A DNA stretch of 64,000 bases from assembly GCF_000184345.1 (NCBI RefSeq), contig NC_017583.1, positions 2,232,001-2,296,000 of the forward strand. Direction: 5' to 3'. Numbering within the stretch: position 1 is the first letter of the stretch; each line of letters begins with the position of its first letter. Below are positions 1 through 64,000 of the stretch, in pieces. The DNA comes from Spirochaeta thermophila DSM 6578. Its GTDB lineage: Bacteria; Spirochaetota; Spirochaetia; Winmispirales; Winmispiraceae. The notes beneath the pieces were generated by a model. It did no database searches and had not been told where the DNA came from. It was given only the letters and a program-made list of their open reading frames with translations. The translations under genes were made by a program, and so were the position numbers.

Positions 1-4
1 CAAA

Positions 5-2239
5 CTACTCCTCGTCGAACAACGCCACCCGGTAGGCGCTCTTCACGAAGAGCACCGGGGGAAGCTCGTCGAACCGTGCGATCTGTCGATCGAACTCGCG
101 CCTATCGAGCGAGAACACCCGTGCGAGCCCCGAAGCCCGCTGGCCCGGCATCCCCATGAGCACGAGAGAGGCATCTCTCGAGTGCTCCTCCACCACCTCG
201 TCGAACGGCCGCTCGTCCGGATCGAGGACCAGCACCTCCCCCTCCAGCCGCGCCACATCCAGCAACGACCGCAGCTCGGCCTCCTCCCTCACCCGCTCCA
301 TCCGCTCCTCGAGCACCCGTATGAGCCGGATCCGCTTCCGGGGAAGCCCCCTCTCTGCATCCGTCTCCCGTATGATGTAGGCGAGCAGCGCCATGAGGTT
401 GCCGTTCTCCTGCCCCTTCCACCACACATCGATCCTCTCGTCCTCCTCTCCCCTCGGCACCCCATGCTTGTAGAGGAGCACGTGTCGTCCTTCGCCCGCG
501 AGCTCCTCCACCAGGTCGATGAGGTTGAGGCGCCTGTCGAGCGGCAGGAGCACGGTGTTGAGCACGAGCCCCCCCGGCATCGCGGCCAACGCCGCCCCTC
601 GTATGAGGGCCGAAAAGGGATTCTTCCGCTGAAAGATCACCGCCGTATCCCCGCCGGAGTCGATCTCCCCCTCGAAATCGTCCGGCCTGAGGAGGTTGAA
701 GACCGAAAGGCCCTTGAACGCCGTGATCCTCGAGGCCACCCGCACCCCCTGCTCGATCTGCTCGGGCCTGTCCGCGAAGGCGAACACCCCCATGACCGGC
801 CGCCAGTTCTTGGTCCCCTGGATGATCCTGCGCATACGGCCGAAGGCCCACTGGAGCACCGAGAAGATGAGCCCCCACCACACCCCCTCGAGCCGACCAC
901 CAGCCCGGTACTTGAGGAGCAGCCAGAAGAGCAGGAGCTGTGACCCCAGGACCCCCAGGCCCACCCACACGTTGAAGAGCCCGATCACCGCGAGTGCGAG
1001 CAACGCCCCATAGAGAGAAATCGCCCAGTGACCCCTGAACGTGGGCCTGAAGCTCGGATTTCCGCTCATCCGCTCGAAGAAGGCCGCCACGTTGATCCAG
1101 CCATACACCACCAGGAAGCAGATACCCACCACCGTGGAGACGAAGGTGATATCGCCCGACCACACCGTCCCGAGCACGATGAGGAACGTGACCAATGTGG
1201 CCCACCGCGGCTCAGATCCTCCCTTGACGAAATCCTTTCTCACGAACGAGAGGAAGCCCGGAAGGATCCCGTCCTCGGCGAGGGTCTTGAGGGTCCTGGG
1301 CGCGGTGAGGAAGTAGGCGAGAGCCGAAGAACCCGTGGCGAAGAGGATACCCAGGAGCACCAGGAGCGAAACGGCAGGCAGGTTGCGACCGAAGAGCGCC
1401 ACCAGGGAAGGCACCTCTCCCCCTTCTCCCCTAAGGAGCAGGTGAGGATCCATGAGGCTGTAGACGTACGTCACCCCCAGATACCCCAGCGCCGTCACCG
1501 CAATGGCGAGAAACGTCCCGAGGGGTAAGGACTTGCGCGCATCCTTGAGCTCCCCACTCATCCCCACTCCGGCATCGATCCCTGTCACCGCGGGGAAGAA
1601 CGCGGCGAACGCAACCCAGAACCCGAATCCACCCAGGCCTGTGAGGTTCAACCGATTGGCGAACACCCCACCCTCAGATGAGGGCGTCCCCACGAGCGGG
1701 GAGATGAGAATCGCCCCTATTGAGGCGGTGAGAATGAAGAAGATCACCACCTGTATCCGTGAAGTGAAGTCAGCCCCGATGAGAGAGCTCACACACCCCA
1801 CCACTGCGAGCAACGAGGCGATCACCTGTTTCTGCTCGAGCAGCGAGAGCCCCAGGGAGGCCACGAGCTCCCTATATCCCGGCAACCCCGACAGAACCTC
1901 CTGGAGCGGCTCAGCAAAACCGATGACATAGAACCCTATGGAGACCGACTGGGCGAGGAAGAGCTGAATCCCGATGGATCCCCCGAACGCACGGCCGAAC
2001 GACCTCCGGGCGAGAGCATACATCCCCCCAGGCCCCACCTGACGCAGGTTCGTCACACAGTCGGCAAGAGAGAAGGCCGTGGCGAGCGTCACCGTGTTCG
2101 AAAGCACCACGATGAGCGCCATCCTCCAGAACCCCATCGCCCCGGTGAGCATGGGGAGCACCAAAAAAAGTACGGCACCAAAGAGCGCCTCATACGAAGG
2201 GATGAACACCCCCCGTATCGTACCAAACTTCTTCTGCAT
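5..2239 (-). CDS. APC/SLC12-like permease with large cytosolic C-terminal domain
   Basis: A 744-residue membrane protein. Roughly the first 440 residues hold about 12 hydrophobic segments in the APC superfamily pattern (an early GGMYALARRSFG-type stretch and a GIDAGVGMSGELKDARKSLP loop). The last ~280 residues are soluble, beginning near PVMGVFAFADRPEQ, and recall the regulatory tail of cation-chloride cotransporters (SLC12) more than a plain amino-acid permease. The start is the ATG at 2239, which has GGAGGTG just upstream; an earlier in-frame codon at 2284 would overlap the secF terminator hairpin. It lies downstream of secDF on the same strand but behind a terminator, so it is probably a separate unit. 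The substrate cannot be told from sequence: amino acid or cation/chloride are both possible. Confidence 0.8.
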   Translation of the reverse strand: MQKKFGTIRGVFIPSYEALFGAVLFLVLPMLTGAMGFWRMALIVVLSNTVTLATAFSLADCVTNLRQVGPGGMYALARRSFGRAFGGSIGIQLFLAQSVSIGFYVIGFAEPLQEVLSGLPGYRELVASLGLSLLEQKQVIASLLAVVGCVSSLIGADFTSRIQVVIFFILTASIGAILISPLVGTPSSEGGVFANRLNLTGLGGFGFWVAFAAFFPAVTGIDAGVGMSGELKDARKSLPLGTFLAIAVTALGYLGVTYVYSLMDPHLLLRGEGGEVPSLVALFGRNLPAVSLLVLLGILFATGSSALAYFLTAPRTLKTLAEDGILPGFLSFVRKDFVKGGSEPRWATLVTFLIVLGTVWSGDITFVSTVVGICFLVVYGWINVAAFFERMSGNPSFRPTFRGHWAISLYGALLALAVIGLFNVWVGLGVLGSQLLLFWLLLKYRAGGRLEGVWWGLIFSVLQWAFGRMRRIIQGTKNWRPVMGVFAFADRPEQIEQGVRVASRITAFKGLSVFNLLRPDDFEGEIDSGGDTAVIFQRKNPFSALIRGAALAAMPGGLVLNTVLLPLDRRLNLIDLVEELAGEGRHVLLYKHGVPRGEEDERIDVWWKGQENGNLMALLAYIIRETDAERGLPRKRIRLIRVLEERMERVREEAELRSLLDVARLEGEVLVLDPDERPFDEVVEEHSRDASLVLMGMPGQRASGLARVFSLDRREFDRQIARFDELPPVLFVKSAYRVALFDEE

Positions 2240-2286
2240 CCCACACCTCCGAGCCGAGTATAGTGCTCCCGCGTCTCCACACACAA

Positions 2287-2313
2287 GAGGGCCGCCCCTA
2301 GGGGGCGGCCCTC
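2287..2313 (-). terminator. hairpin terminator after secF
   Basis: Perfect 12-bp stem GAGGGCCGCCCC with its complement at 2302-2313 and a 3-nt loop. It follows the secF stop codon by about 20 bases. On the - strand the stem is followed by a weak run (TTGTGTG), so termination strength is uncertain. Confidence 0.65.
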
Positions 2314-2332
2314 GACATCCTCTCGGTATACC

Positions 2333-3400
2333 CTATTTCTTCTTCTTTCGCTTACTCCGCGGCAACTTACGGCGCCCCTGGACGATCTGGACCCCGCTTC
2401 CCTCGCCCTTCTCCTCCGACTCCCCACCTGCAGCCTCTTCGGCGGGCGGCGCCGTCTCCTCCTTCACGGAGAGGACCTGCTGCCGCTGTTCCTTCATCTC
2501 CTCCTCCTCCCTGTGCCGCGCGTTCCTGATCCACATCATCACCGGGGAGGCGATGAAGATCGAGGAATACGTACCCACCACGATACCCACGATGAGGTTG
2601 AAGGCGAAGAGCTTGATATCGCCCGTGGTGAAGATGTAGATCGCGAGCACCGCGAGCAGGGTGGTGAGCGAGGTGATGAGAGTACGGCTCAGGGTCTGGG
2701 TGATGGAGCCATCCACGATCTCCCTGAAAGGCCTTTCCTTGAGGAGCTGCGTGTTCTCCCTGATACGGTCGAAGACCACGATGGTGTCGTTGATCGAGTA
2801 CCCCACGATGGTGAGGATGGCCGCGATGGTGGCGGTACTCACCTCGAGCTGGAAGGCCCCGATCACCCCGAGAAGCACGAACACGTCGTGGAACAGAGCC
2901 GTGATCGCACCCACCGCATAGGCCAACTGGAACCTGAACCAGATGTACACCAGCATGAAGAGGATCGCCACCAGCACCAGGAGGAAGGACTGCGAAGCGA
3001 TACTCGCGGAGAACCGCGGCCCGATGTACTGGGAGGAACGCTCCTCCACGTTCCCCTGACCGAACGCCGCTCCGAGGGCCGACAGGATGGCCGTACGTGT
3101 GGTCTCCCTGAAGTTCTCGGCCCCCTCCTCCTCCTTCACCTTGACGAGGAACTCCTGATCCTCAGGGGCTCCTATGGTCTGAACCTGCACCCCCTGAATC
3201 CCGGCGAGCGCCCGACGCACATCCTCTATCGACGCCGACACCGACGGGGCTACCGCCACCCGCTCGGTGAGTCCTGCCCGGAAATCGATCCCCAGGTTGA
3301 AACCACCCTGAAAGAACGTGGCCACCCCGCCAGCGACGATCACCAGGAGAGAGAGCGTGATGGCAAGGGCGCGATATCGGGTAAAGCGTATGACTCTCAT
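2333..3400 (-). CDS. secF: protein translocase subunit SecF
   Basis: Inner-membrane partner of SecD that uses the proton-motive force to pull exported proteins out of SecYEG. The 355-residue product has the family layout: a first membrane segment (residues ~10-30), a periplasmic domain, then five membrane segments with the hallmark GYSINDTIVVFDRIRE motif. The tail is rich in Glu, then ends in a very basic KRKKKK stretch. The ATG at 3400 sits 8 nt after GGAGG; a GTG at 3403 overlapping the secD stop is the alternative. Third gene of the yajC-secD-secF operon. Confidence 0.96.
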   Translation of the reverse strand: MRVIRFTRYRALAITLSLLVIVAGGVATFFQGGFNLGIDFRAGLTERVAVAPSVSASIEDVRRALAGIQGVQVQTIGAPEDQEFLVKVKEEEGAENFRETTRTAILSALGAAFGQGNVEERSSQYIGPRFSASIASQSFLLVLVAILFMLVYIWFRFQLAYAVGAITALFHDVFVLLGVIGAFQLEVSTATIAAILTIVGYSINDTIVVFDRIRENTQLLKERPFREIVDGSITQTLSRTLITSLTTLLAVLAIYIFTTGDIKLFAFNLIVGIVVGTYSSIFIASPVMMWIRNARHREEEEMKEQRQQVLSVKEETAPPAEEAAGGESEEKGEGSGVQIVQGRRKLPRSKRKKKK

Positions 3401-3402
3401 CA

Positions 3403-5121
3403 CTACAGCCTCCAGCTGATACTGAGCTTCTTCACCTTACGCTGTTCCACCAGGTAGTCGAAGATGAGCCGCGAGACCACCAGGGCCGTGAACATGGAGC
3501 TCACGATACCTATGGCCAGCGTGACCGCGAAACCTTGGATGGGCCCCCGCCCCACCTGGGAGAGGAAGATGGCCGCGATGAAGGTCGTGACGTTCGCGTC
3601 CACGATGGTCCAGAAGGCCTTGGAAAAACCCGCCTTCACCGCGCTCGCCGGGGTCTTTCCGAGCCGGAGCTCCTCCTTGATACGCTCGTAGATGATCACG
3701 TTGGCGTCCACCGCCATACCCACGGTGAGGATGACCCCCGCGATGCTCGTGAGGGTGAGGGTGAAGTTGAAGACCGAGAGCAAGGCGGTCATGAAGAAGA
3801 GATTGAGCAGGAGAGCGATGTCGGCGACGATCCCCGCCCCCTTGTAGTAGAGGATCATGAAGAACACCACGAGGGCGAAGCCGAGCACGATGGCCTGCAC
3901 ACCCCTGCGGATGGAGTCCTCACCCAGGGAAGCACCCACCGCCTCGTAGTCCTCTATCACGAGGTCCACGGGAAGGGCAGCGGTCCTGAGTATGAGCGAG
4001 ATGTTCTGCGCCTCCTCGGTGGAGAAGCCGGTGATCTGTACGTTGCCCCTGATGGGCTCCTGTATGGTGGCGTACGCCTTCACCTTGTCGTCGAGCACGA
4101 TGGCGAGGCTCCTGTCCACGTTGGCGCTCGTGAGCTTGTAGAAGATGTCGCTCCCCTCGCTGTTGAGGGAGAAGAGGACCACCGGTTTTCCCGTGAGCGG
4201 ATCACGCGAGACCTGGGCGCTCGTGAGGTAGGTGCCGTCCAGGCCCACCTCCTCGTAGATGGCGATGGAACGCACCAGCTTGTCCACCCCGTACTTGTCC
4301 TTGGTGTAGTAGCCTGCGATCTTGGTACCCGCCGGCACGAAGTCCACCCGCTCGGCCAGAATCGCAGGATCGGTGATACCCGTCTGCCGCTGATATTCGA
4401 TGAGCTTCTGCGTGGTCTCGTCGTCGACGATGTGGAAGGTGAGTCGCCCCTTTCCCATGAGGAAGGAGTTCACCCTCGTGGGATCGGGATCTCCGGGAAT
4501 CTCGATAAGGATCTTGTTCCCTTCGAGCTTGCGGATCTGGGGCTCGGTGACACCGAACCGATCGATGCGGTTGTTGAGCACTTCGAGTGCCCTGTCCACC
4601 GCATCCCGTCTCTCGACATCAGTGGGCTCGTGACCCAGTCGCTCTGCCAGGGACGAGAAATCCGGGGCGAGCGTCACCGTGAGTCCCCCGGAGAGGTCGA
4701 GCCCGAGCTGGAGCGTCCTGTTCCTCAGCTCCTTGAGCGAGATGATCCGTGCCCTGAAGTAGTCCTCTATGGTCTCGAGAGCTTCCTTTTCGTCAACGAA
4801 ACTCGAGAGCACGCTCTTGTAGGACCACTTCCCGGGAAGAGGCTCCTTTGCGATGCGATAGTTCCTCTTGGCATAGGTGATGAGGAACGAGAGATCCTCC
4901 GGGAGCTCGGCATCCGGATTCTCGCGCACCCCTTGCTTGAGACGTTCGAGTACCTCCAGCGCCTTCGTCTGGCTGTAGCGCCGCACTTCCTCCACGGACG
5001 CCTGGGCGACCGTCTTCTCTTCCTCGGGAACGAAAAAGTACCACTTGACGGTGGGGTAGATGAACACCCCGGCGATGACCATAAAGAAGAGCACAAGCAG
5101 CAGTCGGGCTCTCTTACTCAT
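3403..5121 (-). CDS. secD: protein translocase subunit SecD
   Basis: SecD, 572 residues: one N-terminal membrane segment, the large periplasmic P1 region containing GLDLSGGLTVTL, and a C-terminal five-helix RND-like membrane domain with GMAVDANVIIYERIKEE. Works with SecF and YajC as an accessory complex to SecYEG. The ATG at 5121 (MSKRAR) is preferred because GGAG lies 8 nt upstream; an in-frame ATG at 5130 has no well-placed site. Its TAG overlaps the possible GTG start of secF, so the two are translationally coupled. Confidence 0.96.
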   Translation of the reverse strand: MSKRARLLLVLFFMVIAGVFIYPTVKWYFFVPEEEKTVAQASVEEVRRYSQTKALEVLERLKQGVRENPDAELPEDLSFLITYAKRNYRIAKEPLPGKWSYKSVLSSFVDEKEALETIEDYFRARIISLKELRNRTLQLGLDLSGGLTVTLAPDFSSLAERLGHEPTDVERRDAVDRALEVLNNRIDRFGVTEPQIRKLEGNKILIEIPGDPDPTRVNSFLMGKGRLTFHIVDDETTQKLIEYQRQTGITDPAILAERVDFVPAGTKIAGYYTKDKYGVDKLVRSIAIYEEVGLDGTYLTSAQVSRDPLTGKPVVLFSLNSEGSDIFYKLTSANVDRSLAIVLDDKVKAYATIQEPIRGNVQITGFSTEEAQNISLILRTAALPVDLVIEDYEAVGASLGEDSIRRGVQAIVLGFALVVFFMILYYKGAGIVADIALLLNLFFMTALLSVFNFTLTLTSIAGVILTVGMAVDANVIIYERIKEELRLGKTPASAVKAGFSKAFWTIVDANVTTFIAAIFLSQVGRGPIQGFAVTLAIGIVSSMFTALVVSRLIFDYLVEQRKVKKLSISWRL

Positions 5122-5154
5122 AGCGAACACTCCACTCGATGGGATTTTGCAGCG

Positions 5155-5511
5155 TTACTTGTCGGACACCGGCTTGAGGGTTCGTTCCTTCTTGCGGGCG
5201 ATGGCCGATTTCTCCATGAGGAGGGTGGTGTGGTCGTCCACCTTGATGACCACGGAATCCTCCTTCACGGACTGAACCACACCGTGGATGCCTCCGATGG
5301 TCACCACCTCGTCCCCCTTGTCGAGAGAGGCGAGCATCTGCTGCACCTCTTTCTGCCGCTTGTTCTGCGGCCTGATGATGAGAAAATAGAAGATGAGGAA
5401 GATGAGACCGAAGGTGATGAGCGTCACCATCATCTGTCCGGAGGTGCTCGCCCCTTGCGCACCCTCGGGTGCGGCGGCCAGGAGCGGGAAAAGAGCTGTA
5501 CTGTATACCAT
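5155..5511 (-). CDS. yajC: preprotein translocase subunit YajC
   Basis: 118 residues with one membrane helix (VTLITFGLIFLIFYFLIIRP) followed by the typical cytosolic tail containing RPQNKRQKEVQQML and GDEVVTIGGIHGVV. Component of the SecDF-YajC complex. The ATG at 5511 was chosen over an in-frame upstream codon at 5556, giving the usual family length and a GAAGGGAA ribosome site. First gene of the operon; its promoter remains intact between the gene and the adjacent IS. Confidence 0.95.
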   Translation of the reverse strand: MVYSTALFPLLAAAPEGAQGASTSGQMMVTLITFGLIFLIFYFLIIRPQNKRQKEVQQMLASLDKGDEVVTIGGIHGVVQSVKEDSVVIKVDDHTTLLMEKSAIARKKERTLKPVSDK

Positions 5512-5546
5512 AAATACTTCCCTTCTCTGGAAAATATAGTGCACAC

Positions 5547-5575
5547 AAGCTACCACGCAGGTGAAAAGAAGTCAA
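5547..5575 (-). promoter_or_regulatory. predicted sigma70 promoter of yajC-secD-secF
   Basis: On the - strand TTGACT (5570-5575), 17-nt spacer, TAGCTT (5547-5552). The IS insertion begins at 5591, 15 bases upstream of the -35 box, so the promoter core escaped disruption. Confidence 0.5.
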
Positions 5576-5582
5576 GCTTGGA

Positions 5583-5590
5583 GTATGTCC
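5583..5590. repeat. 8-bp target-site duplication of IS copy 1
   Basis: GTATGTCC at 5583-5590 is repeated exactly at 6935-6942, flanking the element. IS256-family elements typically duplicate 8-9 bp. Confidence 0.93.
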
Positions 5591-6934
5591 GGCACTGTCA
5601 AGGGGGAGTGTTGAAATTGAGCTGGAGTTGATAAGGGGTGCATCTCCCCACCTCTTGTATCACCTGCATGCCCACCACGTAGAGGCCTACCACCTCATCT
5701 GCATGGGCACGGCTCATATACCCAGGATACCTCCGCAGAAAGCTCCTCATGTGACGAAACATGTTCTCCGCAAGGTTGCTCGTCCTCACCTTCTCCTTCC
5801 ACTCATAGGGTAACTCCAGATAGGAGAAGAGCCGCTCCTTCCGCCACAGGAGAGCAGCCGTCATCCGGGGGGCCTTCGTCGCCCACTTCTTCACGAATGC
5901 CTCGAACGCTTCCTCTGCCTCCTCCTTCCCTCCTGCCTCAAAGAGCCTCCAGTACTCAGTCCGAAAGGCTCGCCTCTCCTCCTGGAGGTGAGCCTTCTTC
6001 CCCTTCTGGTCCCCCATATCCTGCAGAAGCTTCTGCTCAAGGGTGCATTGCAGGTGCCAGAGGCATACCTGCTTCTTCGCCTCAGGATACACGGTCTCCA
6101 CCGCCTGCCAGATCCCCTCTGCCTCATCGGCCACCACCAGCTCCACCTCCTCAAGCCCTCGCTCATAGAGTTTGGTAAGGAGTCGCTCGTAGCTCGCCCG
6201 GTCCTCCTGCTCCGCAACCACCCAGTCGAGGAGCTCATGAGACCCGTCCTCCTTCACTCCCACGGCACTCAGGATCACCAGCCCCCTCCTCCCTTTTCCC
6301 CTCAGCTTTCCCCACACCCCATCCAGCACGAGCGCCTTCACCCCTCTAATGGGCCGCCTCCGCCACCGCTCTTTCTCCTCGCGAAGACGCTTTATGAGCC
6401 TAAGGAGTGTCTGCGGGTGAGCCTCTCCTATCCCCAGCTCCCGTAACAGAATGGCCCACGTCCGCGCGCTCATCCCTCTCACATACCCAAGGAGGAGCTG
6501 CTCAGCGAGGGCCACGAGCCTCTGCTCGTAGGTCACCAGCTTTACCTCCTTCCCCCCGCCGGTGCGAATGCGGGGCACGCGTACCTCCTCGATCGGCCCC
6601 CAGGGGGTCTGCACGCTCTTCCACTTTCTGTAGCCGTACCGGTAGTACGGTGCCTTCTCAGCCTCCCCTCGTGCATATCGTGGTCGTCCCACTGCCTCCT
6701 CTCTCAGCGTCTCAAGGAGGTGCTCCAGGTACGTCTTGTAGGTGTGGCGCACCTCCTCCCGGAGTTGGGCCTCCACTTGCTTCATCAGATCAGAGAGGGT
6801 ATACTGTGTATCAATCAGTGTGCGTGTGTTACCACGCTTCATGGGGTATCTCCTCCTTCTTTCAGAGGTTTGGTGGTGGGAGATACCCTTTATCTTTTTT
6901 CCCCGCCTTTTTCAACACTCGATGTTACAGTCCC
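5591..6934 (-). mobile_element. IS256-family insertion sequence, copy 1 (intact, 1344 bp)
   Basis: Imperfect terminal inverted repeats of about 26 bp: the left end starts GGCACTGTCA and the right end, read inward on the - strand, starts GGGACTGTAA; both continue to a shared GAGTGTTGAAA. It encodes one full-length transposase on the - strand and is bracketed by a perfect 8-bp duplication. A second, almost identical copy is at 37527-38869. It sits between the yajC operon and the glycosyltransferase, so it interrupts no recognisable gene. Confidence 0.95.
5598..6842 (-). CDS. IS256-family (mutator-type) DDE transposase
   Basis: 414 residues. Candidate catalytic triad Asp174 (LVLDGVWG), Asp239 (VVADEAEG) and Glu359 (TSNLAEN), with the family Cys/Trp-His element CLWHLQ at 260-265 between the second Asp and the Glu. 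AAGGAGG stands upstream of the ATG, and the gene fills nearly the whole element. The frame is open throughout, unlike copy 2, so this copy is probably able to move itself and perhaps copy 2 in trans. Confidence 0.95.
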   Translation of the reverse strand: MKRGNTRTLIDTQYTLSDLMKQVEAQLREEVRHTYKTYLEHLLETLREEAVGRPRYARGEAEKAPYYRYGYRKWKSVQTPWGPIEEVRVPRIRTGGGKEVKLVTYEQRLVALAEQLLLGYVRGMSARTWAILLRELGIGEAHPQTLLRLIKRLREEKERWRRRPIRGVKALVLDGVWGKLRGKGRRGLVILSAVGVKEDGSHELLDWVVAEQEDRASYERLLTKLYERGLEEVELVVADEAEGIWQAVETVYPEAKKQVCLWHLQCTLEQKLLQDMGDQKGKKAHLQEERRAFRTEYWRLFEAGGKEEAEEAFEAFVKKWATKAPRMTAALLWRKERLFSYLELPYEWKEKVRTSNLAENMFRHMRSFLRRYPGYMSRAHADEVVGLYVVGMQVIQEVGRCTPYQLQLNFNTPP

Positions 6935-7041
6935 GTATGTCCCGTCTTTACAGAAGATTACACGGAGGTGGACTATTATGCGATTCCATGTGATAATCGA
7001 GTCCCCGATCAAGGATCCATCGATGAGGAGTGAGACCCGAT

Positions 7042-8205
7042 ATGAACATCGCCTTTTTCATGGACTGTTTCCCCCCGATGAAGAACGGGGTGGTCACGGT
7101 GGTGCTCCAGGCCAGGGATGCCCTCGTACGCCAGGGACACCACGTGGTGATCGTCTCCGTGGACACGGCACACCATCCGTACACCGGTCATGACGACTTC
7201 CTCCTCTTCCCGCAGATCTCCCTCGACTTCGGTTCCAAGCAGGGGTACGGCTACGCCCTCACGAGGAAGAAACGAGTGGTCGAGTTCCTCACACGACACC
7301 GGATCGACATCGTACACAGCCACACCGAGTTCGCCACGGGATTCGCCGCGGGCAAGGCCGCCCGGGCCCTGGGGATCCCCCGGGTGTGTACCGCCCACAC
7401 CATGTGGGAGGACTACGCCCACTACTTCCCCCTCCTCAAGATGAAGCCCGTGGTGAGGACCTACTTCAGGCGTTACCTCAAGGGGGCCTCGCTCCTCATC
7501 GCCCCCTCGCCCAAATCGGCCCTCTACTTCCGGGAGATCACCCCCTGGATGGAGACGGTGGTGGTTCCCAACGGCATCGACATCCAGAGGTTCAAGGGCA
7601 ACATCCGGGAAGAGGCGGTGCGGGAGATCAGGGAGCGGTACCGCCTCTCTCCCGAGCACCGTGTGGTGCTCTTCGTGGGCCGGATGGGACCCGAGAAGCG
7701 CATCGAGGAGCTCTACGAGGCGATGAAGCCTCTCCTGAAGAGGAACACAGCGGTGCGGCTCGTCTATGTGGGCGACGGGCCCGGATTCGAGCCGCTCGCG
7801 CGAAGGGTGAAAGCGGAGGGCCTGAACGATCGGGTGATCCTCACCGGGTTCGTGGACTGGGAGAAGATCGCCGCCTTCTACTCGATCGCAGAGGTGTTCG
7901 TCTCGGCCTCACTCAGCGAGGTGCACCCCATCACCACCCTCGAGGCCGCGGCGGCAGGCTTGCCTCTTGTCTGCAGGCGCGATGTGAGCTACGAAGGTGT
8001 GGTACGCGAGGGGGAGAACGGGTTCCAGGTGGACGACGATGCGGAGATTGAGGAGAAGGTTGCCCTCCTCCTTGAGGACACAGCGTTACGGGATCGGATG
8101 GCCGCCGCCTCCCGAGGTGTGGCGGACGAGTACTCCATAGAACGACACGCCGAACGCCTGGTGGAGGTGTACACCAGGGTACTGGCGAACCATCGAAAGG
8201 GATAA
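7042..8205 (+). CDS. GT4-family glycosyltransferase (glycolipid synthase-like)
   Basis: 387 residues with a GT-B fold signature: an N-terminal acceptor domain starting NIAFFMDCFPPMKNGV and a C-terminal donor domain with VVLFVGRMGPEKRIEELY and the E-x7-E element SEVHPITTLEAAAAGLP. It most resembles bacterial 1,2-diacylglycerol 3-glucosyltransferases, which transfer glucose from UDP-glucose to membrane diacylglycerol, but other lipid or glycan acceptors are possible. The ATG at 7042 has GAGGAG about 11 nt upstream; a GTG at 7030 abuts that site too closely. IS copy 1 ends about 100 bases upstream and may have separated the gene from its original promoter; I see no convincing promoter in the remaining gap. 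Confidence 0.85.
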   Translation: MNIAFFMDCFPPMKNGVVTVVLQARDALVRQGHHVVIVSVDTAHHPYTGHDDFLLFPQISLDFGSKQGYGYALTRKKRVVEFLTRHRIDIVHSHTEFATGFAAGKAARALGIPRVCTAHTMWEDYAHYFPLLKMKPVVRTYFRRYLKGASLLIAPSPKSALYFREITPWMETVVVPNGIDIQRFKGNIREEAVREIRERYRLSPEHRVVLFVGRMGPEKRIEELYEAMKPLLKRNTAVRLVYVGDGPGFEPLARRVKAEGLNDRVILTGFVDWEKIAAFYSIAEVFVSASLSEVHPITTLEAAAAGLPLVCRRDVSYEGVVREGENGFQVDDDAEIEEKVALLLEDTALRDRMAAASRGVADEYSIERHAERLVEVYTRVLANHRKG

Positions 8206-8221
8206 CGCCATACGCCCCCAC

Positions 8222-8271
8222 TTGACAGATAGCCCCCTTTGACGTAAGGTTTAACCATAGAGTTAAACTTT
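8222..8271 (+). promoter_or_regulatory. promoter and overlapping TetR operator of the efflux operon
   Basis: TTGACA (8222-8227), 17-nt spacer, TAAGGT (8245-8250). A near-perfect inverted repeat overlaps the -10 box and start region: GTTTAAC (8249-8255), 6 nt, GTTAAAC (8262-8268), extendable to 9 of 10 bases per arm. This placement is typical of an autorepressed TetR-family gene; the regulator starts at 8283. Confidence 0.7.
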
Positions 8272-8282
8272 GAGGATAACAC

Positions 8283-8915
8283 ATGAGGAACATGGATACC
8301 GGTACAGAGGAACGGATACGAAAGGCGGCCTTCGAGGTCTTCAGCGAGAAAGGGAAGGCCGGTACCACCATGAGGGAGATCGCCCAAAGGGCCGGGGTGA
8401 ACAAGGCCCTTGTCCACTACTACTTCAGAACCAAGGACAGTCTCTACGAGACCATCGCCGAGGAGATGGCCCGACTCGCCCTCAGGCTGGTCTTCCGACC
8501 CGGGGACGAGGCCCTCACACTCGAAGAGCTCCTCCCGGTCCTCATCAGGCGCCACATCGAAGCCATGCGGGCCCATCCCCAACTCTTCAGGTTCCTCATC
8601 GGCGAACTCGCCTCCAACAGGGCCGAATTCCTCGCCATCTTCGCCCGCCAGCTCACGCTGGGGGAGCGCCACGTGTGGAGTTACTTCCTCGAGAAGATCG
8701 AGGAGGCCCGGAAAGAGGGACGCATCAAAGAAATGGATCCTTTCCAGCTCATCCTCGACATCGTATCCCTCAACATATTTCCCCTCCTCGTCGCCCCCGC
8801 CCTCCTCCCGCTCATCGCAGAGAAGGCCGGCATCGAACTCGATGTGGAGCAGGTCCTCGAAGAACGGGCCGATCACGTCGCCCGTCTCATATGGGATGCC
8901 ATCAAAAAGGAGTAG
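8283..8915 (+). CDS. TetR-family repressor of the downstream efflux operon
   Basis: 210 residues. The N-terminal 55 residues form the TetR helix-turn-helix (TTMREIAQRAGVNKALVHYYFRTKDSLY); the rest is an all-helical ligand domain. It is the first gene of a run of seven and ends 3 bases before the TolC-like gene. The arrangement (TetR, membrane fusion protein, ABC ATPases, two ABC-2 permeases) parallels E. coli cecR(ybiH)-ybhGFSR, whose regulator responds to drugs. The overlapping palindrome upstream suggests autoregulation. Confidence 0.9.
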   Translation: MRNMDTGTEERIRKAAFEVFSEKGKAGTTMREIAQRAGVNKALVHYYFRTKDSLYETIAEEMARLALRLVFRPGDEALTLEELLPVLIRRHIEAMRAHPQLFRFLIGELASNRAEFLAIFARQLTLGERHVWSYFLEKIEEARKEGRIKEMDPFQLILDIVSLNIFPLLVAPALLPLIAEKAGIELDVEQVLEERADHVARLIWDAIKKE

Positions 8916-8918
8916 CCC

Positions 8919-10232
8919 ATGAAACCACTCCAGACCCTCTTCTTCCTCACCCTCCTCGCCACCCTCCTCCCCGCCCAGTCTCCAGACCTCCCCACCCTCC
9001 TCACCCTCGCCTTCCAGCACGACCCCGACATCCACGCCCTCTCCGCCGAAGCCTCCGCCGCCGACGCATCCCGCCACCAGGCCCTCGCATCCCTCCTCCC
9101 CTCGCTCGGCCTCTCCGCCTCTGCCGCCTTCCAATCCGACATCCCCCACGCCACCCTCACCCTCCCCATCGGCACCCTCGACCTCGAACTTGGTGATACC
9201 ACCTCCTATCAGGCCGGCCTCCTCGCCACCTGGGAGTGGTCACTCGGCATGGAAGGCCTCGCACGCCTCGAAGCCGCCCGACACACCCTGACCGCCGCCC
9301 GGCTCCTCGTCTCCGCACACGGACAAGAGCTCACCCGCACCATCCTCACTCTCGCCTTCCGATACCGGCTCTCTCTCGCCTCCACCCAGTCCCTCCAGGC
9401 CGCACTCGCCCGGCTCCAGGCCCACCGTGAACGCCTCACTGCACTCAAGACCGGAGGCCTCGCCTCCGAGAAAGACGAACTCGACCTGCTCGTCCAGATC
9501 ACCCAGACCGCCGCCCGCATCGAGGAAGTCGAGGCCGACTCACGACTCATACTCCGTGAACTCGCCCTCCGCTGCGGGCTCGACCGGCTCGAAGGCCTTT
9601 CCATCCCCCCTGAACTCCTCACCGTGCAAGCCCCCTCCACCCTGGAACCCCTCCGCGACCGCCTCACCACCCTCCCTGCCGCTCTCGCAGTCGAGGCCCG
9701 GATCCACACCCAGGCGGCCCTCCTCGAGGCCGCAAAAGCCTCCTGGTGGCCGCACCTCCAGGTACAGGCGGGTGGCACCCTCGAATACCCCGGTCTCTCC
9801 CTCACCGAGGACGAAGCCGACATCCTCTTCACCGGACGCATCGGCCTCACCTGGCCCCTCTTCACCTCCGGCGCCCGCACCGCGCACATCGACGAACAGA
9901 AAGCCCGCCTCGAGGCAGCCCGGGCCACGCACACCCGCACCATCCGGGATCTCGCCCTTGCCTTCGACCGGCTCCTCGAGGAGGCGCATACCCGCTACAC
10001 CGCCTATCAGGCGGACCGGGAGATCCTCGCGCTCGCGGAACGACGGCACGCCATCGTGCAGGAAGAGTGGCGCCAGGGGCAGACTCCCCTTGCCCAGCTC
10101 CTCGAAGCCGAGCAACGGCTCCGCGAAGCCGAACTCGGAGTTCAACAGGCACTCTACGCCTACCTCCTCGCCTACCACCAGACCCGCCTTTTCGCCGGAT
10201 CACCACTCTTGCCACAGGAGGAGACCCCATGA
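8919..10232 (+). CDS. TolC-family outer-membrane efflux channel
   Basis: 437 residues with an N-terminal signal peptide ending near LLPAQS, then two Ala/Leu/Gln-rich helical repeats as in TolC/OMF proteins (LTLAFQHDPDIHALSAEASAAD and later QEEWRQGQTPLAQLLEAEQRL). Forms the outer-membrane exit duct for the ABC exporter encoded next. Codon use is strongly C-biased (CTC, GCC, CCC). Its TGA overlaps the next start codon as ATGA. Confidence 0.88.
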   Translation: MKPLQTLFFLTLLATLLPAQSPDLPTLLTLAFQHDPDIHALSAEASAADASRHQALASLLPSLGLSASAAFQSDIPHATLTLPIGTLDLELGDTTSYQAGLLATWEWSLGMEGLARLEAARHTLTAARLLVSAHGQELTRTILTLAFRYRLSLASTQSLQAALARLQAHRERLTALKTGGLASEKDELDLLVQITQTAARIEEVEADSRLILRELALRCGLDRLEGLSIPPELLTVQAPSTLEPLRDRLTTLPAALAVEARIHTQAALLEAAKASWWPHLQVQAGGTLEYPGLSLTEDEADILFTGRIGLTWPLFTSGARTAHIDEQKARLEAARATHTRTIRDLALAFDRLLEEAHTRYTAYQADREILALAERRHAIVQEEWRQGQTPLAQLLEAEQRLREAELGVQQALYAYLLAYHQTRLFAGSPLLPQEETP

Positions 10233-11086
10233 GACGACTCATCATCCCCCTCACCCTGCTCTTTGCCGCCTGCAGTGCGGAACACGGCTGGTACACCGGC
10301 ATCGTGGAGGGCACGCAGTACCTCCTCTCCAGCCCCGTGGCCGAACGCCTCGTCGCATTGGAAGTCCAGGAAGGCGACGAGGTAGAGGAAGACCAGATCC
10401 TCGCCCGACTCGACCATACCGCCCTCGACCTCAAGATCACCGCACTCGAGGCCCAACTCGAACAACTTGTCTACCAGGACGAGGAGCTCGAAGCCCGCAT
10501 CCGACAAGCCGCAGAGATGCGGGATTACCTGCGCACCACCTACGAACGCAACAAGACCCTGCTCGAAGCCCAGGCAGTCTCACCCCAGACCGTGGACGAG
10601 CTCGCTTCCCGACTCTCCAACCAGGAGGCAGAGCTGGCCGCACTCCAGGCCCGGAAGAAGGCCCTCCACGCCCAGAGGAAGGCCCTTCAGGCAGAGCTCG
10701 AAGGCCTCGAACTCCAGCGCACACGCACCCTCATCGCCGCACCCGCAGCAGGGATCGTGGAGGAAGTCTTCTACGACGTGGGGGAGATGGTCCCGTCCTT
10801 CTCCCCCGTGGTGGAGGTGGCGGATCTCGCCCACGTCTACACCACCGTCTACGTGGAAGAGAGGACCCTCGCCCGGATACAGCCCGGGCAGGAGGTGCGC
10901 GTCCGCACCGTGCTCGACGAGCGGACCGGCACGGTGGTGAAACTCCCCACCAAAGCCGAGTTCTCTCCCAAGGAGGTCCGCACCCCCGAGACCCGGGAGG
11001 CCCTGGTCTACGGGGTGAAGGTGCTCATCCCCAACGACGACCTCGTGGTCAAGATAGGCATGCCGGTGGAGGTCTCGTTCCAATGA
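10229..11086 (+). CDS. HlyD-like periplasmic adaptor lipoprotein (YbhG-type)
   Basis: 285 residues. The start is the ATG at 10229, overlapping the tolC-like stop by 4 bases; a longer in-frame reading is not needed. Residues 1-15 end in LLFAAC, a lipobox, so it is likely anchored in the inner membrane. Then come a lipoyl-like half (VAERLVALEVQEGDEVEEDQILARLD), a long coiled-coil hairpin (residues ~70-165), the second half-motif TLIAAPAAGIVEEVFYDVGEMV and a beta-barrel segment. Bridges the ABC-2 permeases and the TolC-like channel. Confidence 0.9.
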   Translation: MRRLIIPLTLLFAACSAEHGWYTGIVEGTQYLLSSPVAERLVALEVQEGDEVEEDQILARLDHTALDLKITALEAQLEQLVYQDEELEARIRQAAEMRDYLRTTYERNKTLLEAQAVSPQTVDELASRLSNQEAELAALQARKKALHAQRKALQAELEGLELQRTRTLIAAPAAGIVEEVFYDVGEMVPSFSPVVEVADLAHVYTTVYVEERTLARIQPGQEVRVRTVLDERTGTVVKLPTKAEFSPKEVRTPETREALVYGVKVLIPNDDLVVKIGMPVEVSFQ

Positions 11087-11988
11087 CCCTCGTGCGAGTA
11101 GAAGGCCTCACACACACCTACCAGAGCAGGCCTGCGGTGGACGACATCACCTTCACGATAGAGGAAGGCCGCATCGTGGGGCTCATAGGTCCCGATGGTG
11201 CGGGGAAGACCACCACCATGCGCATCCTCCTCGGGATGGAACACCCCGAGAGCGGCACCATCCATCTCCCCGAGGAGGACCACTCTCACTGGATCAGGAG
11301 CCATGTGGGCTACATGCCCGAGCGATTCTCCCTCTACGAAGACCTCACGGTGGAAGAAAACCTCTGGTTCTTCGCCACTGTCCACGGCCTCTCCGAGGCC
11401 CAGTTCAGGGAGAAGGCCGCCTGGCTCTACCGCTTCAGCAGGCTTGAACCATTCAGGACTCGGAGGGCCGGTGCCCTCTCAGGCGGGATGAAGCAGAAAC
11501 TCGCCCTCTCGTGTGCCCTGCTCCACGCCCCCCGCCTCCTCATCCTCGATGAACCTACCACCGGCGTGGATCCACTCTCTCGCAAAGAGTTCTGGGACAT
11601 GCTCGACACCCTCAAGGGAGAGGGCATGGGCATCCTCATCTCAACTCCCAACCTCGGCGAGGCCGAGCACTGCGACACCGTGCTCTTCCTCCATGAGGGG
11701 AAAATCATGCTTCAGGGCTCCCCCGATCAACTCAGCGGGAGGATGGAGGGCCGCATCTTTCGGATCGACACCGAGACCGATCCCCGGGCACTCCGGGAGG
11801 AAGTACGCAGGATGGCGCCCCACATCCCCTGCTACCTCGGGCCGGACGGGCTCCGCCTCGCAGCCACCCCTGAGGAACTCTCTCCGATCGTCTCGGCCGG
11901 CTATCGCATCGAAGGTCCCCTTTCCCCCAGGCTGGAAGACGCCTTCCTCGCCACCTTCCTCGGCATAAGAGACCGGGAGGCGTTATGA
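11083..11988 (+). CDS. ABC transporter ATPase 1 of the efflux operon
   Basis: 301 residues. Walker A GPDGAGKTTT, signature LSGGMKQKL and Walker B LLILDEPTTGVDP are all intact; the last ~80 residues are a C-terminal extension common in drug-export ATPases. Translation starts in the ATGA overlap with the adaptor gene. Together with the next gene it corresponds to the two halves of E. coli YbhF, which carries both nucleotide-binding domains in one chain; here they are separate genes. Confidence 0.92.
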   Translation: MTLVRVEGLTHTYQSRPAVDDITFTIEEGRIVGLIGPDGAGKTTTMRILLGMEHPESGTIHLPEEDHSHWIRSHVGYMPERFSLYEDLTVEENLWFFATVHGLSEAQFREKAAWLYRFSRLEPFRTRRAGALSGGMKQKLALSCALLHAPRLLILDEPTTGVDPLSRKEFWDMLDTLKGEGMGILISTPNLGEAEHCDTVLFLHEGKIMLQGSPDQLSGRMEGRIFRIDTETDPRALREEVRRMAPHIPCYLGPDGLRLAATPEELSPIVSAGYRIEGPLSPRLEDAFLATFLGIRDREAL

Positions 11989-12734
11989 ACAGAGGGCAGC
12001 ACACCACCCCTCCCATGATCGAAGTGGAAGGACTCGTGAAGCGTTTCGGCACCTTCATCGCGGTGGACCACATCTCGTTTTCGGTAGCCCGAGGAGAAGT
12101 CTTCGGCCTTCTGGGAGCCAACGGGGCCGGGAAGACCACCACCATAAGGATGATCTGCGGCCTCCTCGCTCCCACTGAAGGCCGCATCTTCGTGGATGAC
12201 ATACCGGTCCACCGGCGGCCCCGCCTCGCCCGCACCCGTATCGGCTACCTCTCCCAACGCTTCTCTCTCTACGAGGACCTCTCTCCCGAGGAAAACCTGC
12301 GCTTCTTCTCCGCCCTCTACGGAGTACCCCAAGACACGACGAAGGCTCACCTTGCCCGTCTCTCTTCATGGCTCGGGGAGGGATTTCGTCAGCCGGTACG
12401 CACGCTCCCCCTGGGATTCAGACAGCGCGTCGGCCTCATGTGCGCCCTCCTCCACGATCCGCCCCTTCTCATCCTCGACGAGCCTACTTCTGGAGTAGAT
12501 CCCATCGGAAGGCAGGAGTTTTGGGAGGAGATCTACCGCCAGAGCTCGGAGGGTAAAACCATCCTGGTGACCACCCACTACATGGAAGAGGCCGAATACT
12601 GTCAGCGGGTGGCAATCATGCATCAGGGAAAGCTCCTCAACGAAGGGGCTCCGCGGGAAATCATGGCCCGATCCGGCACACGCACCCTCCAGGAGGCCTT
12701 CATACACATGGTGAAATCAGGAGATACGGGATGA
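11985..12734 (+). CDS. ABC transporter ATPase 2 of the efflux operon
   Basis: 249 residues. Walker A GANGAGKTTT and Walker B LLILDEPTSGVDP are normal, but the signature is degenerate (LPLGFRQRV in place of LSGGxxQR). This is the pattern of an asymmetric ABC pair with one weak ATP site. ATGA overlap with ATPase 1. The unusual signature may be tolerated because the partner subunit supplies a canonical one. Confidence 0.92.
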   Translation: MNRGQHTTPPMIEVEGLVKRFGTFIAVDHISFSVARGEVFGLLGANGAGKTTTIRMICGLLAPTEGRIFVDDIPVHRRPRLARTRIGYLSQRFSLYEDLSPEENLRFFSALYGVPQDTTKAHLARLSSWLGEGFRQPVRTLPLGFRQRVGLMCALLHDPPLLILDEPTSGVDPIGRQEFWEEIYRQSSEGKTILVTTHYMEEAEYCQRVAIMHQGKLLNEGAPREIMARSGTRTLQEAFIHMVKSGDTG

Positions 12735-13819
12735 AACTCTGGGCTCTCCTCCGAAAAGAATGGTGGCACCTCGCCCGAGACTACCGCACGCTCCTCGTAC
12801 TCTTCATTCTCCCCCTCCTCCAGCTCATCCTCCTCGGGTATGCCATGGAAACAGAGCCGAAACAGATCCTCCTCGTGATCCACGACTTCGATCGGACATC
12901 CCTCTCCCGGACTCTCGTGGACCGTCTTTCAGGCAATCCACTCTTTCTCGTGAGACGCTCCGAGCTCCCTGCATCAGAGCTCTTCGCACGGAGGGAAGCG
13001 GAGGCCGTACTCACCCTCCTTCCCGGCACTACCCGGAGCCTCATCCGGGGAGGCGACATCCTCCCCCACCTCGCAGTGGACGCCTCCGATCCGCAGCGGG
13101 CCCAGACTGTGGCCGCCTACATCCTCCACGCCATCTCCGCGGTCCTCGCATCCATCCCCTCGTCCTCTATCTCCGCCACCCCTGTCTTCCTCTACAACCC
13201 CACACGGGAGAGCGCCTTCTTCTTCGTACCCGGAATCACCGCCCTCCTCATTCTCATGGCCTCCGCCCTGCTCTCCAGCCTCACCATCACAAGGGAAAAG
13301 GAGTCGGGAACCTTCACACTCCTCAGGCTCTCCCACCTCTCCCCGGCCGAGGTGATAGGGGGCAAGCTCATCCCCTATTTCCTCCTCGCAGGGATCCTCT
13401 CACTGGTGGTCCTGGCTGCGGGCATGCTCCTCTTCGGCGTGCCGCTCAAGGGGAACGCGTTCCTCCTCGTAGGGGTCCTCCTCCTCTACACCCTCACCGG
13501 GATCAGCATGGGCATCCTGGTCTCGAGCGTGGCCCCCACCCAGCAGTCCGCCATGCTCATGTCGCTTCTCATCACCCTCTTCCCCACCCTCCTTCTCTCG
13601 GGCTTCATCTTTCCCCTCGAGTCCATGCCCCTGGTCCTGAGGATGATAGGCCACGCCCTGCCCGCCACCTACTTCCTCCAGTGCCTGCGGGGCATCATGC
13701 TCAAGGGGAACACCGTCTCCCAGCTCATCCCTCAACTCTCAGCCCTGGGTGGATTCACCTTGTTCTTCCTCTTCGTGGGCACGGTGCGCGCAAAAACCCT
13801 CATGGAGCTCTCGTCATGA
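12731..13819 (+). CDS. ABC-2 type permease 1 (YbhS/YbhR-like)
   Basis: 362 residues: one N-terminal membrane segment (TLLVLFILPLLQLILLGYAM), a periplasmic domain of ~150 residues, then five membrane segments, with the family stretch TREKESGTFTLLRLSHLSP between the second and third. One of two membrane subunits of the exporter. Starts in an ATGA overlap with ATPase 2. Confidence 0.9.
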   Translation: MKLWALLRKEWWHLARDYRTLLVLFILPLLQLILLGYAMETEPKQILLVIHDFDRTSLSRTLVDRLSGNPLFLVRRSELPASELFARREAEAVLTLLPGTTRSLIRGGDILPHLAVDASDPQRAQTVAAYILHAISAVLASIPSSSISATPVFLYNPTRESAFFFVPGITALLILMASALLSSLTITREKESGTFTLLRLSHLSPAEVIGGKLIPYFLLAGILSLVVLAAGMLLFGVPLKGNAFLLVGVLLLYTLTGISMGILVSSVAPTQQSAMLMSLLITLFPTLLLSGFIFPLESMPLVLRMIGHALPATYFLQCLRGIMLKGNTVSQLIPQLSALGGFTLFFLFVGTVRAKTLMELSS

Positions 13820-14913
13820 AACGACTCCTCGCCTTTCTCAGGAAGGAATTCCTCCTTCTCAAGGCCGATCCGCTGCTTCCTCGTCTCATGATCGCAGCCC
13901 CGCTCGTCCAGCTCCTGGTGCTCGGCTACGCCCTCACCTTCGAGACTGCGCACGTGAAGACCGCGATCCTCGACCTCGACCGCTCTCCGGCCTCCCGTTC
14001 CCTCACGGCCGCCCTCGAGGCGAGCGACAGGTTCGATCTCGTCGCCCGTGTGACATCTCTCGACGAGCTCGAGGAACGCATCGAGGAGTGGGAGGTGAAG
14101 CTTGGGATCTACATCCCCCCGGACTTCTCCCGACACCTCGAAAGGGGACAGGCCCAGGTGCTCTGCCTTCTCGATGCCGTGGATGGCACCCAGGCCTTCA
14201 CGGCCTACACCTATTTCGAGGCCTTGGTGGCACAAACCTTTCGTCACGCCGGCACTCAACCCGTATTCCGTGAGGGAAGCGCCACGGTGCACTACTGGTA
14301 CAACCCGCTCCTCAAGAGCCAGGTGTATATGGTCCCCGGGCTCGTGATCCTCATCGTCACCGTGGTCTCGCTCCTCCTCGGCTCGCTCTCCCTCGTACGG
14401 GAGAAGGAACAGGGCACGCTCGACCAGCTCCTGGTGAGTCCCCTCTCCCCACTCCAGATCCTGGCAGGCACGCTCTTCCCCTTCCTCCTCTACTCCCTCG
14501 CCGAACTCTCTCTCGCCATGACCGCGGCATGGGCCATCTTCGGCACCATCCCGCAAGGAAACATCCTCTCGCTCTTCCTCGTGGTCATCCTCTACCTCTT
14601 CGCCACCCTGGGGCTCGCCCTCCTCATCTCCACGGTCTCGCACACCCAGACACAGGCTCTCTTCTTCGCCTGGTTCGCCATGGTGATGCTCATCCTCCTG
14701 AGCGGGTTCCTCATCCCTGTGGCGAACATGCCCGAGTGGCTCAAGGCCCTCACCCTGCTCAACCCCCTCCGCTACATGATGACCGTGGTGCGGGAGCTCT
14801 ACATAAAAGGAGCACCCCTCTCCGCGCTCTGGAGAGAGGTGCTCGCACTCGGAGGGCTCGGGATCATCGTCATGGGTGCCGCAGCAGCCCGCTTCGGACG
14901 AAGCAGCACCTAA
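13816..14913 (+). CDS. ABC-2 type permease 2 (YbhS/YbhR-like)
   Basis: 365 residues from the ATG at 13816, which overlaps the previous stop; an apparent longer frame upstream is only a shadow of permease 1. Same topology as its neighbour, with REKEQGTLDQLLVSPLSPLQI and the terminal NPLRYMMTVVRELYIKGAP motif typical of YhhJ/YbhR proteins. Last gene of the operon; it ends only 3 bases from the convergent pdhC stop, leaving no room for a terminator between them. Confidence 0.9.
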   Translation: MKRLLAFLRKEFLLLKADPLLPRLMIAAPLVQLLVLGYALTFETAHVKTAILDLDRSPASRSLTAALEASDRFDLVARVTSLDELEERIEEWEVKLGIYIPPDFSRHLERGQAQVLCLLDAVDGTQAFTAYTYFEALVAQTFRHAGTQPVFREGSATVHYWYNPLLKSQVYMVPGLVILIVTVVSLLLGSLSLVREKEQGTLDQLLVSPLSPLQILAGTLFPFLLYSLAELSLAMTAAWAIFGTIPQGNILSLFLVVILYLFATLGLALLISTVSHTQTQALFFAWFAMVMLILLSGFLIPVANMPEWLKALTLLNPLRYMMTVVRELYIKGAPLSALWREVLALGGLGIIVMGAAAARFGRSST

Positions 14914-14916
14914 GGG

Positions 14917-16236
14917 CTAGACCAGCGCACGCCCGGGTTCCTCCAGGTACTTCGCGAGGTCGGCCATGAAGGCAGCCCCCAGTGCGCCGTCTATGGTCCT
15001 GTGATCGCAGGAGAGGGTGAGCCGCACGATGCGCGCCGGCACCACGCCTCCTCCCTCCCACACCGGTTCGGTAGTCACCGCCCCCACGGCGAGTATGGCC
15101 GAAGCGGGCGGATTGATGATGGCCGTGAACTCCGTGATGCCATAAGACCCCAGGTTGCTGATGGTGAACCCCGCCCCGCTGTACTCCTCAGGGGCCAGCT
15201 TCGCTTCACGGGCCCTGGCGATGAGGTCCTTGAGCTCGTGATCGATCTCCTCCACGGTCTTGTACTCACAGGAACGCACCACGGGGGTGATGAGGCCGCC
15301 GGGGAGCGCCACGGCGAGCCCAATGTCCACCGAATCGAAGTAGCGGATGGCCTCGCCCTCCCATGAGGAGAGGATCTGCGGATGCCGCACGAGGGCCTCG
15401 GCAGCGAGCTTCATGAGGAAGGCATTGAAGGAGAGCCGCTCCTCCCGGCTTTCGTTCACCTGCTCCCGCAGGGCAACGAGCCTGTCGGCGCGGACCTTCA
15501 CCGTGAGGGTGAAGTGGGGAGCGGTGCGCTTCGACTCGGAGAGCCGCCGTGCGATGGCCGCCCGCATGGGCGTCACGGGCTCCAGCCCGCCTGCAACCCG
15601 CCGCGGCCCACCGGATGCTGCCAGGGGAGCGGCGTGTCCGGCCTTCGCGGCCTCCTCCACGTCCTGCACCGTCACCCTGCCACCCGGCCCGGAGCCACGC
15701 ACCACCCGCAGGTCCACACCAAGTTCCTTCGCCCGCTTCCGCGCAAGTGGGCTCGCCTTCACCCTTCCGGGAGGAAGTGGCAGCTCCACCGTACCTCCCG
15801 TCTCCACCGGTTCACGGACATCTCTCCTCTCTCCTGTCTTCACACGCACCGCCTTCTTCTCAGCTCCCAGTGGAGAAGCAGCGCTTTCCACCTCAACCCG
15901 GGGTTCCTCTCGCTCTCGTGCCCCCCCTCCCTTTTCTACAGCCTTTGTCTCTCCTGTATCACTCGAAATCTCGGCGAGGATCGAGGAGACGTCCTCCCCC
16001 TCCTCCCCGAGAACCGCGATCACCTCACCCACCCGTGCCTTCTCCCCCTCCTTCTTGAGGATCTCGAGGAGCACGCCGCTCTGGGTGGATTCGTAGTCCA
16101 TCGTGGCCTTGTCGGTCTCCACCTCACAGAGGACATCCCCGCTCTCGACCCTGTCACCCTTGTTCTTGTGCCAGGCGACGATCGTTCCTTCCTCCATGGT
16201 GGGGGAGAGGGCTATCATGAGCACCTTTTCCGCCAT
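14917..16236 (-). CDS. pdhC: dihydrolipoyllysine acyltransferase, E2 of pyruvate dehydrogenase
   Basis: 439 residues. A single lipoyl domain (Lys43 in VETDKATMDYES is the attachment site), a Pro/Ala/Glu-rich linker, a peripheral-subunit-binding domain (~165-200, ASPLARKRAKELGV and GPGGRVTVQDV) and a catalytic domain ending in the active-site DHRTIDGA (His412). It transfers the acetyl group from lipoyl to CoA in the pyruvate dehydrogenase complex. It follows E1beta by 3 bases. The E3 gene is not in this window. Confidence 0.95.
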   Translation of the reverse strand: MAEKVLMIALSPTMEEGTIVAWHKNKGDRVESGDVLCEVETDKATMDYESTQSGVLLEILKKEGEKARVGEVIAVLGEEGEDVSSILAEISSDTGETKAVEKGGGAREREEPRVEVESAASPLGAEKKAVRVKTGERRDVREPVETGGTVELPLPPGRVKASPLARKRAKELGVDLRVVRGSGPGGRVTVQDVEEAAKAGHAAPLAASGGPRRVAGGLEPVTPMRAAIARRLSESKRTAPHFTLTVKVRADRLVALREQVNESREERLSFNAFLMKLAAEALVRHPQILSSWEGEAIRYFDSVDIGLAVALPGGLITPVVRSCEYKTVEEIDHELKDLIARAREAKLAPEEYSGAGFTISNLGSYGITEFTAIINPPASAILAVGAVTTEPVWEGGGVVPARIVRLTLSCDHRTIDGALGAAFMADLAKYLEEPGRALV

Positions 16237-16239
16237 AGT

Positions 16240-17220
16240 CTACTCCAGATAGAGCACCCTGGAGACTGCCGCCACCACCTTCTCCACGGAAGGCTGCACT
16301 GCGAGCTCCAGCGTGTGGTTGTAGGGCATGGGAACGTCCTCGGACGTCACGATCTCCACCTGGGCGTCCAGGTCGTCGAAGCAGGCCCTGCCGACGGCCC
16401 AGGCCACGAACGAAGCAGGCCCGCACATGGGCCAGGCCTCGTCCACCACCACGGCCCGGTGGGTCTTGCGCACCGAGGCGAAGATCGTCTCGGTGTCGAG
16501 GGGTCTGAGCGATCTGAGGTCCACCACCTCCACATCCACCCCCCGCTCCTCGAGTACCTTCGCCGCCTCCATCACGACCTTGAGCGGCTTGGAGTAGGTG
16601 ATCACCGACACATCCTTCCCCGGTCGTTTGATATCGGCCTTCCCGATGGGGACGACGTACTCCTCCTCGGGCACCTCTCCCTGCCAGGCGTACATGAGCT
16701 CCGCCTCGAGCATCACCACCGGGTCGTCATCCCTGATGGCCGACTTGAGGAGCCCCTTCGCATCGTAGGGCGTGGCGGGTGCCACCACCTTGAGACCGGG
16801 CACATGCATCCAGAAGGCGGCGAGCGACTGGGAGTGCTGCGACGAGAGGTACTCCGCAGGTCCGTTGGGGCCCCTGAAGACGATCGGCACCTTGAGCTGG
16901 CCGCCCGACATGTGACGCATCTTGGCCGCATTGTTGATCACCTGGTCCATGGCCAGGATGGCGAAGTTGTGGGTCATCCACTCCACCACCGGCCTGAGCC
17001 CTGCGATCGCCGCCCCTATCCCGATACCGGTGAATCCGAGCTCGGAGATGGGGGTGTCGATCACACGCTTCGGACCGTACTTGGCGAGCAGCCCTCTGCT
17101 CACCTTGTAGGCCCCGTCGTACTCCCCCACCTCCTCACCCATGAGGAACACTCGTTCGTCCCTCGCCATCTCCTCGTCGAGGGCCTGGTTGAGCGCTTCC
17201 CTATAAGTCATGACCGCCAT
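16240..17220 (-). CDS. pdhB: pyruvate dehydrogenase E1 component, beta subunit
   Basis: 326 residues of the transketolase-like pyrimidine-binding plus C-terminal domain type (VFLMGEEVGEYDGAYKVSRGL, DTPISELGFTGIGIGAA, VVDLRSLRPLDTETI). Pairs with PdhA to decarboxylate pyruvate with thiamine diphosphate and acylate E2 lipoyl groups. Its start overlaps the end of pdhA by 13 bases, indicating translational coupling. Confidence 0.95.
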   Translation of the reverse strand: MAVMTYREALNQALDEEMARDERVFLMGEEVGEYDGAYKVSRGLLAKYGPKRVIDTPISELGFTGIGIGAAIAGLRPVVEWMTHNFAILAMDQVINNAAKMRHMSGGQLKVPIVFRGPNGPAEYLSSQHSQSLAAFWMHVPGLKVVAPATPYDAKGLLKSAIRDDDPVVMLEAELMYAWQGEVPEEEYVVPIGKADIKRPGKDVSVITYSKPLKVVMEAAKVLEERGVDVEVVDLRSLRPLDTETIFASVRKTHRAVVVDEAWPMCGPASFVAWAVGRACFDDLDAQVEIVTSEDVPMPYNHTLELAVQPSVEKVVAAVSRVLYLE

Positions 17221-18230
17221 GTGGCATCCTCCCCTGCATACACATCTTCGTATATGGTGTGAAGTGCAGGCTCTTCACTTCGCTCGGCAAACTCCACAGC
17301 CTCATCCACTTCCTTTTGAATCTCCTCATAGAGGGCCCTGAACGTCTTCTCTTCGAGAAGCCCCTCCTCCTCCATGAAAGTCTTGAGCCTCCCTATGGGA
17401 TCCTGGCGCTTGTACTCCTCGAGCTCCTCCCTCGTACGGTATTTTGCAGGGTCGCTCATGGAATGCCCCTTGTAACGGTAGGTGCGGGCCTCGATGAGCA
17501 CCGGGTCTCCCTCCCTCGCGCGGGAGACCGCCTCAGTGGTGGCCTCGTAGACCGCCCGCACGTCCATCCCGTCCACCTGCACACCGGGGATGTCGTAGGC
17601 CGCCCCGAGCTTGTAGAGATCGGCCACAGCCGAGACCTTCTTCCAGAAGGTCCCCATCCCCCACTGGTTGTTCTCACAGATATAGACCACCGGGAGCTCC
17701 CAGATCTTGGCCAGGTTGAGTGCCTCGTGGAAGGCCCCCTGGTGGATGGCGCCGTCTCCGAAATACACGAGCGTCACTCCTCCGGTCCCCTCGTACTTCT
17801 GGGCGAACGCCACCCCGGTCCCCACCGGGATCTGGGCACCCACGATCCCGTTACCCCCGAGGAAGTGCTTCTCCACGTCGAACATGTGCATGGATCCGCC
17901 TTTCCCCCTACTGCACCCCGTCACCTTCCCGAAGAGCTCGGCCATCACCACCTTCGGATCCATGCCGCAGGCGAGAGCATGGCCGTGATCTCGGTAGGCC
18001 GTGACCACGTAGTCCTTCGCAAGATCGATCGCGGCGATGGAGCCCACGGCCACCGCCTCCTGCCCGATGTAGAGGTGGCAGAACCCCCCGATCTTCCTGA
18101 GCCCGTACATCTGGGCCGACTTCTCCTCGAAGACGCGGATGAGGAGCATCTCCCTCAGGAACTTCATGTAGAGGTCCCGGCGCTGCTTTTCCTTCCCTCC
18201 CTTCTGTGTACCCGGGCGTTTCACTCCCAT
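17208..18230 (-). CDS. pdhA: pyruvate dehydrogenase E1 component, alpha subunit
   Basis: 340 residues with the thiamine-diphosphate motif running from GDGAIHQGAFHEALNLA to ENNQWGMGT, and the conserved phosphorylation-loop-like YRYKGHSMSDPAKYR. The substrate is most likely pyruvate from its similarity to PDH E1alpha proteins. The start ATG overlaps the preceding PNPOx-like gene by 10 bases. Confidence 0.95.
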   Translation of the reverse strand: MGVKRPGTQKGGKEKQRRDLYMKFLREMLLIRVFEEKSAQMYGLRKIGGFCHLYIGQEAVAVGSIAAIDLAKDYVVTAYRDHGHALACGMDPKVVMAELFGKVTGCSRGKGGSMHMFDVEKHFLGGNGIVGAQIPVGTGVAFAQKYEGTGGVTLVYFGDGAIHQGAFHEALNLAKIWELPVVYICENNQWGMGTFWKKVSAVADLYKLGAAYDIPGVQVDGMDVRAVYEATTEAVSRAREGDPVLIEARTYRYKGHSMSDPAKYRTREELEEYKRQDPIGRLKTFMEEEGLLEEKTFRALYEEIQKEVDEAVEFAERSEEPALHTIYEDVYAGEDATWRS

Positions 18231-18661
18231 GAGACCACCTCCCTCACCCCTTCCCGGGGTCTCTCGTACTCCAGCCTGGTGATCACCGTCTCGATCACCA
18301 CGAACTCCTCGAGCTCACCGTGCACCTTCCAGAAAAGCTCCAACGCCTCCGCGATCCCCTCGAGGAGCTCACCAAGGAGCGCAGGGTTCTCGATCACCTG
18401 GGCGCGACCCCACACCCTGAAAACCTCCCGGTAGTCCTTGCGGCTGAAGACCCAGAGCACTGAGGGATTCGCCCTCACCTCCTCCACCTTACGGTCCTGC
18501 GGAGACGAGACGGTATAGAGGTCCCTGTGCTGCCCCTTGAGGAACCCGACGGTCATCCAGCGGGCATTGGGGACCCGCGCTCCATCGACGGTCACCAGGA
18601 GCCCGAATCTGGTGGTGTCCACCACCTCCTCGAGTCTCGTGAGGATTTCTTCTCGTTTCAC
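18221..18661 (-). CDS. PNPOx-like flavin-binding split-barrel protein
   Basis: 146 residues resembling the pyridoxamine 5'-phosphate oxidase-like/general stress protein 26 superfamily (FGLLVTVDGARVPNARWMTVGF, RKVEEVRANPSVLWVFS, YREVFRVWGRAQVI). Such proteins bind FMN, F420 or haem; the ligand cannot be told here. The GTG at 18661 has AAGGGG 6 nt upstream; an ATG at 18667 touches that site. First gene of the pdhABC operon, overlapping pdhA, which suggests a redox or flavin function linked to the complex. Confidence 0.8.
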   Translation of the reverse strand: MKREEILTRLEEVVDTTRFGLLVTVDGARVPNARWMTVGFLKGQHRDLYTVSSPQDRKVEEVRANPSVLWVFSRKDYREVFRVWGRAQVIENPALLGELLEGIAEALELFWKVHGELEEFVVIETVITRLEYERPREGVREVVSWE

Positions 18662-18696
18662 GATCATCCCCTTTCATCGGCATTCATCCGATCTAT

Positions 18697-18725
18697 ATAT
18701 TACTATTTTTGTAAGAAAAATGCAA
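18697..18725 (-). promoter_or_regulatory. proximal promoter of the PNPOx-pdhABC operon
   Basis: TTGCAT (18720-18725), 17-nt spacer, TAATAT (18697-18702) on the - strand, about 35 bases before the GTG start. Confidence 0.65.
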
Positions 18726-18730
18726 ATCAT

Positions 18731-18818
18731 GAGCCCCTCTCCGTGTGCTACGCATACCTTTGCGTACACGAGAGGGGTTCTCATACCTTTATTATAGTAT
18801 GTTCCGGACAGGTGTCCA
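18731..18818 (-). promoter_or_regulatory. distal promoter followed by a long leader hairpin
   Basis: TGGACA (18813-18818), 16-nt spacer, TATAAT (18791-18796) on the - strand. Just downstream, 18731-18783 can fold into a long imperfect hairpin (CCCCTCTC...GAGAGGGG plus GTGT/ACAC and ACGCA/TGCGT pairs). A transcript from this promoter would begin with the hairpin, then pass the proximal promoter into the pdh operon. The role is unknown. Confidence 0.45.
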
Positions 18819-18828
18819 CTGAAAGACG

Positions 18829-18852
18829 AAAAAACCCTCCCTTCCGGGAGGG
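18829..18852 (-). terminator. rho-independent terminator after the small gene downstream of htpG
   Basis: Stem CCCTCCC (18835-18841), loop TTCC, GGGAGGG (18846-18852), followed on the - strand by six T residues. Confidence 0.8.
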
Positions 18853-18858
18853 ATTCCT

Positions 18859-19191
18859 TCACGCCCGCAACCGCTCTATCTCGGGCCTCTCGGCCGGACT
18901 CAGATACCCCGTCCTCATACACGTCTCGAAGAGGTCCCGTGAGATCCAGGACTCCTCCTCGTAGACATCACCCTCGAGATACTTGAGAATCCTCATGAGG
19001 AGGGAATCGCCCGCATCCCTTACGATCTCCGCATACACGGGATGTGCGCCCTTTACCCTGAAAAAGTCACTGTGCATCCCGACGCTCCTCATCAAGGTGA
19101 TCTCCCGGCCCAAAAGGGCCTCTCTTTTCTTGTCGGCCGTCGGGAATCCGGAATAAAGGGAAATAGTACCCAAGAGACGGACCTGGCTCAT
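18859..19191 (-). CDS. hypothetical protein of 110 residues downstream of htpG
   Basis: I do not recognise the family. The product is soluble and mixed in charge, with no signal peptide; it contains GREITLMRSVGMHSDFFRVKGAHPVYAEIV and ends with helices rich in Glu and Arg. The ATG at 19191 has AAGGA about 4 nt upstream; a GTG at 19203 is the alternative. It lies 80 bases after htpG on the same strand with its own terminator downstream, so the two may share a transcript. Confidence 0.7.
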   Translation of the reverse strand: MSQVRLLGTISLYSGFPTADKKREALLGREITLMRSVGMHSDFFRVKGAHPVYAEIVRDAGDSLLMRILKYLEGDVYEEESWISRDLFETCMRTGYLSPAERPEIERLRA

Positions 19192-19271
19192 TCCATCCTT
19201 CACCCTCCCCTTCCACGGGATCCCGGTGCGCCGCTGCCATCGGAGGGGTCCACGAAGGGAACCGGTCTCCC

Positions 19272-21119
19272 CTACCCCCGCTCGAGCATCCGCACGATCC
19301 TTCGCGCGAACTCGGGCCCGTCCTCCGGCCTGAGCCCTGCGGAGAGCACGGCTTGATCGTACACGAGCAACACCATGTCCTCCAGTTCCTGCCCCTCGGC
19401 CGCACGTATCCGCTCGACCACCGGGTGGTCGAGATTCACCTCGAGCACGGGCTTGGTCTCCGGCAGGTCGACCTGCCCCATTGCCTTGAGAATCGCCTGC
19501 ATCTGTGGGGAGAGATCGCGTTCGTCCAGCACGGCCGCCGCAGGTACGTCCGAAAGCCTGCTCGATGCCACCACGTCCTTCACCCGTTCTTTGAGCACCG
19601 CCTTCATCTTCTCGAGCACATCCTTCTTCTCCTCCCGACGCCTCTTCTCCTCCTCACTCTCACCCAGTTCCTCGGCCGCATCCCTGGTATGCACCGCCTT
19701 GAGCGGCACCCCCTGGTACGAACCGATCACAGGGGCGAGGAGCTCGTCTATCTCGTCGTCCATGATGAGCACCTCGATGTCCCGTGCTCTGTAGGCCTCC
19801 AGGATCGGAGCGCTCCGGAGGAGCTTCTCATCGCCACCGGTGATGTAGTAGATAGCCTTCTGATCTGGCTTCATCCGCTCCTTGTAGGCCGCGAGGCTCG
19901 TGTAGCCCTCCACCTTCGTGGACTTGAACCGCACCAGCTCGATGAGCACGTCCCGGTGCTGGTGATCGAGGTAGAGTCCCTCCTTGAGCGGCTTGTTGTA
20001 CTCCCTGATGAACCGCTCGTACGTGGCCGGATCCTCCTCTGCGATCCGCGTGCATTCCTGCAGGAAGCGCTTCACCGCCGCATTCCGGATGGTGGCGAGG
20101 ATACGGTGCTCCTGGAGCATCTCACGGCTCACGTTGAGAGGGAGATCCTCCGAGTCGATCACCCCTCTCACGAACCTGAGGTACGTGGGGAGGAGCTCCC
20201 TGTCGTCCTCGGTGATGAAGACTCGCTTCACGTAGAGCTTCACCCCCGCCCGATAGTGGGGGGAGAACATGTCGAAAGGAGCGCTCGAGGGCACGTAGAG
20301 GAGCACGGTGTACTCCAGAGTCCCCTCTGCTTTGAAGTGGAGCCAGAAGAGCGGATCCTCCTCGTCGTGGGTGAGCGTCTTGTAGAAATCCTTGTACTCC
20401 TGTTCGGAGATCTCGCCCTTCGGGCGACGCCAGAGGGCCACCGCAGCATTCAGCTGCTTCTCCACCTCGGTCCGCGTTCCTTCCTTTTCTTCGGTGTAGT
20501 GGAGGTAGATGGGGAACTGGATGTGGTTCGAGTACCGTCGTACGATCTCCTCGATCCGCCACCGAGAGGCGAACTCCTTGCCCTGCTCGTTGAGATAGAG
20601 CTTCACCGTGGTCCCGTGACCCGCCCGTTCGGCCGGAAGGATCTCGTATTCCCCCTTTCCATCGCTCACCCAGAGAAAGGCCTTCTCTTCTCCGGCCTTT
20701 CTGGTGAGCACCTCTACCCTATCGGCCACCATGAAGGCGCTGTAGAAGCCCACCCCGAACTGTCCGATGAGGGTCGCATCCTTCTTCGCATCCCCTGTGA
20801 GACGCGAGAGGAACTCGTTCGTACCCGACTTGGCGATGGTCCCCAGGTTCTCGATGAGATCCTGCTCGTTCATCCCGATACCGGTATCCTCCACCTGGAG
20901 ATACGATCGTCCTTCCTCGTCGAACCGGATATCGATCCTGGGAGCGAAGGGGACCCCCTTGTAGGCCTCGTCGGTGAGCACGAGGAATCTGAGCTTGTCG
21001 AGGGCGTCCGAGGCATTGGAGACGAGCTCCCGGAGGAAGATCTCCCGGTGCGAATAGAGCGAGTGGATGATGATATCGAGGAGTCTGTGGACTTCTGTCT
21101 GGAATTCATGTCGAGCCAT
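19272..21119 (-). CDS. htpG: chaperone HtpG (bacterial Hsp90)
   Basis: 615 residues with the three Hsp90 domains: the N-terminal GHKL ATPase ([31 protein letters not shown]), the middle domain with the catalytic Arg-containing stretch [19 protein letters not shown], and the C-terminal dimerisation domain. Length is normal. GGAGGTGTC precedes the ATG. I see no CIRCE element upstream, so heat control, if any, is by another route. Confidence 0.96.
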
Positions 21120-21224
21120 GACACCTCCAACCCTGACGATGTAGTCGAGATGCAGTGGAATACCACCGATGTGTCTACAATAAATGGATACGCTAAAAAT
21201 AATAATGATATCACGAAACGGAAA

Positions 21225-21245
21225 GGCCGGGGATCCACCCCGGCC
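21225..21245 (-). terminator. GC-rich terminator hairpin after the barrel-protein gene
   Basis: GGCCGGGG (21225-21232) pairs with CCCCGGCC (21238-21245) across a 5-nt loop; TTTCC follows on the - strand. It also separates this gene from the htpG promoter region. Confidence 0.65.
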
Positions 21246-21272
21246 CGACTACACACACGGCATGAAAAGGCG

Positions 21273-21764
21273 CTAGAAGTGGAAGAGTATCCCGGTGGAA
21301 AGCCTCGTACTGTTGTTGATCCATCGCGGCGGACCTATGGTGAGCTCCTGCTGCAGCTCCAGGAACCAGTCCATGTAGGGATGCACGTTGAGCCTGAACC
21401 CCGCTTCCCCATAGGGTCCCAGGAAGAACGAGGTCTCCTCCGCAAGGGAGAACTGGGGGGAAAGCCCCGCCCCGAAGTAGGGGACGAAGACCGGCGAGGT
21501 GGGGAAAAGGAACTCGAGCCCGAGCTCCCCTGCGATGAGGAAATCGGCCGCCACCTGTCCACCCCGTTCCTCGGTGGCGATCGCCACGTGTGCCCCAACC
21601 ACCATTTCCATGGTGTCGGCCACCTTCTGATGGTACGCCCCCTCCAGGTCGAGGAAGGTCCGTTCGTACTGGAAGAACGAAGTCCCTATCCCCGCCGAGA
21701 ACATCTGGGCATGGAGCATGCCGGCCCCTGCGAGCAGGATGAGCACACACAGTCGCTTTCTCAT
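21273..21764 (-). CDS. secreted, probable small outer-membrane beta-barrel protein
   Basis: 163 residues with a signal peptide (cleavage likely after MLHAQ or just before). The remainder has alternating hydrophobic/polar strands (FSAGIGTSFFQYERTF, VPYFGAGLSPQFSL, PYGEAGFRLNVHPY) and ends in Phe (ILFHF), the C-terminal signature of outer-membrane barrels. No specific family is recognised; it could be an 8-stranded OmpA/OmpX-like barrel. It is divergent from the gene at 21823. Confidence 0.7.
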   Translation of the reverse strand: MRKRLCVLILLAGAGMLHAQMFSAGIGTSFFQYERTFLDLEGAYHQKVADTMEMVVGAHVAIATEERGGQVAADFLIAGELGLEFLFPTSPVFVPYFGAGLSPQFSLAEETSFFLGPYGEAGFRLNVHPYMDWFLELQQELTIGPPRWINNSTRLSTGILFHF

Positions 21765-21822
21765 ATACTCCTCCCCCTACCAGTATATAGCAATAATCGG
21801 AAAATCCTACTAGAGTTTCACC

Positions 21823-22545
21823 ATGAAACACAATATAGCCACGCTCGCCGTCTGGGACGCTTTCCGGCAGGACGCCGAGTGTCCCCTCTGCGTCCTCGAA
21901 CGAAAGCAGGAACACCAGCTCATCACCTCGCACCTCGAGAACATCATGGACCCCGCGACCCGTACCCTCATAGAAGAGAGAGGCTACTGCGGTCACCACC
22001 TCCGGCTCCTCTATGAACGTAACGACCTCCTGCCCCTCGCCATCCAGCTCAAGGACATCCTCGCCTACCGGGTCGGCCGAAGGCGGAAGCGGTACGACGA
22101 GGTGCGAAGACATGTGGAACGCGTCCCCCGGCTCATCAGGATACTGAGGAACAGATCCCAGATCGAGGACGAGACCTGCCTCATCTGTGACGAACTCGAA
22201 GAAGGCACCTCCCTCAACATACACATCGTCTTCACCCTCTGGAAGAAAGAAGAGGACTTCAGGGAAGCCGTGACCCGCTGTATGGGCTTCTGCATCCCCC
22301 ATGAAGACCTCCTCCTCCGGGAAGCCCCCCTTCTACTCGGAGGAAAACACCTTTCATCGTTTCTATCCACAGTAACAACGCGTCAGGAGGACCGCTTTCG
22401 CGCCCTTGAGGAAGCCCTCTCCTACTTCATCGACCAGTACGACTACCGGAACGCGAACCGTCCGTGGGGAACCTCCCGCGAAGCCGTACCCCGCGCCATC
22501 GAGACTCTCGCAGGTATGGTGCTGAACGAAAAGAAAGAGAAATAG
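21823..22545 (+). CDS. DUF6062-like protein with duplicated CxxC...CxxH motifs
   Basis: 240 residues, soluble and rich in Leu and Arg. Two similar cysteine modules are visible: Cys20-x2-Cys23 with Cys56-x2-His59, and Cys119-x2-Cys122 with Cys157-x2-His160. Each looks like a C2CH metal site, so the protein probably binds two Zn or another metal, possibly a cluster. The family resemblance to DUF6062 is from memory. There is no clear Shine-Dalgarno before the ATG. Function unknown. Confidence 0.75.
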   Translation: MKHNIATLAVWDAFRQDAECPLCVLERKQEHQLITSHLENIMDPATRTLIEERGYCGHHLRLLYERNDLLPLAIQLKDILAYRVGRRRKRYDEVRRHVERVPRLIRILRNRSQIEDETCLICDELEEGTSLNIHIVFTLWKKEEDFREAVTRCMGFCIPHEDLLLREAPLLLGGKHLSSFLSTVTTRQEDRFRALEEALSYFIDQYDYRNANRPWGTSREAVPRAIETLAGMVLNEKKEK

Positions 22546-22567
22546 GGGAGGGCCCGTCTCCCTCCCC
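22545..22567. terminator. hairpin between convergent genes
   Basis: GGGGAGGG (22545-22552), 7-nt loop, CCCTCCCC (22560-22567). It lies between the DUF6062-like gene and the convergent ppiC-like gene and could serve both, though neither side has a strong T tract. Confidence 0.5.
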
Positions 22568-22594
22568 TGTGTGCCTCCTCGACACATCTCCTCT

Positions 22595-23605
22595 TCAGTA
22601 GATCTCTATCTCCGCCTTCCCTTTGAGCTCCTCCACCAAGGCATTGATGGCCTCTGAACTCTTCTGCTGGAGGAGCATCTCCTTGAGCTGGTCCTTCACC
22701 TCCTCGAACGACGCCTTGCCTGCTTCCTGTCTGTCGGTGACCTGGATGAGGTGGAGCCCGTACTCGGTACGCACCACGTCGCTCACCTGGTTCACCTCGA
22801 GGGCGAAAGCGGCCTCCTCGAAGGCGGGAACCATCTGGCCTTTGCCGAAGAATCCAAGGTCACCGCCGTTGGGGGCGGAAGGTCCCTCGGAGTACGTCTT
22901 CGCGAGCTCGGCGAAATCGGCTCCCTGGTTCAGTTTCTCCTGTACTTCATGGATCTTCGCATACGCGGCCTCCTCCTCTTCCTTGGAAGCATCCGGCGCA
23001 AGGCGGATGAGGATATGACGCGCCCTGATCTGTTCGGGCTGCTCGAACTGTTCCGGGTTCTCGTCGTAGTACGCCCTCGCCTCCTCGTCGCTCACCGAGA
23101 GATGTTTGGTGACCTTCTCATCCACCACCTGCTGGAGGAGGAAGGCCCGGGAGAGCTCCTCACGGAATTCCTCCTCGGTATAGCCCGCCTGTGCAAGGAT
23201 GTTCTTGAAGGTCTCCTCGGAACCCGACTGGAGCTTGTACTGTTCTATCTGAGCGTCCACCTGGGCCTGATCGACCGACAACCCCATTCTCTTCGCCTCC
23301 TGGAGGAGGAGGAGTCTCCCTATGAGCACGTCCAGGACCTGTTCCCTGAGCTTCTGTTCCTCCTCCGGCGACACCTCCATACCGTACTGCTGATACTGCG
23401 CGACGTACCTCTGGACCTCCCTCTCCACCTCCTTCGAAGGCACCTCTTCCCCGTTCACCCTTGCCGCCGCCTCCCCGGAAGCGGGAGCCGCCGCCTGCAC
23501 CTCCTCCGTCTCCCCTCCCTTCGGCTCTCCCTTCCCGCCGGCGCACGCCGGAAACACGGCGAGCACCAATGCCGCCAACACGCATACGATGGTTCTTGTT
23601 TTCAT
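22595..23605 (-). CDS. parvulin-type peptidyl-prolyl isomerase lipoprotein (PrsA/SurA-like)
   Basis: 336 residues. The signal peptide ends in VFPAC, a lipobox. A SurA-like N-terminal helical chaperone region follows (REQVLDVLIGRLLLLQEAKRMG), then one parvulin domain (ARHILIRLAP, ADFAELAKTYSEGPSAPNGGDLGFFGKGQM, YGLHLIQVTDR). Likely folds exported proteins in the periplasm. The ATG at 23605 has AAGGGG 5 nt upstream. It follows the MATE gene by 60 bases on the same strand. Confidence 0.92.
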   Translation of the reverse strand: MKTRTIVCVLAALVLAVFPACAGGKGEPKGGETEEVQAAAPASGEAAARVNGEEVPSKEVEREVQRYVAQYQQYGMEVSPEEEQKLREQVLDVLIGRLLLLQEAKRMGLSVDQAQVDAQIEQYKLQSGSEETFKNILAQAGYTEEEFREELSRAFLLQQVVDEKVTKHLSVSDEEARAYYDENPEQFEQPEQIRARHILIRLAPDASKEEEEAAYAKIHEVQEKLNQGADFAELAKTYSEGPSAPNGGDLGFFGKGQMVPAFEEAAFALEVNQVSDVVRTEYGLHLIQVTDRQEAGKASFEEVKDQLKEMLLQQKSSEAINALVEELKGKAEIEIY

Positions 23606-23665
23606 GTCATCCCCTTGGGTAGATATCGCTCTACCATACTCCATCGGGTCGGTTTTGACCACCCT

Positions 23666-25051
23666 TTACCGGAGGGCCGGCATCGGCTCCCTCTCCATCA
23701 TCGACCGTATGGTACGAGGCACCCACAAGGCAGCGGTGAGCGCGGTGGAGACATTGGCGAAGACGAGCCCGAACCAGACACCCCGTATCCCCAGATCGAA
23801 CACATACACAAAGAGAAGCACCGCAGGCACGGCGAGGAGCACCAGGCGAAGAAGCACGAGGAGGAGCCCCGCCCATCCCTTTCCTATGGCCTGGAAGAAC
23901 GACCTGCCCAGGATCCCGAACGAAGCGAAGATGAAGGCGTACTCCATGGTGCGGACCTGGGCCACCGCATAGGAGAGCACCTCGGGGACATCGGTGAAGA
24001 GGGAGAAGATCCTCGGCGCGAAAAGCACGATGGCGAGCACGATCACCGCCACCGTGGCCACCGAGACCCTGAGCGCCACGTGCCAGATGATGAGCATCCG
24101 ATCGTAGAGCCGCCGCCCGAAGTTCTGCCCCATCATGGTCACAAGGGCCGAGGCCACGGCGAAGATGGGCATGAGGATGGCCTGGTCGAACCGGCCGCAG
24201 AGGGTGAAGGCCGTGAGCGCGAGGGGATCTATGGCGATCACGATGCGGTTGAAGATGAGGAAGCTCAAGGACATGATCGCCTGTCCCAAGGTCTGGGGAA
24301 AGCCCACCGAGAAGATCTCGGCCATCACCTTGCCCCGTATCCCCGAAAGCCGTATGTGGATGGGAACCCTCGTCTTCCCCGCGAGAAAGACGTACACCAC
24401 GTAGAGAAAACCGATCCCCTGGGCGAGCACCGTAGCGAGGGCCGCGCCCTTTACACCCCAACCGAAGAGGAAGATGAACACAGGATCAAGCACGATATTG
24501 AGAACCGTCCCGATGATCATCGACCTCATCACGTAGTTCACGAGCCCCTCACCCTGAAGCACCCCGATGAGGGTGTTCTGCATGAAGATGAACGCAGCTC
24601 CGGGAAGCACATAGGTAAAGTACTCAAGCGCCCTCTCATAGTAGGCCCCTTCTGCCCCCAGACCTCCCACAAGCGCATCCTTAAAGACATATCCTCCCAC
24701 CACCATCACCACTGTGATGAGGAGGCCCATAAAGAGACCAGAATCAGCTGCAGCATCGAGGTGTTCCTCGTTCTGCTCACCTACGGCTCTCGCCACCAGA
24801 GAAGCCGTACCCACCATAAGCCCATTTCCAAGGGCCATAAAGAGAAATATGAGGGGGAAGATGATCCCGATACCCCCCACCAGAGAGGGATCCTCCAGAT
24901 CAATCCAGCTTATCCAGATGGTATCGGTGATGTTGTAGAGCAACTGAAAGAGCATCCCAGCAAATATGGGAAGGGAGAGCCTAATAAGGAGGGGAAATAC
25001 CGGCCCGGAAAACATCTGCTCCTGAAGCGATACGCCTCGCATCTGTTGCAC
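23666..25051 (-). CDS. MATE-family multidrug/Na+ antiporter
   Basis: 461 residues with 12 membrane segments in two related halves (LSLPIFAGMLFQLLYNITDTIW opening the first, GFPQTLGQAIMSLSFLIFN the second), typical of the MATE/NorM superfamily. Exports cationic compounds in exchange for Na+ or H+. GGAGG lies 6 nt before a GTG at 25051, which is preferred to the ATG at 25042. A perfect palindrome inside its promoter suggests regulation by a dimeric repressor encoded elsewhere. Confidence 0.9.
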   Translation of the reverse strand: MQQMRGVSLQEQMFSGPVFPLLIRLSLPIFAGMLFQLLYNITDTIWISWIDLEDPSLVGGIGIIFPLIFLFMALGNGLMVGTASLVARAVGEQNEEHLDAAADSGLFMGLLITVVMVVGGYVFKDALVGGLGAEGAYYERALEYFTYVLPGAAFIFMQNTLIGVLQGEGLVNYVMRSMIIGTVLNIVLDPVFIFLFGWGVKGAALATVLAQGIGFLYVVYVFLAGKTRVPIHIRLSGIRGKVMAEIFSVGFPQTLGQAIMSLSFLIFNRIVIAIDPLALTAFTLCGRFDQAILMPIFAVASALVTMMGQNFGRRLYDRMLIIWHVALRVSVATVAVIVLAIVLFAPRIFSLFTDVPEVLSYAVAQVRTMEYAFIFASFGILGRSFFQAIGKGWAGLLLVLLRLVLLAVPAVLLFVYVFDLGIRGVWFGLVFANVSTALTAALWVPRTIRSMMEREPMPALR

Positions 25052-25084
25052 ACATAGCCTCCAGAGGTAGAATATAACAAGAAA

Positions 25085-25113
25085 ACAATACTAAATATTA
25101 GACGTCTAATCAA
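25085..25113 (-). promoter_or_regulatory. MATE gene promoter with embedded 14-bp perfect palindrome
   Basis: TTGATT (25108-25113), 17-nt spacer, TATTGT (25085-25090). The perfect palindrome ATTAGACGTCTAAT (25097-25110) overlaps the -35 box and spacer, a position where a bound dimer would block RNA polymerase. Confidence 0.65.
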
Positions 25114-25200
25114 GAGAAAGGCACAGCAGGTCACCTCCTTTCTTTCCCAGCACCATGGGCCCTGGTGGAAGGCGCCACATCATCAGCAGAAGGGATATGC

Positions 25201-26211
25201 TCACCCCTCCTTCTCCACCACCCTCCAGGTGAGCCGCATCCCTGCACAGGCGGGAACTACGTCGTGGTACTCCTCCGGTACGGTCCACTCCTCCCTTCGG
25301 AGCACCAGCCTTCCCTCGTTGCGCGGGAGGCCGTAGAAACGGGCGCCGCGCTCGCTCACAAAGCCTTCCAGCGCACCGAGCACACCGTGCGCCTCGAAGA
25401 GCGAGGCGAGGGCCTCGAGTGCGTAAGGCGCGGTGTAGCACCCCGCCGCCCCCTTCTGCTCCTTGTGCGCACGGGGGTGGGGCGCGCTGTCCGAGCCAAA
25501 GAAAAAGTGCGGATCGCCTGAGAAGACTGCCTCACGCAGGGCCTTTCTATCGTCGGCCGTCTTCACCACTGGTTTGCAGAAGAGGTGCGGATTGAGAGCC
25601 CCTCCCATGAGGTCCTCGAGGGTGAAGAGGAGGTGGTGAAGGGTGATGGTTCCCGCCACACGGTCTGCCGGCAGGTCTCGGATCAACGCCAGGGTGCGCG
25701 CGTCGGAGATGTGCTCGAAGACCAGTCGAAGCGAGGGAAAGGCGCGGTGAATGCGCAGAAAGGTCTCATGGAAGGCCACCTCCCGCTCGAACACCGGGGC
25801 GCCGGGTATCTCGGCGTGCACACAGAGCACGAGGTCCTCTCCGGCCATGGCTTCGAACACAGGGAAAAGCGCTTCCACGTCGCGCACCCCGTCCTCTGCA
25901 TTGGTGGTGACCCCCTCGGGGTAGAGTTTGCCTGCCACCGCCCCTGCCTCCTTGAGAGAATGGACGAGGCCCGGATCCATGTTCGGGAGGATCTTGAAGG
26001 TGAGAAGGGGAGTGAAGCCCGGGGCTGCCCGGCGAATCCGACTCCCACACTCGCGCACCGCATCGGGCGAGGTGAGCGGAGGGATGGTGTTCGGCATGAC
26101 CAGGCCGCGGGCAAACGAGCGTGCCGCATCGCGGGCATAGTGGATGAGGGCCTCACCCTGCCTGAGGTGAAGGTGCATGTCGTCAGGCGCTCTCAGCTCC
26201 AGATACTGCAT
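25201..26211 (-). CDS. pyrC: dihydroorotase, class II (PyrC type)
   Basis: 336 residues. Metal ligands in DDMHLHLRQG, the lysine expected to be carboxylated in AGKLYPEGVTTN, and later His and Asp ligands in CVHAE, LVFEHISDA and FGSDSAPHPRAHKE. Converts carbamoyl aspartate to dihydroorotate in pyrimidine synthesis. Length fits the E. coli-type class. Its start overlaps the end of the upstream gene by 19 bases; no other pyr gene is nearby. Confidence 0.94.
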   Translation of the reverse strand: MQYLELRAPDDMHLHLRQGEALIHYARDAARSFARGLVMPNTIPPLTSPDAVRECGSRIRRAAPGFTPLLTFKILPNMDPGLVHSLKEAGAVAGKLYPEGVTTNAEDGVRDVEALFPVFEAMAGEDLVLCVHAEIPGAPVFEREVAFHETFLRIHRAFPSLRLVFEHISDARTLALIRDLPADRVAGTITLHHLLFTLEDLMGGALNPHLFCKPVVKTADDRKALREAVFSGDPHFFFGSDSAPHPRAHKEQKGAAGCYTAPYALEALASLFEAHGVLGALEGFVSERGARFYGLPRNEGRLVLRREEWTVPEEYHDVVPACAGMRLTWRVVEKEG

Positions 26212-27131
26212 ACCGGCTCTCTCTCCACATCAAAGTACCGCATGGGTCTCGTGTCGTCCACAGGAAGCCCTGTCTCCAGGCATGGCCCCACCGGCCACTC
26301 CCGGGCCGGCACCTCCTCCAGCATCCGCACCAGCTCCCGCCCCTTCTCCACCGCCTCCTCCATCAACTCCTCCACCCCTGCCTCACGCTCCTCCCCGGTC
26401 ACCGGGTGCCGCCAGGCCACTGGCCCTCTCCACACCCCTCGCAGCCATCGGAACCGCTCCCGGTAGAACAGCCCGCGGAAGCTCCGCAACCACGGCACCA
26501 CCACACCCGCCGCATCCACCAGGAAGGCCGCCCCCTTCGAGAAGAACAGCCCCTGCAGCAGGGCGTGCCGCCGCATCACGCGGCCCGCCTCATCCGCCCG
26601 CCCCTCATCCAGGAACCACGCAGCCCCGAGCACCTCCCCCACCCGCCGATCCCCCCCATACGGCCCCACCATCCGCTCGAGCCGCCCTCCCCACGGCACC
26701 TCCCACCGGTCCAACACGTACAGATCGAGCACCGTCTCCAGGGCATAGTGCCGGTAGGTGCTCCCCTTCCTCACCCGCTCATCCTCCGCCTCCCTGCTCC
26801 CCGTAAGGTAGAACACCATGGGGTGAAAGACCACATCCGCCGCCACGTGGGTAAGCCACCCCGCCACCAGGGCATCCGCCACCTCCCCGGCCCCACCCTC
26901 CACCACACGCCGCAGCCCTGCAAAGCTCTCCACCCCCGCCGTGCCGTGCACCCGCCTCCCCGCCTCCCTCACCTCCCTCGAAGGGGACAGCACGTAGAAG
27001 AGCGAGTCGGGCGCCACCGCCCCGTAGAAGAACAGCCCGGGGTGCGCCTCCACCGCCTTTCGCACCCTCCCCGGAGGGAGCCCCTCTCCCACCATCCGGG
27101 CGATCACCCAGTGGAGCACCTCCTTCGGCAC
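26193..27131 (-). CDS. zinc-dependent phospholipase C-like protein
   Basis: 312 residues resembling the Zn_dep_PLPC family (PF00882, from memory): LHWVIARMV at the start, LFFYGAVAPDSLFYVLSPS, then a helix with WLTHVAADVVFHPMVFYLTGS carrying His/Asp ligands. No signal peptide is visible. The start is a GTG at 27131. Overlaps pyrC by 19 bases and follows the UMF1 gene by one base. True phospholipase activity is unproven for this family. Confidence 0.75.
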   Translation of the reverse strand: MPKEVLHWVIARMVGEGLPPGRVRKAVEAHPGLFFYGAVAPDSLFYVLSPSREVREAGRRVHGTAGVESFAGLRRVVEGGAGEVADALVAGWLTHVAADVVFHPMVFYLTGSREAEDERVRKGSTYRHYALETVLDLYVLDRWEVPWGGRLERMVGPYGGDRRVGEVLGAAWFLDEGRADEAGRVMRRHALLQGLFFSKGAAFLVDAAGVVVPWLRSFRGLFYRERFRWLRGVWRGPVAWRHPVTGEEREAGVEELMEEAVEKGRELVRMLEEVPAREWPVGPCLETGLPVDDTRPMRYFDVEREPVCSIWS

Positions 27132-27132
27132 C

Positions 27133-28404
27133 CTACACCCCCCTCTTCTCCAGGTTCCTCTCCACCAGCAGGAGCACGAGCCCTATGAGGAACAGCAGGT
27201 TCACGCTGAAGATCCCCGCCGCCGTGTGGCGCGTGAGATCGGTGAAGGCCCCCACCAGCGCCGGCCCCATGATCGCCGCGAACTTGCCCATCACGTCGAA
27301 AAACCCGAAGAACTCCGCCGACTTCTCCTTGGGCACGAGCCTCCCGTAGTACGAACGGCTCAGCGACTGCACCCCACCCTGCGCCGTACCCACGAGCACC
27401 GCGATGAGCCAGAAGACCGCGGTCTTCACCCCGAGCGAAGGGATGAACGGCAAAGACGTCGCGAGCAGGGTGATCACGAAGTACGTGGCGATCCCCACGA
27501 AGAGCATCGTCCGGGTGGAAAACCGCTCCGCAAGCCTCCCGTAGATGAGCGAAAAGGGAAAGGCCACGAACTGCACCACCAGGAGCACCACCAGCAACGT
27601 CGTCTGTCCAAGCCCGATATCCATCCCTATGGGAATCGCCATCTTGATGATGGTCACCACCCCATCGATGTAGAAAAAATAGGCCAGGAGAAAGACGAAG
27701 AGGGCCCTGTAGTGGGCCACGTTCCTGAAGGTGTGGTAGAGTCTGCTGAAAGCCTCGCGCACAGGCCTGCCCGCATGCTCCACGAAGTAGTTCTGCTTCA
27801 CAAAGAGGAAGAACGGGATGCTGAAGACCGCCCACCAGGCCGCCGCAATGAGGAACGAGGCCCTCACCATGGGTACCTGGCTCTCGAGTCCCAGCTGCTT
27901 ATGAAGAAGGATGAGGACCATTGCGAGAAGGAACGGGATGCTCCCGCCGATGTAGCCCCACCCATAGCCGCTCGCAGAGACCCAGTCCATACGCTCCGAG
28001 GAAGTCACGTCCACCACGAACGAATCGTAGAAGATATTGGCCCCCGAAAACCCGATCACCGAGATCACAAAGAGGAGAAGCCCTATGCTCCACTGACCTT
28101 CAAGCACAAAGGCGATCCCTGCGGTGGCGAGCACGCCCATGGTGAAAAAGACCGAGAAGAACCGTTTCTTGGAGTTTCGGTAGTCAGCCAAGGCACCTAG
28201 TATCGGGGCCAGGAAGGCCACCACGAGTGAGGCAGCACTGTTGGCATAACCGAGGAGAGCCGTAGAACGATGGGCCTCCATCCCCGAGGCGAGCACGCCC
28301 TTGAAGAACATGGGAAAGATCACCGTCATCACGATCATGGTGTGCGCAGAGTTCGCCCAGTCGTAGAGCACCCAGCTGCGCTCCTGGGTCGTCATACCTT
28401 TCAC
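27133..28404 (-). CDS. MFS transporter of the UMF1 (Atg22-like) family
   Basis: About 423 residues, 12 membrane segments. The N-terminal signature WVLYDWANSAH and the later GGVQSLSRSYYGRLVPKEKSAEFFGFFDV are hallmarks of UMF1/Atg22-like major facilitator proteins; the yeast relative exports amino acids from the vacuole. The start is uncertain: GTG at 28404 lies 6 nt after GGAGG, while ATG at 28407 and 28395 are also possible. Appears co-transcribed with the PLC-like gene and pyrC. Confidence 0.88.
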   Translation of the reverse strand: MKGMTTQERSWVLYDWANSAHTMIVMTVIFPMFFKGVLASGMEAHRSTALLGYANSAASLVVAFLAPILGALADYRNSKKRFFSVFFTMGVLATAGIAFVLEGQWSIGLLLFVISVIGFSGANIFYDSFVVDVTSSERMDWVSASGYGWGYIGGSIPFLLAMVLILLHKQLGLESQVPMVRASFLIAAAWWAVFSIPFFLFVKQNYFVEHAGRPVREAFSRLYHTFRNVAHYRALFVFLLAYFFYIDGVVTIIKMAIPIGMDIGLGQTTLLVVLLVVQFVAFPFSLIYGRLAERFSTRTMLFVGIATYFVITLLATSLPFIPSLGVKTAVFWLIAVLVGTAQGGVQSLSRSYYGRLVPKEKSAEFFGFFDVMGKFAAIMGPALVGAFTDLTRHTAAGIFSVNLLFLIGLVLLLVERNLEKRGV

Positions 28405-28492
28405 CATCCACCTCCCTTGTCTGATTTCTCCCATTGTAGCGCATCTCTGTTAAAACGCAATGAAAATCTCCCCACACCAGATCGCATCCCGC

Positions 28493-31411
28493 TCACAGCG
28501 GGAGCACCACCTTCCGGTGCGGCATCCCCTCCAGCTCGGCCACCCGCTCCCCATCCCCCAGCACCGCCACCCGCCCCTCATCCCACCTCTCCACCAGCCG
28601 CCGCGCCGCCTCCTGCACCTCCCTCACCCCGCACCCCAACACCCCCTCCCGGTACGCCTGACGCACCTCATCCCCTATCCCCAGCACACACCTGCGCAGC
28701 GCCCTGAACCCCTTCACCCCCGGCCCATCCGGCGCGATCTCGCGCCCCACCACCCCCCGTACCGCCTGCTCCACCACATCCTCCGGCACCCCCCGCTCCG
28801 CCACCTCCTCCACCACCTCGCGCACCACCTGGAGTGTCCTGCGCACATGGGGATCCCTATAGCTCGTCACCGTGAACACCCCCTCCATGGCAGACGCCCC
28901 TGCGAACGCCCCATACGCCCCTCCCTCCATACGCACCCGCTCCCACAGCGGCCCACCCTTGAGCAGGTGGGCGAGCACCACCATGGCCGAAAACCCCTCC
29001 TCCCCCAGCCTCAAGGCCGGCACTGCCTGCGCCACGTACGCCACCTTGCTCGGCGCCACGAAGGCCTCCGCCACACGCCCCACCTCAGGCCCCTCAGGCA
29101 CACCCCCACCCATCCCCTCTTCCATCGCCCCGAACCACTCCTCCAGGACCCGCTGCACACGACGTACCCCCTCACCCCGCCCCGTGATCCCTGCCACGAG
29201 ACCCCCCTTCACCACCACACGCCGCCTCATCCCCTCGAGCACCTCACCAACCCCTGCCAGCCCCTCCTTCTCACGCTCACGCAGGAAGAAGAACTGGCTC
29301 ACCCCTCCCCAGGCCTCCTCCAGACGCATGGCCCGCGAAAAGGCCGCCTCGGCACGTAGACTCATGAAACTGTGTCCCGAAGGCACGATCGATGAGACAA
29401 AGTCCTGTTTGAGTTCCAGGAACAACATCCGCAACCGCTTTTCATCACGCACATCCACCTCTTCGAGCAGACGCCGCACCAGCCCCAGCCCCTCCTCCAC
29501 GTACTGCTCCAGCATCTTCACGCGCACCACCACCTGAGGCACCGGCTCCCGCGTGAGGAGGTGCGACGTGGCATCCTCTTCAACCGAGAACCCACCCGTG
29601 GTGAGCGAGAGCCGCACCGCCACTCTGTCGTAGGACATATCCGGAAGCCCCCCGCCCTCCAGCACATCCACAAGGAGCGGTACATACGGCAGCTCCTCCT
29701 GGTTGATCCCGGAGAGCGGGAACAGGAGATCCACATACACGATCCCGTTCGTCTCAAGCGGGTGCACGTAGACCGGCACCCCCGTACACACCACCTCTTC
29801 CTGAGGGATCCGCTCCACCTCCCGGGGGAGATCCTCCCGCCGAAGAAGGGGGATCACGCCCTGATCATCGGGACTCTGCTGGAAGACCCGCACTCGCTCC
29901 GCCTTCTCCTGTACCTCCCTCCGCTCCTCCTCAGAAAGCCTCGCCCCCAGCTCCTCGAGGGCCCGGCGTTCGGCCTCCTCCTCCCGCGCGAGCTTGCCAG
30001 GCTCAGGCCGTACCACCAGGGTAAGCCGATGCGGATTTTCGAGAAAGTACTCCTTGATGAGCCGCGAGAAGTAGTCGGGCTCCTCGGCGAGCCGCGCCTT
30101 GAGGGCCTCGAAGACCGGGAGAAACTCCAGCATGAATCCCGGCGGAATATCGTAGATCCAGCCACGCACCACCCTGCGGATGAGGGAGAGCCCTGCATTC
30201 CGCTTGCCCGGAAGCTCCCTGAACCTGAACTCCACACGCCGCAGCACACTCTCGATCAGCTCCCGATCGATCCCCTCCTCTGCAAGCTCCCTCAGGGACG
30301 AGAAGATGCACTCCTCTATCTCTCCAGCCCTCTCCGGATCGGTCCCCTTGAGCCCTGCGGAAAAGACCGGCTGGAAGATCTCACTCTCGATCCCAGTGGT
30401 AGAGGCCACATCCTCACCCAGACCCGACTCCAGGAGGGCCTTGCGCAGGGGCGCACCGTCGTGTCCCACGAGCACCTCGCTCAGCACTTCCAGGCTCATG
30501 GTGGTGAACCTGTCCCACAGGGTGGTGAGCAACCAGTTGACGGTCATGATGGAACGACCCTCGAGCGGCTCCCCCTCACCTATGCCGTATGTCTTCTCCA
30601 TGGTACGCGGAACCTCCCACCTCGCCTGGAAGGGCACCCGCGTATCCGGCGCCCGCCTCCCCTCACACCGCGAGAGGAACTCCCGCTCCAGGAAGGCCAG
30701 CTGTTCCTCTGTAGGGATATTGCCGTAGAGCATCACCTTGCACCGCGAGGGATGATAGTGGTCCCTGTGGAAGCGCACGAACTCTTCATAGGTGAGCGAG
30801 GGAATGGCGTGCGGATCACCCCCGCTCTCGAACCGGTAGGGGCTCTCGGAGAACAGGCCGCGCAGCGACCATTCGCCCGAGACCGCCTCTGGATCGGAGT
30901 AGACCCCCTTCATCTCGTTGTACACCACCCCCACCCTCACAAGTCTCCCATCAGGAACCCACTCGAGGCGGTGCCCCTCCTGCATGAAGGCCTCTTCCCG
31001 CAGAAGGGGGAAGAACACCGCATCCCCGTACACCTTCATGAGGTTGAAGTAGTCCTCCTTCACCGTGCTCCCTGCAGGATAGATCGTCCTGTCAGGATAC
31101 GTCATGGCATTGAGAAAGCTTGCAAGGCTCCCCTTCATGAGCACCGCAAAAGGGTCCTTAAGGGGAAACCGCTCCGAACCGCAGAGCACCGTGTGCTCCA
31201 GGATATGTGGTGTGCCTTTATCGTCGTCGGGAAGGGTCTTGAAGACAAAGGCGAAGAAGTTCTCATCATCGTCGTTGTACAGGTGGTAGACCTCGAGCCC
31301 CGTGGGCTCATGCACCGCCCGTATCCCCACCCCGGTGAAATCCGGGACTGCATCCACTTCTTTTATGAGGAATCCTCCCACACGGGTGCCCGGTACCAGA
31401 TGCTCCCTCAC
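28493..31411 (-). CDS. M16 family metalloprotease, presequence-protease (PreP) type
   Basis: 972 residues, the size of PreP/Cym1 single-chain M16C peptidases. The inverted zinc motif HILEHTVLCGSE is near residue 70, with the usual downstream Glu region. Such enzymes degrade peptides in a closed two-half chamber. The start is a GTG at 31411 with AAGGAGG 5 nt upstream, preferred to an in-frame codon at 31471. The last third (28493 to about 29345) has visibly more extreme base composition (GTG, GGG, GAG codons) than the rest. Confidence 0.93.
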   Translation of the reverse strand: MREHLVPGTRVGGFLIKEVDAVPDFTGVGIRAVHEPTGLEVYHLYNDDDENFFAFVFKTLPDDDKGTPHILEHTVLCGSERFPLKDPFAVLMKGSLASFLNAMTYPDRTIYPAGSTVKEDYFNLMKVYGDAVFFPLLREEAFMQEGHRLEWVPDGRLVRVGVVYNEMKGVYSDPEAVSGEWSLRGLFSESPYRFESGGDPHAIPSLTYEEFVRFHRDHYHPSRCKVMLYGNIPTEEQLAFLEREFLSRCEGRRAPDTRVPFQARWEVPRTMEKTYGIGEGEPLEGRSIMTVNWLLTTLWDRFTTMSLEVLSEVLVGHDGAPLRKALLESGLGEDVASTTGIESEIFQPVFSAGLKGTDPERAGEIEECIFSSLRELAEEGIDRELIESVLRRVEFRFRELPGKRNAGLSLIRRVVRGWIYDIPPGFMLEFLPVFEALKARLAEEPDYFSRLIKEYFLENPHRLTLVVRPEPGKLAREEEAERRALEELGARLSEEERREVQEKAERVRVFQQSPDDQGVIPLLRREDLPREVERIPQEEVVCTGVPVYVHPLETNGIVYVDLLFPLSGINQEELPYVPLLVDVLEGGGLPDMSYDRVAVRLSLTTGGFSVEEDATSHLLTREPVPQVVVRVKMLEQYVEEGLGLVRRLLEEVDVRDEKRLRMLFLELKQDFVSSIVPSGHSFMSLRAEAAFSRAMRLEEAWGGVSQFFFLREREKEGLAGVGEVLEGMRRRVVVKGGLVAGITGRGEGVRRVQRVLEEWFGAMEEGMGGGVPEGPEVGRVAEAFVAPSKVAYVAQAVPALRLGEEGFSAMVVLAHLLKGGPLWERVRMEGGAYGAFAGASAMEGVFTVTSYRDPHVRRTLQVVREVVEEVAERGVPEDVVEQAVRGVVGREIAPDGPGVKGFRALRRCVLGIGDEVRQAYREGVLGCGVREVQEAARRLVERWDEGRVAVLGDGERVAELEGMPHRKVVLPL

Positions 31412-31478
31412 GTCCGCCTCCTTATGCGCGCGTATCTTCCTTCCTCTACACCATATTCCGCGCTTTGACAACAGGACA

Positions 31479-31507
31479 CAAAAAGGCCGCCGACTCTGCG
31501 GCGGCCT
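31479..31507 (-). terminator. rho-independent terminator of the E1-lipoyl-KASIII gene
   Basis: Stem AGGCCGCCG (31484-31492), 6-nt loop, CGGCGGCCT (31499-31507), followed by TTTTTG on the - strand. With the promoter at 34964-34992 it makes the fusion gene a likely single-gene unit. Confidence 0.88.
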
Positions 31508-31547
31508 GAATCCTTCATGCGCACACGGGAGATCAGCCCCTCATCGA

Positions 31548-34500
31548 TCACAGGGTCTTCACTACTCCCCCTGCAAAGGTGAACCCTGCACCAAATGCCG
31601 TAAGTCCCAGCACCATCCCCGGCCCGGCTGTGGGGAAGATCTCCTCGAAACAGAGGGGAATGGTGGTCGCCGAGGTGTTCCCCAGCCGGGCGATGTTGGA
31701 GAACACCTTCTCCTCGGGGAGCCCCATGCGCTTCCGCACCGCATCGATGATGCGCTGGTTCGCCTGGTGGGGAACCATGAGATCCATGTCCTCCACCGTG
31801 AAACCCGCCTCTTCGAGGGCCCTGCGAAGGATGTGGATGAGCGCCTTCACCGCGCGCTGGTAGACCGCAGGACCGTCCATGAAGATGGGCTCCTGGTAGG
31901 GGATCCTGAGGATGGACCCATCCTCACCCTCTGCCGAGAGCACAGGCCGGTAGAGGAGGGCCTTGCCCCGTACTCCGGCCTCGGGTCCTGCCACGAGCGT
32001 GGCGCTCGCACCATCGGCAAAGACCGGCGCGGTGGAAGGATCAGAGGTGTCGAGCCTCCTGGAGAGCACATCGGCCGTCACCACCAGCACGGTCTCCTTC
32101 GGCCGTGAAGAGAGGTAGTCGTAGGCGATCTGGAGGGCATAGAGGTACCCGGAGCAGGCCGCATTGATATCATATGCAGGACAGGTGATCCCGCCCTTCC
32201 CCTCGCTGAGCCGGTTCTGGAGCAGGGTGGCAAGTGCAGGGCTGTTGTAGGGAGGGGTGGTGGTGGCACAGATGATGGCCCCCACATCCTCTATCCGGGC
32301 GCCGGTCTTCTCGAAGAGTCTCTGCACCGCATCCACGGAGAGCGAGAGGATATCCTCATCGTCGGAGCCCCACCGGCGCTCCTGGATACCGGTTCGCCGG
32401 ACGATGTCTTCAGGCGTCCATGTGGGGCACATGCGGGAGATCTCCTCATTGGTCACCACCCGGGAGCCCGGCCTTCCTGCCACGTCCACGATCACAGGCA
32501 GGGCACCCTCTCCGCCGTCCCGTACCGTTGCCCTCTCCTCGCGAGGTGCCTCTACGGTGAGGCGGGCCTTCTTCTTCGCCCCGCCGAGCCCCTCGATGAG
32601 TGGTGTACCGGGTTCCTCCTGGGTCAGGGGCTTCTCCTTACGGGCGGCTCCCTCCGGCAATCGGATCTTTGCGATGGCGCTCCCCACAGGGGCCGACTCA
32701 CCTTCCTGTACGAGCAGCTCCTCCACCACTCCATCGACCGAGGCCCGAATCTCCACCGCCGCCTTGTCGGCCTCGGCCTCGGCCACGATCTCGCCGGCCT
32801 TGATGGCATCGCCTTCCTTCACCTTCCACTCGAGGATGGTGATCCGCTCGTCAGAGGGGCTCGACCCCACTGCCTCCAGGAAGTAGTAGCCGGCCTCGGC
32901 CCTGGGCTTCTCCTGCCATCGGATGCTCCCCCCAAGCATCTCCACCGCCGTGGTGAGCACCCGCTTGTACGAGGGGAGCACCTCGAGCTGACACGGGAAG
33001 TTGCACGGCACATAGGTGTCGGCCCGTGTCACCCGCACCACCTCCACAGGCACCCCTGCCTCCTCTGCCGCGGTGGCCACGATCTCCGCCCCCATGCCCG
33101 CGGTGTGCGTGTCCTCATGCACCACGATGAGCCTGCCGGTCTTCTTCACAGAGGCGAGGACCGTCTCCTTGTCCCACGGCACGATGCTCCGGAGGTCGAT
33201 CACCTCTGTCTCCACACCATACTGCGAGAGGGTCTCGGCGGCCTTGAGACAGTGGAGGATGTTGTTCCCCCAGGTGACCATGGTGAGGTCTTCGCCGCGC
33301 CTGAGGACCTTTGCCCTGCCTATGGGAACGAGGTGCTGGCGCACATCGCGGGTGGCGGCAAACTGCCTGTTGTTGAGCATGCTCTTGGGGTAGAAGAAGA
33401 GGGTAGGCCTTCCGGAGGCAAAGGCGGCGTTCAGGAGCCCTGCCGCATCGTCGGCCGAGCTCGGCATGAACACGTCTACCCCCGGGATGTGTGCCGCAAT
33501 CCCCTCCATGGTGCTCGCGTGGAATGGCCCGAGCCCCGGCTTGTACCCCCCACACGAGATCATCACGATCACCGGACACTCCCACCCGCCGTTCGTCCGC
33601 CACCACATGCTCCCCAGCTCGCTGATCATCTGGTTGAAGGCAATGGGGAGAAAGTCGGCGAACTGGAGGAAGGCCACAGGTCGTTTTCCTGCGAGGGCCA
33701 TGCCTATGGAGATGCCCAGAATGCTCGACTCGGCGAGGGGCGAGTTCTGGACACGACCCGGAAACTTCCGGGTGAGCCCCCTCGTCACCCCGAAGACATC
33801 GCCCTTGGGATCCTCTATGTCCTCTCCGAAGAGGAAAACCCCGGGATTCTCTGCGAGGTGTTTCTCCAGTACCCGGTTGATGGCATCGCGCATCACGAGC
33901 ACCTCTTCTTCCGAGAGGGGAGGTGCCTTGTCTTCGATCGAAGGGTCCTCCAGCTCTGGAGGGAGGGGTTTCTTCGCGGTGAAGATGGGCTCCGGGTCGG
34001 ACACGAGCTGACACCGGGCGGCGAGCTCCTCCAGTTCCTTGCGCCACTCCTGCTCCCTGGAGGCAAGCTCCTCTTCTGCGATCCCGTTCTCTATGAGCAC
34101 CTGCCTGAGCTTCTTGATGGGGTCTGCAACCTCCCGCACCCGCTTTCGCTCTTCTTCGGGACGGTACACCGACTCATCGTCCGCATTGGTGTGGTTGCAC
34201 AGCCGCTCCACATCGAAGACCACGATGCGCGGCTTTCTGTCCTCCCGCATCCCTGCCACCACATCCTTGAGGGTGCGGTAGGCGGTCACCGCATCGGTAC
34301 CGTCCACATACGTGATGGGGATGCCGTAGAACGAGTCCACCCTGCCTTCGGGAAGCTCGTAGAAGGTCTTCCCTCTGGTCCTGGTGGAGATGGCGTACTT
34401 GTTGTCCTCGATGAAGAAGAGCACGGGGAGGCCATCCCTCACCGCGTGGGCGATGGCCTCGAGCACCTCACCCTGCTGGATCATGCCGTCGCCCAGGGAG

Positions 34501-34931
34501 CAGAGCACCACCGGAGCCCCCTCGGTATCCCGTACGGCCTTGGCCACACCCACCGCCTGGAGGGCGGAGTTTCCCACCGGCCCCACGATGGAGAGGATCT
34601 TGAGGTGTGGGGCGCTGATGTGCGCGCTCATCTGCCTGCCTGCGGAGTGAGACTCCCTGTTGGTGAAGAGCGAATGGAAGAACTGGGCCGAATCGAGCCC
34701 TCGCGCGAGCATGAGGGCCTTGTCGCGGTAGTGACAGTGGAGCCAGTCGTGCGCTGTGAAGAGCGGGGCAAGCACTGCCGCAGCCTCATGACCTGCGCCC
34801 GAGACGGTGAAGAAGGCCTCACCCCGTTTGGTGTAGTCCTCCTCTATGCGATCGATCTCCCTTGCGGAGAACATGTGCTTGTAGAGGTCAAGAAAGAGCT
34901 TCGTTTCCTGATCCTGAAGCTGGTGTCCCAT
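31548..34931 (-). CDS. fusion: 2-oxoacid dehydrogenase E1alpha-E1beta-lipoyl-KASIII
   Basis: 1127 residues in one open frame with four modules. E1alpha (~1-330) has the thiamine-diphosphate motif GDG (147-149) to DNKYAIS (from 176). E1beta (~340-670) includes FLFGEDIEDPKGDVFG, ESSILGISIGMA and VIDLRSIVPWDKE. A lipoyl domain (~684-760) has Lys723 in EADKAAVE. After a charged linker, a FabH-type 3-oxoacyl-ACP synthase III (~815-1127) keeps the complete triad Cys926 (AACSG), His1055 (PHQAN) and Asn1085 (GNTSA). There is no E2 acyltransferase domain. The ATG at 34931 follows GGGGG; an upstream TTG is unlikely. By family knowledge E1 would acylate the lipoyl arm from a 2-oxo acid; handing the acyl group to KASIII, directly or through CoA, to start (branched) fatty acids is my inference. 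A separate conventional PDH lies at 14917-18230. Confidence 0.93.
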   Translation of the reverse strand: MGHQLQDQETKLFLDLYKHMFSAREIDRIEEDYTKRGEAFFTVSGAGHEAAAVLAPLFTAHDWLHCHYRDKALMLARGLDSAQFFHSLFTNRESHSAGRQMSAHISAPHLKILSIVGPVGNSALQAVGVAKAVRDTEGAPVVLCSLGDGMIQQGEVLEAIAHAVRDGLPVLFFIEDNKYAISTRTRGKTFYELPEGRVDSFYGIPITYVDGTDAVTAYRTLKDVVAGMREDRKPRIVVFDVERLCNHTNADDESVYRPEEERKRVREVADPIKKLRQVLIENGIAEEELASREQEWRKELEELAARCQLVSDPEPIFTAKKPLPPELEDPSIEDKAPPLSEEEVLVMRDAINRVLEKHLAENPGVFLFGEDIEDPKGDVFGVTRGLTRKFPGRVQNSPLAESSILGISIGMALAGKRPVAFLQFADFLPIAFNQMISELGSMWWRTNGGWECPVIVMISCGGYKPGLGPFHASTMEGIAAHIPGVDVFMPSSADDAAGLLNAAFASGRPTLFFYPKSMLNNRQFAATRDVRQHLVPIGRAKVLRRGEDLTMVTWGNNILHCLKAAETLSQYGVETEVIDLRSIVPWDKETVLASVKKTGRLIVVHEDTHTAGMGAEIVATAAEEAGVPVEVVRVTRADTYVPCNFPCQLEVLPSYKRVLTTAVEMLGGSIRWQEKPRAEAGYYFLEAVGSSPSDERITILEWKVKEGDAIKAGEIVAEAEADKAAVEIRASVDGVVEELLVQEGESAPVGSAIAKIRLPEGAARKEKPLTQEEPGTPLIEGLGGAKKKARLTVEAPREERATVRDGGEGALPVIVDVAGRPGSRVVTNEEISRMCPTWTPEDIVRRTGIQERRWGSDDEDILSLSVDAVQRLFEKTGARIEDVGAIICATTTPPYNSPALATLLQNRLSEGKGGITCPAYDINAACSGYLYALQIAYDYLSSRPKETVLVVTADVLSRRLDTSDPSTAPVFADGASATLVAGPEAGVRGKALLYRPVLSAEGEDGSILRIPYQEPIFMDGPAVYQRAVKALIHILRRALEEAGFTVEDMDLMVPHQANQRIIDAVRKRMGLPEEKVFSNIARLGNTSATTIPLCFEEIFPTAGPGMVLGLTAFGAGFTFAGGVVKTL

Positions 34932-34963
34932 GGGTCCCCCTTTCTCGGCCAATGGTCGAAAAC

Positions 34964-34992
34964 ATGGTACCCCTCCCTTCCAAGGGTGTCAA
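34964..34992 (-). promoter_or_regulatory. promoter of the E1-lipoyl-KASIII fusion gene
   Basis: TTGACA (34987-34992), 17-nt spacer, TACCAT (34964-34969) on the - strand, about 33 bases before the ATG. Confidence 0.7.
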
Positions 34993-35022
34993 CAGTCCCG
35001 AAAGCACAAAGAAGGGAGGCGT

Positions 35023-36459
35023 TCAGCCCCTCTCCCCGGACGTCACGGGCCCCCCTCCTTCCACCCGCTCCTTCCAGAGGGGATCCACCAGTTCCTTCAG
35101 TCGTGTGTGAAATGCACACAGGGTTTCATAGTACTCGAGGTCTGCCAACGCCTCTGCTGCATGCTGGTCCTCGGGCTTCGCCTCGTCAGGGAGAATGCGC
35201 GATCTGAAGGTGGGATGGTGATCGCGAATGGAGCATGGCATGAAGAAGTTCCCGTCCTGAAGCTTGTACTCCTCCTGCCACGTTCGGCCCGCCTCGAAAA
35301 AGCCACTCATAAGGGCATCGACGAGGGTCTTACCCTCCCGGTAGAGATCGTGCACGTTGTGCACGTAGTAGGGGATGAAGACGCAGGGCATGATGTTGCC
35401 GTGCCAGTCGATGTAGAAGTACCCTCCACCACGGCCGTAGGCGATGCATCCTTCAGAGGCGGCCCCGGCGTTCCAGAAGTCTCCAACGAAATAGCTCTTC
35501 TCAAGGAGCATCCTCTCCACCACCAGGAGAAGATCACGCCGCTCCTCCGGGGTGAGCATGAGATCCATGGTGTCCTTTGCCCGACCTATGGGCATGAGGT
35601 GGAACATCCACATGTACGTGGCGCCCTGCTCTTCGAACCAGAAGTCGTAGAACCTCTCATCCAGGAGCAGATCGATGTTTTCCCTGGTGGCGGTGATCGA
35701 AACGCCAAAGGGAACACCCCACGAACGGAGCACAGACATCCGCTCGAGGATACGGTCGAAGATGCCCTCTCCCCTGCGGGCATCCGTGTGTTCCTTAAAT
35801 CCCTCCACCGAGATGGCTGGCGTGAGATTCCCCAGCTTCACCATGCGCTCCGCCACCTTCTCGTCGATGAGCAGCCCGTTCGTATACATGAGAAACAGGG
35901 TGTCCGGGAACTCTTCGGCGAGATCCAGGATCCCCTTCCCCCCGTCTCTCCAGAGCAGGGGCTCTCCTCCGGAGATCACGATGAACCTTGCTCCCATAAG
36001 ATCGTGCATCTCCCTCACGATACGCCGGGCAATCGCATAGGGAAGAGAGGCCGCGGTGGCAGCATGGCTCGCCGCATAGCACCCCACACAGTTGAGGTTG
36101 CATTTCTGGGTGGGAGAGAGCGTAAGGAAAGCGGGCGGATGAAAGCCATAGCGCTCCCTGAACTCCTCAAGGACGCGGAGGTAGTCGCGATTGAAGAATA
36201 TCTCCTTCATGAAGAGAGACACGGCCCGAACAGCAAAACGAGGCGAAAACCTCCCCCGATCCATCTGTTTCAGCCCCTGCCTGAGGAGGGAGAGGAGAAA
36301 GGCCTTCTTCACCTCCCTCACATAGGGAGGATCCACACTTGTCCTGAAGGAGTCTTCAATCACCTTCTCCACCCTGCGGAGAAGCCATTTCCTCCCGACC
36401 GAAGTCGAGAGCAGGAGCGAAGGGACCTGAGTTCCGAGTCCCCTTCCCATCCTCTTCAT
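35023..36459 (-). CDS. radical SAM protein with C-terminal cysteine region
   Basis: 478 residues. The 4Fe-4S motif Cys120-x3-Cys124-x2-Cys127 (CNLNCVGC) is followed by the SAM-binding GGEPLLW. The C-terminal part has further cysteines (GCIAYGRGGG, MPCVFIPYY, MPCSIRDH), as in SPASM-like auxiliary cluster domains. An N-terminal helical extension of ~105 residues precedes the core. The substrate is unknown; relatives modify peptides or act on lipids and cofactors. A TetR gene lies upstream on the same strand, and a TetR-type palindrome sits between them. Confidence 0.88.
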   Translation of the reverse strand: MKRMGRGLGTQVPSLLLSTSVGRKWLLRRVEKVIEDSFRTSVDPPYVREVKKAFLLSLLRQGLKQMDRGRFSPRFAVRAVSLFMKEIFFNRDYLRVLEEFRERYGFHPPAFLTLSPTQKCNLNCVGCYAASHAATAASLPYAIARRIVREMHDLMGARFIVISGGEPLLWRDGGKGILDLAEEFPDTLFLMYTNGLLIDEKVAERMVKLGNLTPAISVEGFKEHTDARRGEGIFDRILERMSVLRSWGVPFGVSITATRENIDLLLDERFYDFWFEEQGATYMWMFHLMPIGRAKDTMDLMLTPEERRDLLLVVERMLLEKSYFVGDFWNAGAASEGCIAYGRGGGYFYIDWHGNIMPCVFIPYYVHNVHDLYREGKTLVDALMSGFFEAGRTWQEEYKLQDGNFFMPCSIRDHHPTFRSRILPDEAKPEDQHAAEALADLEYYETLCAFHTRLKELVDPLWKERVEGGGPVTSGERG

Positions 36460-36498
36460 CGACTCTCTCCTTTCTCCAAAGAGATAGGTTTATACGAT

Positions 36499-36515
36499 CC
36501 GGAGAAACTCTCCGG
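36499..36515 (-). repeat. inverted repeat in the leader of the radical SAM gene
   Basis: CCGGAGA (36499-36505), 3 nt, TCTCCGG (36509-36515), about 40 bases upstream of the ATG. Flanking bases can extend the stem imperfectly. It could be a leader hairpin or a second binding site. Confidence 0.5.
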
Positions 36516-36577
36516 AGAGGATTCCGTATCAGTCCTCCGGTGACTCATTCGCCCCCCATCCTCCAACACCCGTTTTT

Positions 36578-36594
36578 CGACCGACCGTCGGTCG
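36578..36594. promoter_or_regulatory. TetR-type operator upstream of the radical SAM gene
   Basis: CGACCGAC and GTCGGTCG form 8-bp perfect arms around one central base (36586). The motif resembles operators of many TetR-family repressors (ACCGACCG/CGGTCGGT type). It lies between the TetR gene stop (36668) and the radical SAM start (36459). Confidence 0.6.
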
Positions 36595-36667
36595 CCAAAA
36601 GCCGAAAACCACCCCCTCTCCCCTTTCCTTCCTCCCTCGGGAATATCCAGCACGTTCCCTGCAACCG

Positions 36668-37243
36668 CTATGTCGCGATACGGATTCCTCTGACGAGGAG
36701 GTCGGCGAGATCCTTCAATCGATCCCTGACCCCCGCCCCTACCTCCTCTATGAGGAGCTCGCACCCCCGCAGAAACACGAGGAACGCATCCCGTACGGAG
36801 GAGTCGTGTATCGCAGACCTTCCCCGCTCCTTTAGTTCCCCGAACAACTCTTCGAGCTTCCGGGCCATGAACTCATGGAACGATGTCCTGAGCGCCTGGA
36901 TGGAAGGGTGGCTCCTCAGCGAACGATCCCGCAGGATGAGAAAATAGCTCTTCATCCCTGGTAAAGCCTGAATACAGGCGCGTACGCACTTCTTCAAGCG
37001 GACATCTGCGGGGATCTCTTCCCGCCCTGTGATCCACTCCACTTCTTCCTCCATACGCTCAATCTCACGCCTCACAAGCTCCTCCAGGATGGCGTGCTTG
37101 CTTTTGAAGTAGTAGTAGATCCCGCTCTTCGCTCGACCCAGGTGACGGGCTATGTCGTCCATAGAGGTCTTGCCAAAGCCTTGCTTCTGAAACAAGTCCC
37201 TCGCAGTGTCCAGGATCTGCTCCCTCACTTCCGTCTGCTCCAT
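36668..37243 (-). CDS. TetR-family regulator upstream of the radical SAM gene
   Basis: 191 residues with an N-terminal TetR helix-turn-helix (TSMDDIARHLGRAKSGIYYYFKSKHAIL) and a helical ligand domain. The ATG at 37243 has AAAAGGAG 5 nt upstream; earlier in-frame codons would read through the promoter and operator. Probably controls itself through the palindrome at 37263-37279 and the radical SAM gene through 36578-36594; the two palindromes differ, so one of them may serve another regulator. Confidence 0.88.
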   Translation of the reverse strand: MEQTEVREQILDTARDLFQKQGFGKTSMDDIARHLGRAKSGIYYYFKSKHAILEELVRREIERMEEEVEWITGREEIPADVRLKKCVRACIQALPGMKSYFLILRDRSLRSHPSIQALRTSFHEFMARKLEELFGELKERGRSAIHDSSVRDAFLVFLRGCELLIEEVGAGVRDRLKDLADLLVRGIRIAT

Positions 37244-37262
37244 GGAAACTCCTTTTGAATAA

Positions 37263-37308
37263 TCGAACATTTCATTCGAATAATACAACACCCCCATCAT
37301 TATGTCAA
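37263..37308 (-). promoter_or_regulatory. promoter and operator of the tetR gene
   Basis: TTGACA (37303-37308), 17-nt spacer, TATTAT (37280-37285) on the - strand. Directly downstream, covering the expected transcription start, is TCGAA-N7-TTCGA (37263-37279). Confidence 0.75.
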
Positions 37309-37309
37309 C

Positions 37310-37335
37310 AAAAAAAAGCCCGGCTTACGCCGGGC
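37310..37335 (-). terminator. rho-independent terminator after the split lipoprotein gene
   Basis: GCCCGGC (37318-37324), loop TTAC, GCCGGGC (37329-37335), followed by a run of T on the - strand. It marks the original 3' end of the interrupted gene. Confidence 0.9.
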
Positions 37336-37358
37336 CGTGGGTGCCCGCAGGCGCTCAT

Positions 37359-37526
37359 CTAGTGACTGTCGTAGTAGATGTTGCTCCAATTCACATACCC
37401 CGTAGTCCCATCATCCACGTAGATCCCCTCCCAGTCGCCGTCTGCAGGCGAGGTGGTAGTCCCGTCGCCGTTGGTGTCGCCCTTTCTCGTATCGTCCCGG
37501 TACGAGGTGAAGGCCACCCCGCTTCC
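37359..37526 (-). pseudogene. 3' remnant of the IS-interrupted lipoprotein gene
   Basis: Continues the reading frame of the fragment at 38860-39792 once IS copy 2 and one 8-bp duplication are removed: 923 + 160 bases give exactly 361 codons. It translates to about 55 residues starting GVAFTSYRDDTRKGD and ending YYDSH followed by TAG at 37359-37361. The piece repeats a motif of the N-terminal part (IVFTSIRDD...GDSNGDGD...GDW versus VAFTSYRDD...GDTNGDGT...GDW), which confirms the join. It has no start of its own and is presumably not translated. Confidence 0.9.
37519..37526. repeat. 8-bp target-site duplication of IS copy 2
   Basis: CCGCTTCC at 37519-37526 is repeated exactly at 38870-38877 on the other side of the element. 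Confidence 0.94.
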
Positions 37527-38869
37527 GGCACTGTCAAGGGGGAGTGTTGAAATTGAGCTGGAGTTGATAAGGGGTGCATCTCCCCACCTCTTGTATCACC
37601 TGCATGCCCACCACGTAGAGGCCTACCACCTCATCTGCATGGGCACGGCTCATATACCCAGGATACCTCCGCAGAAAGCTCCTCATGTGACGAAACATGT
37701 TCTCCGCAAGGTTGCTCGTCCTCACCTTCTCCTTCCACTCATAGGGTAACTCCAGATAGGAGAAGAGCCGCTCCTTCCGCCACAGGAGAGCAGCCGTCAT
37801 CCGGGGGGCCTTCGTCGCCCACTTCTTCACGAATGCCTCGAACGCTTCCTCTGCCTCCTCCTTCCCTCCTGCCTCAAAGAGCCTCCAGTACTCAGTCCGA
37901 AAGGCTCGCCTCTCCTCCTGGAGGTGAGCCTTCTTCCCCTTCTGGTCCCCCATATCCTGCAGAAGCTTCTGCTCAAGGGTGCATTGCAGGTGCCAGAGGC
38001 ATACCTGCTTCTTCGCCTCAGGATACACGGTCTCCACCGCCTGCCAGATCCCCTCTGCCTCATCGGCCACCACCAGCTCCACCTCCTCAAGCCCTCGCTC
38101 ATAGAGTTTGGTAAGGAGTCGCTCGTAGCTCGCCCGGTCCTCCTGCTCCGCAACCACCCAGTCGAGGAGCTCATGAGACCCGTCCTCCTTCACTCCCACG
38201 GCACTCAGGATCACCAGCCCCCTCCTCCCTTTTCCCCTCAGCTTTCCCCACACCCCATCCAGCACGAGCGCCTTCACCCCTCTAATGGGCCGCCTCCGCC
38301 ACCGCTCTTTCTCCTCGCGAAGACGCTTTATGAGCCTAAGGAGTGTCTGCGGGTGAGCCTCTCCTATCCCCAGCTCCCGTAACAGAATGGCCCACGTCCG
38401 CGCGCTCATCCCTCTCACATACCCAAGGAGGAGCTGCTCAGCGAGGGCCACGAGCCTCTGCTCGTAGGTCACCAGCTTTACCTCCTTCCCCCCGCCGGTG
38501 CGAATACGGGCACGCGTACCTCCTCGATCGGCCCCCAGGGGGTCTGCACGCTCTTCCACTTTCTGTAGCCGTACCGGTAGTACGGTGCCTTCTCAGCCTC
38601 CCCTCGTGCATATCGTGGTCGTCCCACTGCCTCCTCTCTCAGCGTCTCAAGGAGGTGCTCCAGGTACGTCTTGTAGGTGTGGCGCACCTCCTCCCGGAGT
38701 TGGGCCTCCACTTGCTTCATCAGATCAGAGAGGGTATACTGTGTATCAATCAGTGTGCGTGTGTTACCACGCTTCATGGGGTATCTCCTCCTTCTTTCAG
38801 AGGTTTGGTGGTGGGAGATACCCCTTATCTTTTTTCCCCGCCTTTTTCAACACTCGATGTTACAGTCCC
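37527..38869 (-). mobile_element. IS256-family insertion sequence, copy 2 (1343 bp, inactivated)
   Basis: Nearly identical to copy 1 over its whole length, with the same terminal inverted repeats. The differences I can see are one G to A change and one missing G near 38509, and one T to C change near 38823. It is inserted in a lipoprotein gene with a perfect 8-bp duplication. The near-identity points to recent movement. Confidence 0.95.
37534..38777 (-). pseudogene. frameshifted IS256-family transposase
   Basis: Same gene as the copy 1 transposase, but a one-base deletion at about 38506-38511 shifts the frame after codon ~90. The N-terminal piece (38478-38777) stops after 99 residues; the remaining ~320 residues, including the whole DDE triad, lie in another frame with no proper start. 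Copy 1 is intact at the same place, so this is mutation rather than programmed frameshifting. Confidence 0.93.
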
Positions 38870-39792
38870 CCGCTTCCGTCGTGGTTCACGAGCTGATCCT
38901 CGCTGGTCTCGAGGTAGATCTCCGTGCCAGCACCCCACAGCTTCAGCACCACGTCGTTCCCGAGCGTGAGGGTGTAGCCTGCCGATACCGTGAGCGTCCA
39001 CTCGAGGACATAGGCCACCTCGGTCTCCTCCCAGGTGATGCTCGGCCCATCCGCTCCGATGGCGAGGGAGTAGGAGTCCACGAAGATCCCGTTGTAGTCG
39101 TTGGTCACCGCGGGATTGTCGGGATCGTGGAAGGTGTTCGAGTCGTCCAGGCTGTAGCGCACCCCCACCCGCAGGGGCTTCTCGTTGTCGTAGAACACGT
39201 TGTTGGTAATGACGGTCTGCGAGAGGGCCACCGCGGCATCGAAGGCTCCGGAGCCCTGTCCCTCGTTGTGGGCGAAGGTGCAGTGATCCACGGTCACATA
39301 GGAACCGTAGACCTCCAGTGTGCTGTCGTACGACCCTCCCCCTCCGTACAGGAACTCGCAGTACACGAACCTGCTCCCGCTCGCCTCGATGTAGACCTGG
39401 TCCCAGTCGCCACGCGCGGGCTGGGTGAGGTCCCCGTCGCCGTTGGAATCCCCGCCGTGGGCGTCGTCCCGTATCGAGGTGAAGACGATGGGTGCATCCG
39501 CGGTGCCCTCTGCGATGACCGCCGCCTGATCACTCACCCACAGGTACGCATCCGGGTAGAACTTCACCACCACCCCCGGCTCGATCACGAGCCGTCCGTC
39601 ACCTATCACGTTTACCGAGTTCTCGACCACGTAGACCTTGCCGGATTCCCAGGTCACGTTTCCGTCGATGTCACCATCGGCGACGATGAGGTATTCCTCG
39701 CTCCCTCCCCCGTCCTCACCCGTTCCTGTGAGATCACACCCTGCGAGCACCAGAACGATGATGCCCACCATACCCATGATCACTCGTTTCAT
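38860..39792 (-). pseudogene. 5' part of IS-interrupted secreted lipoprotein, beta-helix-like
   Basis: Begins MKRVIMGMVGIIVLVLAGC, a lipoprotein signal with lipobox LAGC. About 290 residues follow, rich in Gly, Asp, Val and Tyr with short repeated strands (GRLVIEPGVVVKFYPDAYLWV, FVYCEFLYGGGGSYDSTLEVYGSYVTVDHCTF, TVITNNVFYDN), as in right-handed parallel beta-helix or autotransporter-like surface proteins. IS copy 2 cuts the gene; translation now stops in the IS terminal repeat after 310 residues. The intact ancestor would have 360 residues. Because only the end is lost, the truncated protein might still be exported. Confidence 0.88.
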
Positions 39793-39918
39793 GGTATCCC
39801 CCTTCCAGATGGGATTACTATGGCATACTATCAACATAGCGCAGTGGACAGCAGAATTCCTGAACACATCCATGAAATTCCTCACGAGGTTGTGTGAACT
39901 CAGGCCGCTCTCTCCCGA

Positions 39919-39947
39919 TTGAAGCGGAGGCGCTCATCCTCTATGCT
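39919..39947 (+). promoter_or_regulatory. predicted promoter of proA-proB
   Basis: TTGAAG (39919-39924), 17-nt spacer, TATGCT (39942-39947), about 40 bases before the proA ATG. Confidence 0.6.
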
Positions 39948-39985
39948 TATACCCGATACTGGTGCGAAATCTCCAAGGAGGGATC

Positions 39986-41296
39986 ATGTCGGTACTCGAG
40001 CAGGCACGTGAGGCGAGAAAGGCGGCACAACGGCTCCAGGCAGTCTCGACCGGGCTCAAGAACCGGGCGCTCTCGGCCATTCGGGAGGCCCTCATCTCCC
40101 ATACAAAGGAGATCGTGGAGGCGAACCAGGAGGATCTCGCACGGGCCGAAGAGACAGGGCTCCCCATGCCGCTCAAGAAACGGCTCGCCTTCACCGAGGA
40201 GAAGATCGCCGAGGTGTGCAAGGGCATAGAGACCCTCATCTCGCTCGAAGACCCCGTGGGCAAGACCCTCTCGGCCACCGAGCTCGACGAGGGGCTCGAG
40301 CTCTACAAGGTCTCCTGCCCCATCGGGGTGATCGGCGTGATCTTCGAGTCCAGGCCCGATGCCCTGGTGCAGATCTCCACCCTCTGTCTTAAGAGCGGGA
40401 ATGCGGCCCTCCTCAAGGGGGGGAGCGAAGCCGAACGCACCAACACAATGCTCGCCCGCATCATAGAAGAGGCCTCCCTTTCCGCAGGCATCCCCGAGGG
40501 ATGGATCCAGCTCCTCCATACCCGCGAGGATGTGAAGGCCATGCTCGAGCTCGACGAGTACATCGACCTCATCATCCCCCGCGGTTCCAACCAGTTCGTG
40601 CGGTACATCATGGACAACACCCGCATCCCGGTCCTGGGGCATGCCGACGGGATCTGCCATGCCTACATCCACCAGGATGCCGACATCGACATGGCGGTGC
40701 GTGTGGTGGTGGATGCGAAGACCCAGTACGTGGCCGTGTGCAATGCACTGGAGACCCTGCTCGTGCACGCAGAGATCGCACACCGGGTACTTCCCCCTCT
40801 CGCAAAGGCGCTCCAAGAAAAGGGAGTGGAACTGCGGGGCTGCGATCGTACCAGAAAGATCATCGCGTGCCACCCCGCCACCGAGGCCGACTGGGGCACC
40901 GAATACCTCGATTACATCCTCTCCATCAAGATGGTCGACAGTCTGGAGGAGGCGGTGGACCACATCAACACGTATGGATCGGGCCACACCGACACCGTCC
41001 TCACTTCGTCACCCGATACCGCCCGCACCTTCCTCTCCCTCGTGGATTCGGCAGACGTGTTATGGAACTGCAGCACCCGCTTCTCCGACGGGTACCGCTA
41101 CGGACTCGGGGCCGAAGTGGGTATCAGCACCAACAAGATCCACGCCCGGGGCCCGGTGGGGCTCGAAGGCTTGGTGATCTACAAGTACCTCCTCCTGGGC
41201 AACGGTCACGTGGTGGCCGACTATACCGGCCCTTCCGCCCGCCCCTTCACACACAGGAAGCTTTCCAAACCCTATCCTTTCTCTCAAGGTGAATGA
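39986..41296 (+). CDS. proA: gamma-glutamyl phosphate reductase
   Basis: 436 residues, the aldehyde-dehydrogenase-like ProA of proline synthesis: reduces gamma-glutamyl phosphate with NADPH to glutamate semialdehyde. Conserved blocks include PIGVIGVIFESRPDALVQI, LKGGSEAERTN, IIPRGSNQFVRYIM and the GSGHTDTVLT region. GGAGG stands about 5 nt before the ATG. Its stop overlaps the next gene. The order proA then proB is the reverse of the common proBA. Confidence 0.95.
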   Translation: MSVLEQAREARKAAQRLQAVSTGLKNRALSAIREALISHTKEIVEANQEDLARAEETGLPMPLKKRLAFTEEKIAEVCKGIETLISLEDPVGKTLSATELDEGLELYKVSCPIGVIGVIFESRPDALVQISTLCLKSGNAALLKGGSEAERTNTMLARIIEEASLSAGIPEGWIQLLHTREDVKAMLELDEYIDLIIPRGSNQFVRYIMDNTRIPVLGHADGICHAYIHQDADIDMAVRVVVDAKTQYVAVCNALETLLVHAEIAHRVLPPLAKALQEKGVELRGCDRTRKIIACHPATEADWGTEYLDYILSIKMVDSLEEAVDHINTYGSGHTDTVLTSSPDTARTFLSLVDSADVLWNCSTRFSDGYRYGLGAEVGISTNKIHARGPVGLEGLVIYKYLLLGNGHVVADYTGPSARPFTHRKLSKPYPFSQGE

Positions 41297-42405
41297 ACAT
41301 GCGCGACTTTTCGGCGGTAAGGCGCATCGTGGTGAAAATAGGCACCAACTGCCTCACCGGGCCCGACGGCATCGACGAGGCCTTCATCCACGAGATCGCC
41401 TCCCAGATCGCCCGGCTCAAGGAGTACGGCTACAGTCCGCTCATCGTCACCTCGGGTGCCATCGGTATGGGGGCGCGGGAGCTCGGCATCACCGGTAAGG
41501 TGAAGAAGATACGTCTCAGACAGGCCCTCGCCGCCATCGGCCAGCCGGTGCTCATGTACACCTATCGGGAAGCTTTCCTCGCCCACCGTATTCCCGTGGC
41601 CCAGGTGCTCCTCACCCGGGAGGTCTTCGACAACCGAAAGACCTACCTCAACCTCAGACAGGCGGTGGAAACCCTCCTCGAGCTTGGCGCCATCCCCATC
41701 TTCAACGAGAACGACTCGGTCTCCACGGCCGAGATAGGCACGGCCTTCGGGGACAACGACACCCTGAGCGCCCACATCGCGAGCAAGATCGACGCCCAGC
41801 TTCTCGTCATCCTCACCGACATCGACGGCCTCTACACCGCCGATCCGAGGGAAGACCCCTCGGCGACCCTCATCCCCCAGGTGGAGGAGATCACTCCCCG
41901 GATCCTCGCCCTCGCAGGGGATGCAGGCACCACCCATGCCACCGGTGGAATGCGCACCAAGCTCAGGGCCGCCCAGATCGCCGGCGAAGCGGGGTGCATG
42001 GTGGTCATCGCACACGGGAGGAAGGAGCGGATCCTCGAGCGTATCCTCGCAGGCGAGGAGGAGGGCACCCTCTTCCTCCCTCAGGCGAGGAGGAGTCAGC
42101 GGGAACGGTGGATCCTCCAGGCCAGGCCCAAAGGCAACATCGTGGTGGACGAGGGGGCCTACCGCGCCCTCCTCTCCCGCAAAAGCCTCCTCCCCTCCGG
42201 CATACGGGAGGTGGAGGGACACTTCGATGCCGGCGAAGTGGTCACGGTGAACCGCACCATCAAAGCCATCGCGGCCTTAAGCAGCGAGGAAATCCTTCTC
42301 GTGAGAGGCAGGCACTCCTCGCAGGTGAAGGAGATCCTCGGACATGAGAGCCCGGACGTGGTGATCAGGGCCGATGACGTGGTGATTCCGTCAAAAAATG
42401 AATAA
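41293..42405 (+). CDS. proB: glutamate 5-kinase with PUA domain
   Basis: 370 residues. An amino-acid kinase domain (RRIVVKIGTNCLTG, VTSGAIGMGARELG, NENDSVSTAEIGTAFGDNDTLSAHIA) is followed by a C-terminal PUA domain (~275-370). Phosphorylates glutamate in the first step of proline synthesis and normally feels proline feedback. The ATG at 41293 overlaps the proA stop; the ATG at 41299 is better placed relative to AAGG and may be the true start. Confidence 0.95.
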   Translation: MNMRDFSAVRRIVVKIGTNCLTGPDGIDEAFIHEIASQIARLKEYGYSPLIVTSGAIGMGARELGITGKVKKIRLRQALAAIGQPVLMYTYREAFLAHRIPVAQVLLTREVFDNRKTYLNLRQAVETLLELGAIPIFNENDSVSTAEIGTAFGDNDTLSAHIASKIDAQLLVILTDIDGLYTADPREDPSATLIPQVEEITPRILALAGDAGTTHATGGMRTKLRAAQIAGEAGCMVVIAHGRKERILERILAGEEEGTLFLPQARRSQRERWILQARPKGNIVVDEGAYRALLSRKSLLPSGIREVEGHFDAGEVVTVNRTIKAIAALSSEEILLVRGRHSSQVKEILGHESPDVVIRADDVVIPSKNE

Positions 42406-42410
42406 CACTC

Positions 42411-42439
42411 TTGCACTTTTCTCTAAGGAAATATATAAT
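42411..42439 (+). promoter_or_regulatory. promoter of the PplA-like lipoprotein gene
   Basis: TTGCAC (42411-42416), 17-nt spacer, TATAAT (42434-42439). A strong sigma70-type match just after the proB stop, followed by GAGGAGG before the ATG at 42469. Confidence 0.82.
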
Positions 42440-42468
42440 AAATTATCATAATATCACGAGGAGGCTAT

Positions 42469-43320
42469 ATGCGAAAGGCCATTATCTCCATGCTCGTCAT
42501 ACTCATGGGCGTGTTCCTCATCCTCTCCGGTTGCGCAAAGAAGGAAGAAGCCGCAGCCAGTACATGGAAGGACGGGGTGTACTTCGCCCAGCTTCCCGAC
42601 TTCGACCCCGAGACCGGCTGGAAGGACGTGGTGATCCTCGAGGTGAAGGACGGGAAGATCGCCTCCGTGGTCTGGAACGCCGTGCATCGAGACGCGGGTC
42701 CCGACAAGATCACACGCTCCATGAACGGACAGTATCCCATGGTGGAGCGTGGCGGTGCCAAGGTTCCCTGGCACGAGCAGGCACAGAAGGCGGTGGCGTA
42801 TCTCCTCGAGACCCAGGATCCCACCAAGATCACCTACAAGGACGATGAGGGCCACACCGACGCCATCTCGGGTGTCTCCATCCACGTGAAGGAGCTCTTC
42901 GAGCTCGCGAAGGAGGCCCTGGAGCGCGGCCCCGTCGGCTACGGCCCCTACAAGGACGGCACCTATCATGCCGAACAGGCCGACTTCAGCCCCCAGGGAT
43001 GGAAGGAGTTCGTGGACATCACGGTGCTGGGCGGAAGGATCGTGGCCGTGCGATGGGATGCGCTCCACAAGGACGGCGGCGATCCCAAGGACACTCGCTC
43101 CCGCAACGGCGAGTACGGCATGTATGAGAACGGTGGGGCACAGGCCCCCTGGTGGCAGCAGGCCGAGGCGGTGGAGAAGTACCTCATGCAGACCCAGGAT
43201 CCCACCAAGATCACCTACAAGGACGACGAGGGCCACACCGATGCCATCTCGGGGGTCTCGATACACGTGAACTCCTTCTTCCAGCTCGCCCAGGAGGCGC
43301 TCAAGGACGCCCGAAGGTAG
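42469..43320 (+). CDS. FMN-binding-domain lipoprotein, tandem repeat (PplA-like)
   Basis: 283 residues. Signal peptide with lipobox LSGC (Cys22), then two homologous FMN-binding-type domains (~32-150 and ~160-280). Each ends in TDAISGVS (Asp131-Ser137; Asp258-Ser264), matching the D-x-x-S/T-G-x-S/T flavinylation signal that ApbE enzymes modify, with Ser where Thr is usual. The DNA of the two motif regions is almost identical over more than 40 bases, so the duplication is recent or kept alike. In Listeria, PplA is a two-domain flavinylated lipoprotein that passes electrons outward; the neighbours here fit that role. No apbE-type gene is in the window. Confidence 0.82.
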   Translation: MRKAIISMLVILMGVFLILSGCAKKEEAAASTWKDGVYFAQLPDFDPETGWKDVVILEVKDGKIASVVWNAVHRDAGPDKITRSMNGQYPMVERGGAKVPWHEQAQKAVAYLLETQDPTKITYKDDEGHTDAISGVSIHVKELFELAKEALERGPVGYGPYKDGTYHAEQADFSPQGWKEFVDITVLGGRIVAVRWDALHKDGGDPKDTRSRNGEYGMYENGGAQAPWWQQAEAVEKYLMQTQDPTKITYKDDEGHTDAISGVSIHVNSFFQLAQEALKDARR

Positions 43321-43337
43321 ACCCTTCGCCACACTAC

Positions 43338-43368
43338 AAGGCCTCCCCAGACAGGGAGGCCTTTTCTT
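43338..43368 (+). terminator. rho-independent terminator after the PplA-like gene
   Basis: AAGGCCTCCC (43338-43347), 6-nt loop, GGGAGGCCTT (43354-43363), then TTCTTC. The downstream prenyltransferase is therefore at least partly separate in transcription. Confidence 0.88.
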
Positions 43369-43410
43369 CATACCCTTCTTCCTGCTATCGTTCGCACCAA
43401 GGAGGATCGC

Positions 43411-44346
43411 GTGATCACACCCTATCAGTTCGCCCGCATCGTGGAAATCCGTACGAAGCTGGTAAGTGTCTCCTCGTTCGCCATAGGTACGCTCTACGCC
43501 ATCGCCATGGTGGGGGAATGGGAGCCCGTACGCCTCCTGGTCATGTTCCTCGCCGTGTTCGCGGTGGATATGGGCACCACGGCCTTCAACACCTTCTTCG
43601 ACTACTGGAAGGGCGTCGATCGGAAAGAACTCAACCGGGAAGAGGACAAGGTGCTCGTCCATCAGAACGTACCGCCCGGATATGCCCTCATCATAGCCGT
43701 GGGTCTTTTCCTCATCGCCGGGATTTTGGGTCTCGTCCTCGCGTTTCTCGTGGGCAAGGCATTTGGATTCACCTCTGCCCTCGGGCTTCTCGGTACAGGA
43801 GCCCTCTGCATGGCGGTGGGTTTCTTCTATAACGGGGGGCCGAGGCCCCTCTCCTTCACCCCCTTCGGGGAGCTCTTCGCAGGCGGGTTCCTGGGAGGCG
43901 TGCTGGTGCTCCTTTCCATCTTCGTGCAGACAGGCCGCATCACCCCCCAGGCACTCCTCCTCGCCGTCCCCTCCACCCTCCTCGTGGCCTCCATCCTCAC
44001 CGTGAACAACACCTGCGACATGGAAGGAGACCGCGTGGCAGGGCGCCTCACCCTCTCGATCCTGCTGGGCCACCACGCCAGCCGCATCCTCGTCTACGCG
44101 CAGGGCATCCTGGGCTACCTCATCCTCGCGCTCTGCGGCCTCCTCGACATCCTCCCCCGCCTCACCCTCCCCACCGCCGCCCTCGGCCTCACCCACGCCC
44201 TTCTCACCTACCGCCGCATGCACCGGCGGGGCTACGCGCACGCCACCAAGGGCCCCTCCATGCAGGACATCCTCTCGATCTTTCTCGTCTTCACCCTCGC
44301 CGCCGTCGTCCCCCTCGCCCTCCGTCTCTTCCTCCCCGTCCCCTGA
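43411..44346 (+). CDS. UbiA-family prenyltransferase (DmkA/MenA-like)
   Basis: 311 residues, about 9 membrane helices. The two Asp-rich motifs of UbiA proteins are present: NTFFDYWKGVDRKELNREED and NNTCDMEGDRVAGR. Attaches a polyprenyl chain to an aromatic acceptor, most likely 1,4-dihydroxy-2-naphthoate to give demethylmenaquinone. AAGGAGG lies 5 nt before the GTG start. It is convergent with, and 6 bases from, the polyprenyl synthase that could supply its co-substrate. Confidence 0.87.
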   Translation: MITPYQFARIVEIRTKLVSVSSFAIGTLYAIAMVGEWEPVRLLVMFLAVFAVDMGTTAFNTFFDYWKGVDRKELNREEDKVLVHQNVPPGYALIIAVGLFLIAGILGLVLAFLVGKAFGFTSALGLLGTGALCMAVGFFYNGGPRPLSFTPFGELFAGGFLGGVLVLLSIFVQTGRITPQALLLAVPSTLLVASILTVNNTCDMEGDRVAGRLTLSILLGHHASRILVYAQGILGYLILALCGLLDILPRLTLPTAALGLTHALLTYRRMHRRGYAHATKGPSMQDILSIFLVFTLAAVVPLALRLFLPVP

Positions 44347-44352
44347 CACCCC

Positions 44353-45336
44353 CTACACCCTTCGCACCACCAGCTCCGCCAGCACCCCCTCCAGCACCTC
44401 CCGCCACCTCCCCTCCGGCAGTCCCGCCGCCTCCCGCATGGCCCGGTCGGTGAATCCCTGTGCCATCCCCCTCGCCTCCTGCACCGCCCCCGAGTCCACG
44501 AGCAGTCTCCGCACCTTTCCCGCCCACACGCGGCCGGCCATCCCTCCCGCACACGCCCGTCTCATCCAGACCCCCAGGCGGTCCCCCTCCTTCCGCGCGA
44601 GCATCACCGCCGGCGCCCCCACCACCCCCTGCTCCACATCCCGCCCCACCGGCTTCCCCAACCCCCTTCCCGCCACGTCGAGCACATCGTCGATCACCTG
44701 GAACGCCATCCCCACGTTGTAGCCGATACGCCTGAGCCGACGCACCACCTCCTCCTCCGCCCCGGCCTCCGACGCCCCCAGGTGGAACGCCACCACGAAC
44801 AGGAGCCCCGTCTTCCTCAGGATACGCCGCAGATACCGCCGCAGGCTGAAGGACTCCCTCCCCAACGCCCGACGCACCTCCACCTCCTCTATCTCGCCGT
44901 CGAGGATGTGCCGTACCCCGCGGGAGAGGAACACCGCGTGCTCCCTGCTCGCGTACTCGGCCACCAGTTCGAGGGCCTTCGCGAACAACAGATCCCCCAT
45001 GAGCACCGCCTCCTTCACCCCGTACGCCCGATGCAAGGCCGCCCCACCCCGTCTCGTCGCCGCATCGTCCACGATATCGTCGTGGACCAGCGTCGCCATG
45101 TGGAGCATCTCGAGGGCCGCGGCGAGCCGCACCACCCTCTCGGGGATCTCACCCTCGCCCACGCCGAACCGCGCCGAGAGGACCATACATCCCGGCCGCA
45201 GGAGCTTCGCATCCCGCGAGGCGAGGTCCACGAGCGCAGAAGAAAGCTCCCCCGAAGGGGAGCCGAGCTCCTCACGGATGAGATCCCTCACCCGCACCAC
45301 GTCGGGCGCTATGGAAGGAAACTTCTCCCAGAACAT
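44353..45336 (-). CDS. polyprenyl diphosphate synthase (DmkB/IspB-like)
   Basis: 327 residues. First Asp-rich motif HDDIVDD near residue 85, second IDDVLDV near 210, as in trans long-chain prenyl synthases. Makes the isoprenoid side chain of quinones by adding isopentenyl diphosphate. The ATG at 45336 shares one base with the stop of ndh2 (TGATG), so the two are translationally coupled; a longer frame into ndh2 is not needed. Strongly G-biased coding strand. Confidence 0.88.
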   Translation of the reverse strand: MFWEKFPSIAPDVVRVRDLIREELGSPSGELSSALVDLASRDAKLLRPGCMVLSARFGVGEGEIPERVVRLAAALEMLHMATLVHDDIVDDAATRRGGAALHRAYGVKEAVLMGDLLFAKALELVAEYASREHAVFLSRGVRHILDGEIEEVEVRRALGRESFSLRRYLRRILRKTGLLFVVAFHLGASEAGAEEEVVRRLRRIGYNVGMAFQVIDDVLDVAGRGLGKPVGRDVEQGVVGAPAVMLARKEGDRLGVWMRRACAGGMAGRVWAGKVRRLLVDSGAVQEARGMAQGFTDRAMREAAGLPEGRWREVLEGVLAELVVRRV

Positions 45337-47306
45337 CAGGGACGAGGCTCTCCGCTGTAGAAATAGGTCCTCTTGGCGAGACCGAACCCGTTCCAGCGGT
45401 CCCTGACCCAGGGCATCACGTAGTGATCCAGGCCGAAGCCACGACCCGCACCACCCATCATCACCACCGCCGCTGCGATGTACCACAACAGCTCGGGGGA
45501 ACCCCACCCGGAGATGATGAACATCACCGCAAGACCGATCGTCGCCACCGCAGCCGGGAATACGAAGAGCCCTCCGACGAAGGCGAGCCCTATCAAGATC
45601 TCCGCGAGCACCACCCCTGCCTGCGCCAGGAAGGCGAGCGCAGGCACGGCCGAGAGCACGTGCTCGGCGAACCAGGTGTAGATCCCCAAAGCCGGCATGA
45701 GCGCCTCGCCGTAGCCGCCACCCGCTGCAGCCTCCGTCGCCGCGCTCGCCGCAGTGGCCGCATCCGCTGCCGCCTGGGCCGAGGCCGCGCTCACCGCATC
45801 ACCCAGCACCACACCGGGAAGGTGGATCGCCGAAGGATCGGGGTTGAAGACCCCACCCGCGCCGGGATTGAGCCACCCCTCCAGCACCTTCTTGATCCCC
45901 TCCACGAGCCACTTCGCCCCCAGGAAAAGCCGCAAGGGGAGGGCCCAGTACACAGGGATCCGCCACGCGAGGTGATCGTGCACGATCGAACGCCTGTCCT
46001 TGATGTGGAGGAACTCCTCCTTGAGGTACTTCCACACCGCATTGAACCCTGCGAGTCCCCACAGGTAGTGGAGGTTCACCATGTGCTTGAGGGCCATGGC
46101 GGGAACCCCGGACATCTGCACCCCCATCACGTGGGCCACCGCGTACTTGCTCCCCACCGACACCATGAACCCGTGGTAGTTGCTCCGGAAGGGCTTTTTC
46201 TCCTTGCCCTCTATATCGGCGATGATGTTGTGCGCCGCAGTCTCGGCGGTCTGGAGCGCCGTCTCCACCACCTGGGGGAGGACCTTCTTCCCCTCCACGT
46301 ACCAGGTGATATCGCCCACCACGTAGACATCGGGGTGATCGTGGGCCTGCATCTGATCGTTCACCAGGAACCGGCCCCGCACCCCCACCATATCCCGGTC
46401 CTCCTCGTCGATGTAGCAGGCCGCCATGCCGTGGATCCCGTCCGACGTCACCACCGAGCACTGCCCCCTGGCCGCCTGTCCCATGGTGAGCGGCACCCGA
46501 GCACTCAGCTCACCGCCGTGCACCCCGGCGGTCCAGATGAAGGTCTCGGTCTCTATGGTCTTCTCGCCTATGAGCACCTCCCTCTTGCGCGCGCCGGTGA
46601 TGGGCGAGCTCGTGAGGATCTCCGCCCCCATCCGTTCGAGCCTCCGGTGCGCCTTCCGGGCGAGACGCTCGGTGAAGTTCGGGAGGATCCGCGGGAGGGC
46701 CTCCACCATGACGACCCTCACCTCATCCTTCGGAATGTGGTACTTCCTGCAGAGCACCTTCCTGTGTTCGAGCAGCTCGCCTGCGAGCTCGACCCCGGTG
46801 AACCCACCCCCTGCGATCACAAAGGTGAGGTAGCGCCGCCTCTTCCGGGGATCCTGAGTCTTCGAGGCCTCGTCGAAGCAGTTCTCCACGTGCCTCCGCA
46901 GCCTCACCGCATCGTCCCAGCTCCAGAGGGTGAAACAGTTCTCCTGCACACCCGGTATGTTGAAGAACTCCGGCGCCCCGCCAGCCGCCATCACCAGGTA
47001 GGTGTAGGGGTAGCGTCCCTCCTCCCCTATCACCACCTTCTCCTCCACGTCCACGGTCTCCACCCTGTCGGTGACCCAACGCACCTTCCTCCCCCCGAAG
47101 ATCACGTGGAAACTCACCCTCGTGGCATCGGGCACCACCCGCCCGCCTGCCACCTCGTGGAGGTCGGTCATGAGCGTGTGGTAGGGATTCTTATCGATGA
47201 GCAGGATCTCCACATCCTCCCGCTTCCTGAACCGCTTCTCCAGGATCTTGGCCGCATGCACACCGGCATACCCGCCGCCTATGATGACAATTCGCCTCGT
47301 CTCCAT
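45336..47306 (-). CDS. ndh2: type II NADH dehydrogenase with C-terminal membrane domain (Ndh2-like)
   Basis: 656 residues. Residues 1-~420 are a two-dinucleotide-fold NADH:quinone oxidoreductase (FAD site IVIIGGGYAGVHAA, NADH site FVIAGGGFTGVELAGE, and YVVGDITWY). The last ~200 residues hold an amphipathic region (LRLFLGAKWLVEGIKKVL), an Ala-rich linker and several membrane helices like DoxX proteins. Ordinary NDH-2 enzymes of ~400 residues lack this tail, whereas Ndh2 of the Listeria extracellular electron transfer locus has one. It would pass electrons from NADH to the demethylmenaquinone made by its neighbours. GGAGGAG precedes the ATG. Confidence 0.88.
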   Translation of the reverse strand: METRRIVIIGGGYAGVHAAKILEKRFRKREDVEILLIDKNPYHTLMTDLHEVAGGRVVPDATRVSFHVIFGGRKVRWVTDRVETVDVEEKVVIGEEGRYPYTYLVMAAGGAPEFFNIPGVQENCFTLWSWDDAVRLRRHVENCFDEASKTQDPRKRRRYLTFVIAGGGFTGVELAGELLEHRKVLCRKYHIPKDEVRVVMVEALPRILPNFTERLARKAHRRLERMGAEILTSSPITGARKREVLIGEKTIETETFIWTAGVHGGELSARVPLTMGQAARGQCSVVTSDGIHGMAACYIDEEDRDMVGVRGRFLVNDQMQAHDHPDVYVVGDITWYVEGKKVLPQVVETALQTAETAAHNIIADIEGKEKKPFRSNYHGFMVSVGSKYAVAHVMGVQMSGVPAMALKHMVNLHYLWGLAGFNAVWKYLKEEFLHIKDRRSIVHDHLAWRIPVYWALPLRLFLGAKWLVEGIKKVLEGWLNPGAGGVFNPDPSAIHLPGVVLGDAVSAASAQAAADAATAASAATEAAAGGGYGEALMPALGIYTWFAEHVLSAVPALAFLAQAGVVLAEILIGLAFVGGLFVFPAAVATIGLAVMFIISGWGSPELLWYIAAAVVMMGGAGRGFGLDHYVMPWVRDRWNGFGLAKRTYFYSGEPRP

Positions 47307-47347
47307 TCGAACTCCTCCGGGGAATATACGGATGAAACTATATCCAG

Positions 47348-47376
47348 AGACTACTCCACGTCGGGGCCTTTGTCAA
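47348..47376 (-). promoter_or_regulatory. promoter of the ndh2-polyprenyl synthase operon
   Basis: TTGACA (47371-47376), 17-nt spacer, TAGTCT (47348-47353) on the - strand, about 40 bases before the ndh2 ATG. Confidence 0.72.
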
Positions 47377-47462
47377 GAAATGCTCAGAAATTATCTATAA
47401 ATGTGGATCACAGGAGAAAGGATTCCCTTCAATTCCCGAAGTTTTTTGCCTATACTTGTTCC

Positions 47463-48815
47463 ATGGAACCCTTGGAAGCCGACCTCACCGGACTCTTCAC
47501 GACCGCCGTGGCGGCGGTGGACCCCGCATCCCTCGTACGAAGCGCCCTCTCCCTCGAAGGGAACCTCCTCACCGTACAGGCCAAAGGCCCCTCTCTACGA
47601 TGCGACCTCTCCTCGTTCCGCGAGGTGTGGGTGCTCGCCGCAGGCAAGGCCGCATGCCCCATGGCCCGTGCGGCGGAGGAGATCCTCGGCGACCGCATCA
47701 CGGACGGGCTCGTGGTCACCAAGTACGGCCATGCCCGGCCCCTCGAACGCCTCCCGGTGAAGGAAGCCGGCCACCCGGTACCCGACGAGAGGAGCCTCGA
47801 GGCGGGCGAGGCCTTCCTGCGCCTCGCCTCCCGGGCCGACGAACGCGTCCTGGTGCTCCTCCTCATCTCCGGAGGCGCCTCCAGCCTCCTCACCCTCCCC
47901 TACCGGGACGAGCGCATCGGCCTCACCCTGGACGACCTGCTCACCACCACCCGCGCCCTTCTTGAGAGCGGTGCCCCCATCAGCGAGGTGAACTGCGTGA
48001 GGAAGCACCTCTCCGGCCTCAAGGGCGGCCGGCTCGCCCGCGCCCTCTCTCCGGCACGCACCGTCACCCTGGTGCTCTCCGACGTGATCGGGGACGATCT
48101 GTCCACCATCGCCTCGGGCCCCACCGTCCCAGATCCCACCACCTTTGCCGACGCCCTCGCCATCGTGCACCGCTACGGCATGGAGGACCGGCTCCCCCCC
48201 GGTGCGAAGGCCCTCCTGGAGGCCGGGGTCCGCGGCGAGGTCCCCGAGACACCCAAGCCCGGCGACCCGGCCTTCGACCGCGTGACCACACACCTTGTGG
48301 GCAACAACCTCACCGCCCTCAGGGCCGCCTCCTCAGAAGCCCGCCGCCGTGGCTACACCCCCCTCATCCTCACCGCAGGCCTGGAGGGTGAGGCCCGGGA
48401 GGTGGCCCACCTCTTCGCCGCCCTCATGCGCGACGCAGCACGCGGCATCCCCCTTTCCCCGCCCTGCTGCATCCTCGCAGGCGGCGAGACCACCGTGACC
48501 GTCACCGGAAGCGGCACGGGCGGCCGCAATCAGGAGATGGCCCTCGCCGTGCTCCTCTCCCTCCTCCAGCGCCCGGCCCTGCGGCCTGCAGGCTTCCTCT
48601 CCGGCGGTACCGACGGCACCGACGGCCCCACCGACGCCGCCGGCGGCCTCATCATCCCCCGCATCATCGAGCACGCCCGGCCCCACCTGTCCCGCCTCCG
48701 GGCCGCCCTCGCCGACAACGACGCCTACCACGCCCTCGCCTCCCTCGATGCACTCCTCGTGACCGGCCCCACCGGCACGAACGTGTGCGACATCCAGATC
48801 GTCCTCGTGCCCTGA
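47463..48815 (+). CDS. glycerate 2-kinase, MOFRL family
   Basis: 450 residues: an N-terminal DUF4147-type domain (VWVLAAGKAACPMARAAEEIL, GHPVPDERSLEAGE, LLISGGASSLLTLP, VNCVRKHLSGLKGGRLA) and a C-terminal MOFRL domain (GGETTVTVTGSGTGGRNQEMAL, GTDGTDGPTDAAGG). Phosphorylates glycerate to 2-phosphoglycerate. There is no Shine-Dalgarno before the ATG, and a TATACT box (47451-47456) ends only 6 nt upstream, so the mRNA may be leaderless. The much longer open frame upstream is antisense to ndh2. Confidence 0.88.
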   Translation: MEPLEADLTGLFTTAVAAVDPASLVRSALSLEGNLLTVQAKGPSLRCDLSSFREVWVLAAGKAACPMARAAEEILGDRITDGLVVTKYGHARPLERLPVKEAGHPVPDERSLEAGEAFLRLASRADERVLVLLLISGGASSLLTLPYRDERIGLTLDDLLTTTRALLESGAPISEVNCVRKHLSGLKGGRLARALSPARTVTLVLSDVIGDDLSTIASGPTVPDPTTFADALAIVHRYGMEDRLPPGAKALLEAGVRGEVPETPKPGDPAFDRVTTHLVGNNLTALRAASSEARRRGYTPLILTAGLEGEAREVAHLFAALMRDAARGIPLSPPCCILAGGETTVTVTGSGTGGRNQEMALAVLLSLLQRPALRPAGFLSGGTDGTDGPTDAAGGLIIPRIIEHARPHLSRLRAALADNDAYHALASLDALLVTGPTGTNVCDIQIVLVP

Positions 48816-48822
48816 GGCTCCC

Positions 48823-50178
48823 TCACACGCGCTCCCGTGCCCTGCGACGCGCATGGGCAAAGGCCGCCACGAAGAGGAGCACCACCCCCGGAAGGAGCCA
48901 GAAGGCCCACCCCTCTCCGGAGAAGAGCCCCAGCAGGTAGAACCTGAGGTGGTGACCGCCGTCGGTGAAGGCCGTGATGAACTGGCCCTCCGGCACCTCC
49001 ACGCCCACCCCGGCCGCGAGCGAGGTGTAGAGCGGGGCGAGCTTCGTGGCGATGAGCAGATAGGTGATCACCACCGGGATACCGGCGAGCACCGAGCGCA
49101 CCACATTCCCGCGATAGAGGAGCACAGAGACGGACATCACGGAGATGAGGTTGGGAAGGTCGCCCAGCGGGAGCACCCTGTTCCCCGGGATGAAGAAGGC
49201 CAGGAGGAGCGAAATCGGCATGAGAAGGAGCCCGGTCACGATCACCGAACGATGCTGCATGAGCACCCCGGTGTCCACCGCCACATACAGCCCCTGCTTC
49301 GAAGGGAAGCGCCGCTGGATCTTTTCCTTGAGGGTAGAGGAGATGGGCGAGATCCCCTTCCCTATGAGCTCACCTGCGAGCGGAAGCAGGAACATCACCG
49401 CCGCAAGGTGTATCGAGAGCTCCAGTACCTGCTTCACCGAATAGGCGGCGAGCACGCCGAGCACCACGCCGAGGAGAAGCCCTATCACCATGGGCTCGGA
49501 AAGGAGGGAACGTGGCTTCGACTCATCCTTTCGGTCCTGAGGGTTCACGTTCCACCTGCGGAACCCGGGTATCCGCTCGAACAGGAAGTCCATCGCCGCG
49601 GTGAAGGGCAGGAGCCCCACCACAGAGACCGGTGAAATGGTCACCCCCTCGAGCGCGGTCTCCCTCTCCACGTACACCGCTGCCCAGTCGGCAAGCTTTA
49701 TGGTGAGGAACGCGATGAGGAGGGTTGCAAGGAGCGCGAGCCACACGTTCCCGGTCACCGCCTGGACCAGCGCCCCCAGCAGGGCGAAGTGCCAGTAGTT
49801 CCAGATATCGAGGTAGACCGTGCGCGTGAGGTTGAGCGCGATCATGAGCACGTTGAGTCCCAGCACGAGGAGGATCGAGAGCGGGGCGATCATCGAGGCC
49901 CAGGTGATCGCTGCGAGCGGCGGCCACCCCACATCGAGCACCGTGTACTCGAGCCCCCGAACCGACACGATGGCCTCCACTGCAGGCCGGATGTTGTCCA
50001 CGAAAAACGAGAAGACCACGAAGATCGAGGCGAACCCCACCCCCATGCGAAGCGCGGAAAGCAGGGCATCCTTCACCCTCATGCCCACCACAAGGCCCAG
50101 GGCCAGCATGATGAACGGGAGCATCACATAGGCCTTGAAAGAAAAGAACACCTCGAGCGCATGACGAATCGTTTCCAT
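48823..50178 (-). CDS. galactitol-type PTS EIIC membrane component (orphan)
   Basis: 451 residues with about 10-12 membrane helices, resembling EIIC-Gat (PF03611, from memory): opening MLALGLVVGMRVKDALLSALRMGVGF, then LIGKGISPISSTLKEKIQRRF, YVAVDTGVLMQHRSVIVTGL and TDGGHHLRFYL. In a full system it moves and phosphorylates a polyol or sugar with EIIA and EIIB. Neither partner is next to it, so it may work with distant subunits or as a plain transporter. GGAGG lies upstream of the ATG. Confidence 0.82.
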   Translation of the reverse strand: METIRHALEVFFSFKAYVMLPFIMLALGLVVGMRVKDALLSALRMGVGFASIFVVFSFFVDNIRPAVEAIVSVRGLEYTVLDVGWPPLAAITWASMIAPLSILLVLGLNVLMIALNLTRTVYLDIWNYWHFALLGALVQAVTGNVWLALLATLLIAFLTIKLADWAAVYVERETALEGVTISPVSVVGLLPFTAAMDFLFERIPGFRRWNVNPQDRKDESKPRSLLSEPMVIGLLLGVVLGVLAAYSVKQVLELSIHLAAVMFLLPLAGELIGKGISPISSTLKEKIQRRFPSKQGLYVAVDTGVLMQHRSVIVTGLLLMPISLLLAFFIPGNRVLPLGDLPNLISVMSVSVLLYRGNVVRSVLAGIPVVITYLLIATKLAPLYTSLAAGVGVEVPEGQFITAFTDGGHHLRFYLLGLFSGEGWAFWLLPGVVLLFVAAFAHARRRARERV

Positions 50179-50239
50179 TGAGTCGTCTCCTCCTTGATAC
50201 TCATGCTCTGTAGGGAACGGGCACCCCTCTCAGGGATCC

Positions 50240-50818
50240 CTACTTCAGGGCCCGCTCCTCGTCCCACTCATCCCAGCACACCACGTCTGCGAGCGGCTTT
50301 CTCACCCTCGGGCCCTTCTCGACCTCCCGGTGCTTTTCGTTGAGCGAAGCGGGATCACCCGGATACCCCAGGGCAATCACCGTAAGGAGCACCGCACGCT
50401 CGGAGATCCCAAAGGCCTTTCGCAGACCCGGGGCATCGAACCCTGCCATGGGGTGGGCATAGAGCCCCTCGTGCGTGGCCTGGAGGAGCAGGCCCATCAC
50501 CGCCATCCCCGTATCGAAGAAGGCATACTCCCGCCTGTCGTCGAGCTGACAGTCGAGCTCGGGCGCGGTCACCACCAGGACGTACGCAGGGGCCTCCTTC
50601 GCCCAGTAGTTCCCCGGGGAGAGGTGGGCGGCCACCTTCCCCCTCGCCTCCTCGGAGAGGGCCACGAGGAACCGCCAGGGCTGCTTGTTCATGCAGGAAG
50701 GGGCAAGGGTAGCGGCGTGCAGGAGGCGCTCCAGCACCTCCCTCGGCACAGGACGCGGGGAGAGGGCGCGGTAGGCCCTCCGTTCCCTGATCTCTCGCAG
50801 GATCGTCTCGTCGTTCAT
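50240..50818 (-). CDS. nitroreductase-family flavoprotein
   Basis: 192 residues with the FMN-binding nitroreductase fold (RRAYRALSPRPVPREVLERLLHAATLAPSCMNKQPWRFLVA, and GLYAHPMAGFDAPGLRKAFG). Reduces quinones, nitro compounds or flavins with NAD(P)H; the physiological substrate is unknown. There is no ribosome site before the ATG, and a TATTAT box (50828-50833) ends 9 nt upstream, so it may be read from a leaderless or near-leaderless mRNA. Confidence 0.88.
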   Translation of the reverse strand: MNDETILREIRERRAYRALSPRPVPREVLERLLHAATLAPSCMNKQPWRFLVALSEEARGKVAAHLSPGNYWAKEAPAYVLVVTAPELDCQLDDRREYAFFDTGMAVMGLLLQATHEGLYAHPMAGFDAPGLRKAFGISERAVLLTVIALGYPGDPASLNEKHREVEKGPRVRKPLADVVCWDEWDEERALK

Positions 50819-50850
50819 GGCAAAAATATAATACTCCCAGCTCCGCCGGT

Positions 50851-52737
50851 CTACACGGCGGCGGCCCTCACCCTCACCTCGCCCTTCCGCTCACACCACA
50901 CGAGCAGCACCCCCTCCTCCGGCACCTCCTCACACCGCACCCCCTCCCCGCTCACCTCCACCCTCCACGCACCTCCGAACCCGAGGCGGGGAAGGCGTAT
51001 CACCGTGGGCGCCCTCACGGAGGGATCGGCCCTGAACGCGCACGTGAACACGCCCCTCGCAAAGCGCTCACGCAGGGGCACACCCGCCACCGCCAGGAGG
51101 TACGGCCTCACGAACCCCCTCCACCCCCTCCCCTCCGGGGCATCGTCCCTCGACCACACCGAGAGGTCCTCCAGGTTCCACCCATCAGCATGCGCATGGG
51201 TGTTCGAGGCCGAGTAGTTCCACAGCGTGCAGCCGAGGAGGAGCTCGTCCATGGCATCGTAGTACATGGAGAGGGCCTCCTCCTGCCGCCTGTACTGCCC
51301 CCCACCCCCCTTCCTCCCGGGACCGAACGGCACCCCGAACTCCCCTACCACGCACGGCACCTCGCCCATGGCCCGGAACGTCTCCTCCACCCTCCTCTCC
51401 AGCTGGCGCCGGAACGAGGCCCTCACCGCCCCCCTCCCCAGCACAGGCCGGATCCCTCCCTCCTCCATCGTGAACCACGGTACGAACCTGCGGGTAAAGA
51501 GCGTCAGCCCGTCGTACCAGTGAAAGGCGTGCACGAGCCTATCCGGCGCCCCTCCCTTGAACCGTGGCGGCCTGCCGTTCGGCACCCCTTCCGCCATCAC
51601 GAGCACCTCCGGGAGCACCGCCCGCACCGCCTCCGCCACCCGCGCCACGAACGGCGCCAGGAAATCCTCCTCGAACGAGACGGGACGTCCCCCCACCCGC
51701 GCGAAGTAGTCGGGCATCCTGAGCACCGGCCTTCCCCCCTCCACCGCCCACACCCCTTCGACGAGCCACGGACACTCCCTCCCCTCCCGAAACACCGACA
51801 CCCCCTCCGGGTTGAGCACCGCCTCCCCCACCCGCCTCTCACCCCCGAGCCCCGGCCGGTACACCCCCACCCTGGTGGGGAACCCGCTGGCCAGTGCCAT
51901 CGCCTCGAACCCCGTGGGCACAGGTCCCAGGGCCAGCATGTGGTTCTCAAGGCCACGCAGGTCGCGCACCCCGATGAACCCCGGGTGCGGCTCGTTCATG
52001 GTCCCCACCCCCACCACGTTCCGAAGCCCCCGCAGGCTCCTCGCCACCTCCCGCAGCATCCCCAGATACCGATCCTGGAGCCATTCCTGGACGTTCCGCC
52101 CCTCCACCCTGCAGTGCGGGGCGAACACCCGTCCCCCGAAGAACAGGGTGAACATCGTGGCCGCACCGTAGCGCGAGTAGTTGGTGGGCCAGGCCATGTA
52201 GGGAAACGCCTCCCCCGCCTCCTGGTGGAGGAAAGCCGCACCCGAGGCGTGCATCCGCCGCGGATCCATCCCCACCGCCTCCAGGGTCCACGCCGGCGCA
52301 CCATCCCCCCCTGTCCACCTCGACCACACATCCTGGTGCGGATCCACCCACACGAGGAGCCCCCGCTCCCCCGCAATCTCCACCAACGCCTTCAGGTAGT
52401 CCAGGAACTCCCTGTCGTACACCCCCGGTCCTGCGTGCTCCACCGCCTCCCAGGTGATCACCAGCCGCAGGAGGGAACACCCATAGGCGCGAATCCGCTC
52501 CAGGTGGTCCTCCGCCTCCTCGAGCGGCAGCGGCCTCCCCACGAACGAGACATCCCGCCGGTCGTAGAACCCCTCACGCACGTGGGTACGCCCGTCCGGC
52601 CGTGCAGGCACCTTCGAATCTCCCCCCAGGTTGATCCCCCTGAGGAGCACCACCCTCCCCGCCCCATCCACGATCCACCGACCCTCGGTCCTAAGAGGAG
52701 GGAGCACCCCACACAGTCGTCCGTCCTTCGTCCTCAT
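50851..52737 (-). CDS. glycoside hydrolase family 5-like enzyme (endoglycoceramidase-like)
   Basis: About 628 residues, without an evident signal peptide. A beta/alpha-barrel of GH5/clan A type: LRGINLGGDSKVP, DPHQDVWSRWTGGDGAP, the acid/base Glu in TMNEPHPGF and the nucleophile Glu in CVVGEFGVPFGPG. The last ~80 residues are a beta-rich C-terminal domain as in endoglycoceramidase-related enzymes. Likely cleaves a glycolipid or beta-glucoside inside the cell. The start is uncertain (ATG at 52737 without a good ribosome site; in-frame GTG codons a little upstream). Coding strand extremely G-rich. Confidence 0.82.
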   Translation of the reverse strand: MRTKDGRLCGVLPPLRTEGRWIVDGAGRVVLLRGINLGGDSKVPARPDGRTHVREGFYDRRDVSFVGRPLPLEEAEDHLERIRAYGCSLLRLVITWEAVEHAGPGVYDREFLDYLKALVEIAGERGLLVWVDPHQDVWSRWTGGDGAPAWTLEAVGMDPRRMHASGAAFLHQEAGEAFPYMAWPTNYSRYGAATMFTLFFGGRVFAPHCRVEGRNVQEWLQDRYLGMLREVARSLRGLRNVVGVGTMNEPHPGFIGVRDLRGLENHMLALGPVPTGFEAMALASGFPTRVGVYRPGLGGERRVGEAVLNPEGVSVFREGRECPWLVEGVWAVEGGRPVLRMPDYFARVGGRPVSFEEDFLAPFVARVAEAVRAVLPEVLVMAEGVPNGRPPRFKGGAPDRLVHAFHWYDGLTLFTRRFVPWFTMEEGGIRPVLGRGAVRASFRRQLERRVEETFRAMGEVPCVVGEFGVPFGPGRKGGGGQYRRQEEALSMYYDAMDELLLGCTLWNYSASNTHAHADGWNLEDLSVWSRDDAPEGRGWRGFVRPYLLAVAGVPLRERFARGVFTCAFRADPSVRAPTVIRLPRLGFGGAWRVEVSGEGVRCEEVPEEGVLLVWCERKGEVRVRAAAV

Positions 52738-52761
52738 ACCACCAGCATAGTCCACACGCAC

Positions 52762-52790
52762 AAAAAAATCCCACCCCGCGAAGGGTGGGA
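52762..52790 (-). terminator. rho-independent terminator after rpmE
   Basis: TCCCACCC (52769-52776), 6-nt loop, GGGTGGGA (52783-52790), followed by seven T on the - strand. Confidence 0.9.
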
Positions 52791-52809
52791 GAACAACATA
52801 CCGGAGAGC

Positions 52810-53055
52810 CTATTCTTTGATGTTGTACTTCTTCCTGAAGCGCTCGATCCGCCCCGCCGTGTCCACCAGCTTCTGTTTCCCCGTGAAGAACGGATGCGAG
52901 GCGCTGGAGATCTCCAGGTTGCAGAGGGGATATTCCTTGCCCTCGTAGGTCACCGTCTCCTTGGTCTTCACGGTCGAGTGGGCGAGGAAGATCGTACCCG
53001 TCGACGCATCCCTGAACGCCACAAGCCTGTATTCGGGATGGATACCCTTTTTCAT
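52810..53055 (-). CDS. rpmE2: 50S ribosomal protein L31, type B
   Basis: 81 residues. [16 protein letters not shown] and [24 protein letters not shown] match type B L31. The paired cysteines that bind zinc in type A L31 are absent (only one Cys, in LCNLEIS), so no zinc ribbon is expected. Follows rho by 15 bases; the rho-rpmE pairing is common in bacteria. Confidence 0.95.
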
Positions 53056-53070
53056 AGCTCACTCCTATCT

Positions 53071-54969
53071 CTACATCCCCTCGTTGGGGACAAGCGGTGT
53101 ATTCATGGAATTGAGGAACACCTCATTATTCTTGGTTTTCGACATTTTGTCAATGAGGAACTCGATGATCTCCACGTCGTCGAGCGGGTTGAGGAACTTG
53201 CGCAGTATCCAGATCCGCTGGAGCTCCATGGGAGCGAGGAGGAGCTCCTCCTTCCGCGTACCCGACTTCTTGATGTTGATGGCAGGGAAGAGCCTCCTGT
53301 CCGCGAGCCGCCTGTCGAGGTGCACCTCCATGTTACCCGTACCCTTGAACTCCTCGAAGATCACCTCGTCCATGCGGCTCCCCGTATCGATGAGCGCCGT
53401 CGCCACGATGGTGAGGCTCCCGCCGTTCTCTATGTTCCGCGCCGCCCCGAAGAACCGCTTGGGACGATGCAGGGCATTGGAGTCGACACCACCGGAGAGG
53501 ATCTTCCCGGACGTAGGCACGGTCTGGTTGTAGGCCCGGGCGAGTCGCGTGATGGAGTCGAGCAGGATCACCACGTCGTGGCCGTGCTCCACGAGGCGCT
53601 TGGCCTTCTCCAGCACCATCTCCGCCACCTGTACGTGGTTCTTCGCCTGCTCGTCGAACGTGGAGGAGATCACCTCGGCCTCCACGTTCCGCTGCATGTC
53701 GGTGACTTCCTCAGGTCGCTCGTCGATGAGGAGGACGATGAGGTACACCTCGGGATGGTTCTCGGTGATCGCATTGGCGATCTGCTGGAGGAGGATCGTC
53801 TTACCGGTACGCGGTGGGGAGACGATGAGGCCCCTCTGCCCCTTTCCTATGGGACAGAAGAGATTGATCATTCGGGTGGAGATGTTCCCCTCCCTGGTCT
53901 CGAGATCGAGCCGCTCGTTCGGATAGACCGGGGTGAGGTTCTCGAACGGAATCCGCTGCTGGGCCACCGAAGGATCGGTGAAGTTGATGCTCTCCACCCG
54001 GAGCATCGCGAAATACCGCTCCCCCTCCTTGTTGGGGAGGCGTATCTGACCGAAGACCGTATCTCCGGTCTTCAGGTTGAAAAGCCGTATCTGCGAGGGC
54101 GAGAGATAGATGTCGTCGGTCCCATTGAGGAAGTTGTTCTGAGGCGACCTGAGGAACCCGTACCCGTCCGGAAGAATCTCGAGGGCACCGTATGCGTAGA
54201 TGTTTCCGCCCCTGTGGGTGTACTGCTTGAGGATCTCGTAGATGAGCTCCTGCTTCCTGAAGGCGACCAGATCGTCGTGTTTCACGCCCAGGTACTCGGC
54301 GATCCCCCGTATCTCCTTCATATCGAGGAGGATGAGCTCGTTGATGGTGATCCCCGCAGGGTCGTTGGGGAGGATCATGCGATACGGCCGGTAGGGCTTC
54401 ACCAGTTCGTGGATCCAGGTGGCGAGCCGCTCTATCCTCGAAGGCCCGCGTGCGTCCACCGAAGGCATGGGGGGCGTGTGCTCTTCGCCCACCCCTTCTG
54501 CATTGGGAGGAGGCGAGATCGGCGGCACGAACGCCTGGGAGACGGGTTTTCGCGCATGGCCGTTGCCGTTCTGACGTTCGCCGTCCTTCACGATGGCCAC
54601 CTTGATCTTCCGCCTCCTGCCCCGCCTCTGCACCTTCTGTGGTGCGCTCTGCGGTTCCTCCTCCGCCTCCGCCTGCCCTGCTGCTTCTTCGGGCTCCGCA
54701 GGAGCCGCATCCTCGGCGCCCACGGATTCCTCGGAAGGGGGCTCGGACCGGTCGCCGGCATCGTCTCCCGGTCGCTCCTCGCCTTCAGGGGCTGCGCCCT
54801 TCTCGGCGGCTTCGGTCTTCTCAGAGGCTTCCATCTCTCCGGTCTCCGAGGGATCGGAAGGCGGCTTCTCTTCTCCGGCAGGCGCGAGATCCCCGAAGAG
54901 ATCCCCTTCTCCTGCGATGGATGTCGTGTCTTCAGTGGATTCGTTTCGTCTTCTGCGCAATAGTGCCAT
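53071..54969 (-). CDS. rho: transcription termination factor Rho with long acidic N-terminal extension
   Basis: 632 residues against ~420 for E. coli Rho. The conserved part (~200-632) has the RNA-binding fold ([16 protein letters not shown]), Walker A ([11 protein letters not shown]), Walker B and arginine finger region ([15 protein letters not shown]) and the Q/R loops. The extra ~190 residues are low complexity: Glu/Ala/Pro-rich at ~10-110, then a basic patch [12 protein letters not shown]. Such insertions, disordered and acidic or basic, occur in Rho of several high-GC bacteria and alter RNA binding. A TATAAT box lies about 25 bases upstream. Confidence 0.96.
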
Positions 54970-54992
54970 GAAAAACTCCAGTATGCGAAGGG

Positions 54993-54998
54993 ATTATA
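54993..54998 (-). promoter_or_regulatory. -10 box upstream of rho
   Basis: Exact TATAAT on the - strand about 25 bases before the rho ATG. No good -35 match is seen at 16-18 nt, so only the -10 element is claimed. Confidence 0.5.
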
Positions 54999-55076
54999 GG
55001 CGTGAACTCCTCACTCACATCACTCTGTTCATGGAATTCCATCCCGGTATCAGGGGGAGAACGATCGGGGTGTGCC

Positions 55077-56339
55077 TCACGTCAGTTTATTTTCAATATA
55101 GTCTGCAAGCTCCTTCCTGTCAAGCCAGTCTTCCTCCTGCACCAAAACGTACGTGAGCAGCCCCGCGAGGAGCGTGCTCTTGTGTTGTATCCGCTCCCGG
55201 TCACCGCGAAGGAGGGCCCTGAAGGTACGGCTTCGGCCGCCTCTCCTGCCCACTCCCACCCACACCGTGCCCACCGGTTTCTCGGGGCTCCCCCCTGAAG
55301 GCCCGGCAATCCCGGAGACCGCGGCAGCCACGTCCACGGGCATGCGGTCGAATACACCCCGCACCATCTCCTCCACGGTCTGTCGGGACACCGCCCCGAA
55401 GGTCTGCAATGTCTCGGGCCGCACGCCGAGGAACCGTTCTTTCGCCTCGTTGCTATAGGTCACCACCCCTCCCCAGAATATCTCCGAAGAGCCGGCCACC
55501 CTCGTGAGCGATGAGGAGAGTCTCCCGCCGGTACACGACTCGGCGAAACCCACCGTGAGCCCACGGCGGGCTAGGGCCTCCTTGAGAAGGACGAACAGAT
55601 CCTTCTCCCCTTCGAAGACGAGCACGGGGAGGAACCGCTCCTCGAGCGAGGTCACGCACGCGCGGATGGTCTCCTCGTCTCCACCCGAGAGCACGAGAAA
55701 CACCCTCCCCGGCTGGGCCTGCGTGGCCCAGGTGAGCCTCCCCTCCCAGGGTGCGAGGGCGTCTTCCAGGGCCGACTCGGGGATGAGATAGGTGGTATAC
55801 ATCCGCTCGCCGGTATCGCTCGCCCTCCCGGAGATCGCCCTGATGCGAGGCGCAACCTCATCCTCGAATACCCGGGCGAGCTCCACGGGAGGGCCTGGAA
55901 GCGCGGCCACCCACGTCTCCCCCACCCTGCCCCAGAGTCCCGGTGCGGTCCCCGCGGGGTTGGGCAGGGCCTCGAACCCTTCGGGTACGTAGGCCTGCCG
56001 GCGGTTGGAGGGAACCTCCCGCAGGTGGGGATACCGCTCGACGAGGGCCTGCCACACATCTTCTCTGAAGACGAGCGGCACACCCGCGCACGAGGCCAGA
56101 AGCTCTCTCCCGTGATCGTCGCTCGTGGGCCCGAGCCCCCCACACACCAGCACCACTCCACCCCGCTCGATCATGCGGGAGAGCTCCTCATGCCCGAGCG
56201 CAGGATCGTCGGGGAGCACGAGCGCCTCCCTCACCTCCACGCCCAGGAGCCCGAGCTCGCGGGAGAGGTACTGCACATGGCTGTCCCTCACCCTGCCCCG
56301 AAGAAGCTCTGTACCGAAGACGACGATTGATGCGTGCAT
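55077..56339 (-). CDS. cinA: CinA-family nicotinamide-nucleotide amidase protein
   Basis: 420 residues in the full-length two-domain form: an N-terminal MoaB/MogA-like domain (FGTELLRGRVRDSHVQYLSRELG, VCGGLGPTSDDHGRELLA) and a C-terminal PncC amidase domain (VGFAESCTGGRLSSSLTRVAGSSEIFWGGVVTYSN, AAVSGIAGPSGGSPEKPVGTVWVG). Repairs NAD by removing the amide from nicotinamide mononucleotide, and the first domain may hydrolyse ADP-ribose. Eight bases after the bactofilin gene, so probably the last gene of that operon. Confidence 0.92.
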   Translation of the reverse strand: MHASIVVFGTELLRGRVRDSHVQYLSRELGLLGVEVREALVLPDDPALGHEELSRMIERGGVVLVCGGLGPTSDDHGRELLASCAGVPLVFREDVWQALVERYPHLREVPSNRRQAYVPEGFEALPNPAGTAPGLWGRVGETWVAALPGPPVELARVFEDEVAPRIRAISGRASDTGERMYTTYLIPESALEDALAPWEGRLTWATQAQPGRVFLVLSGGDEETIRACVTSLEERFLPVLVFEGEKDLFVLLKEALARRGLTVGFAESCTGGRLSSSLTRVAGSSEIFWGGVVTYSNEAKERFLGVRPETLQTFGAVSRQTVEEMVRGVFDRMPVDVAAAVSGIAGPSGGSPEKPVGTVWVGVGRRGGRSRTFRALLRGDRERIQHKSTLLAGLLTYVLVQEEDWLDRKELADYIENKLT

Positions 56340-56347
56340 GGGACGTG

Positions 56348-56761
56348 CTACTTCACCTTCTTGAGCGAGTATCGAAGCTGGTCCACCGTGTAGGCGAAGA
56401 TGTCGATCTCATCCGGCGCACGAAGCATCTCACAGGAACCTTCGAAGACCGCATCGTCGGCGATGCTGATACGCGCAGTACGGATGGAGCCGTACATCTC
56501 GCACCCCGAGAAGAGATACACCTTCGAAGAGGCCTCAACATCGCCTTCCACCCTGCCCGCGATCACCACTGCATCGGCCACGATGTCGGCCCTCACCATT
56601 GCGCCGGAGGCCACCGCTACCACGCTGCCCCCCTCTATCCTTCCTTCAAAACGCCCCTCTATCACCAGCGGCTCTTTCACCCTGAGCGTACCCGTTACCC
56701 TGGCCTCAGGCCCTATCCTGTGGGCGGGCTGCGGTACACCGACAACCGAAAGTATATCCAT
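56348..56761 (-). CDS. bactofilin (polymer-forming cytoskeletal protein)
   Basis: 137 residues from ATG 56761. The central ~100 residues are a right-handed beta-helix with short hydrophobic repeats (GTLRVKEPLVIEGRFEGRI, VADAVVIAGRVEGDVEASSKVYLFSGC, ARISIADDAVFEG), characteristic of bactofilins. These self-assemble into filaments that shape cells or place other proteins. It lies 8 bases after a TPR gene and a response regulator, suggesting that the three act together. Confidence 0.85.
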   Translation of the reverse strand: MDILSVVGVPQPAHRIGPEARVTGTLRVKEPLVIEGRFEGRIEGGSVVAVASGAMVRADIVADAVVIAGRVEGDVEASSKVYLFSGCEMYGSIRTARISIADDAVFEGSCEMLRAPDEIDIFAYTVDQLRYSLKKVK

Positions 56762-56769
56762 GCAGACCC

Positions 56770-56991
56770 CTACTTCGTGGTCATCTCGAATACGCCGTCC
56801 CAATCCTCGGGCGGCGGGTTCTTCATGTAGTGAAGACAGCGCGCGTAGTACACCTTAGAGGGGCCATCCTCGGGATCCAGGGCCAGGGCCTTGGCGAACT
56901 CCTCCCTGGCCTTCTCGAATTCCATCATCTTGTAGTAGTTGCGCCCCCGGGCGAAGTACTCCAGGACCTTTTTCTTGGTCTCGGAGATCAC
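56770..56991 (-). CDS. small TPR-like protein, 73 residues
   Basis: Essentially one tetratricopeptide unit (RGRNYYKMMEFEKAREEFAKALALDP) with an adjoining helix and the tail KNPPPEDWDGVFEMTTK. The same kind of tail (proline pair, WDGV, Thr/Lys) is found at the C-terminus of some spirochaetal adenylate cyclases (from memory), so this may be a detached scaffold module. Tight spacing (9 bases after the regulator gene, 8 before bactofilin). Confidence 0.82.
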   Translation of the reverse strand: MISETKKKVLEYFARGRNYYKMMEFEKAREEFAKALALDPEDGPSKVYYARCLHYMKNPPPEDWDGVFEMTTK

Positions 56992-57000
56992 GGCTGCCTC

Positions 57001-57726
57001 CTATACGATCTCCCGCTCTTTCCACACCTTGAAGTGCCGTTGATAGCGCTCTTCCAGATCATCGAGCGAGATCTCACCTTCCTTGAGGGAAGAATCCTGC
57101 CGGGAAAGCTCTTCCACCTCTTCCTCGAGAGCGTTGAGGGCCGCGAGGCTCTTCTCGGCCACCTCTCTCACCTTTCCGAAGAAGGCCTCCACCGTCTTGG
57201 GGTCGGAGGCATCCACCTCTCTGCTCTCATCGATGAGCACGGAGAGCGGCTCCCTCATGTGGCGGGCAAAGTAGGCGAGCGACTTGTTGAGCGACTCCAG
57301 CACGGCAAGCCTCCGCTCCCGCTGCACGAGCTGACGGGCCATGTCCTGATGCCTGAGCACCGAGTTGATCCGCGCGAGCACCTCCGAGAAGTTGAACGGC
57401 TTGGTGATGTAGTCTTCCACCCCCAGCTCGAAGCCCTCGATCTTGTCCCTCACGTCGTCCATCGCCGAGAACATCACGATGGGAATGTGCGCCACGTCCC
57501 TGTAGTCGGGCTCCTGCTTCACGATGCGGGTCACCTCCCAGCCCGAAAGTTTCGGCATGATGTTGTCGAGGAGGACGAGATCGGGTCGCTGCTCCTTCAT
57601 CACCAGTAAGGCCTCTTCTCCGTCCCTCGCCTTGTAGACCTCGAACCCCAACTTGCTCAGCATGATCTCGAAGAACTCGAGATTGATCTCTTCGTCGTCG
57701 ACTATAAGGATCTTCTTCTTTTCCAT
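57001..57726 (-). CDS. response regulator with C-terminal DHp-like helical domain
   Basis: 241 residues. The receiver domain (1-~125) has the acidic pocket DDE, the phosphoacceptor Asp in VLLDNIMPKLSGW, and the Ser and Lys switch residues in MFSAMDD and ITKPFNF. The rest is a coiled coil; FARHMREPLSVL resembles the H-box of a histidine kinase dimerisation domain with one residue missing, and no ATPase domain follows. Output may therefore be dimerisation or phosphotransfer rather than DNA binding. First gene of the regulator/TPR/bactofilin/cinA group. Confidence 0.87.
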   Translation of the reverse strand: MEKKKILIVDDEEINLEFFEIMLSKLGFEVYKARDGEEALLVMKEQRPDLVLLDNIMPKLSGWEVTRIVKQEPDYRDVAHIPIVMFSAMDDVRDKIEGFELGVEDYITKPFNFSEVLARINSVLRHQDMARQLVQRERRLAVLESLNKSLAYFARHMREPLSVLIDESREVDASDPKTVEAFFGKVREVAEKSLAALNALEEEVEELSRQDSSLKEGEISLDDLEERYQRHFKVWKEREIV

Positions 57727-57810
57727 CGGGCACCAGCCTTCTTCTGGGAGGTTATCCTATTCTGTACCACCCTCGGCCTCTTGTCAATGCGCATCCCCTC
57801 CCTTGAAAGC

Positions 57811-59100
57811 CTACTTCCTCAATCCCCTCTTCCGCTCCTCTTGCAGCACCCGCTCCACAAGACACCTCCGCTCGGGAGGAAGCTCCAGCCTCCCGGGATC
57901 CACCCCGGGATCGGGCTCATACCACACCTGCTTGTTGAAATACTCCCTGAGCCCCTCGTCCTTGAACACATACCCGTACAGCGCAAACACGCAGTTCCTA
58001 AGCAGCCTCAGCTCCTCATCGCTCATCTTCTCAATCACTCCATCCACATATTCCCCATACCAGTCATCCGTATACCCGTTCACCGCAAGCGCATATATGC
58101 TCGGCTCCCCCCACGTCCGCCGTATCCGAAACACCTCCGTGTACTCATACCCCGCCACATAAAAGTACACGTTCCCTCCAAACCCCACATACACCCCACA
58201 CCCAGGATACGGCGGCCGCATCACTCCCTCCGCTCTATATTCCCTCCCCAGTATCTCAGACACCTTGGCCACGTGCTCTTCCCTCACCAGATACTCCCCA
58301 TCCGGCCCCACCACCCCAAACTCAGAACCTGCATCTTCCTCAAAGTTCAGGTAGAGTTGAGAGAGGTTACCCTGCTCATCCGCATATATTGGATCGGCCT
58401 CACTCCTGAACAACCACTCTCCCCAATACTCGTGCAGCCTACTCGGCGTGTCATAGTACGTCCTCCCCCATACAAGCGCCCGCCCTTCCTCAAAGGCCTC
58501 CTTAAGCCCAAGCTCCTCAGCACGCCTCACACTCGCCTCGTACTTCTCAGGATCAAGCTCCCTAAGCAGCTCAATAACCTCCTTACCCATATAGATCCGC
58601 CCATCCGTATCCACAGATCCTGCACTCCCATTCTCCCATGGAAACACACAATAGAACCTATCCTTCCCCTTGAGAAAAAATACAGGCCCAACCGGTAGCA
58701 GCCCATGAAACGCTTCACCAACAGAGCTTGAAAAATACACTATTACATTATAGTGAGCATCTAGTACCTGCACACTCCCTCTATTCACACCAAATGTATA
58801 TCCACCTATTGGATATACATCTCCTCCCATCCACCAGCCCCTCTTCTTCAATTCGCGCTGAAAGATGTGCGTTTTTCCTCCCCCCCACTCAATCTCAAAC
58901 CGTTTCAAATCAATCTCGTCATCAATTATTATACGCTGTCTTTTCTCATCCACCCAAAAACCGGAGGGACTCTCCATCGCAGGCTCCATCCCCTTTACCG
59001 TAATCTCCTCAAAGCGCCCAACAAGCTCTACCCTCACTTCCTGCGTATACCCCACCGCAAGACTCAAGAGCATTACTGCTGGCAAAAGTAACTTCCTCAT
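57811..59100 (-). CDS. secreted protein of unknown function, 429 residues
   Basis: Signal peptide MRKLLLPAVMLLSLAVGYTQ, then about 400 residues rich in Tyr, Glu, Gly and Val with repeated short strand pairs (KRQRIIIDDEIDLKRFEIEW, VNRGSVQVLDAHYNVIVYF, GVYVGFGGNVYFYVAGYEYTEVFRI), suggestive of a beta-propeller. No family is recognised. GGAGG stands before the ATG at 59100. Its composition is clearly more AT-rich than its neighbours. The gene just upstream is a likely relative with the same organisation. Confidence 0.75.
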   Translation of the reverse strand: MRKLLLPAVMLLSLAVGYTQEVRVELVGRFEEITVKGMEPAMESPSGFWVDEKRQRIIIDDEIDLKRFEIEWGGGKTHIFQRELKKRGWWMGGDVYPIGGYTFGVNRGSVQVLDAHYNVIVYFSSSVGEAFHGLLPVGPVFFLKGKDRFYCVFPWENGSAGSVDTDGRIYMGKEVIELLRELDPEKYEASVRRAEELGLKEAFEEGRALVWGRTYYDTPSRLHEYWGEWLFRSEADPIYADEQGNLSQLYLNFEEDAGSEFGVVGPDGEYLVREEHVAKVSEILGREYRAEGVMRPPYPGCGVYVGFGGNVYFYVAGYEYTEVFRIRRTWGEPSIYALAVNGYTDDWYGEYVDGVIEKMSDEELRLLRNCVFALYGYVFKDEGLREYFNKQVWYEPDPGVDPGRLELPPERRCLVERVLQEERKRGLRK

Positions 59101-59152
59101 CACTACCTCCTCTGTTTTGCTTGGTACAGTTCTGCCTCCTCCCACCACCCCC

Positions 59153-60088
59153 TCACCAGTCCCGCCGTATCCGATACAGCGGTATCTCACCACCCTCGGG
59201 TTTCCCAAGCACGTACAGATCACCCGTCTGCCCGTCCACCACAACGGATCCTAATATCTTCGAAAGGGCGAGTCTTACTATCCTCGTTATACCCTTTTCA
59301 CGTTCCGGAGGATAGACCACCACACTCCCAATACTCCCCCAGTACACATTCCCATCCTTGTCCTTACCAAGATACGTATTACCCCTAATCACCTCTATTT
59401 TCTCCCCCGTCCGGTACTCAAACCACGTCGTATAGTCCCTCGTCGCAAGCTCGCCCCGTATGAACAGACGCCCCTCCTCGTCTATCCTCACCTCCCCACT
59501 CTCCCCCCACCGCTCCTCCACATACCGCCTCGTCCCCTCTTCGTCCAGCACCTTCCTCCGATTCGCCTCCTCGTCCACCTCAGGATCGGGCACGCTCCAC
59601 AACCGCCCCTCCGCATCCTGTATAAACAGCACGCCCCCATAGTACCACCACGAACGGTAGTCCTTGAATCGCTCATCGTTTACCACCGCCATCTCACCCC
59701 GCCTCGCATCATACACCTCGATCACTCGATACCACTCAGGCCTGCTCAATACAAACACATCTTCCTCGACTTGATACGGCGTCGTCTCATAATCAAGCTC
59801 GCATCGCACCTCTCGCTCTACCCTGTATCCCTTCGTGTCCAAAAACACAAAACGCCCATTCATTATGTCAAATATCAGCAACCCACGAAGCGCATGCCCC
59901 ATCACCGGCTTATATGGGATCGTGATCGGCCCCGGAGATTCCCTATACCCCAGCTCACCCTTACCACCCCCTATCCTAAACCGCGCCACCTCCTCCATCT
60001 CCCCCTCCGCCACCTCCTGCCCCACAAGCCATGCCACCCCTATACAGATCAGCATCCCTACGCCAATAATCCGCTTCATATTCATCAT
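59153..60088 (-). CDS. secreted protein of unknown function, 311 residues
   Basis: Signal peptide (MKRIIGVGMLICIGVAWLVGQ) followed by strand-rich repeats (GLLIFDIMNGRFVFLDTKGYRVE, WYYGGVLFIQDAEGRLWSVPD, GKDKDGNVYWGSIGSVVVYPPE) typical of propeller-like sensor or binding proteins. The leader sequence before the start (TGTAACCAAGCA) is nearly repeated before the next gene (TGTACCAAGCA), supporting tandem duplication. AAAGG lies 7 nt before ATG 60088. AT-richer than surroundings; possibly acquired. Function unknown. Confidence 0.75.
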   Translation of the reverse strand: MMNMKRIIGVGMLICIGVAWLVGQEVAEGEMEEVARFRIGGGKGELGYRESPGPITIPYKPVMGHALRGLLIFDIMNGRFVFLDTKGYRVEREVRCELDYETTPYQVEEDVFVLSRPEWYRVIEVYDARRGEMAVVNDERFKDYRSWWYYGGVLFIQDAEGRLWSVPDPEVDEEANRRKVLDEEGTRRYVEERWGESGEVRIDEEGRLFIRGELATRDYTTWFEYRTGEKIEVIRGNTYLGKDKDGNVYWGSIGSVVVYPPEREKGITRIVRLALSKILGSVVVDGQTGDLYVLGKPEGGEIPLYRIRRDW

Positions 60089-60109
60089 CCTGCATCCTTT
60101 GCACTGCTT

Positions 60110-60124
60110 GGTTACACTATAACC
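60110..60124. promoter_or_regulatory. palindrome at the promoter of the secreted-protein pair
   Basis: GGTTACACTATAACC: 5-bp arms GGTTA/TAACC. On the - strand it contains TATAGT, a plausible -10 box, so it may be an operator. Confidence 0.45.
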
Positions 60125-60206
60125 CTCTCATCACCAAAAATATCACATGTGCACGCTTGGAGTCCGTTCATATGCGTGCCACCGGTCGTCTCTTCTTTCC
60201 TCTCCC

Positions 60207-60509
60207 CTACCGTACCTCGAGCACGCGCTCCACGCCCTCGGGGACCCCGTCAACCCCGAAGAGGCGCTTGCAGGCCTCGAGGGTGTACTCCCTCACGCCG
60301 TTCACACGGTTGTAGTAGTCGATGAAGGCCTGGATCTCCTCGGGATCCCCCGAGTAGAGGGCCGAACAGAAGGCGGCCCGGAAGAGGCCCTTCTCGGCGA
60401 GCTCCATGGTGGAGAGCTTCCCGTACTCACGCTTGGCCTTCCCGTCCACGATGGCGGTCCTCCCCTCGTACCCTATGGTGAAGATGAAGTCCTCTCGGCT
60501 GAGCGTCAT
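60207..60509 (-). CDS. hypothetical protein of 100 residues downstream of groEL
   Basis: No family recognised. Soluble, starts MTLSREDFIFTIGYEGRTAIVDG and contains EKGLFRAAFCSALYSGDPEEIQAFIDYYN. GGAGG lies 7 nt before ATG 60509. It follows the groEL terminator by about 60 bases, so it has its own promoter or relies on readthrough. The remaining gap to the secreted-protein gene (60088-60207) holds only the palindrome listed. Confidence 0.75.
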   Translation of the reverse strand: MTLSREDFIFTIGYEGRTAIVDGKAKREYGKLSTMELAEKGLFRAAFCSALYSGDPEEIQAFIDYYNRVNGVREYTLEACKRLFGVDGVPEGVERVLEVR

Positions 60510-60571
60510 GGGCCATCCTCCCTCTGATGACGCACACCGTATGTGGTGTGCCATGGAGATGAGCATAGATG

Positions 60572-60601
60572 AAAAAAGGGAGCCCTGCAACGAGGGCTCC
60601 C
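60572..60601 (-). terminator. rho-independent terminator of groEL
   Basis: GGGAGCCCT (60578-60586), 6-nt loop, AGGGCTCCC (60593-60601), followed by TTTTTT on the - strand. Confidence 0.92.
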
Positions 60602-60621
60602 GAATCCCCTTAGGAGGGGTC

Positions 60622-62268
<1,647 letters not shown>

Positions 62269-62299
62269 TTAAGGTTTTGAGTGTGTTGTGTGTAACGGA

Positions 62300-62328
62300 A
62301 ATAGAATATGTGTAGTCTCTTTTGTCAG
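62300..62328 (-). promoter_or_regulatory. predicted promoter of groEL
   Basis: CTGACA (62323-62328), 17-nt spacer, TCTATT (62300-62305) on the - strand. Only a moderate match. Confidence 0.45.
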
Positions 62329-62419
62329 TAAATTAACAAGCTTTCCCTCAAACGGCAACTGGTTCCCGCAAAAAGGAGGCCCATTGCAGCGGGAAGGGTC
62401 CTGTGGTAATAAGGTAGGC

Positions 62420-63982
62420 ATGAGAAAGATCCGGAACGCACGTTCCATCCTGTTCATCCCCGATCCTCCGGCCGATGCCGTGCCCCTTGGGGAACTGGAG
62501 GAGTTCCTGGGGAGTCTCCCGGGGAAGGCCACGGCGACATGGAACATTCCCGTGTGTCCGTTTCTCGAAGATGAGCGGTGGAGGCGGTTCCTCGAACGGA
62601 GGATAGCTGTGGGCGACGAACTCGTGAGCATGGGCTACGCAGGGGTGCCTCTCCACCTCCTCTCCCCGCAGGAACAGGAAGACGAGCTCGCCTGGGCCCT
62701 CCACAACCCCTGGTGGAGCGGGACGTACGACCTCTGGCACTTCACCCCCCGCGCCTATCACCACCCCGCCGGCACCCTCTCCCCCCTCCCCCCCACCTTC
62801 CCCCAAACGCCCCTCACCACCCTCCTCTCCCCCTCCCGCCCCTTCCACGGCCGGCTCGCCTCGCCCCAGGGCGCGCTCCCCCTCGTCCACCTCCCCTTCC
62901 TCCTCCTCTCATCCTCCCCGCTCCGCACGCTCACCCGCGCCCTCCTCTCCCCCGACCCCCTCGTCCTCCTCATGACCCCCGGCCCCGACTTCGCCGCGCA
63001 GGCCGACCTCCTCCTCACCGTCCTCCTCGACCTCGACCGCAAGGGCCACACCTTCAGCTTCGAACCGCTCCCCGATCCCCTCCCCCTACCCCCCACCCAG
63101 CACCTCACCCCCCTCCTCGTGCCCCTGCCTTCGGTTCCCCACGTTGACCGCCTCCGCGCCATGGACGAGGACTCGGAGGAACACACCCGCCTCCTCCTGC
63201 AGACCCTCTCCGCCTACCACCCCACCCCCGCCGCTCCCCTCCCCCCCGCCGAGCGGACCCTCGGCGCCCACATGGAGGGCAGGGCCATCCTGTCGGACGA
63301 AGGGATACACGTGGAGTTCGAAGGCGGCCTCCCGGTACTCGTGGCCTCAGGTCCCGGCCCCGCCCATCGCCTCCCCGCCCCGCAGGTGGAACTCGCAGGC
63401 AAAAAGACCCGCATCACCGTACAGAGCGCCTTCTCGCTCGAGGGCGAGCACGTACGAGGGCTCCGGACCCTGCTGTCCGCAGCCGGCACCACGCCCCTCG
63501 CCACCGCGGATTTCCTCCTGGTGGAAGGCTTCCCCCACCTCATCCTCGACCTCGCCCTCTTTCCCGAAGCCCTGGACGCCCCCTGGATGAGCCGGCTCCA
63601 CCCCCTCTCCCTCCCCCTCCCCTCCTCCCCCTCGCCGCCGAAACTCACCCTCTTCCAGCACACCCTGAAGAGCCCCGCCACCCTCGAGACCCCCTCCCTC
63701 CTCTGTGCACCCACCGGCCTCCTCGTCCAGACCCCCGACTCCCACCTCCTCGTCCAGCCGCTCTCACCCTGGGCCCCCGTCCCCTGTCCCCTCCTCCTCC
63801 AGGCCTCGAACCGCGGCCACACCCTCTCCCTCACCCCCCTCCCCATCCCCGGCCCGGCATCACCCCGCACCCTTCCCACCCCCCTCCGCACCACCCTCCT
63901 CGTCTCCCCCACTCTCACCTCCCCCCTCCCCGCCGGAGACCTCCCGCCCCAGGTCCTCGCCGCCCTCTTCCCCTCTGACTAG
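62420..63982 (+). CDS. protein of unknown function, 520 residues
   Basis: Not recognised. The N-terminal ~110 residues (RSILFIPDPPADAVPLGEL, WNIPVCPFLEDERWRRFLERRI, NPWWSGTYDLWHF) look like a folded alpha/beta domain faintly reminiscent of polysaccharide deacetylase-like barrels; the rest is extraordinarily rich in Leu and Pro, with almost only CTC and CCC codons. No signal peptide. AAGG precedes ATG 62420. Divergent from groEL. The persistent open frame and sensible N-terminus support a real gene, but the C-terminal composition is odd. Confidence 0.65.
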   Translation: MRKIRNARSILFIPDPPADAVPLGELEEFLGSLPGKATATWNIPVCPFLEDERWRRFLERRIAVGDELVSMGYAGVPLHLLSPQEQEDELAWALHNPWWSGTYDLWHFTPRAYHHPAGTLSPLPPTFPQTPLTTLLSPSRPFHGRLASPQGALPLVHLPFLLLSSSPLRTLTRALLSPDPLVLLMTPGPDFAAQADLLLTVLLDLDRKGHTFSFEPLPDPLPLPPTQHLTPLLVPLPSVPHVDRLRAMDEDSEEHTRLLLQTLSAYHPTPAAPLPPAERTLGAHMEGRAILSDEGIHVEFEGGLPVLVASGPGPAHRLPAPQVELAGKKTRITVQSAFSLEGEHVRGLRTLLSAAGTTPLATADFLLVEGFPHLILDLALFPEALDAPWMSRLHPLSLPLPSSPSPPKLTLFQHTLKSPATLETPSLLCAPTGLLVQTPDSHLLVQPLSPWAPVPCPLLLQASNRGHTLSLTPLPIPGPASPRTLPTPLRTTLLVSPTLTSPLPAGDLPPQVLAALFPSD

Positions 63983-64000
63983 CCCCACTCCACCTCACCG

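Follow-up and report, generated by a model that had tools for sequence, protein, structure and literature searches.

Overview

Within the analysed window, a 64,000-nucleotide stretch of the Spirochaeta thermophila DSM 6578 genome, a single polypeptide unites the E1alpha and E1beta parts of a 2-oxo acid dehydrogenase with a lipoyl domain and a terminal ketosynthase III (KASIII, FabH-like) domain. Evolution appears to have placed the enzyme that opens fatty-acid synthesis in the position normally taken by the acyltransferase (E2) of a 2-oxo acid dehydrogenase. From the sequence data presented below, we consider it slightly more probable than a balanced chance that the protein is a self-contained 2-oxo acid dehydrogenase-ketosynthase, which would initiate branched fatty acids without free acyl-CoA.

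Gene and domain organisation

The whole fusion gene occupies positions 31548 to 34931 on the minus strand as one open frame of 1127 codons, starting with an ATG at 34931, closely preceded by the ribosome-binding-like GGGGGA, and ending at 31548. The sequence-only reading had reported such a frame, without giving its strand, as well as a promoter and a terminator of its own, and candidates for both signals were located. The promoter-like TTGACA-17-TACCAT (34964..34992, minus strand) is a consensus match only, with one site seen against 0.4 expected from shuffles, and an intrinsic-terminator-like stem followed by a T run lies at 31484..31507 on the same strand; the predicted fold of the wider 81-nt terminator region was no better than that of shuffled sequences. 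The two signals are compatible with a single-gene transcript. A concealed stop or frameshift between the lipoyl and KASIII parts, a concern raised in the same reading, was checked in relatives and not found, since the same frame was present in a second genome of the genus (90% identity) and in another genus of the family (75%). Full-length homologues at 90%, 75% and 44-57% identity ruled out a frameshift or assembly artefact, and the source genome is complete, in a single contig.

Domains were assigned with Pfam, every match being above curated cut-offs. On the minus strand, they comprise E1alpha (E1_dh, residues 17-306; 34014..34883), the E1beta pyrimidine-binding domain (Transket_pyr, 346-520; 33372..33896), the E1beta C-terminal domain (Transketolase_C, 538-646; 32994..33320), a lipoyl domain with motif EADK723A (Biotin_lipoyl, 699-756; 32664..32837) and the KASIII domain (815-1127; 31551..32489), the last from both Pfam (ACP_syn_III at 920-982, ACP_syn_III_C at 1039-1125) and structure comparison. 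Neither the E2 core domain 2-oxoacid_dh (PF00198) nor the peripheral subunit-binding domain (E3_binding) had a Pfam match on the chain, and the E1alpha-E1beta-lipoyl-KASIII architecture without E2 that had been proposed earlier was borne out. Among aligned fusions, the lipoyl-KASIII linker measures at least 50 residues, with a median of 54. The AlphaFold2 models were of low confidence (pLDDT 61.7 for the full chain with 6 sequences, 65.9 for KASIII alone), their geometry is unreliable and distances were not used; their top Foldseek matches were FabH and E1 of branched-chain or pyruvate dehydrogenases.

Conserved residues of the E1 and lipoyl domains

Residue conservation was counted over 50 aligned fusion members. 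The thiamine diphosphate (ThDP) motif GDG147-149..N177 is found in E1alpha, where Asp148 is Asp in 46 of the 50 members (Glu in three, a gap in one) and Asn177 is invariant, as is Glu401 of E1beta. The pocket of E1alpha (F41, Y68, M101, H104 and HTNADD at 247-252) is of the branched-chain type: the position of Thermus Met128 (Met101 here) is Met in 47/49 fusions and that of Thermus Asp278 (Asp252 here) is Asp in 50/50, whereas Gly and Pro occupy these positions in the genome's own pyruvate dehydrogenase (PDH) E1alpha. The position of Thermus His131 varies among fusions between Phe, His and Met. E1alpha matches in the PDB below 1e-20 were branched-chain 2-oxo acid dehydrogenases and, judged by these matches and residues, the domain is of the branched-chain type. 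The expected lipoylation site, Lys723 (32763..32765, minus strand), lies in a DKA-type motif and is Lys in 50/50 homologues. The ThDP motifs, the lipoylatable lysine at this very position and the branched-chain character of E1 had all been anticipated from the letters of the stretch.

The KASIII domain

The fused KASIII is about 33% identical to E. coli FabH; it passed the cut-off of NF006829 (259.7 against 249 bits) and stayed below that of the fabH model TIGR00747 (232.8 against 292.1). The catalytic triad was located exactly where the sequence-only reading had placed it and is invariant in all 50 members: Cys926, the nucleophile (32154..32156; E. coli Cys112), His1055 (31767..31769; His244) and Asn1085 (31677..31679; Asn274), all on the minus strand. 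Equally invariant are the Asn247 position and Arg1060, the counterpart of the ACP-docking Arg249 of E. coli FabH. The description of this domain as a complete FabH holds for the family match and the triad, but not for the CoA-adenine clamp. In E. coli FabH, Trp32 and Arg151 stack on and clamp the adenine of CoA (PMC4606726). Their positions are held here by Asp842 (32406..32408, minus strand) and Pro965 (32037..32039, minus strand); Trp was found in 0/50 fusions against 22/25 stand-alone FabHs, Arg in 0/50 against 24/25, and the residues replacing them vary among the fusions. Residue 87 of FabH has a role in the primer pocket (PMC3734052), and its equivalent, Ser897 (32241..32243, minus strand; E. 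coli Phe87), is Ser or Thr in 50/50 fusions, which supports a roomy primer pocket. Altogether, 15 of the 68 columns conserved among stand-alone FabHs differ in the fusions.

In 35 of the 50 fusions, the S. thermophila protein included, a Trp is found at the aligned Thr28 position and could stack on adenine in place of Trp32. Trp838 was considered as such a replacement; because it may substitute for Trp32, the loss of Arg151 is the clearer indication. Trp32 is also missing from three stand-alone planctomycete KASIIIs, which nevertheless retain Arg151. The absence of Trp32 and Arg151 is, by itself, no proof that CoA use is lost.

Distribution, origin and gene context

The taxonomic spread of the architecture was examined, as had been proposed, in samples of about 390 genomes per phylum. 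Three phyla host the fusion, with about 13 copies in Spirochaetota (~3% of the sample), 5 in Planctomycetota (~1%) and 34, plus 2 partial ones, in Verrucomicrobiota (~9%); samples of the same size from Gemmatimonadota and Bacteroidota held none. Active sites were retained in the three phyla at about 45-55% identity. One copy, in genome G200, is spread over three overlapping frames, interrupted once within E1 and once within the lipoyl domain; a functional split was rejected, and this copy is either frameshifted or affected by sequence errors.

Both the KASIII halves and the E1beta halves of the fusions form one clade, showing a single origin of the fusion at the sequence level. The sister group of the E1beta clade (SH-aLRT 98%) consists of single-chain E1alpha-E1beta-lipoyl-E2 proteins, and because these nearest relatives have the same domain order ending in E2, KASIII stands in the E2 slot.

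In 39 regions read, neither a conserved functional partner nor a biosynthetic cluster or conserved fatty-acid genes were found around the fusion, synteny being limited to close relatives; an E2 gene was not found beside it in any lineage. A stand-alone KASIII is also present in every fusion genome checked, so the fused one would be free to specialise. The S. thermophila genome holds, apart from the fusion, two full E2 genes, an E3 (TIGR01350, above cut-off) and a lipoate-ligase-like gene whose match is below the family cut-off.

Proposed mechanism and alternatives

Lipoylation, substrate, direct transfer and product of the fusion are what we infer from these residues and this architecture. The fused E1alpha/E1beta would decarboxylate a 2-oxo acid on thiamine diphosphate, the likeliest substrates being the branched 2-oxo acids derived from valine, leucine and isoleucine, and would reductively acylate its own lipoyl-Lys723. 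The lipoyl arm would then offer the S-acyl group to Cys926 of KASIII, positioned where an E2 acyltransferase would be, and the acyl-Cys would condense with malonyl-ACP to a 3-oxoacyl-ACP, the start of an iso or anteiso fatty acid, without free acyl-CoA. Re-oxidation of the lipoyl arm would fall to the housekeeping lipoamide dehydrogenase (E3).

The sequence-only reading had left the choice between direct lipoyl-to-Cys transfer and channelling of acyl-CoA. The former is now preferred, because the adenine clamp is gone and KASIII takes the place held by E2 in the sister family. In the CoA-dependent case, the acyl group on the lipoyl arm would pass to a separate cellular E2 and return as acyl-CoA, used nearby by the fused KASIII. 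The two E2 genes and the E3 of the genome would allow it, and known branched-chain synthesis does run via acyl-CoA (PMC10026030), but the clamp is missing in 50/50 fusions, the chain lacks a subunit-binding domain, no E2-partner gene adjoins it in any lineage and the sister family has its E2 exactly at the place of KASIII, all of which makes this channelling unlikely. It is also conceivable, if quite unlikely, that KASIII acts as an acyltransferase rather than a condensing enzyme, with Cys926 passing the acyl group on to a carrier protein or some different acceptor to give acyl-ACP, in the manner of the NapE/DinQ-type loading enzymes of some natural-product pathways; proposed acyl-loading KASIII relatives do occur beside transketolase-like systems (PMC7570522), but the condensing Cys-His-Asn triad, required for malonyl-ACP decarboxylation, is kept in 50/50 fusions.

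Rather than yielding branched membrane fatty acids, the same chemistry may alternatively feed the synthesis of a specialised lipid or of a secondary metabolite, or its substrate may be pyruvate or a different 2-oxo acid. The patchy spread (~3%, 1% and 9% of the sampled Spirochaetota, Planctomycetota and Verrucomicrobiota) would suit such a role, and the Phe/His/Met variation at the Thermus His131 position hints that several substrates may be used; given the lack of a biosynthetic cluster in the 39 regions and the branched-chain type of the E1alpha residues, however, it is improbable. Finally, operon fusions occur and E1alpha-E1beta fusions are common, so that an uncoupled fusion or an artefact, with halves acting independently, had to be considered. 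It is hardly credible in view of the single origin, the occurrence in three phyla with residues and architecture intact in 50 sequences, the divergence of KASIII from stand-alone FabH and the complete, single-contig genome.

Primers of bacterial fatty acids normally pass via acyl-CoA (or acyl-ACP). The open-access literature yielded no published account of the fusion architecture or of lipoyl-to-ketosynthase transfer, and no pertinent description of the lipids of the source organism. Should direct transfer be true, the lipoyl arm would gain the role of donor to a ketosynthase, for which we know of no parallel. The fusion would then also be a compact building block for engineering branched lipids and fuels, and would account for how branched chains could be formed in some Spirochaetota, Planctomycetota and Verrucomicrobiota independently of their ordinary FabH. 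It is about as likely as not that these proteins represent a novel 2-oxo acid dehydrogenase class, with a ketosynthase replacing E2 for CoA-free branched initiation, which reached three phyla through descent or early exchange.

Comparison with known systems

The closest E1beta relatives, the Pfam-confirmed E1alpha-E1beta-lipoyl-E2 proteins (L128 in Spirochaetota, L172-L177 in Planctomycetota, L247-L254 in Verrucomicrobiota), have a common domain order with the fusion but end in 2-oxoacid_dh (PF00198) instead of KASIII. With the branched-chain dehydrogenases Bkd/BCKDH (Thermus 1UM9, human), the fusion has in common the E1 family, the ThDP motifs, the branched-chain-type pocket and the lipoyl motif DKA; unlike them, it is one chain with KASIII attached, devoid of E2 core and subunit-binding domain. 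It belongs to the same family as FabH, with the Cys-His-Asn triad and Arg249, but differs by the missing Trp32/Arg151 clamp, the small residue at 87, the placement after a lipoyl domain and a score below the TIGR00747 cut-off. The predicted conversion, from 2-oxo acid to branched 3-oxoacyl-ACP, is that of Bkd and FabH initiation in Staphylococcus and Bacillus (PMC10026030), although this Gram-positive route relies on separate proteins and free acyl-CoA. Actinobacterial 2-oxoglutarate dehydrogenase OdhA/KGD (PMC10415282) likewise carries E1 and an acyl-accepting enzyme on one chain, but it lacks a ketosynthase, its acceptor is E2-like and its E1 belongs to the homodimeric 2-oxoglutarate type. 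The NapB/NapD/NapE system (naphthyridinomycin, dnacin; PMC7570522) also has a transketolase-like ThDP system working together with a KASIII-like enzyme and a carrier protein; its components are, in contrast, separate proteins of antibiotic clusters, the C2 unit comes from a ketose and KASIII is the proposed loader.

Organization and genomic context of the fusion gene

The fusion gene consists of a single open frame on the minus strand, from the ATG at 34931 to the stop at 31548, encoding 1127 residues. The sequence-only reading had proposed one 1127-codon frame joining E1alpha, E1beta, lipoyl and KASIII parts, free of an E2 acyltransferase domain and flanked by its own promoter and terminator, and our analysis agreed on each of these points. 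Pfam matches over cut-off were E1_dh (residues 17-306), Transket_pyr (346-520), Transketolase_C (538-646), Biotin_lipoyl (699-756), ACP_syn_III (920-982) and ACP_syn_III_C (1039-1125), and the same search of the 1127-aa protein found neither the E2 core nor the subunit-binding domain. A good ribosome-binding-like stretch precedes the ATG; a sigma-70-like site (TTGACA-17-TACCAT, 34992-34964, minus strand) lies upstream and a terminator-like stem with a T run (31507-31484, minus strand) downstream. A Mutator-family (PF00872) transposase of 341 aa is located about 2.6 kb upstream (37534-38559, minus strand).

In the host genome (2,560,222 bases, one contig), a single E3 scores above its family cut-off and a lipoate-ligase-like gene falls below the cut-off; two E2 genes and a separate FabH are also present. 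At least one separate KASIII was present in every fusion genome checked, so that the fusion should be dispensable for ordinary acetyl-CoA priming. Comparison of gene neighbourhoods revealed no conserved neighbours of fusion genes, as expected if the chain needs only general partners (E3, ACP, lipoylation). An ordinary PDH operon is found about 13 kb away (14917-18230, minus strand: E1alpha 17208-18230, E1beta 16240-17220, lipoyl-E2 14917-16236).

Distribution and conservation

The architecture search and survey of taxonomic spread that had been suggested placed the fusion in Spirochaetota, Planctomycetota and Verrucomicrobiota. Six exact peptide patterns, run against 84,980 species genomes, first gave five more full-length fusions, in the latter two phyla. 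Whole-genome protein searches of per-phylum sets, which were samples and not censuses, yielded 12 full-length fusions and one truncated at a contig end for Spirochaetota (393 genomes), five in Planctomycetota (392 genomes), 34 full-length and two partial in Verrucomicrobiota (388 genomes), and none at E 1e-130 in Gemmatimonadota (385 genomes) or Bacteroidota (386 genomes). Four Bacteroidota matches were rejected as fusions because an ordinary lipoyl-E2 gene follows their E1alpha-E1beta chain. Pfam confirmed the architecture in eight diverse members. The KASIII Cys, His and Asn, described as intact in the sequence-only reading, proved invariant among 50 aligned fusions, as did the lipoyl Lys, E1alpha Asn177 and E1beta Glu401.

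In one relative's genome (G200), which has six other KASIII matches, the fusion gene (L126:8823-12315) is broken by two frameshifts, within E1alpha and within the lipoyl domain, and represents either a pseudogene or a sequencing error. At two loci (L218:274-4809 and L251:1755-5891), the part of the open frame that precedes the E1 domain is 320-400 codons long. Pfam recognised no domain in these extensions, which probably reflect over-long start choice.

Origin

The 50 fusion domains grouped as a single clade in the KASIII tree, apart from 26 stand-alone KASIIIs (SH-aLRT 99); the long branch of one stand-alone protein attaches close to the split, which leaves the exact root unsure. Fusions were also one clade in the E1beta tree (100), and their sister group (98) was composed of single-chain E1alpha-E1beta-lipoyl-E2 proteins, whose architecture Pfam verified in each of the three phyla (L128:1647-4838 in Spirochaetota, L172-L177 in Planctomycetota, L247-L254 in Verrucomicrobiota). 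These proteins of about 1020-1175 aa hold a whole dehydrogenase minus E3 on one chain, and to our knowledge have not been described either. Farther relatives were ordinary E1alpha, E1beta, lipoyl-E2 operons. The simplest history is operon fusion, followed by exchange of E2 for KASIII or by KASIII joining as E2 was lost; by domain order, KASIII occupies the position of E2.

A separate, distant family of E1alpha-E1beta fusions of about 820 aa, with a lipoyl-E2 gene nearby, occurs in Lentisphaerota and Spirochaetota (L042, L044, L045, L047, L049, L071, L073, L074, L076, L080, L082, L091 and L093). Locus L004 of the S. thermophila genome (C1:1513825-1517508) may be of this type, beside its own E2.

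Likely substrate type and the KASIII domain

All PDB matches of the E1alpha part at E <1e-20 were branched-chain enzymes, either human or from Thermus. Nearly all fusions have the same residues as the Thermus enzyme at the positions of its Phe66, Tyr95, Met128 and Asp278, which we take to line the substrate pocket in the Thermus and human structures; in the S. thermophila PDH E1alpha (17208-18230), the Met128 and Asp278 positions are Gly and Pro. Half of the fusions have Phe at the Thermus His131 position, and substrate range may thus differ among lineages.

In FabH, Trp32 and Arg151 sandwich the CoA adenine, and Thr28 is close by (PMC4606726). When the fusion is aligned with HMMER to 1HN9 (E. 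coli FabH), Asp842 and Pro965 fall at the Trp32 and Arg151 positions. None of the 50 fusions has Trp at position 32 (Asp 24, Ala 16, Glu 6, Gly 2, Lys 2) or Arg at 151 (Pro 14, Phe 12, Gln 11, Tyr 5, others), and among 25 stand-alone KASIIIs, nearly all taken from genomes also carrying a fusion, 22 keep Trp32 and 24 keep Arg151. As a control, 15 of 68 columns well conserved in the stand-alone set were kept by <10% of fusions, indicating that divergence alone is substantial. However, in most of the other changed columns the fusions have settled on one or two new residues or show gaps; positions 32 and 151 instead became variable, the pattern that a released constraint would be expected to leave. 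Every fusion keeps Asn247 and Arg249. Our reading of these residues is that the malonyl-ACP pantetheine would still enter KASIII, CoA being no longer specifically held. The aligned Thr28 position is Trp in 35 of 50 fusions, that of S. thermophila included, and this Trp might serve in place of Trp32. Three stand-alone planctomycete KASIIIs (L154, L164, L165) have Trp at 28 instead of 32 and keep Arg151; their CoA clamp may be of an intermediate form. At position 87, all 50 fusions have Ser or Thr; preference for acetyl-CoA is associated with a bulky Phe87, and larger primers with a small Thr87 (PMC3734052).

Proposed mechanism and comparison with known systems

In the proposed cycle, the E1 step would convert a 2-oxo acid to acyl-lipoyl-Lys723 and CO2, the acyl group would move to Cys926 and condense with malonyl-ACP, and E3 would re-oxidise the dihydrolipoyl. 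The lipoyl-KASIII linker has at least 50 residues (median 54 in aligned fusions), giving reach to the lipoyl arm. Direct transfer from lipoyl to Cys926 is slightly favoured; functional coupling of some kind between the two halves is much more likely than this particular route. E1 elsewhere is alpha2beta2 and KASIII a dimer, and this shared two-fold symmetry makes a symmetric homodimer of the fusion plausible by analogy; AlphaFold models were too weak for distance measurement.

Neither the E1alpha-E1beta-lipoyl-KASIII architecture nor lipoyl-to-ketosynthase transfer was found described in an open-access collection of 5.39 million papers. Each domain is of a known kind; what appears new is their combination, its spread and the presence of KASIII in place of E2. 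A CoA-free route, if proved, would represent a new class of reaction coupling.

Follow-up and report, generated by a model that had tools for sequence, protein, structure and literature searches.

A probable FLEET-type electron-export system in the spirochaete Spirochaeta thermophila, with a candidate second flavin site on Ndh2

The FLEET system of Listeria monocytogenes is encoded in one locus, and homologues of its DoxX-tailed Ndh2, DmkB-type enzyme, PplA-type lipoprotein, ApbE/FmnB, EetA and EetB are present in the thermophilic spirochaete Spirochaeta thermophila, probably a diderm. In the spirochaete, however, these genes are scattered over the genome, the PplA-like protein is only ∼21–25% identical to that of Listeria (E 5e-9), no DHNA synthesis was found, and the host adds an outer membrane to pass. 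By gene content the system also resembles that of Lactiplantibacillus plantarum, a fermenter on exogenous DHNA that keeps DmkA/DmkB, Ndh2, PplA and EetA/EetB (PMC9888254); unlike the spirochaete, L. plantarum is a monoderm. Its riboflavin-dependent iron reduction requires ndh2 and eetA/B, whereas pplA, dmkA and dmkB are dispensable, and to explain this the authors of that study fall back on an oxidoreductase or route not yet known (PMC9888254).

A spirochaete module of ApbE, Ndh2, prenyltransferase and lipoprotein is listed in one sentence by Vasieva and Goryanin in 2019, and that treatment of the spirochaete case offers no phylogeny, whole-genome gene content or tail analysis (PMC7074142). 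A Gram-negative FLEET-like occurrence was claimed in 2024 for Ca. Effluviviacota, which is described there with Nuo in place of Ndh2 (PMC11323493). The flavinylated membrane subunits RnfD and NqrB of the Rnf/Nqr complexes are similar in having an outward-facing ApbE motif, but the loop that holds the candidate Ndh2 site is disordered, often repeated, and part of a DoxX-like domain. DoxX/DoxD, the membrane subunit of thiosulfate:quinone oxidoreductase, resembles the Ndh2 tail through profile matches of tail members; unlike DoxX/DoxD, the tail is fused to NDH-2 and has a long motif-bearing loop between its first two helices. Here we describe a spirochaete gene set that probably encodes electron export of the FLEET type, and propose a second flavin site on Ndh2.

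Locus layout and FLEET-type genes elsewhere in the genome

The window, a 64,000-nucleotide stretch of the 2,560,222 bp S. thermophila genome, holds genes for a lipoprotein, a UbiA-family protein, a polyprenyl diphosphate synthase and a tailed NDH-2 at the place given in the original prediction, all intact (Table 1); the start of the lipoprotein gene had to be moved, from 42411 to 42469. The four-gene cluster is not one operon: pplA, with its own hairpin, and dmkA face a convergent operon of dmkB and ndh2. The dmkB reading frame is open over 44353–45507 on the minus strand and homology begins at residue 58/59, the likely start being the ATG at 45336. Since this ATG overlaps the ndh2 stop codon (TGATG), the two genes would be translationally coupled.

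Table 1. Features of the S. thermophila locus, in window coordinates
Feature	Position	Strand	Remarks
PplA-like two-domain FMN_bind lipoprotein	42469..43320	+	283 aa, lipobox LSGC
Lipoprotein flavinylation-like motif 1, DAISGVS	42859..42879	+	residues 131–137; V for usual A
Lipoprotein flavinylation-like motif 2, DAISGVS	43240..43260	+	residues 258–264
Terminator-like hairpin 3′ of lipoprotein gene	43338..43363	+	consensus match only
DmkA-like UbiA prenyltransferase	43411..44346	+	sole UbiA-family gene of genome
DmkB-like polyprenyl diphosphate synthase	44353..45336	-	start by homology and TGATG overlap
FLEET-type Ndh2	45336..47306	-	656 aa; cytosolic NDH-2 catalytic domain and membrane tail
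Ndh2 DoxX/DoxD-like four-helix membrane tail	45393..45944	-	residues 455–638
Second flavinylation-like motif, DAATAAS, same Ndh2 TM1–TM2 loop	45744..45764	-	residues 515–521
Flavinylation-like motif DAVSAAS, Ndh2 tail TM1–TM2 long loop	45780..45800	-	residues 503–509

The lipoprotein matches Pfam FMN_bind at 26.1 bits (cut-off 22) and the structure 2kzx at 159 bits. Its score against the NCBIfam PplA model (E 1.5e-12, 47 bits) is far below the curated cut-off of 325, so we take it to be related to Listeria PplA without belonging to that equivalog. It has two FMN_bind-type repeats, each closed by DAISGVS, which we judged by the motif rules of PMC12052999. An A-to-V change in the flavinylation motif gave only ∼50% flavinylation in the K. 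pneumoniae model of that study, which, like the distance from Listeria PplA, counts against the FLEET reading. In a genome-wide search, the FMN_bind matches outside the locus comprise two subunits of Rnf and a small lipoprotein; no reductase fused to FMN_bind was among them.

EetA, EetB and ApbE had been reported as missing from the window, and they are indeed encoded outside it: genome searches recovered both EetA and EetB as well as ApbE (307 bits), so that FLEET-type genes are split over at least three places. ApbE (41% identical to Listeria FmnB) adjoins a NusG_II/EetA protein (28% over 60 aa), and EetB (PF07456; 29%), whose Listeria counterpart is a FAD-export subunit (PMC9973259), adjoins a 229-aa membrane protein. 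This protein, a type that recurs next to EetB in relatives, has no Pfam match and no BLAST match to Listeria FmnA, and we guess by position only that it is FmnA-like. The genome also encodes two Rnf complexes, whose RnfD proteins carry DALTGAT and DALTSAT. Since EetB is common among spirochaetes without a tailed Ndh2, EetA, EetB and ApbE could serve these Rnf complexes. Elsewhere in the genome, a match to cytochrome c assembly proved to be a CcsA-type gene, whose neighbours encode a cytochrome P460-like protein and a CxxCH-containing HAMP/cyclase protein; c-type haem is therefore possible, but nothing ties it to the FLEET locus.

The tailed Ndh2 and its outer loop

Ndh2 matches NDH-2 structures in the PDB (down to 6e-60), carries ∼200 C-terminal membrane residues beyond NDH-2, and is 39% identical to Listeria Ndh2 over 648 aa. 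In a catalytic-domain tree of 86 NDH-2 sequences, built by a short search without bootstraps, the tailed enzymes (35 from spirochaetes, 29 from Firmicutes) are separated from ordinary NDH-2 by a single change, and the tailed clade excludes the ordinary enzymes found in Bacillaceae and in other Spirochaetota. In this tree the S. thermophila enzyme shares a clade with the FLEET enzymes of Firmicutes, apart from NDH-2 of the ordinary respiratory kind, as the original prediction would have it.

The family of the tail emerges from its alignment members and helix predictions, which identify a DoxX/DoxD-like four-helix membrane domain, an assignment that is new here. Against Pfam, 14 of 15 members match DoxX and 10 of 15 match DoxD, with weak scores (best E 1e-5), while the S. 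thermophila tail by itself scores no more than 13.6 bits against TQO DoxD (E 0.05), below threshold. Foldseek with the tail model returned no significant solved relative, and VKOR, suggested by VIA-align (Z 5.4), was rejected as falling below the chance level for helical bundles. Models and the positive C-terminus suggest a topology that would place the TM1–TM2 loop outside.

This loop carries the motif [DE]xx[ST][GA]A[ST] in 40 of 66 Ndh2 enzymes. With the core widened to [DE]xx[ST][GAS]A[ST], 44 of the 66 loops match and 22 do not, as compared with one of 66 catalytic domains, ∼1 loop expected from shuffles, and 2.3 (maximum 9) among Markov-generated loops. Out of 36 anagram and spacing variants, the motif in its exact order comes top (40 loops; next best, 14). 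Loops of Listeria and Enterococcus, which have the [ST]GAS core, are among the 10 of 31 Firmicutes loops with the strict [ST]GA[ST] (shuffle mean 0.6); in spirochaetes the strict form occurs in 3 of 35 loops, no more than chance. Spirochaete loop motifs, including DAVSAAS and DAATAAS of S. thermophila, mostly have A for G, a change that likewise gave only ∼50% flavinylation in the K. pneumoniae model (PMC12052999). For the family, the motif enrichment suggests that FLEET Ndh2 may itself be flavinylated on its outer loop, which we offer as a proposal. A literature search found no report of flavin on Ndh2, and a flavin at its outer face is a step without an earlier description. Separately, in around three of eight inspected loci ApbE adjoins Ndh2 and no other strict motif-bearing protein is nearby, which is no more than suggestive of Ndh2 as a substrate.

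Quinone supply and distribution

The best NCBIfam models for the UbiA-family gene are 1,4-dihydroxy-2-naphthoate polyprenyltransferases, and one of the two polyprenyl synthases in the genome lies in this locus, as a DmkB 34% identical to that of Listeria. A DHNA pathway, the lack of which the original prediction would have counted against itself, did not turn up: MenD reached at best 79 bits (cut-off 244), MqnC 36 bits (cut-off 428), and no genuine MqnA/D was found. The sole MqnA/D-family match is an ABC-type binding lipoprotein and was rejected as a futalosine gene. In most surveyed genomes, MenD matches fall below the cut-off and belong to long thiamine-diphosphate enzymes whose length and score resemble those of acetolactate synthase; two stronger matches are still sub-threshold. 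With MenD and MqnC absent, the naphthoate precursor is probably scavenged, and a demethylmenaquinone pool would probably be built from it. Because FLEET in Lactiplantibacillus runs on imported DHNA (PMC9888254), the FLEET-like reading survives this gap; ApbE and EetA/EetB in the genome and the clade of Ndh2 bear it out.

UbiA was found in 44 of 45 Spirochaetota genomes with a tailed Ndh2 and in one of 15 without, the latter hand-picked from several families and not random (Fisher p 1.3e-11). DmkB adjoins Ndh2 in all 35 inspected Spirochaetota loci, part of which also hold EetA, EetB, ApbE or PplA. Among Firmicutes, tailed Ndh2 stands in canonical FLEET sets, and none of the short NDH-2 loci does (n=12); in Paenibacillus and other Firmicutes a PplA-like protein, ∼40–55% identical, directly adjoins the tailed Ndh2. 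FLEET is spread through much of the class Spirochaetia according to this survey, and its hosts there apparently cannot make the quinone precursor themselves.

Proposed electron route and competing readings

Computation shows which genes are present, how they are related and how they co-occur, as well as the clade of NDH-2, the family of the tail and the motif; flavin attachment, the electron path, the use of imported DHNA and the extracellular acceptor we infer. A literature search found no physiology for S. thermophila. In the proposed route, Ndh2 would oxidise NADH in the cytosol, and DmkB with DmkA would make the cell's only prenylated quinone, its naphthoate precursor probably taken up. 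EetB as FAD exporter, together with ApbE, would place FMN on proteins at the outer face of the cytoplasmic membrane, the targets being the PplA-like lipoprotein and the long outer loop of the DoxX-like Ndh2 tail. Electrons might then exit Ndh2 via quinone, the tethered flavin or both; PplA, free flavins or free quinones would receive them, and a diffusible flavin or quinone shuttle is the simplest guess for outer-membrane passage. A further form of the proposal, which we hold only tentatively and give slightly less than an even chance, is that from Listeria to spirochaetes Ndh2 bears cytosolic FAD plus at least one ApbE-attached FMN on its outer loop, so that NADH electrons would cross the membrane within one polypeptide, perhaps with a quinone bound in the DoxX-like bundle, and neither PplA nor a free quinone pool would be needed.

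A quite credible alternative, though we would not bet on it, is that the PplA-like lipoprotein alone bears flavin, with electrons passing from Ndh2 to quinone to PplA. The Ndh2 loop may then be a mere linker or spacer, because it is Ala/Ser-rich, of low complexity and predicted to be disordered. The spirochaete A-for-G motifs also fit, the co-occurrence of UbiA with Ndh2 indicates that quinone matters, and the literature consulted names PplA and fumarate reductase as the flavinylated proteins of Listeria. Against this, conservation of the motif's order, and of the acidic residue three positions ahead of the core, goes far beyond composition, the strict core recurs in Firmicutes loops including those of Listeria and Enterococcus, and L. 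plantarum reduces iron independently of quinone and PplA; moreover, the Listeria loop falls in a 60-residue hydrophobic tryptic peptide, easily missed by standard proteomics.

As to where the electrons end, they may pass from Ndh2 to a periplasmic or diffusible acceptor (flavin, scavenged naphthoquinone, disulfide or metal) and never sustain true extracellular respiration, which we think possible but rather doubtful. Spirochaetes are diderm, any NADH sink benefits a fermenter, and the FMN_bind proteins outside the locus include no fused reductase; yet homologous Gram-positive loci support iron and anode reduction, and spirochaete lipoproteins are sometimes surface exposed. Very improbable, finally, is an ordinary menaquinone respiratory module of NDH-2 and quinone synthesis that merely neighbours an unrelated lipoprotein: all these enzyme classes are found in ordinary respiration too, but Ndh2 belongs to the tailed clade, MenD and MqnC were not found in the genome, and the Firmicutes neighbourhoods pair a PplA-like protein with the tailed enzyme.

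The step from Ndh2 to the outside is open in Gram-positive FLEET, and a flavin site on Ndh2, if true, would account for the quinone- and PplA-independent iron reduction of L. plantarum. If electrons truly leave the spirochaete cell, some outer-membrane step must exist. With the quinone precursor apparently not made, a large diderm group may depend on the quinones of its neighbours.

The four-gene cluster and its relation to Listeria

The original prediction had placed four genes side by side in the window, and all four were found there with open reading frames. The genes for the polyprenyl diphosphate synthase (DmkB) and the type II NADH dehydrogenase (Ndh2, an NDH-2) overlap as TGATG, and translation of the two is therefore, on the sequence, probably coupled. 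A terminator-like hairpin of its own follows the lipoprotein gene. About 4 kb from the cluster lies a Mutator-type transposase in two reading frames (window 37534-38777), probably frameshifted.

Genes of the cluster, in window coordinates
Gene product	Position	Strand
PplA-like lipoprotein	42469-43320	+
UbiA-type prenyltransferase	43411-44346	+
Polyprenyl diphosphate synthase	44353 to about 45336	-
NDH-2, 656 aa	45336-47306	-

We compared the host proteins with the characterised Listeria locus for flavin-based extracellular electron transfer (FLEET), taken from a record typed as plasmid. Ndh2 matches at 39% across its length, tail of extra C-terminal membrane residues included, ApbE at 41%, DmkB at 34%, EetB at 29%, EetA at 28% over part of the protein, and PplA at about 21-25%. 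The closest named relatives of the window Ndh2 are spirochaetes. In a tree from a short search, built on the catalytic domain with tail columns excluded, a single branch (SH-aLRT 94) separates 64/64 tailed Ndh2 sequences from 22 ordinary NDH-2. The window enzyme falls within the tailed group, in line with the original prediction. Spirochaete Ndh2 sequences nest together, intermixed with some Clostridia, a pattern that suggests an old transfer between the two phyla.

DmkB adjoins Ndh2 in 35/35 inspected Spirochaetota loci, several of which carry EetA-EetB-ApbE-Ndh2-DmkB in one run, with or without PplA. Among named genomes, the same gene sets occur at many Firmicutes loci with tailed Ndh2, and none of the 12 short NDH-2 loci had FLEET genes. 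Within Spirochaetota, 44 of the 45 genomes that have tailed Ndh2 also have UbiA, versus 1 of the 15 that lack the tailed enzyme; genome G209 is the single sampled spirochaete with a UbiA-family enzyme but no tailed Ndh2 match. Together, the Listeria homology, tree, neighbourhoods and UbiA co-occurrence bear out the FLEET-like reading of the cluster and make it very probable that the system is FLEET. Spirochaete occurrence was given one sentence in a 2019 paper (PMC7074142), and a 2024 paper describes the case it reports as the first beyond Gram-positives (PMC11323493). Our literature search found no report of electron-transfer activity in this organism.

Partner genes and quinone supply

In the host genome, a single contig of 2,560,222 bp, three of the missing partners proposed for a search were located outside the window: ApbE at 2.487 Mb, adjoined on the opposite strand by a NusG_II (EetA) gene, and EetB (PF07456) at 0.764 Mb. 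Listeria EetB is the FAD-binding subunit of an exporter feeding ApbE (PMC9973259). Behind the host EetB stands a gene for a 229-aa membrane protein that could, by position, be FmnA; it has no match in Pfam and none to Listeria FmnA. ApbE alone is not diagnostic, because two Rnf complexes in the genome also need it. Two separate Rnf gene sets (at ∼1.00 Mb and ∼0.364 Mb) encode FMN_bind RnfG proteins and RnfD motifs DALTGAT and DALTSAT. EetB occurs in 225/392 sampled genomes of the phylum, many of them without tailed Ndh2, and FAD export there thus probably serves other flavinylated systems.

Two further gene groups were observed. A third FMN_bind lipoprotein (stretch L074, 8751-9206; genome ∼0.544 Mb) with the strict motif DAVSGAT is encoded behind FtsX/MacB-like permeases, an ABC ATPase and a Cys-rich membrane protein, resembling the iron-assimilation flavinylation clusters of PMC8238504. 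In stretch L165 (2900-6351), a CcsA-type cytochrome c assembly gene adjoins a cytochrome P460-like lipoprotein and a HAMP/nucleotide-cyclase sensor (CxxCH motif), possibly a haem-based sensor in an anaerobe.

The UbiA of the cluster is the sole one in the genome, which has two polyprenyl synthases. The proposed check for biosynthesis of DHNA, the naphthoate precursor, went the other way: MenD, MqnC and MqnA/D were not found in the genome. The organism thus seems to have one way to a prenylated quinone, sited beside Ndh2 and PplA, with the ring probably imported, much as L. plantarum uses exogenous DHNA (PMC9888254).

The Ndh2 tail and its flavinylation-like motif

The catalytic part of the window Ndh2 matches solved NDH-2. 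AlphaFold was applied to the full-length enzyme and to the isolated tail (mean pLDDT 83 each). In the models the tail has four membrane helices, at 455-475, 555-578, 582-598 and 605-623, and ends in a basic C-terminus; helices 1 and 2 are joined by a long loop whose residues 503-532 are disordered. Since the catalytic domain is cytosolic, this arrangement predicts the loop to lie on the outer side of the membrane. Scanned singly, 14/15 tails match Pfam DoxX and 10/15 DoxD (best E 1e-5); the window tail alone falls below threshold. A low-confidence insert with two cysteines (residues 278-309, window 46380-46475; about QCS...GIHGMAAC..DEE) is common to a subset of spirochaete enzymes and absent from the others.

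ApbE targets D-x-x-[S/T]-G-A-[S/T], joining FMN to the last residue, and one model protein kept roughly half of its flavinylation after either G-to-A or A-to-V (PMC12052999). Both motifs of the PplA-like lipoprotein have V in place of A. Paenibacillus PplA relatives adjoining tailed Ndh2 have the same V, so the substitution is a trait of this PplA subfamily rather than decay in one genome.

The window Ndh2 loop contains DAVSAAS and DAATAAS. Across tailed Ndh2, [DE]xx[ST][GAS]A[ST] occurs in 44/66 loops, a count over sequences of common descent, hence not independent events, some with internal repeats; shuffled loops gave about 1, a first-order Markov null 2.3 (maximum 9), and the catalytic domains 1/66. 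The ApbE order ranked top of 36 same-class patterns with other orders or spacings (40 loops versus 14 for the next), and D/E stands three residues before the core in roughly three out of four cases, compared with a 10% background. Listeria Ndh2 has AATSGAS, and Enterococcus raffinosus Ndh2 QVTTGAS and EATTAAT. Strict [ST]GA[ST] is enriched in Firmicutes loops (10/31, shuffle mean 0.6) and not in spirochaete loops (3/35, shuffle mean 2.0), where A replaces G.

We propose that Ndh2 would itself be an ApbE substrate, carrying FMN on its own outer loop; alternatively, the loop would act as a spacer. FLEET combined with the Ndh2 site as proposed appears likely to us, and for actual flavinylation of Ndh2 we would put the chances slightly short of even. 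In L. plantarum, riboflavin-dependent iron reduction requires ndh2 and eetA/B and dispenses with pplA, dmkA and dmkB (PMC9888254). If the need for EetA/B reflects FAD export for flavinylation, the substrate remaining without PplA could be Ndh2, and Ndh2 flavinylation, if true, would explain how iron reduction in that organism proceeds independently of pplA, dmkA and dmkB.
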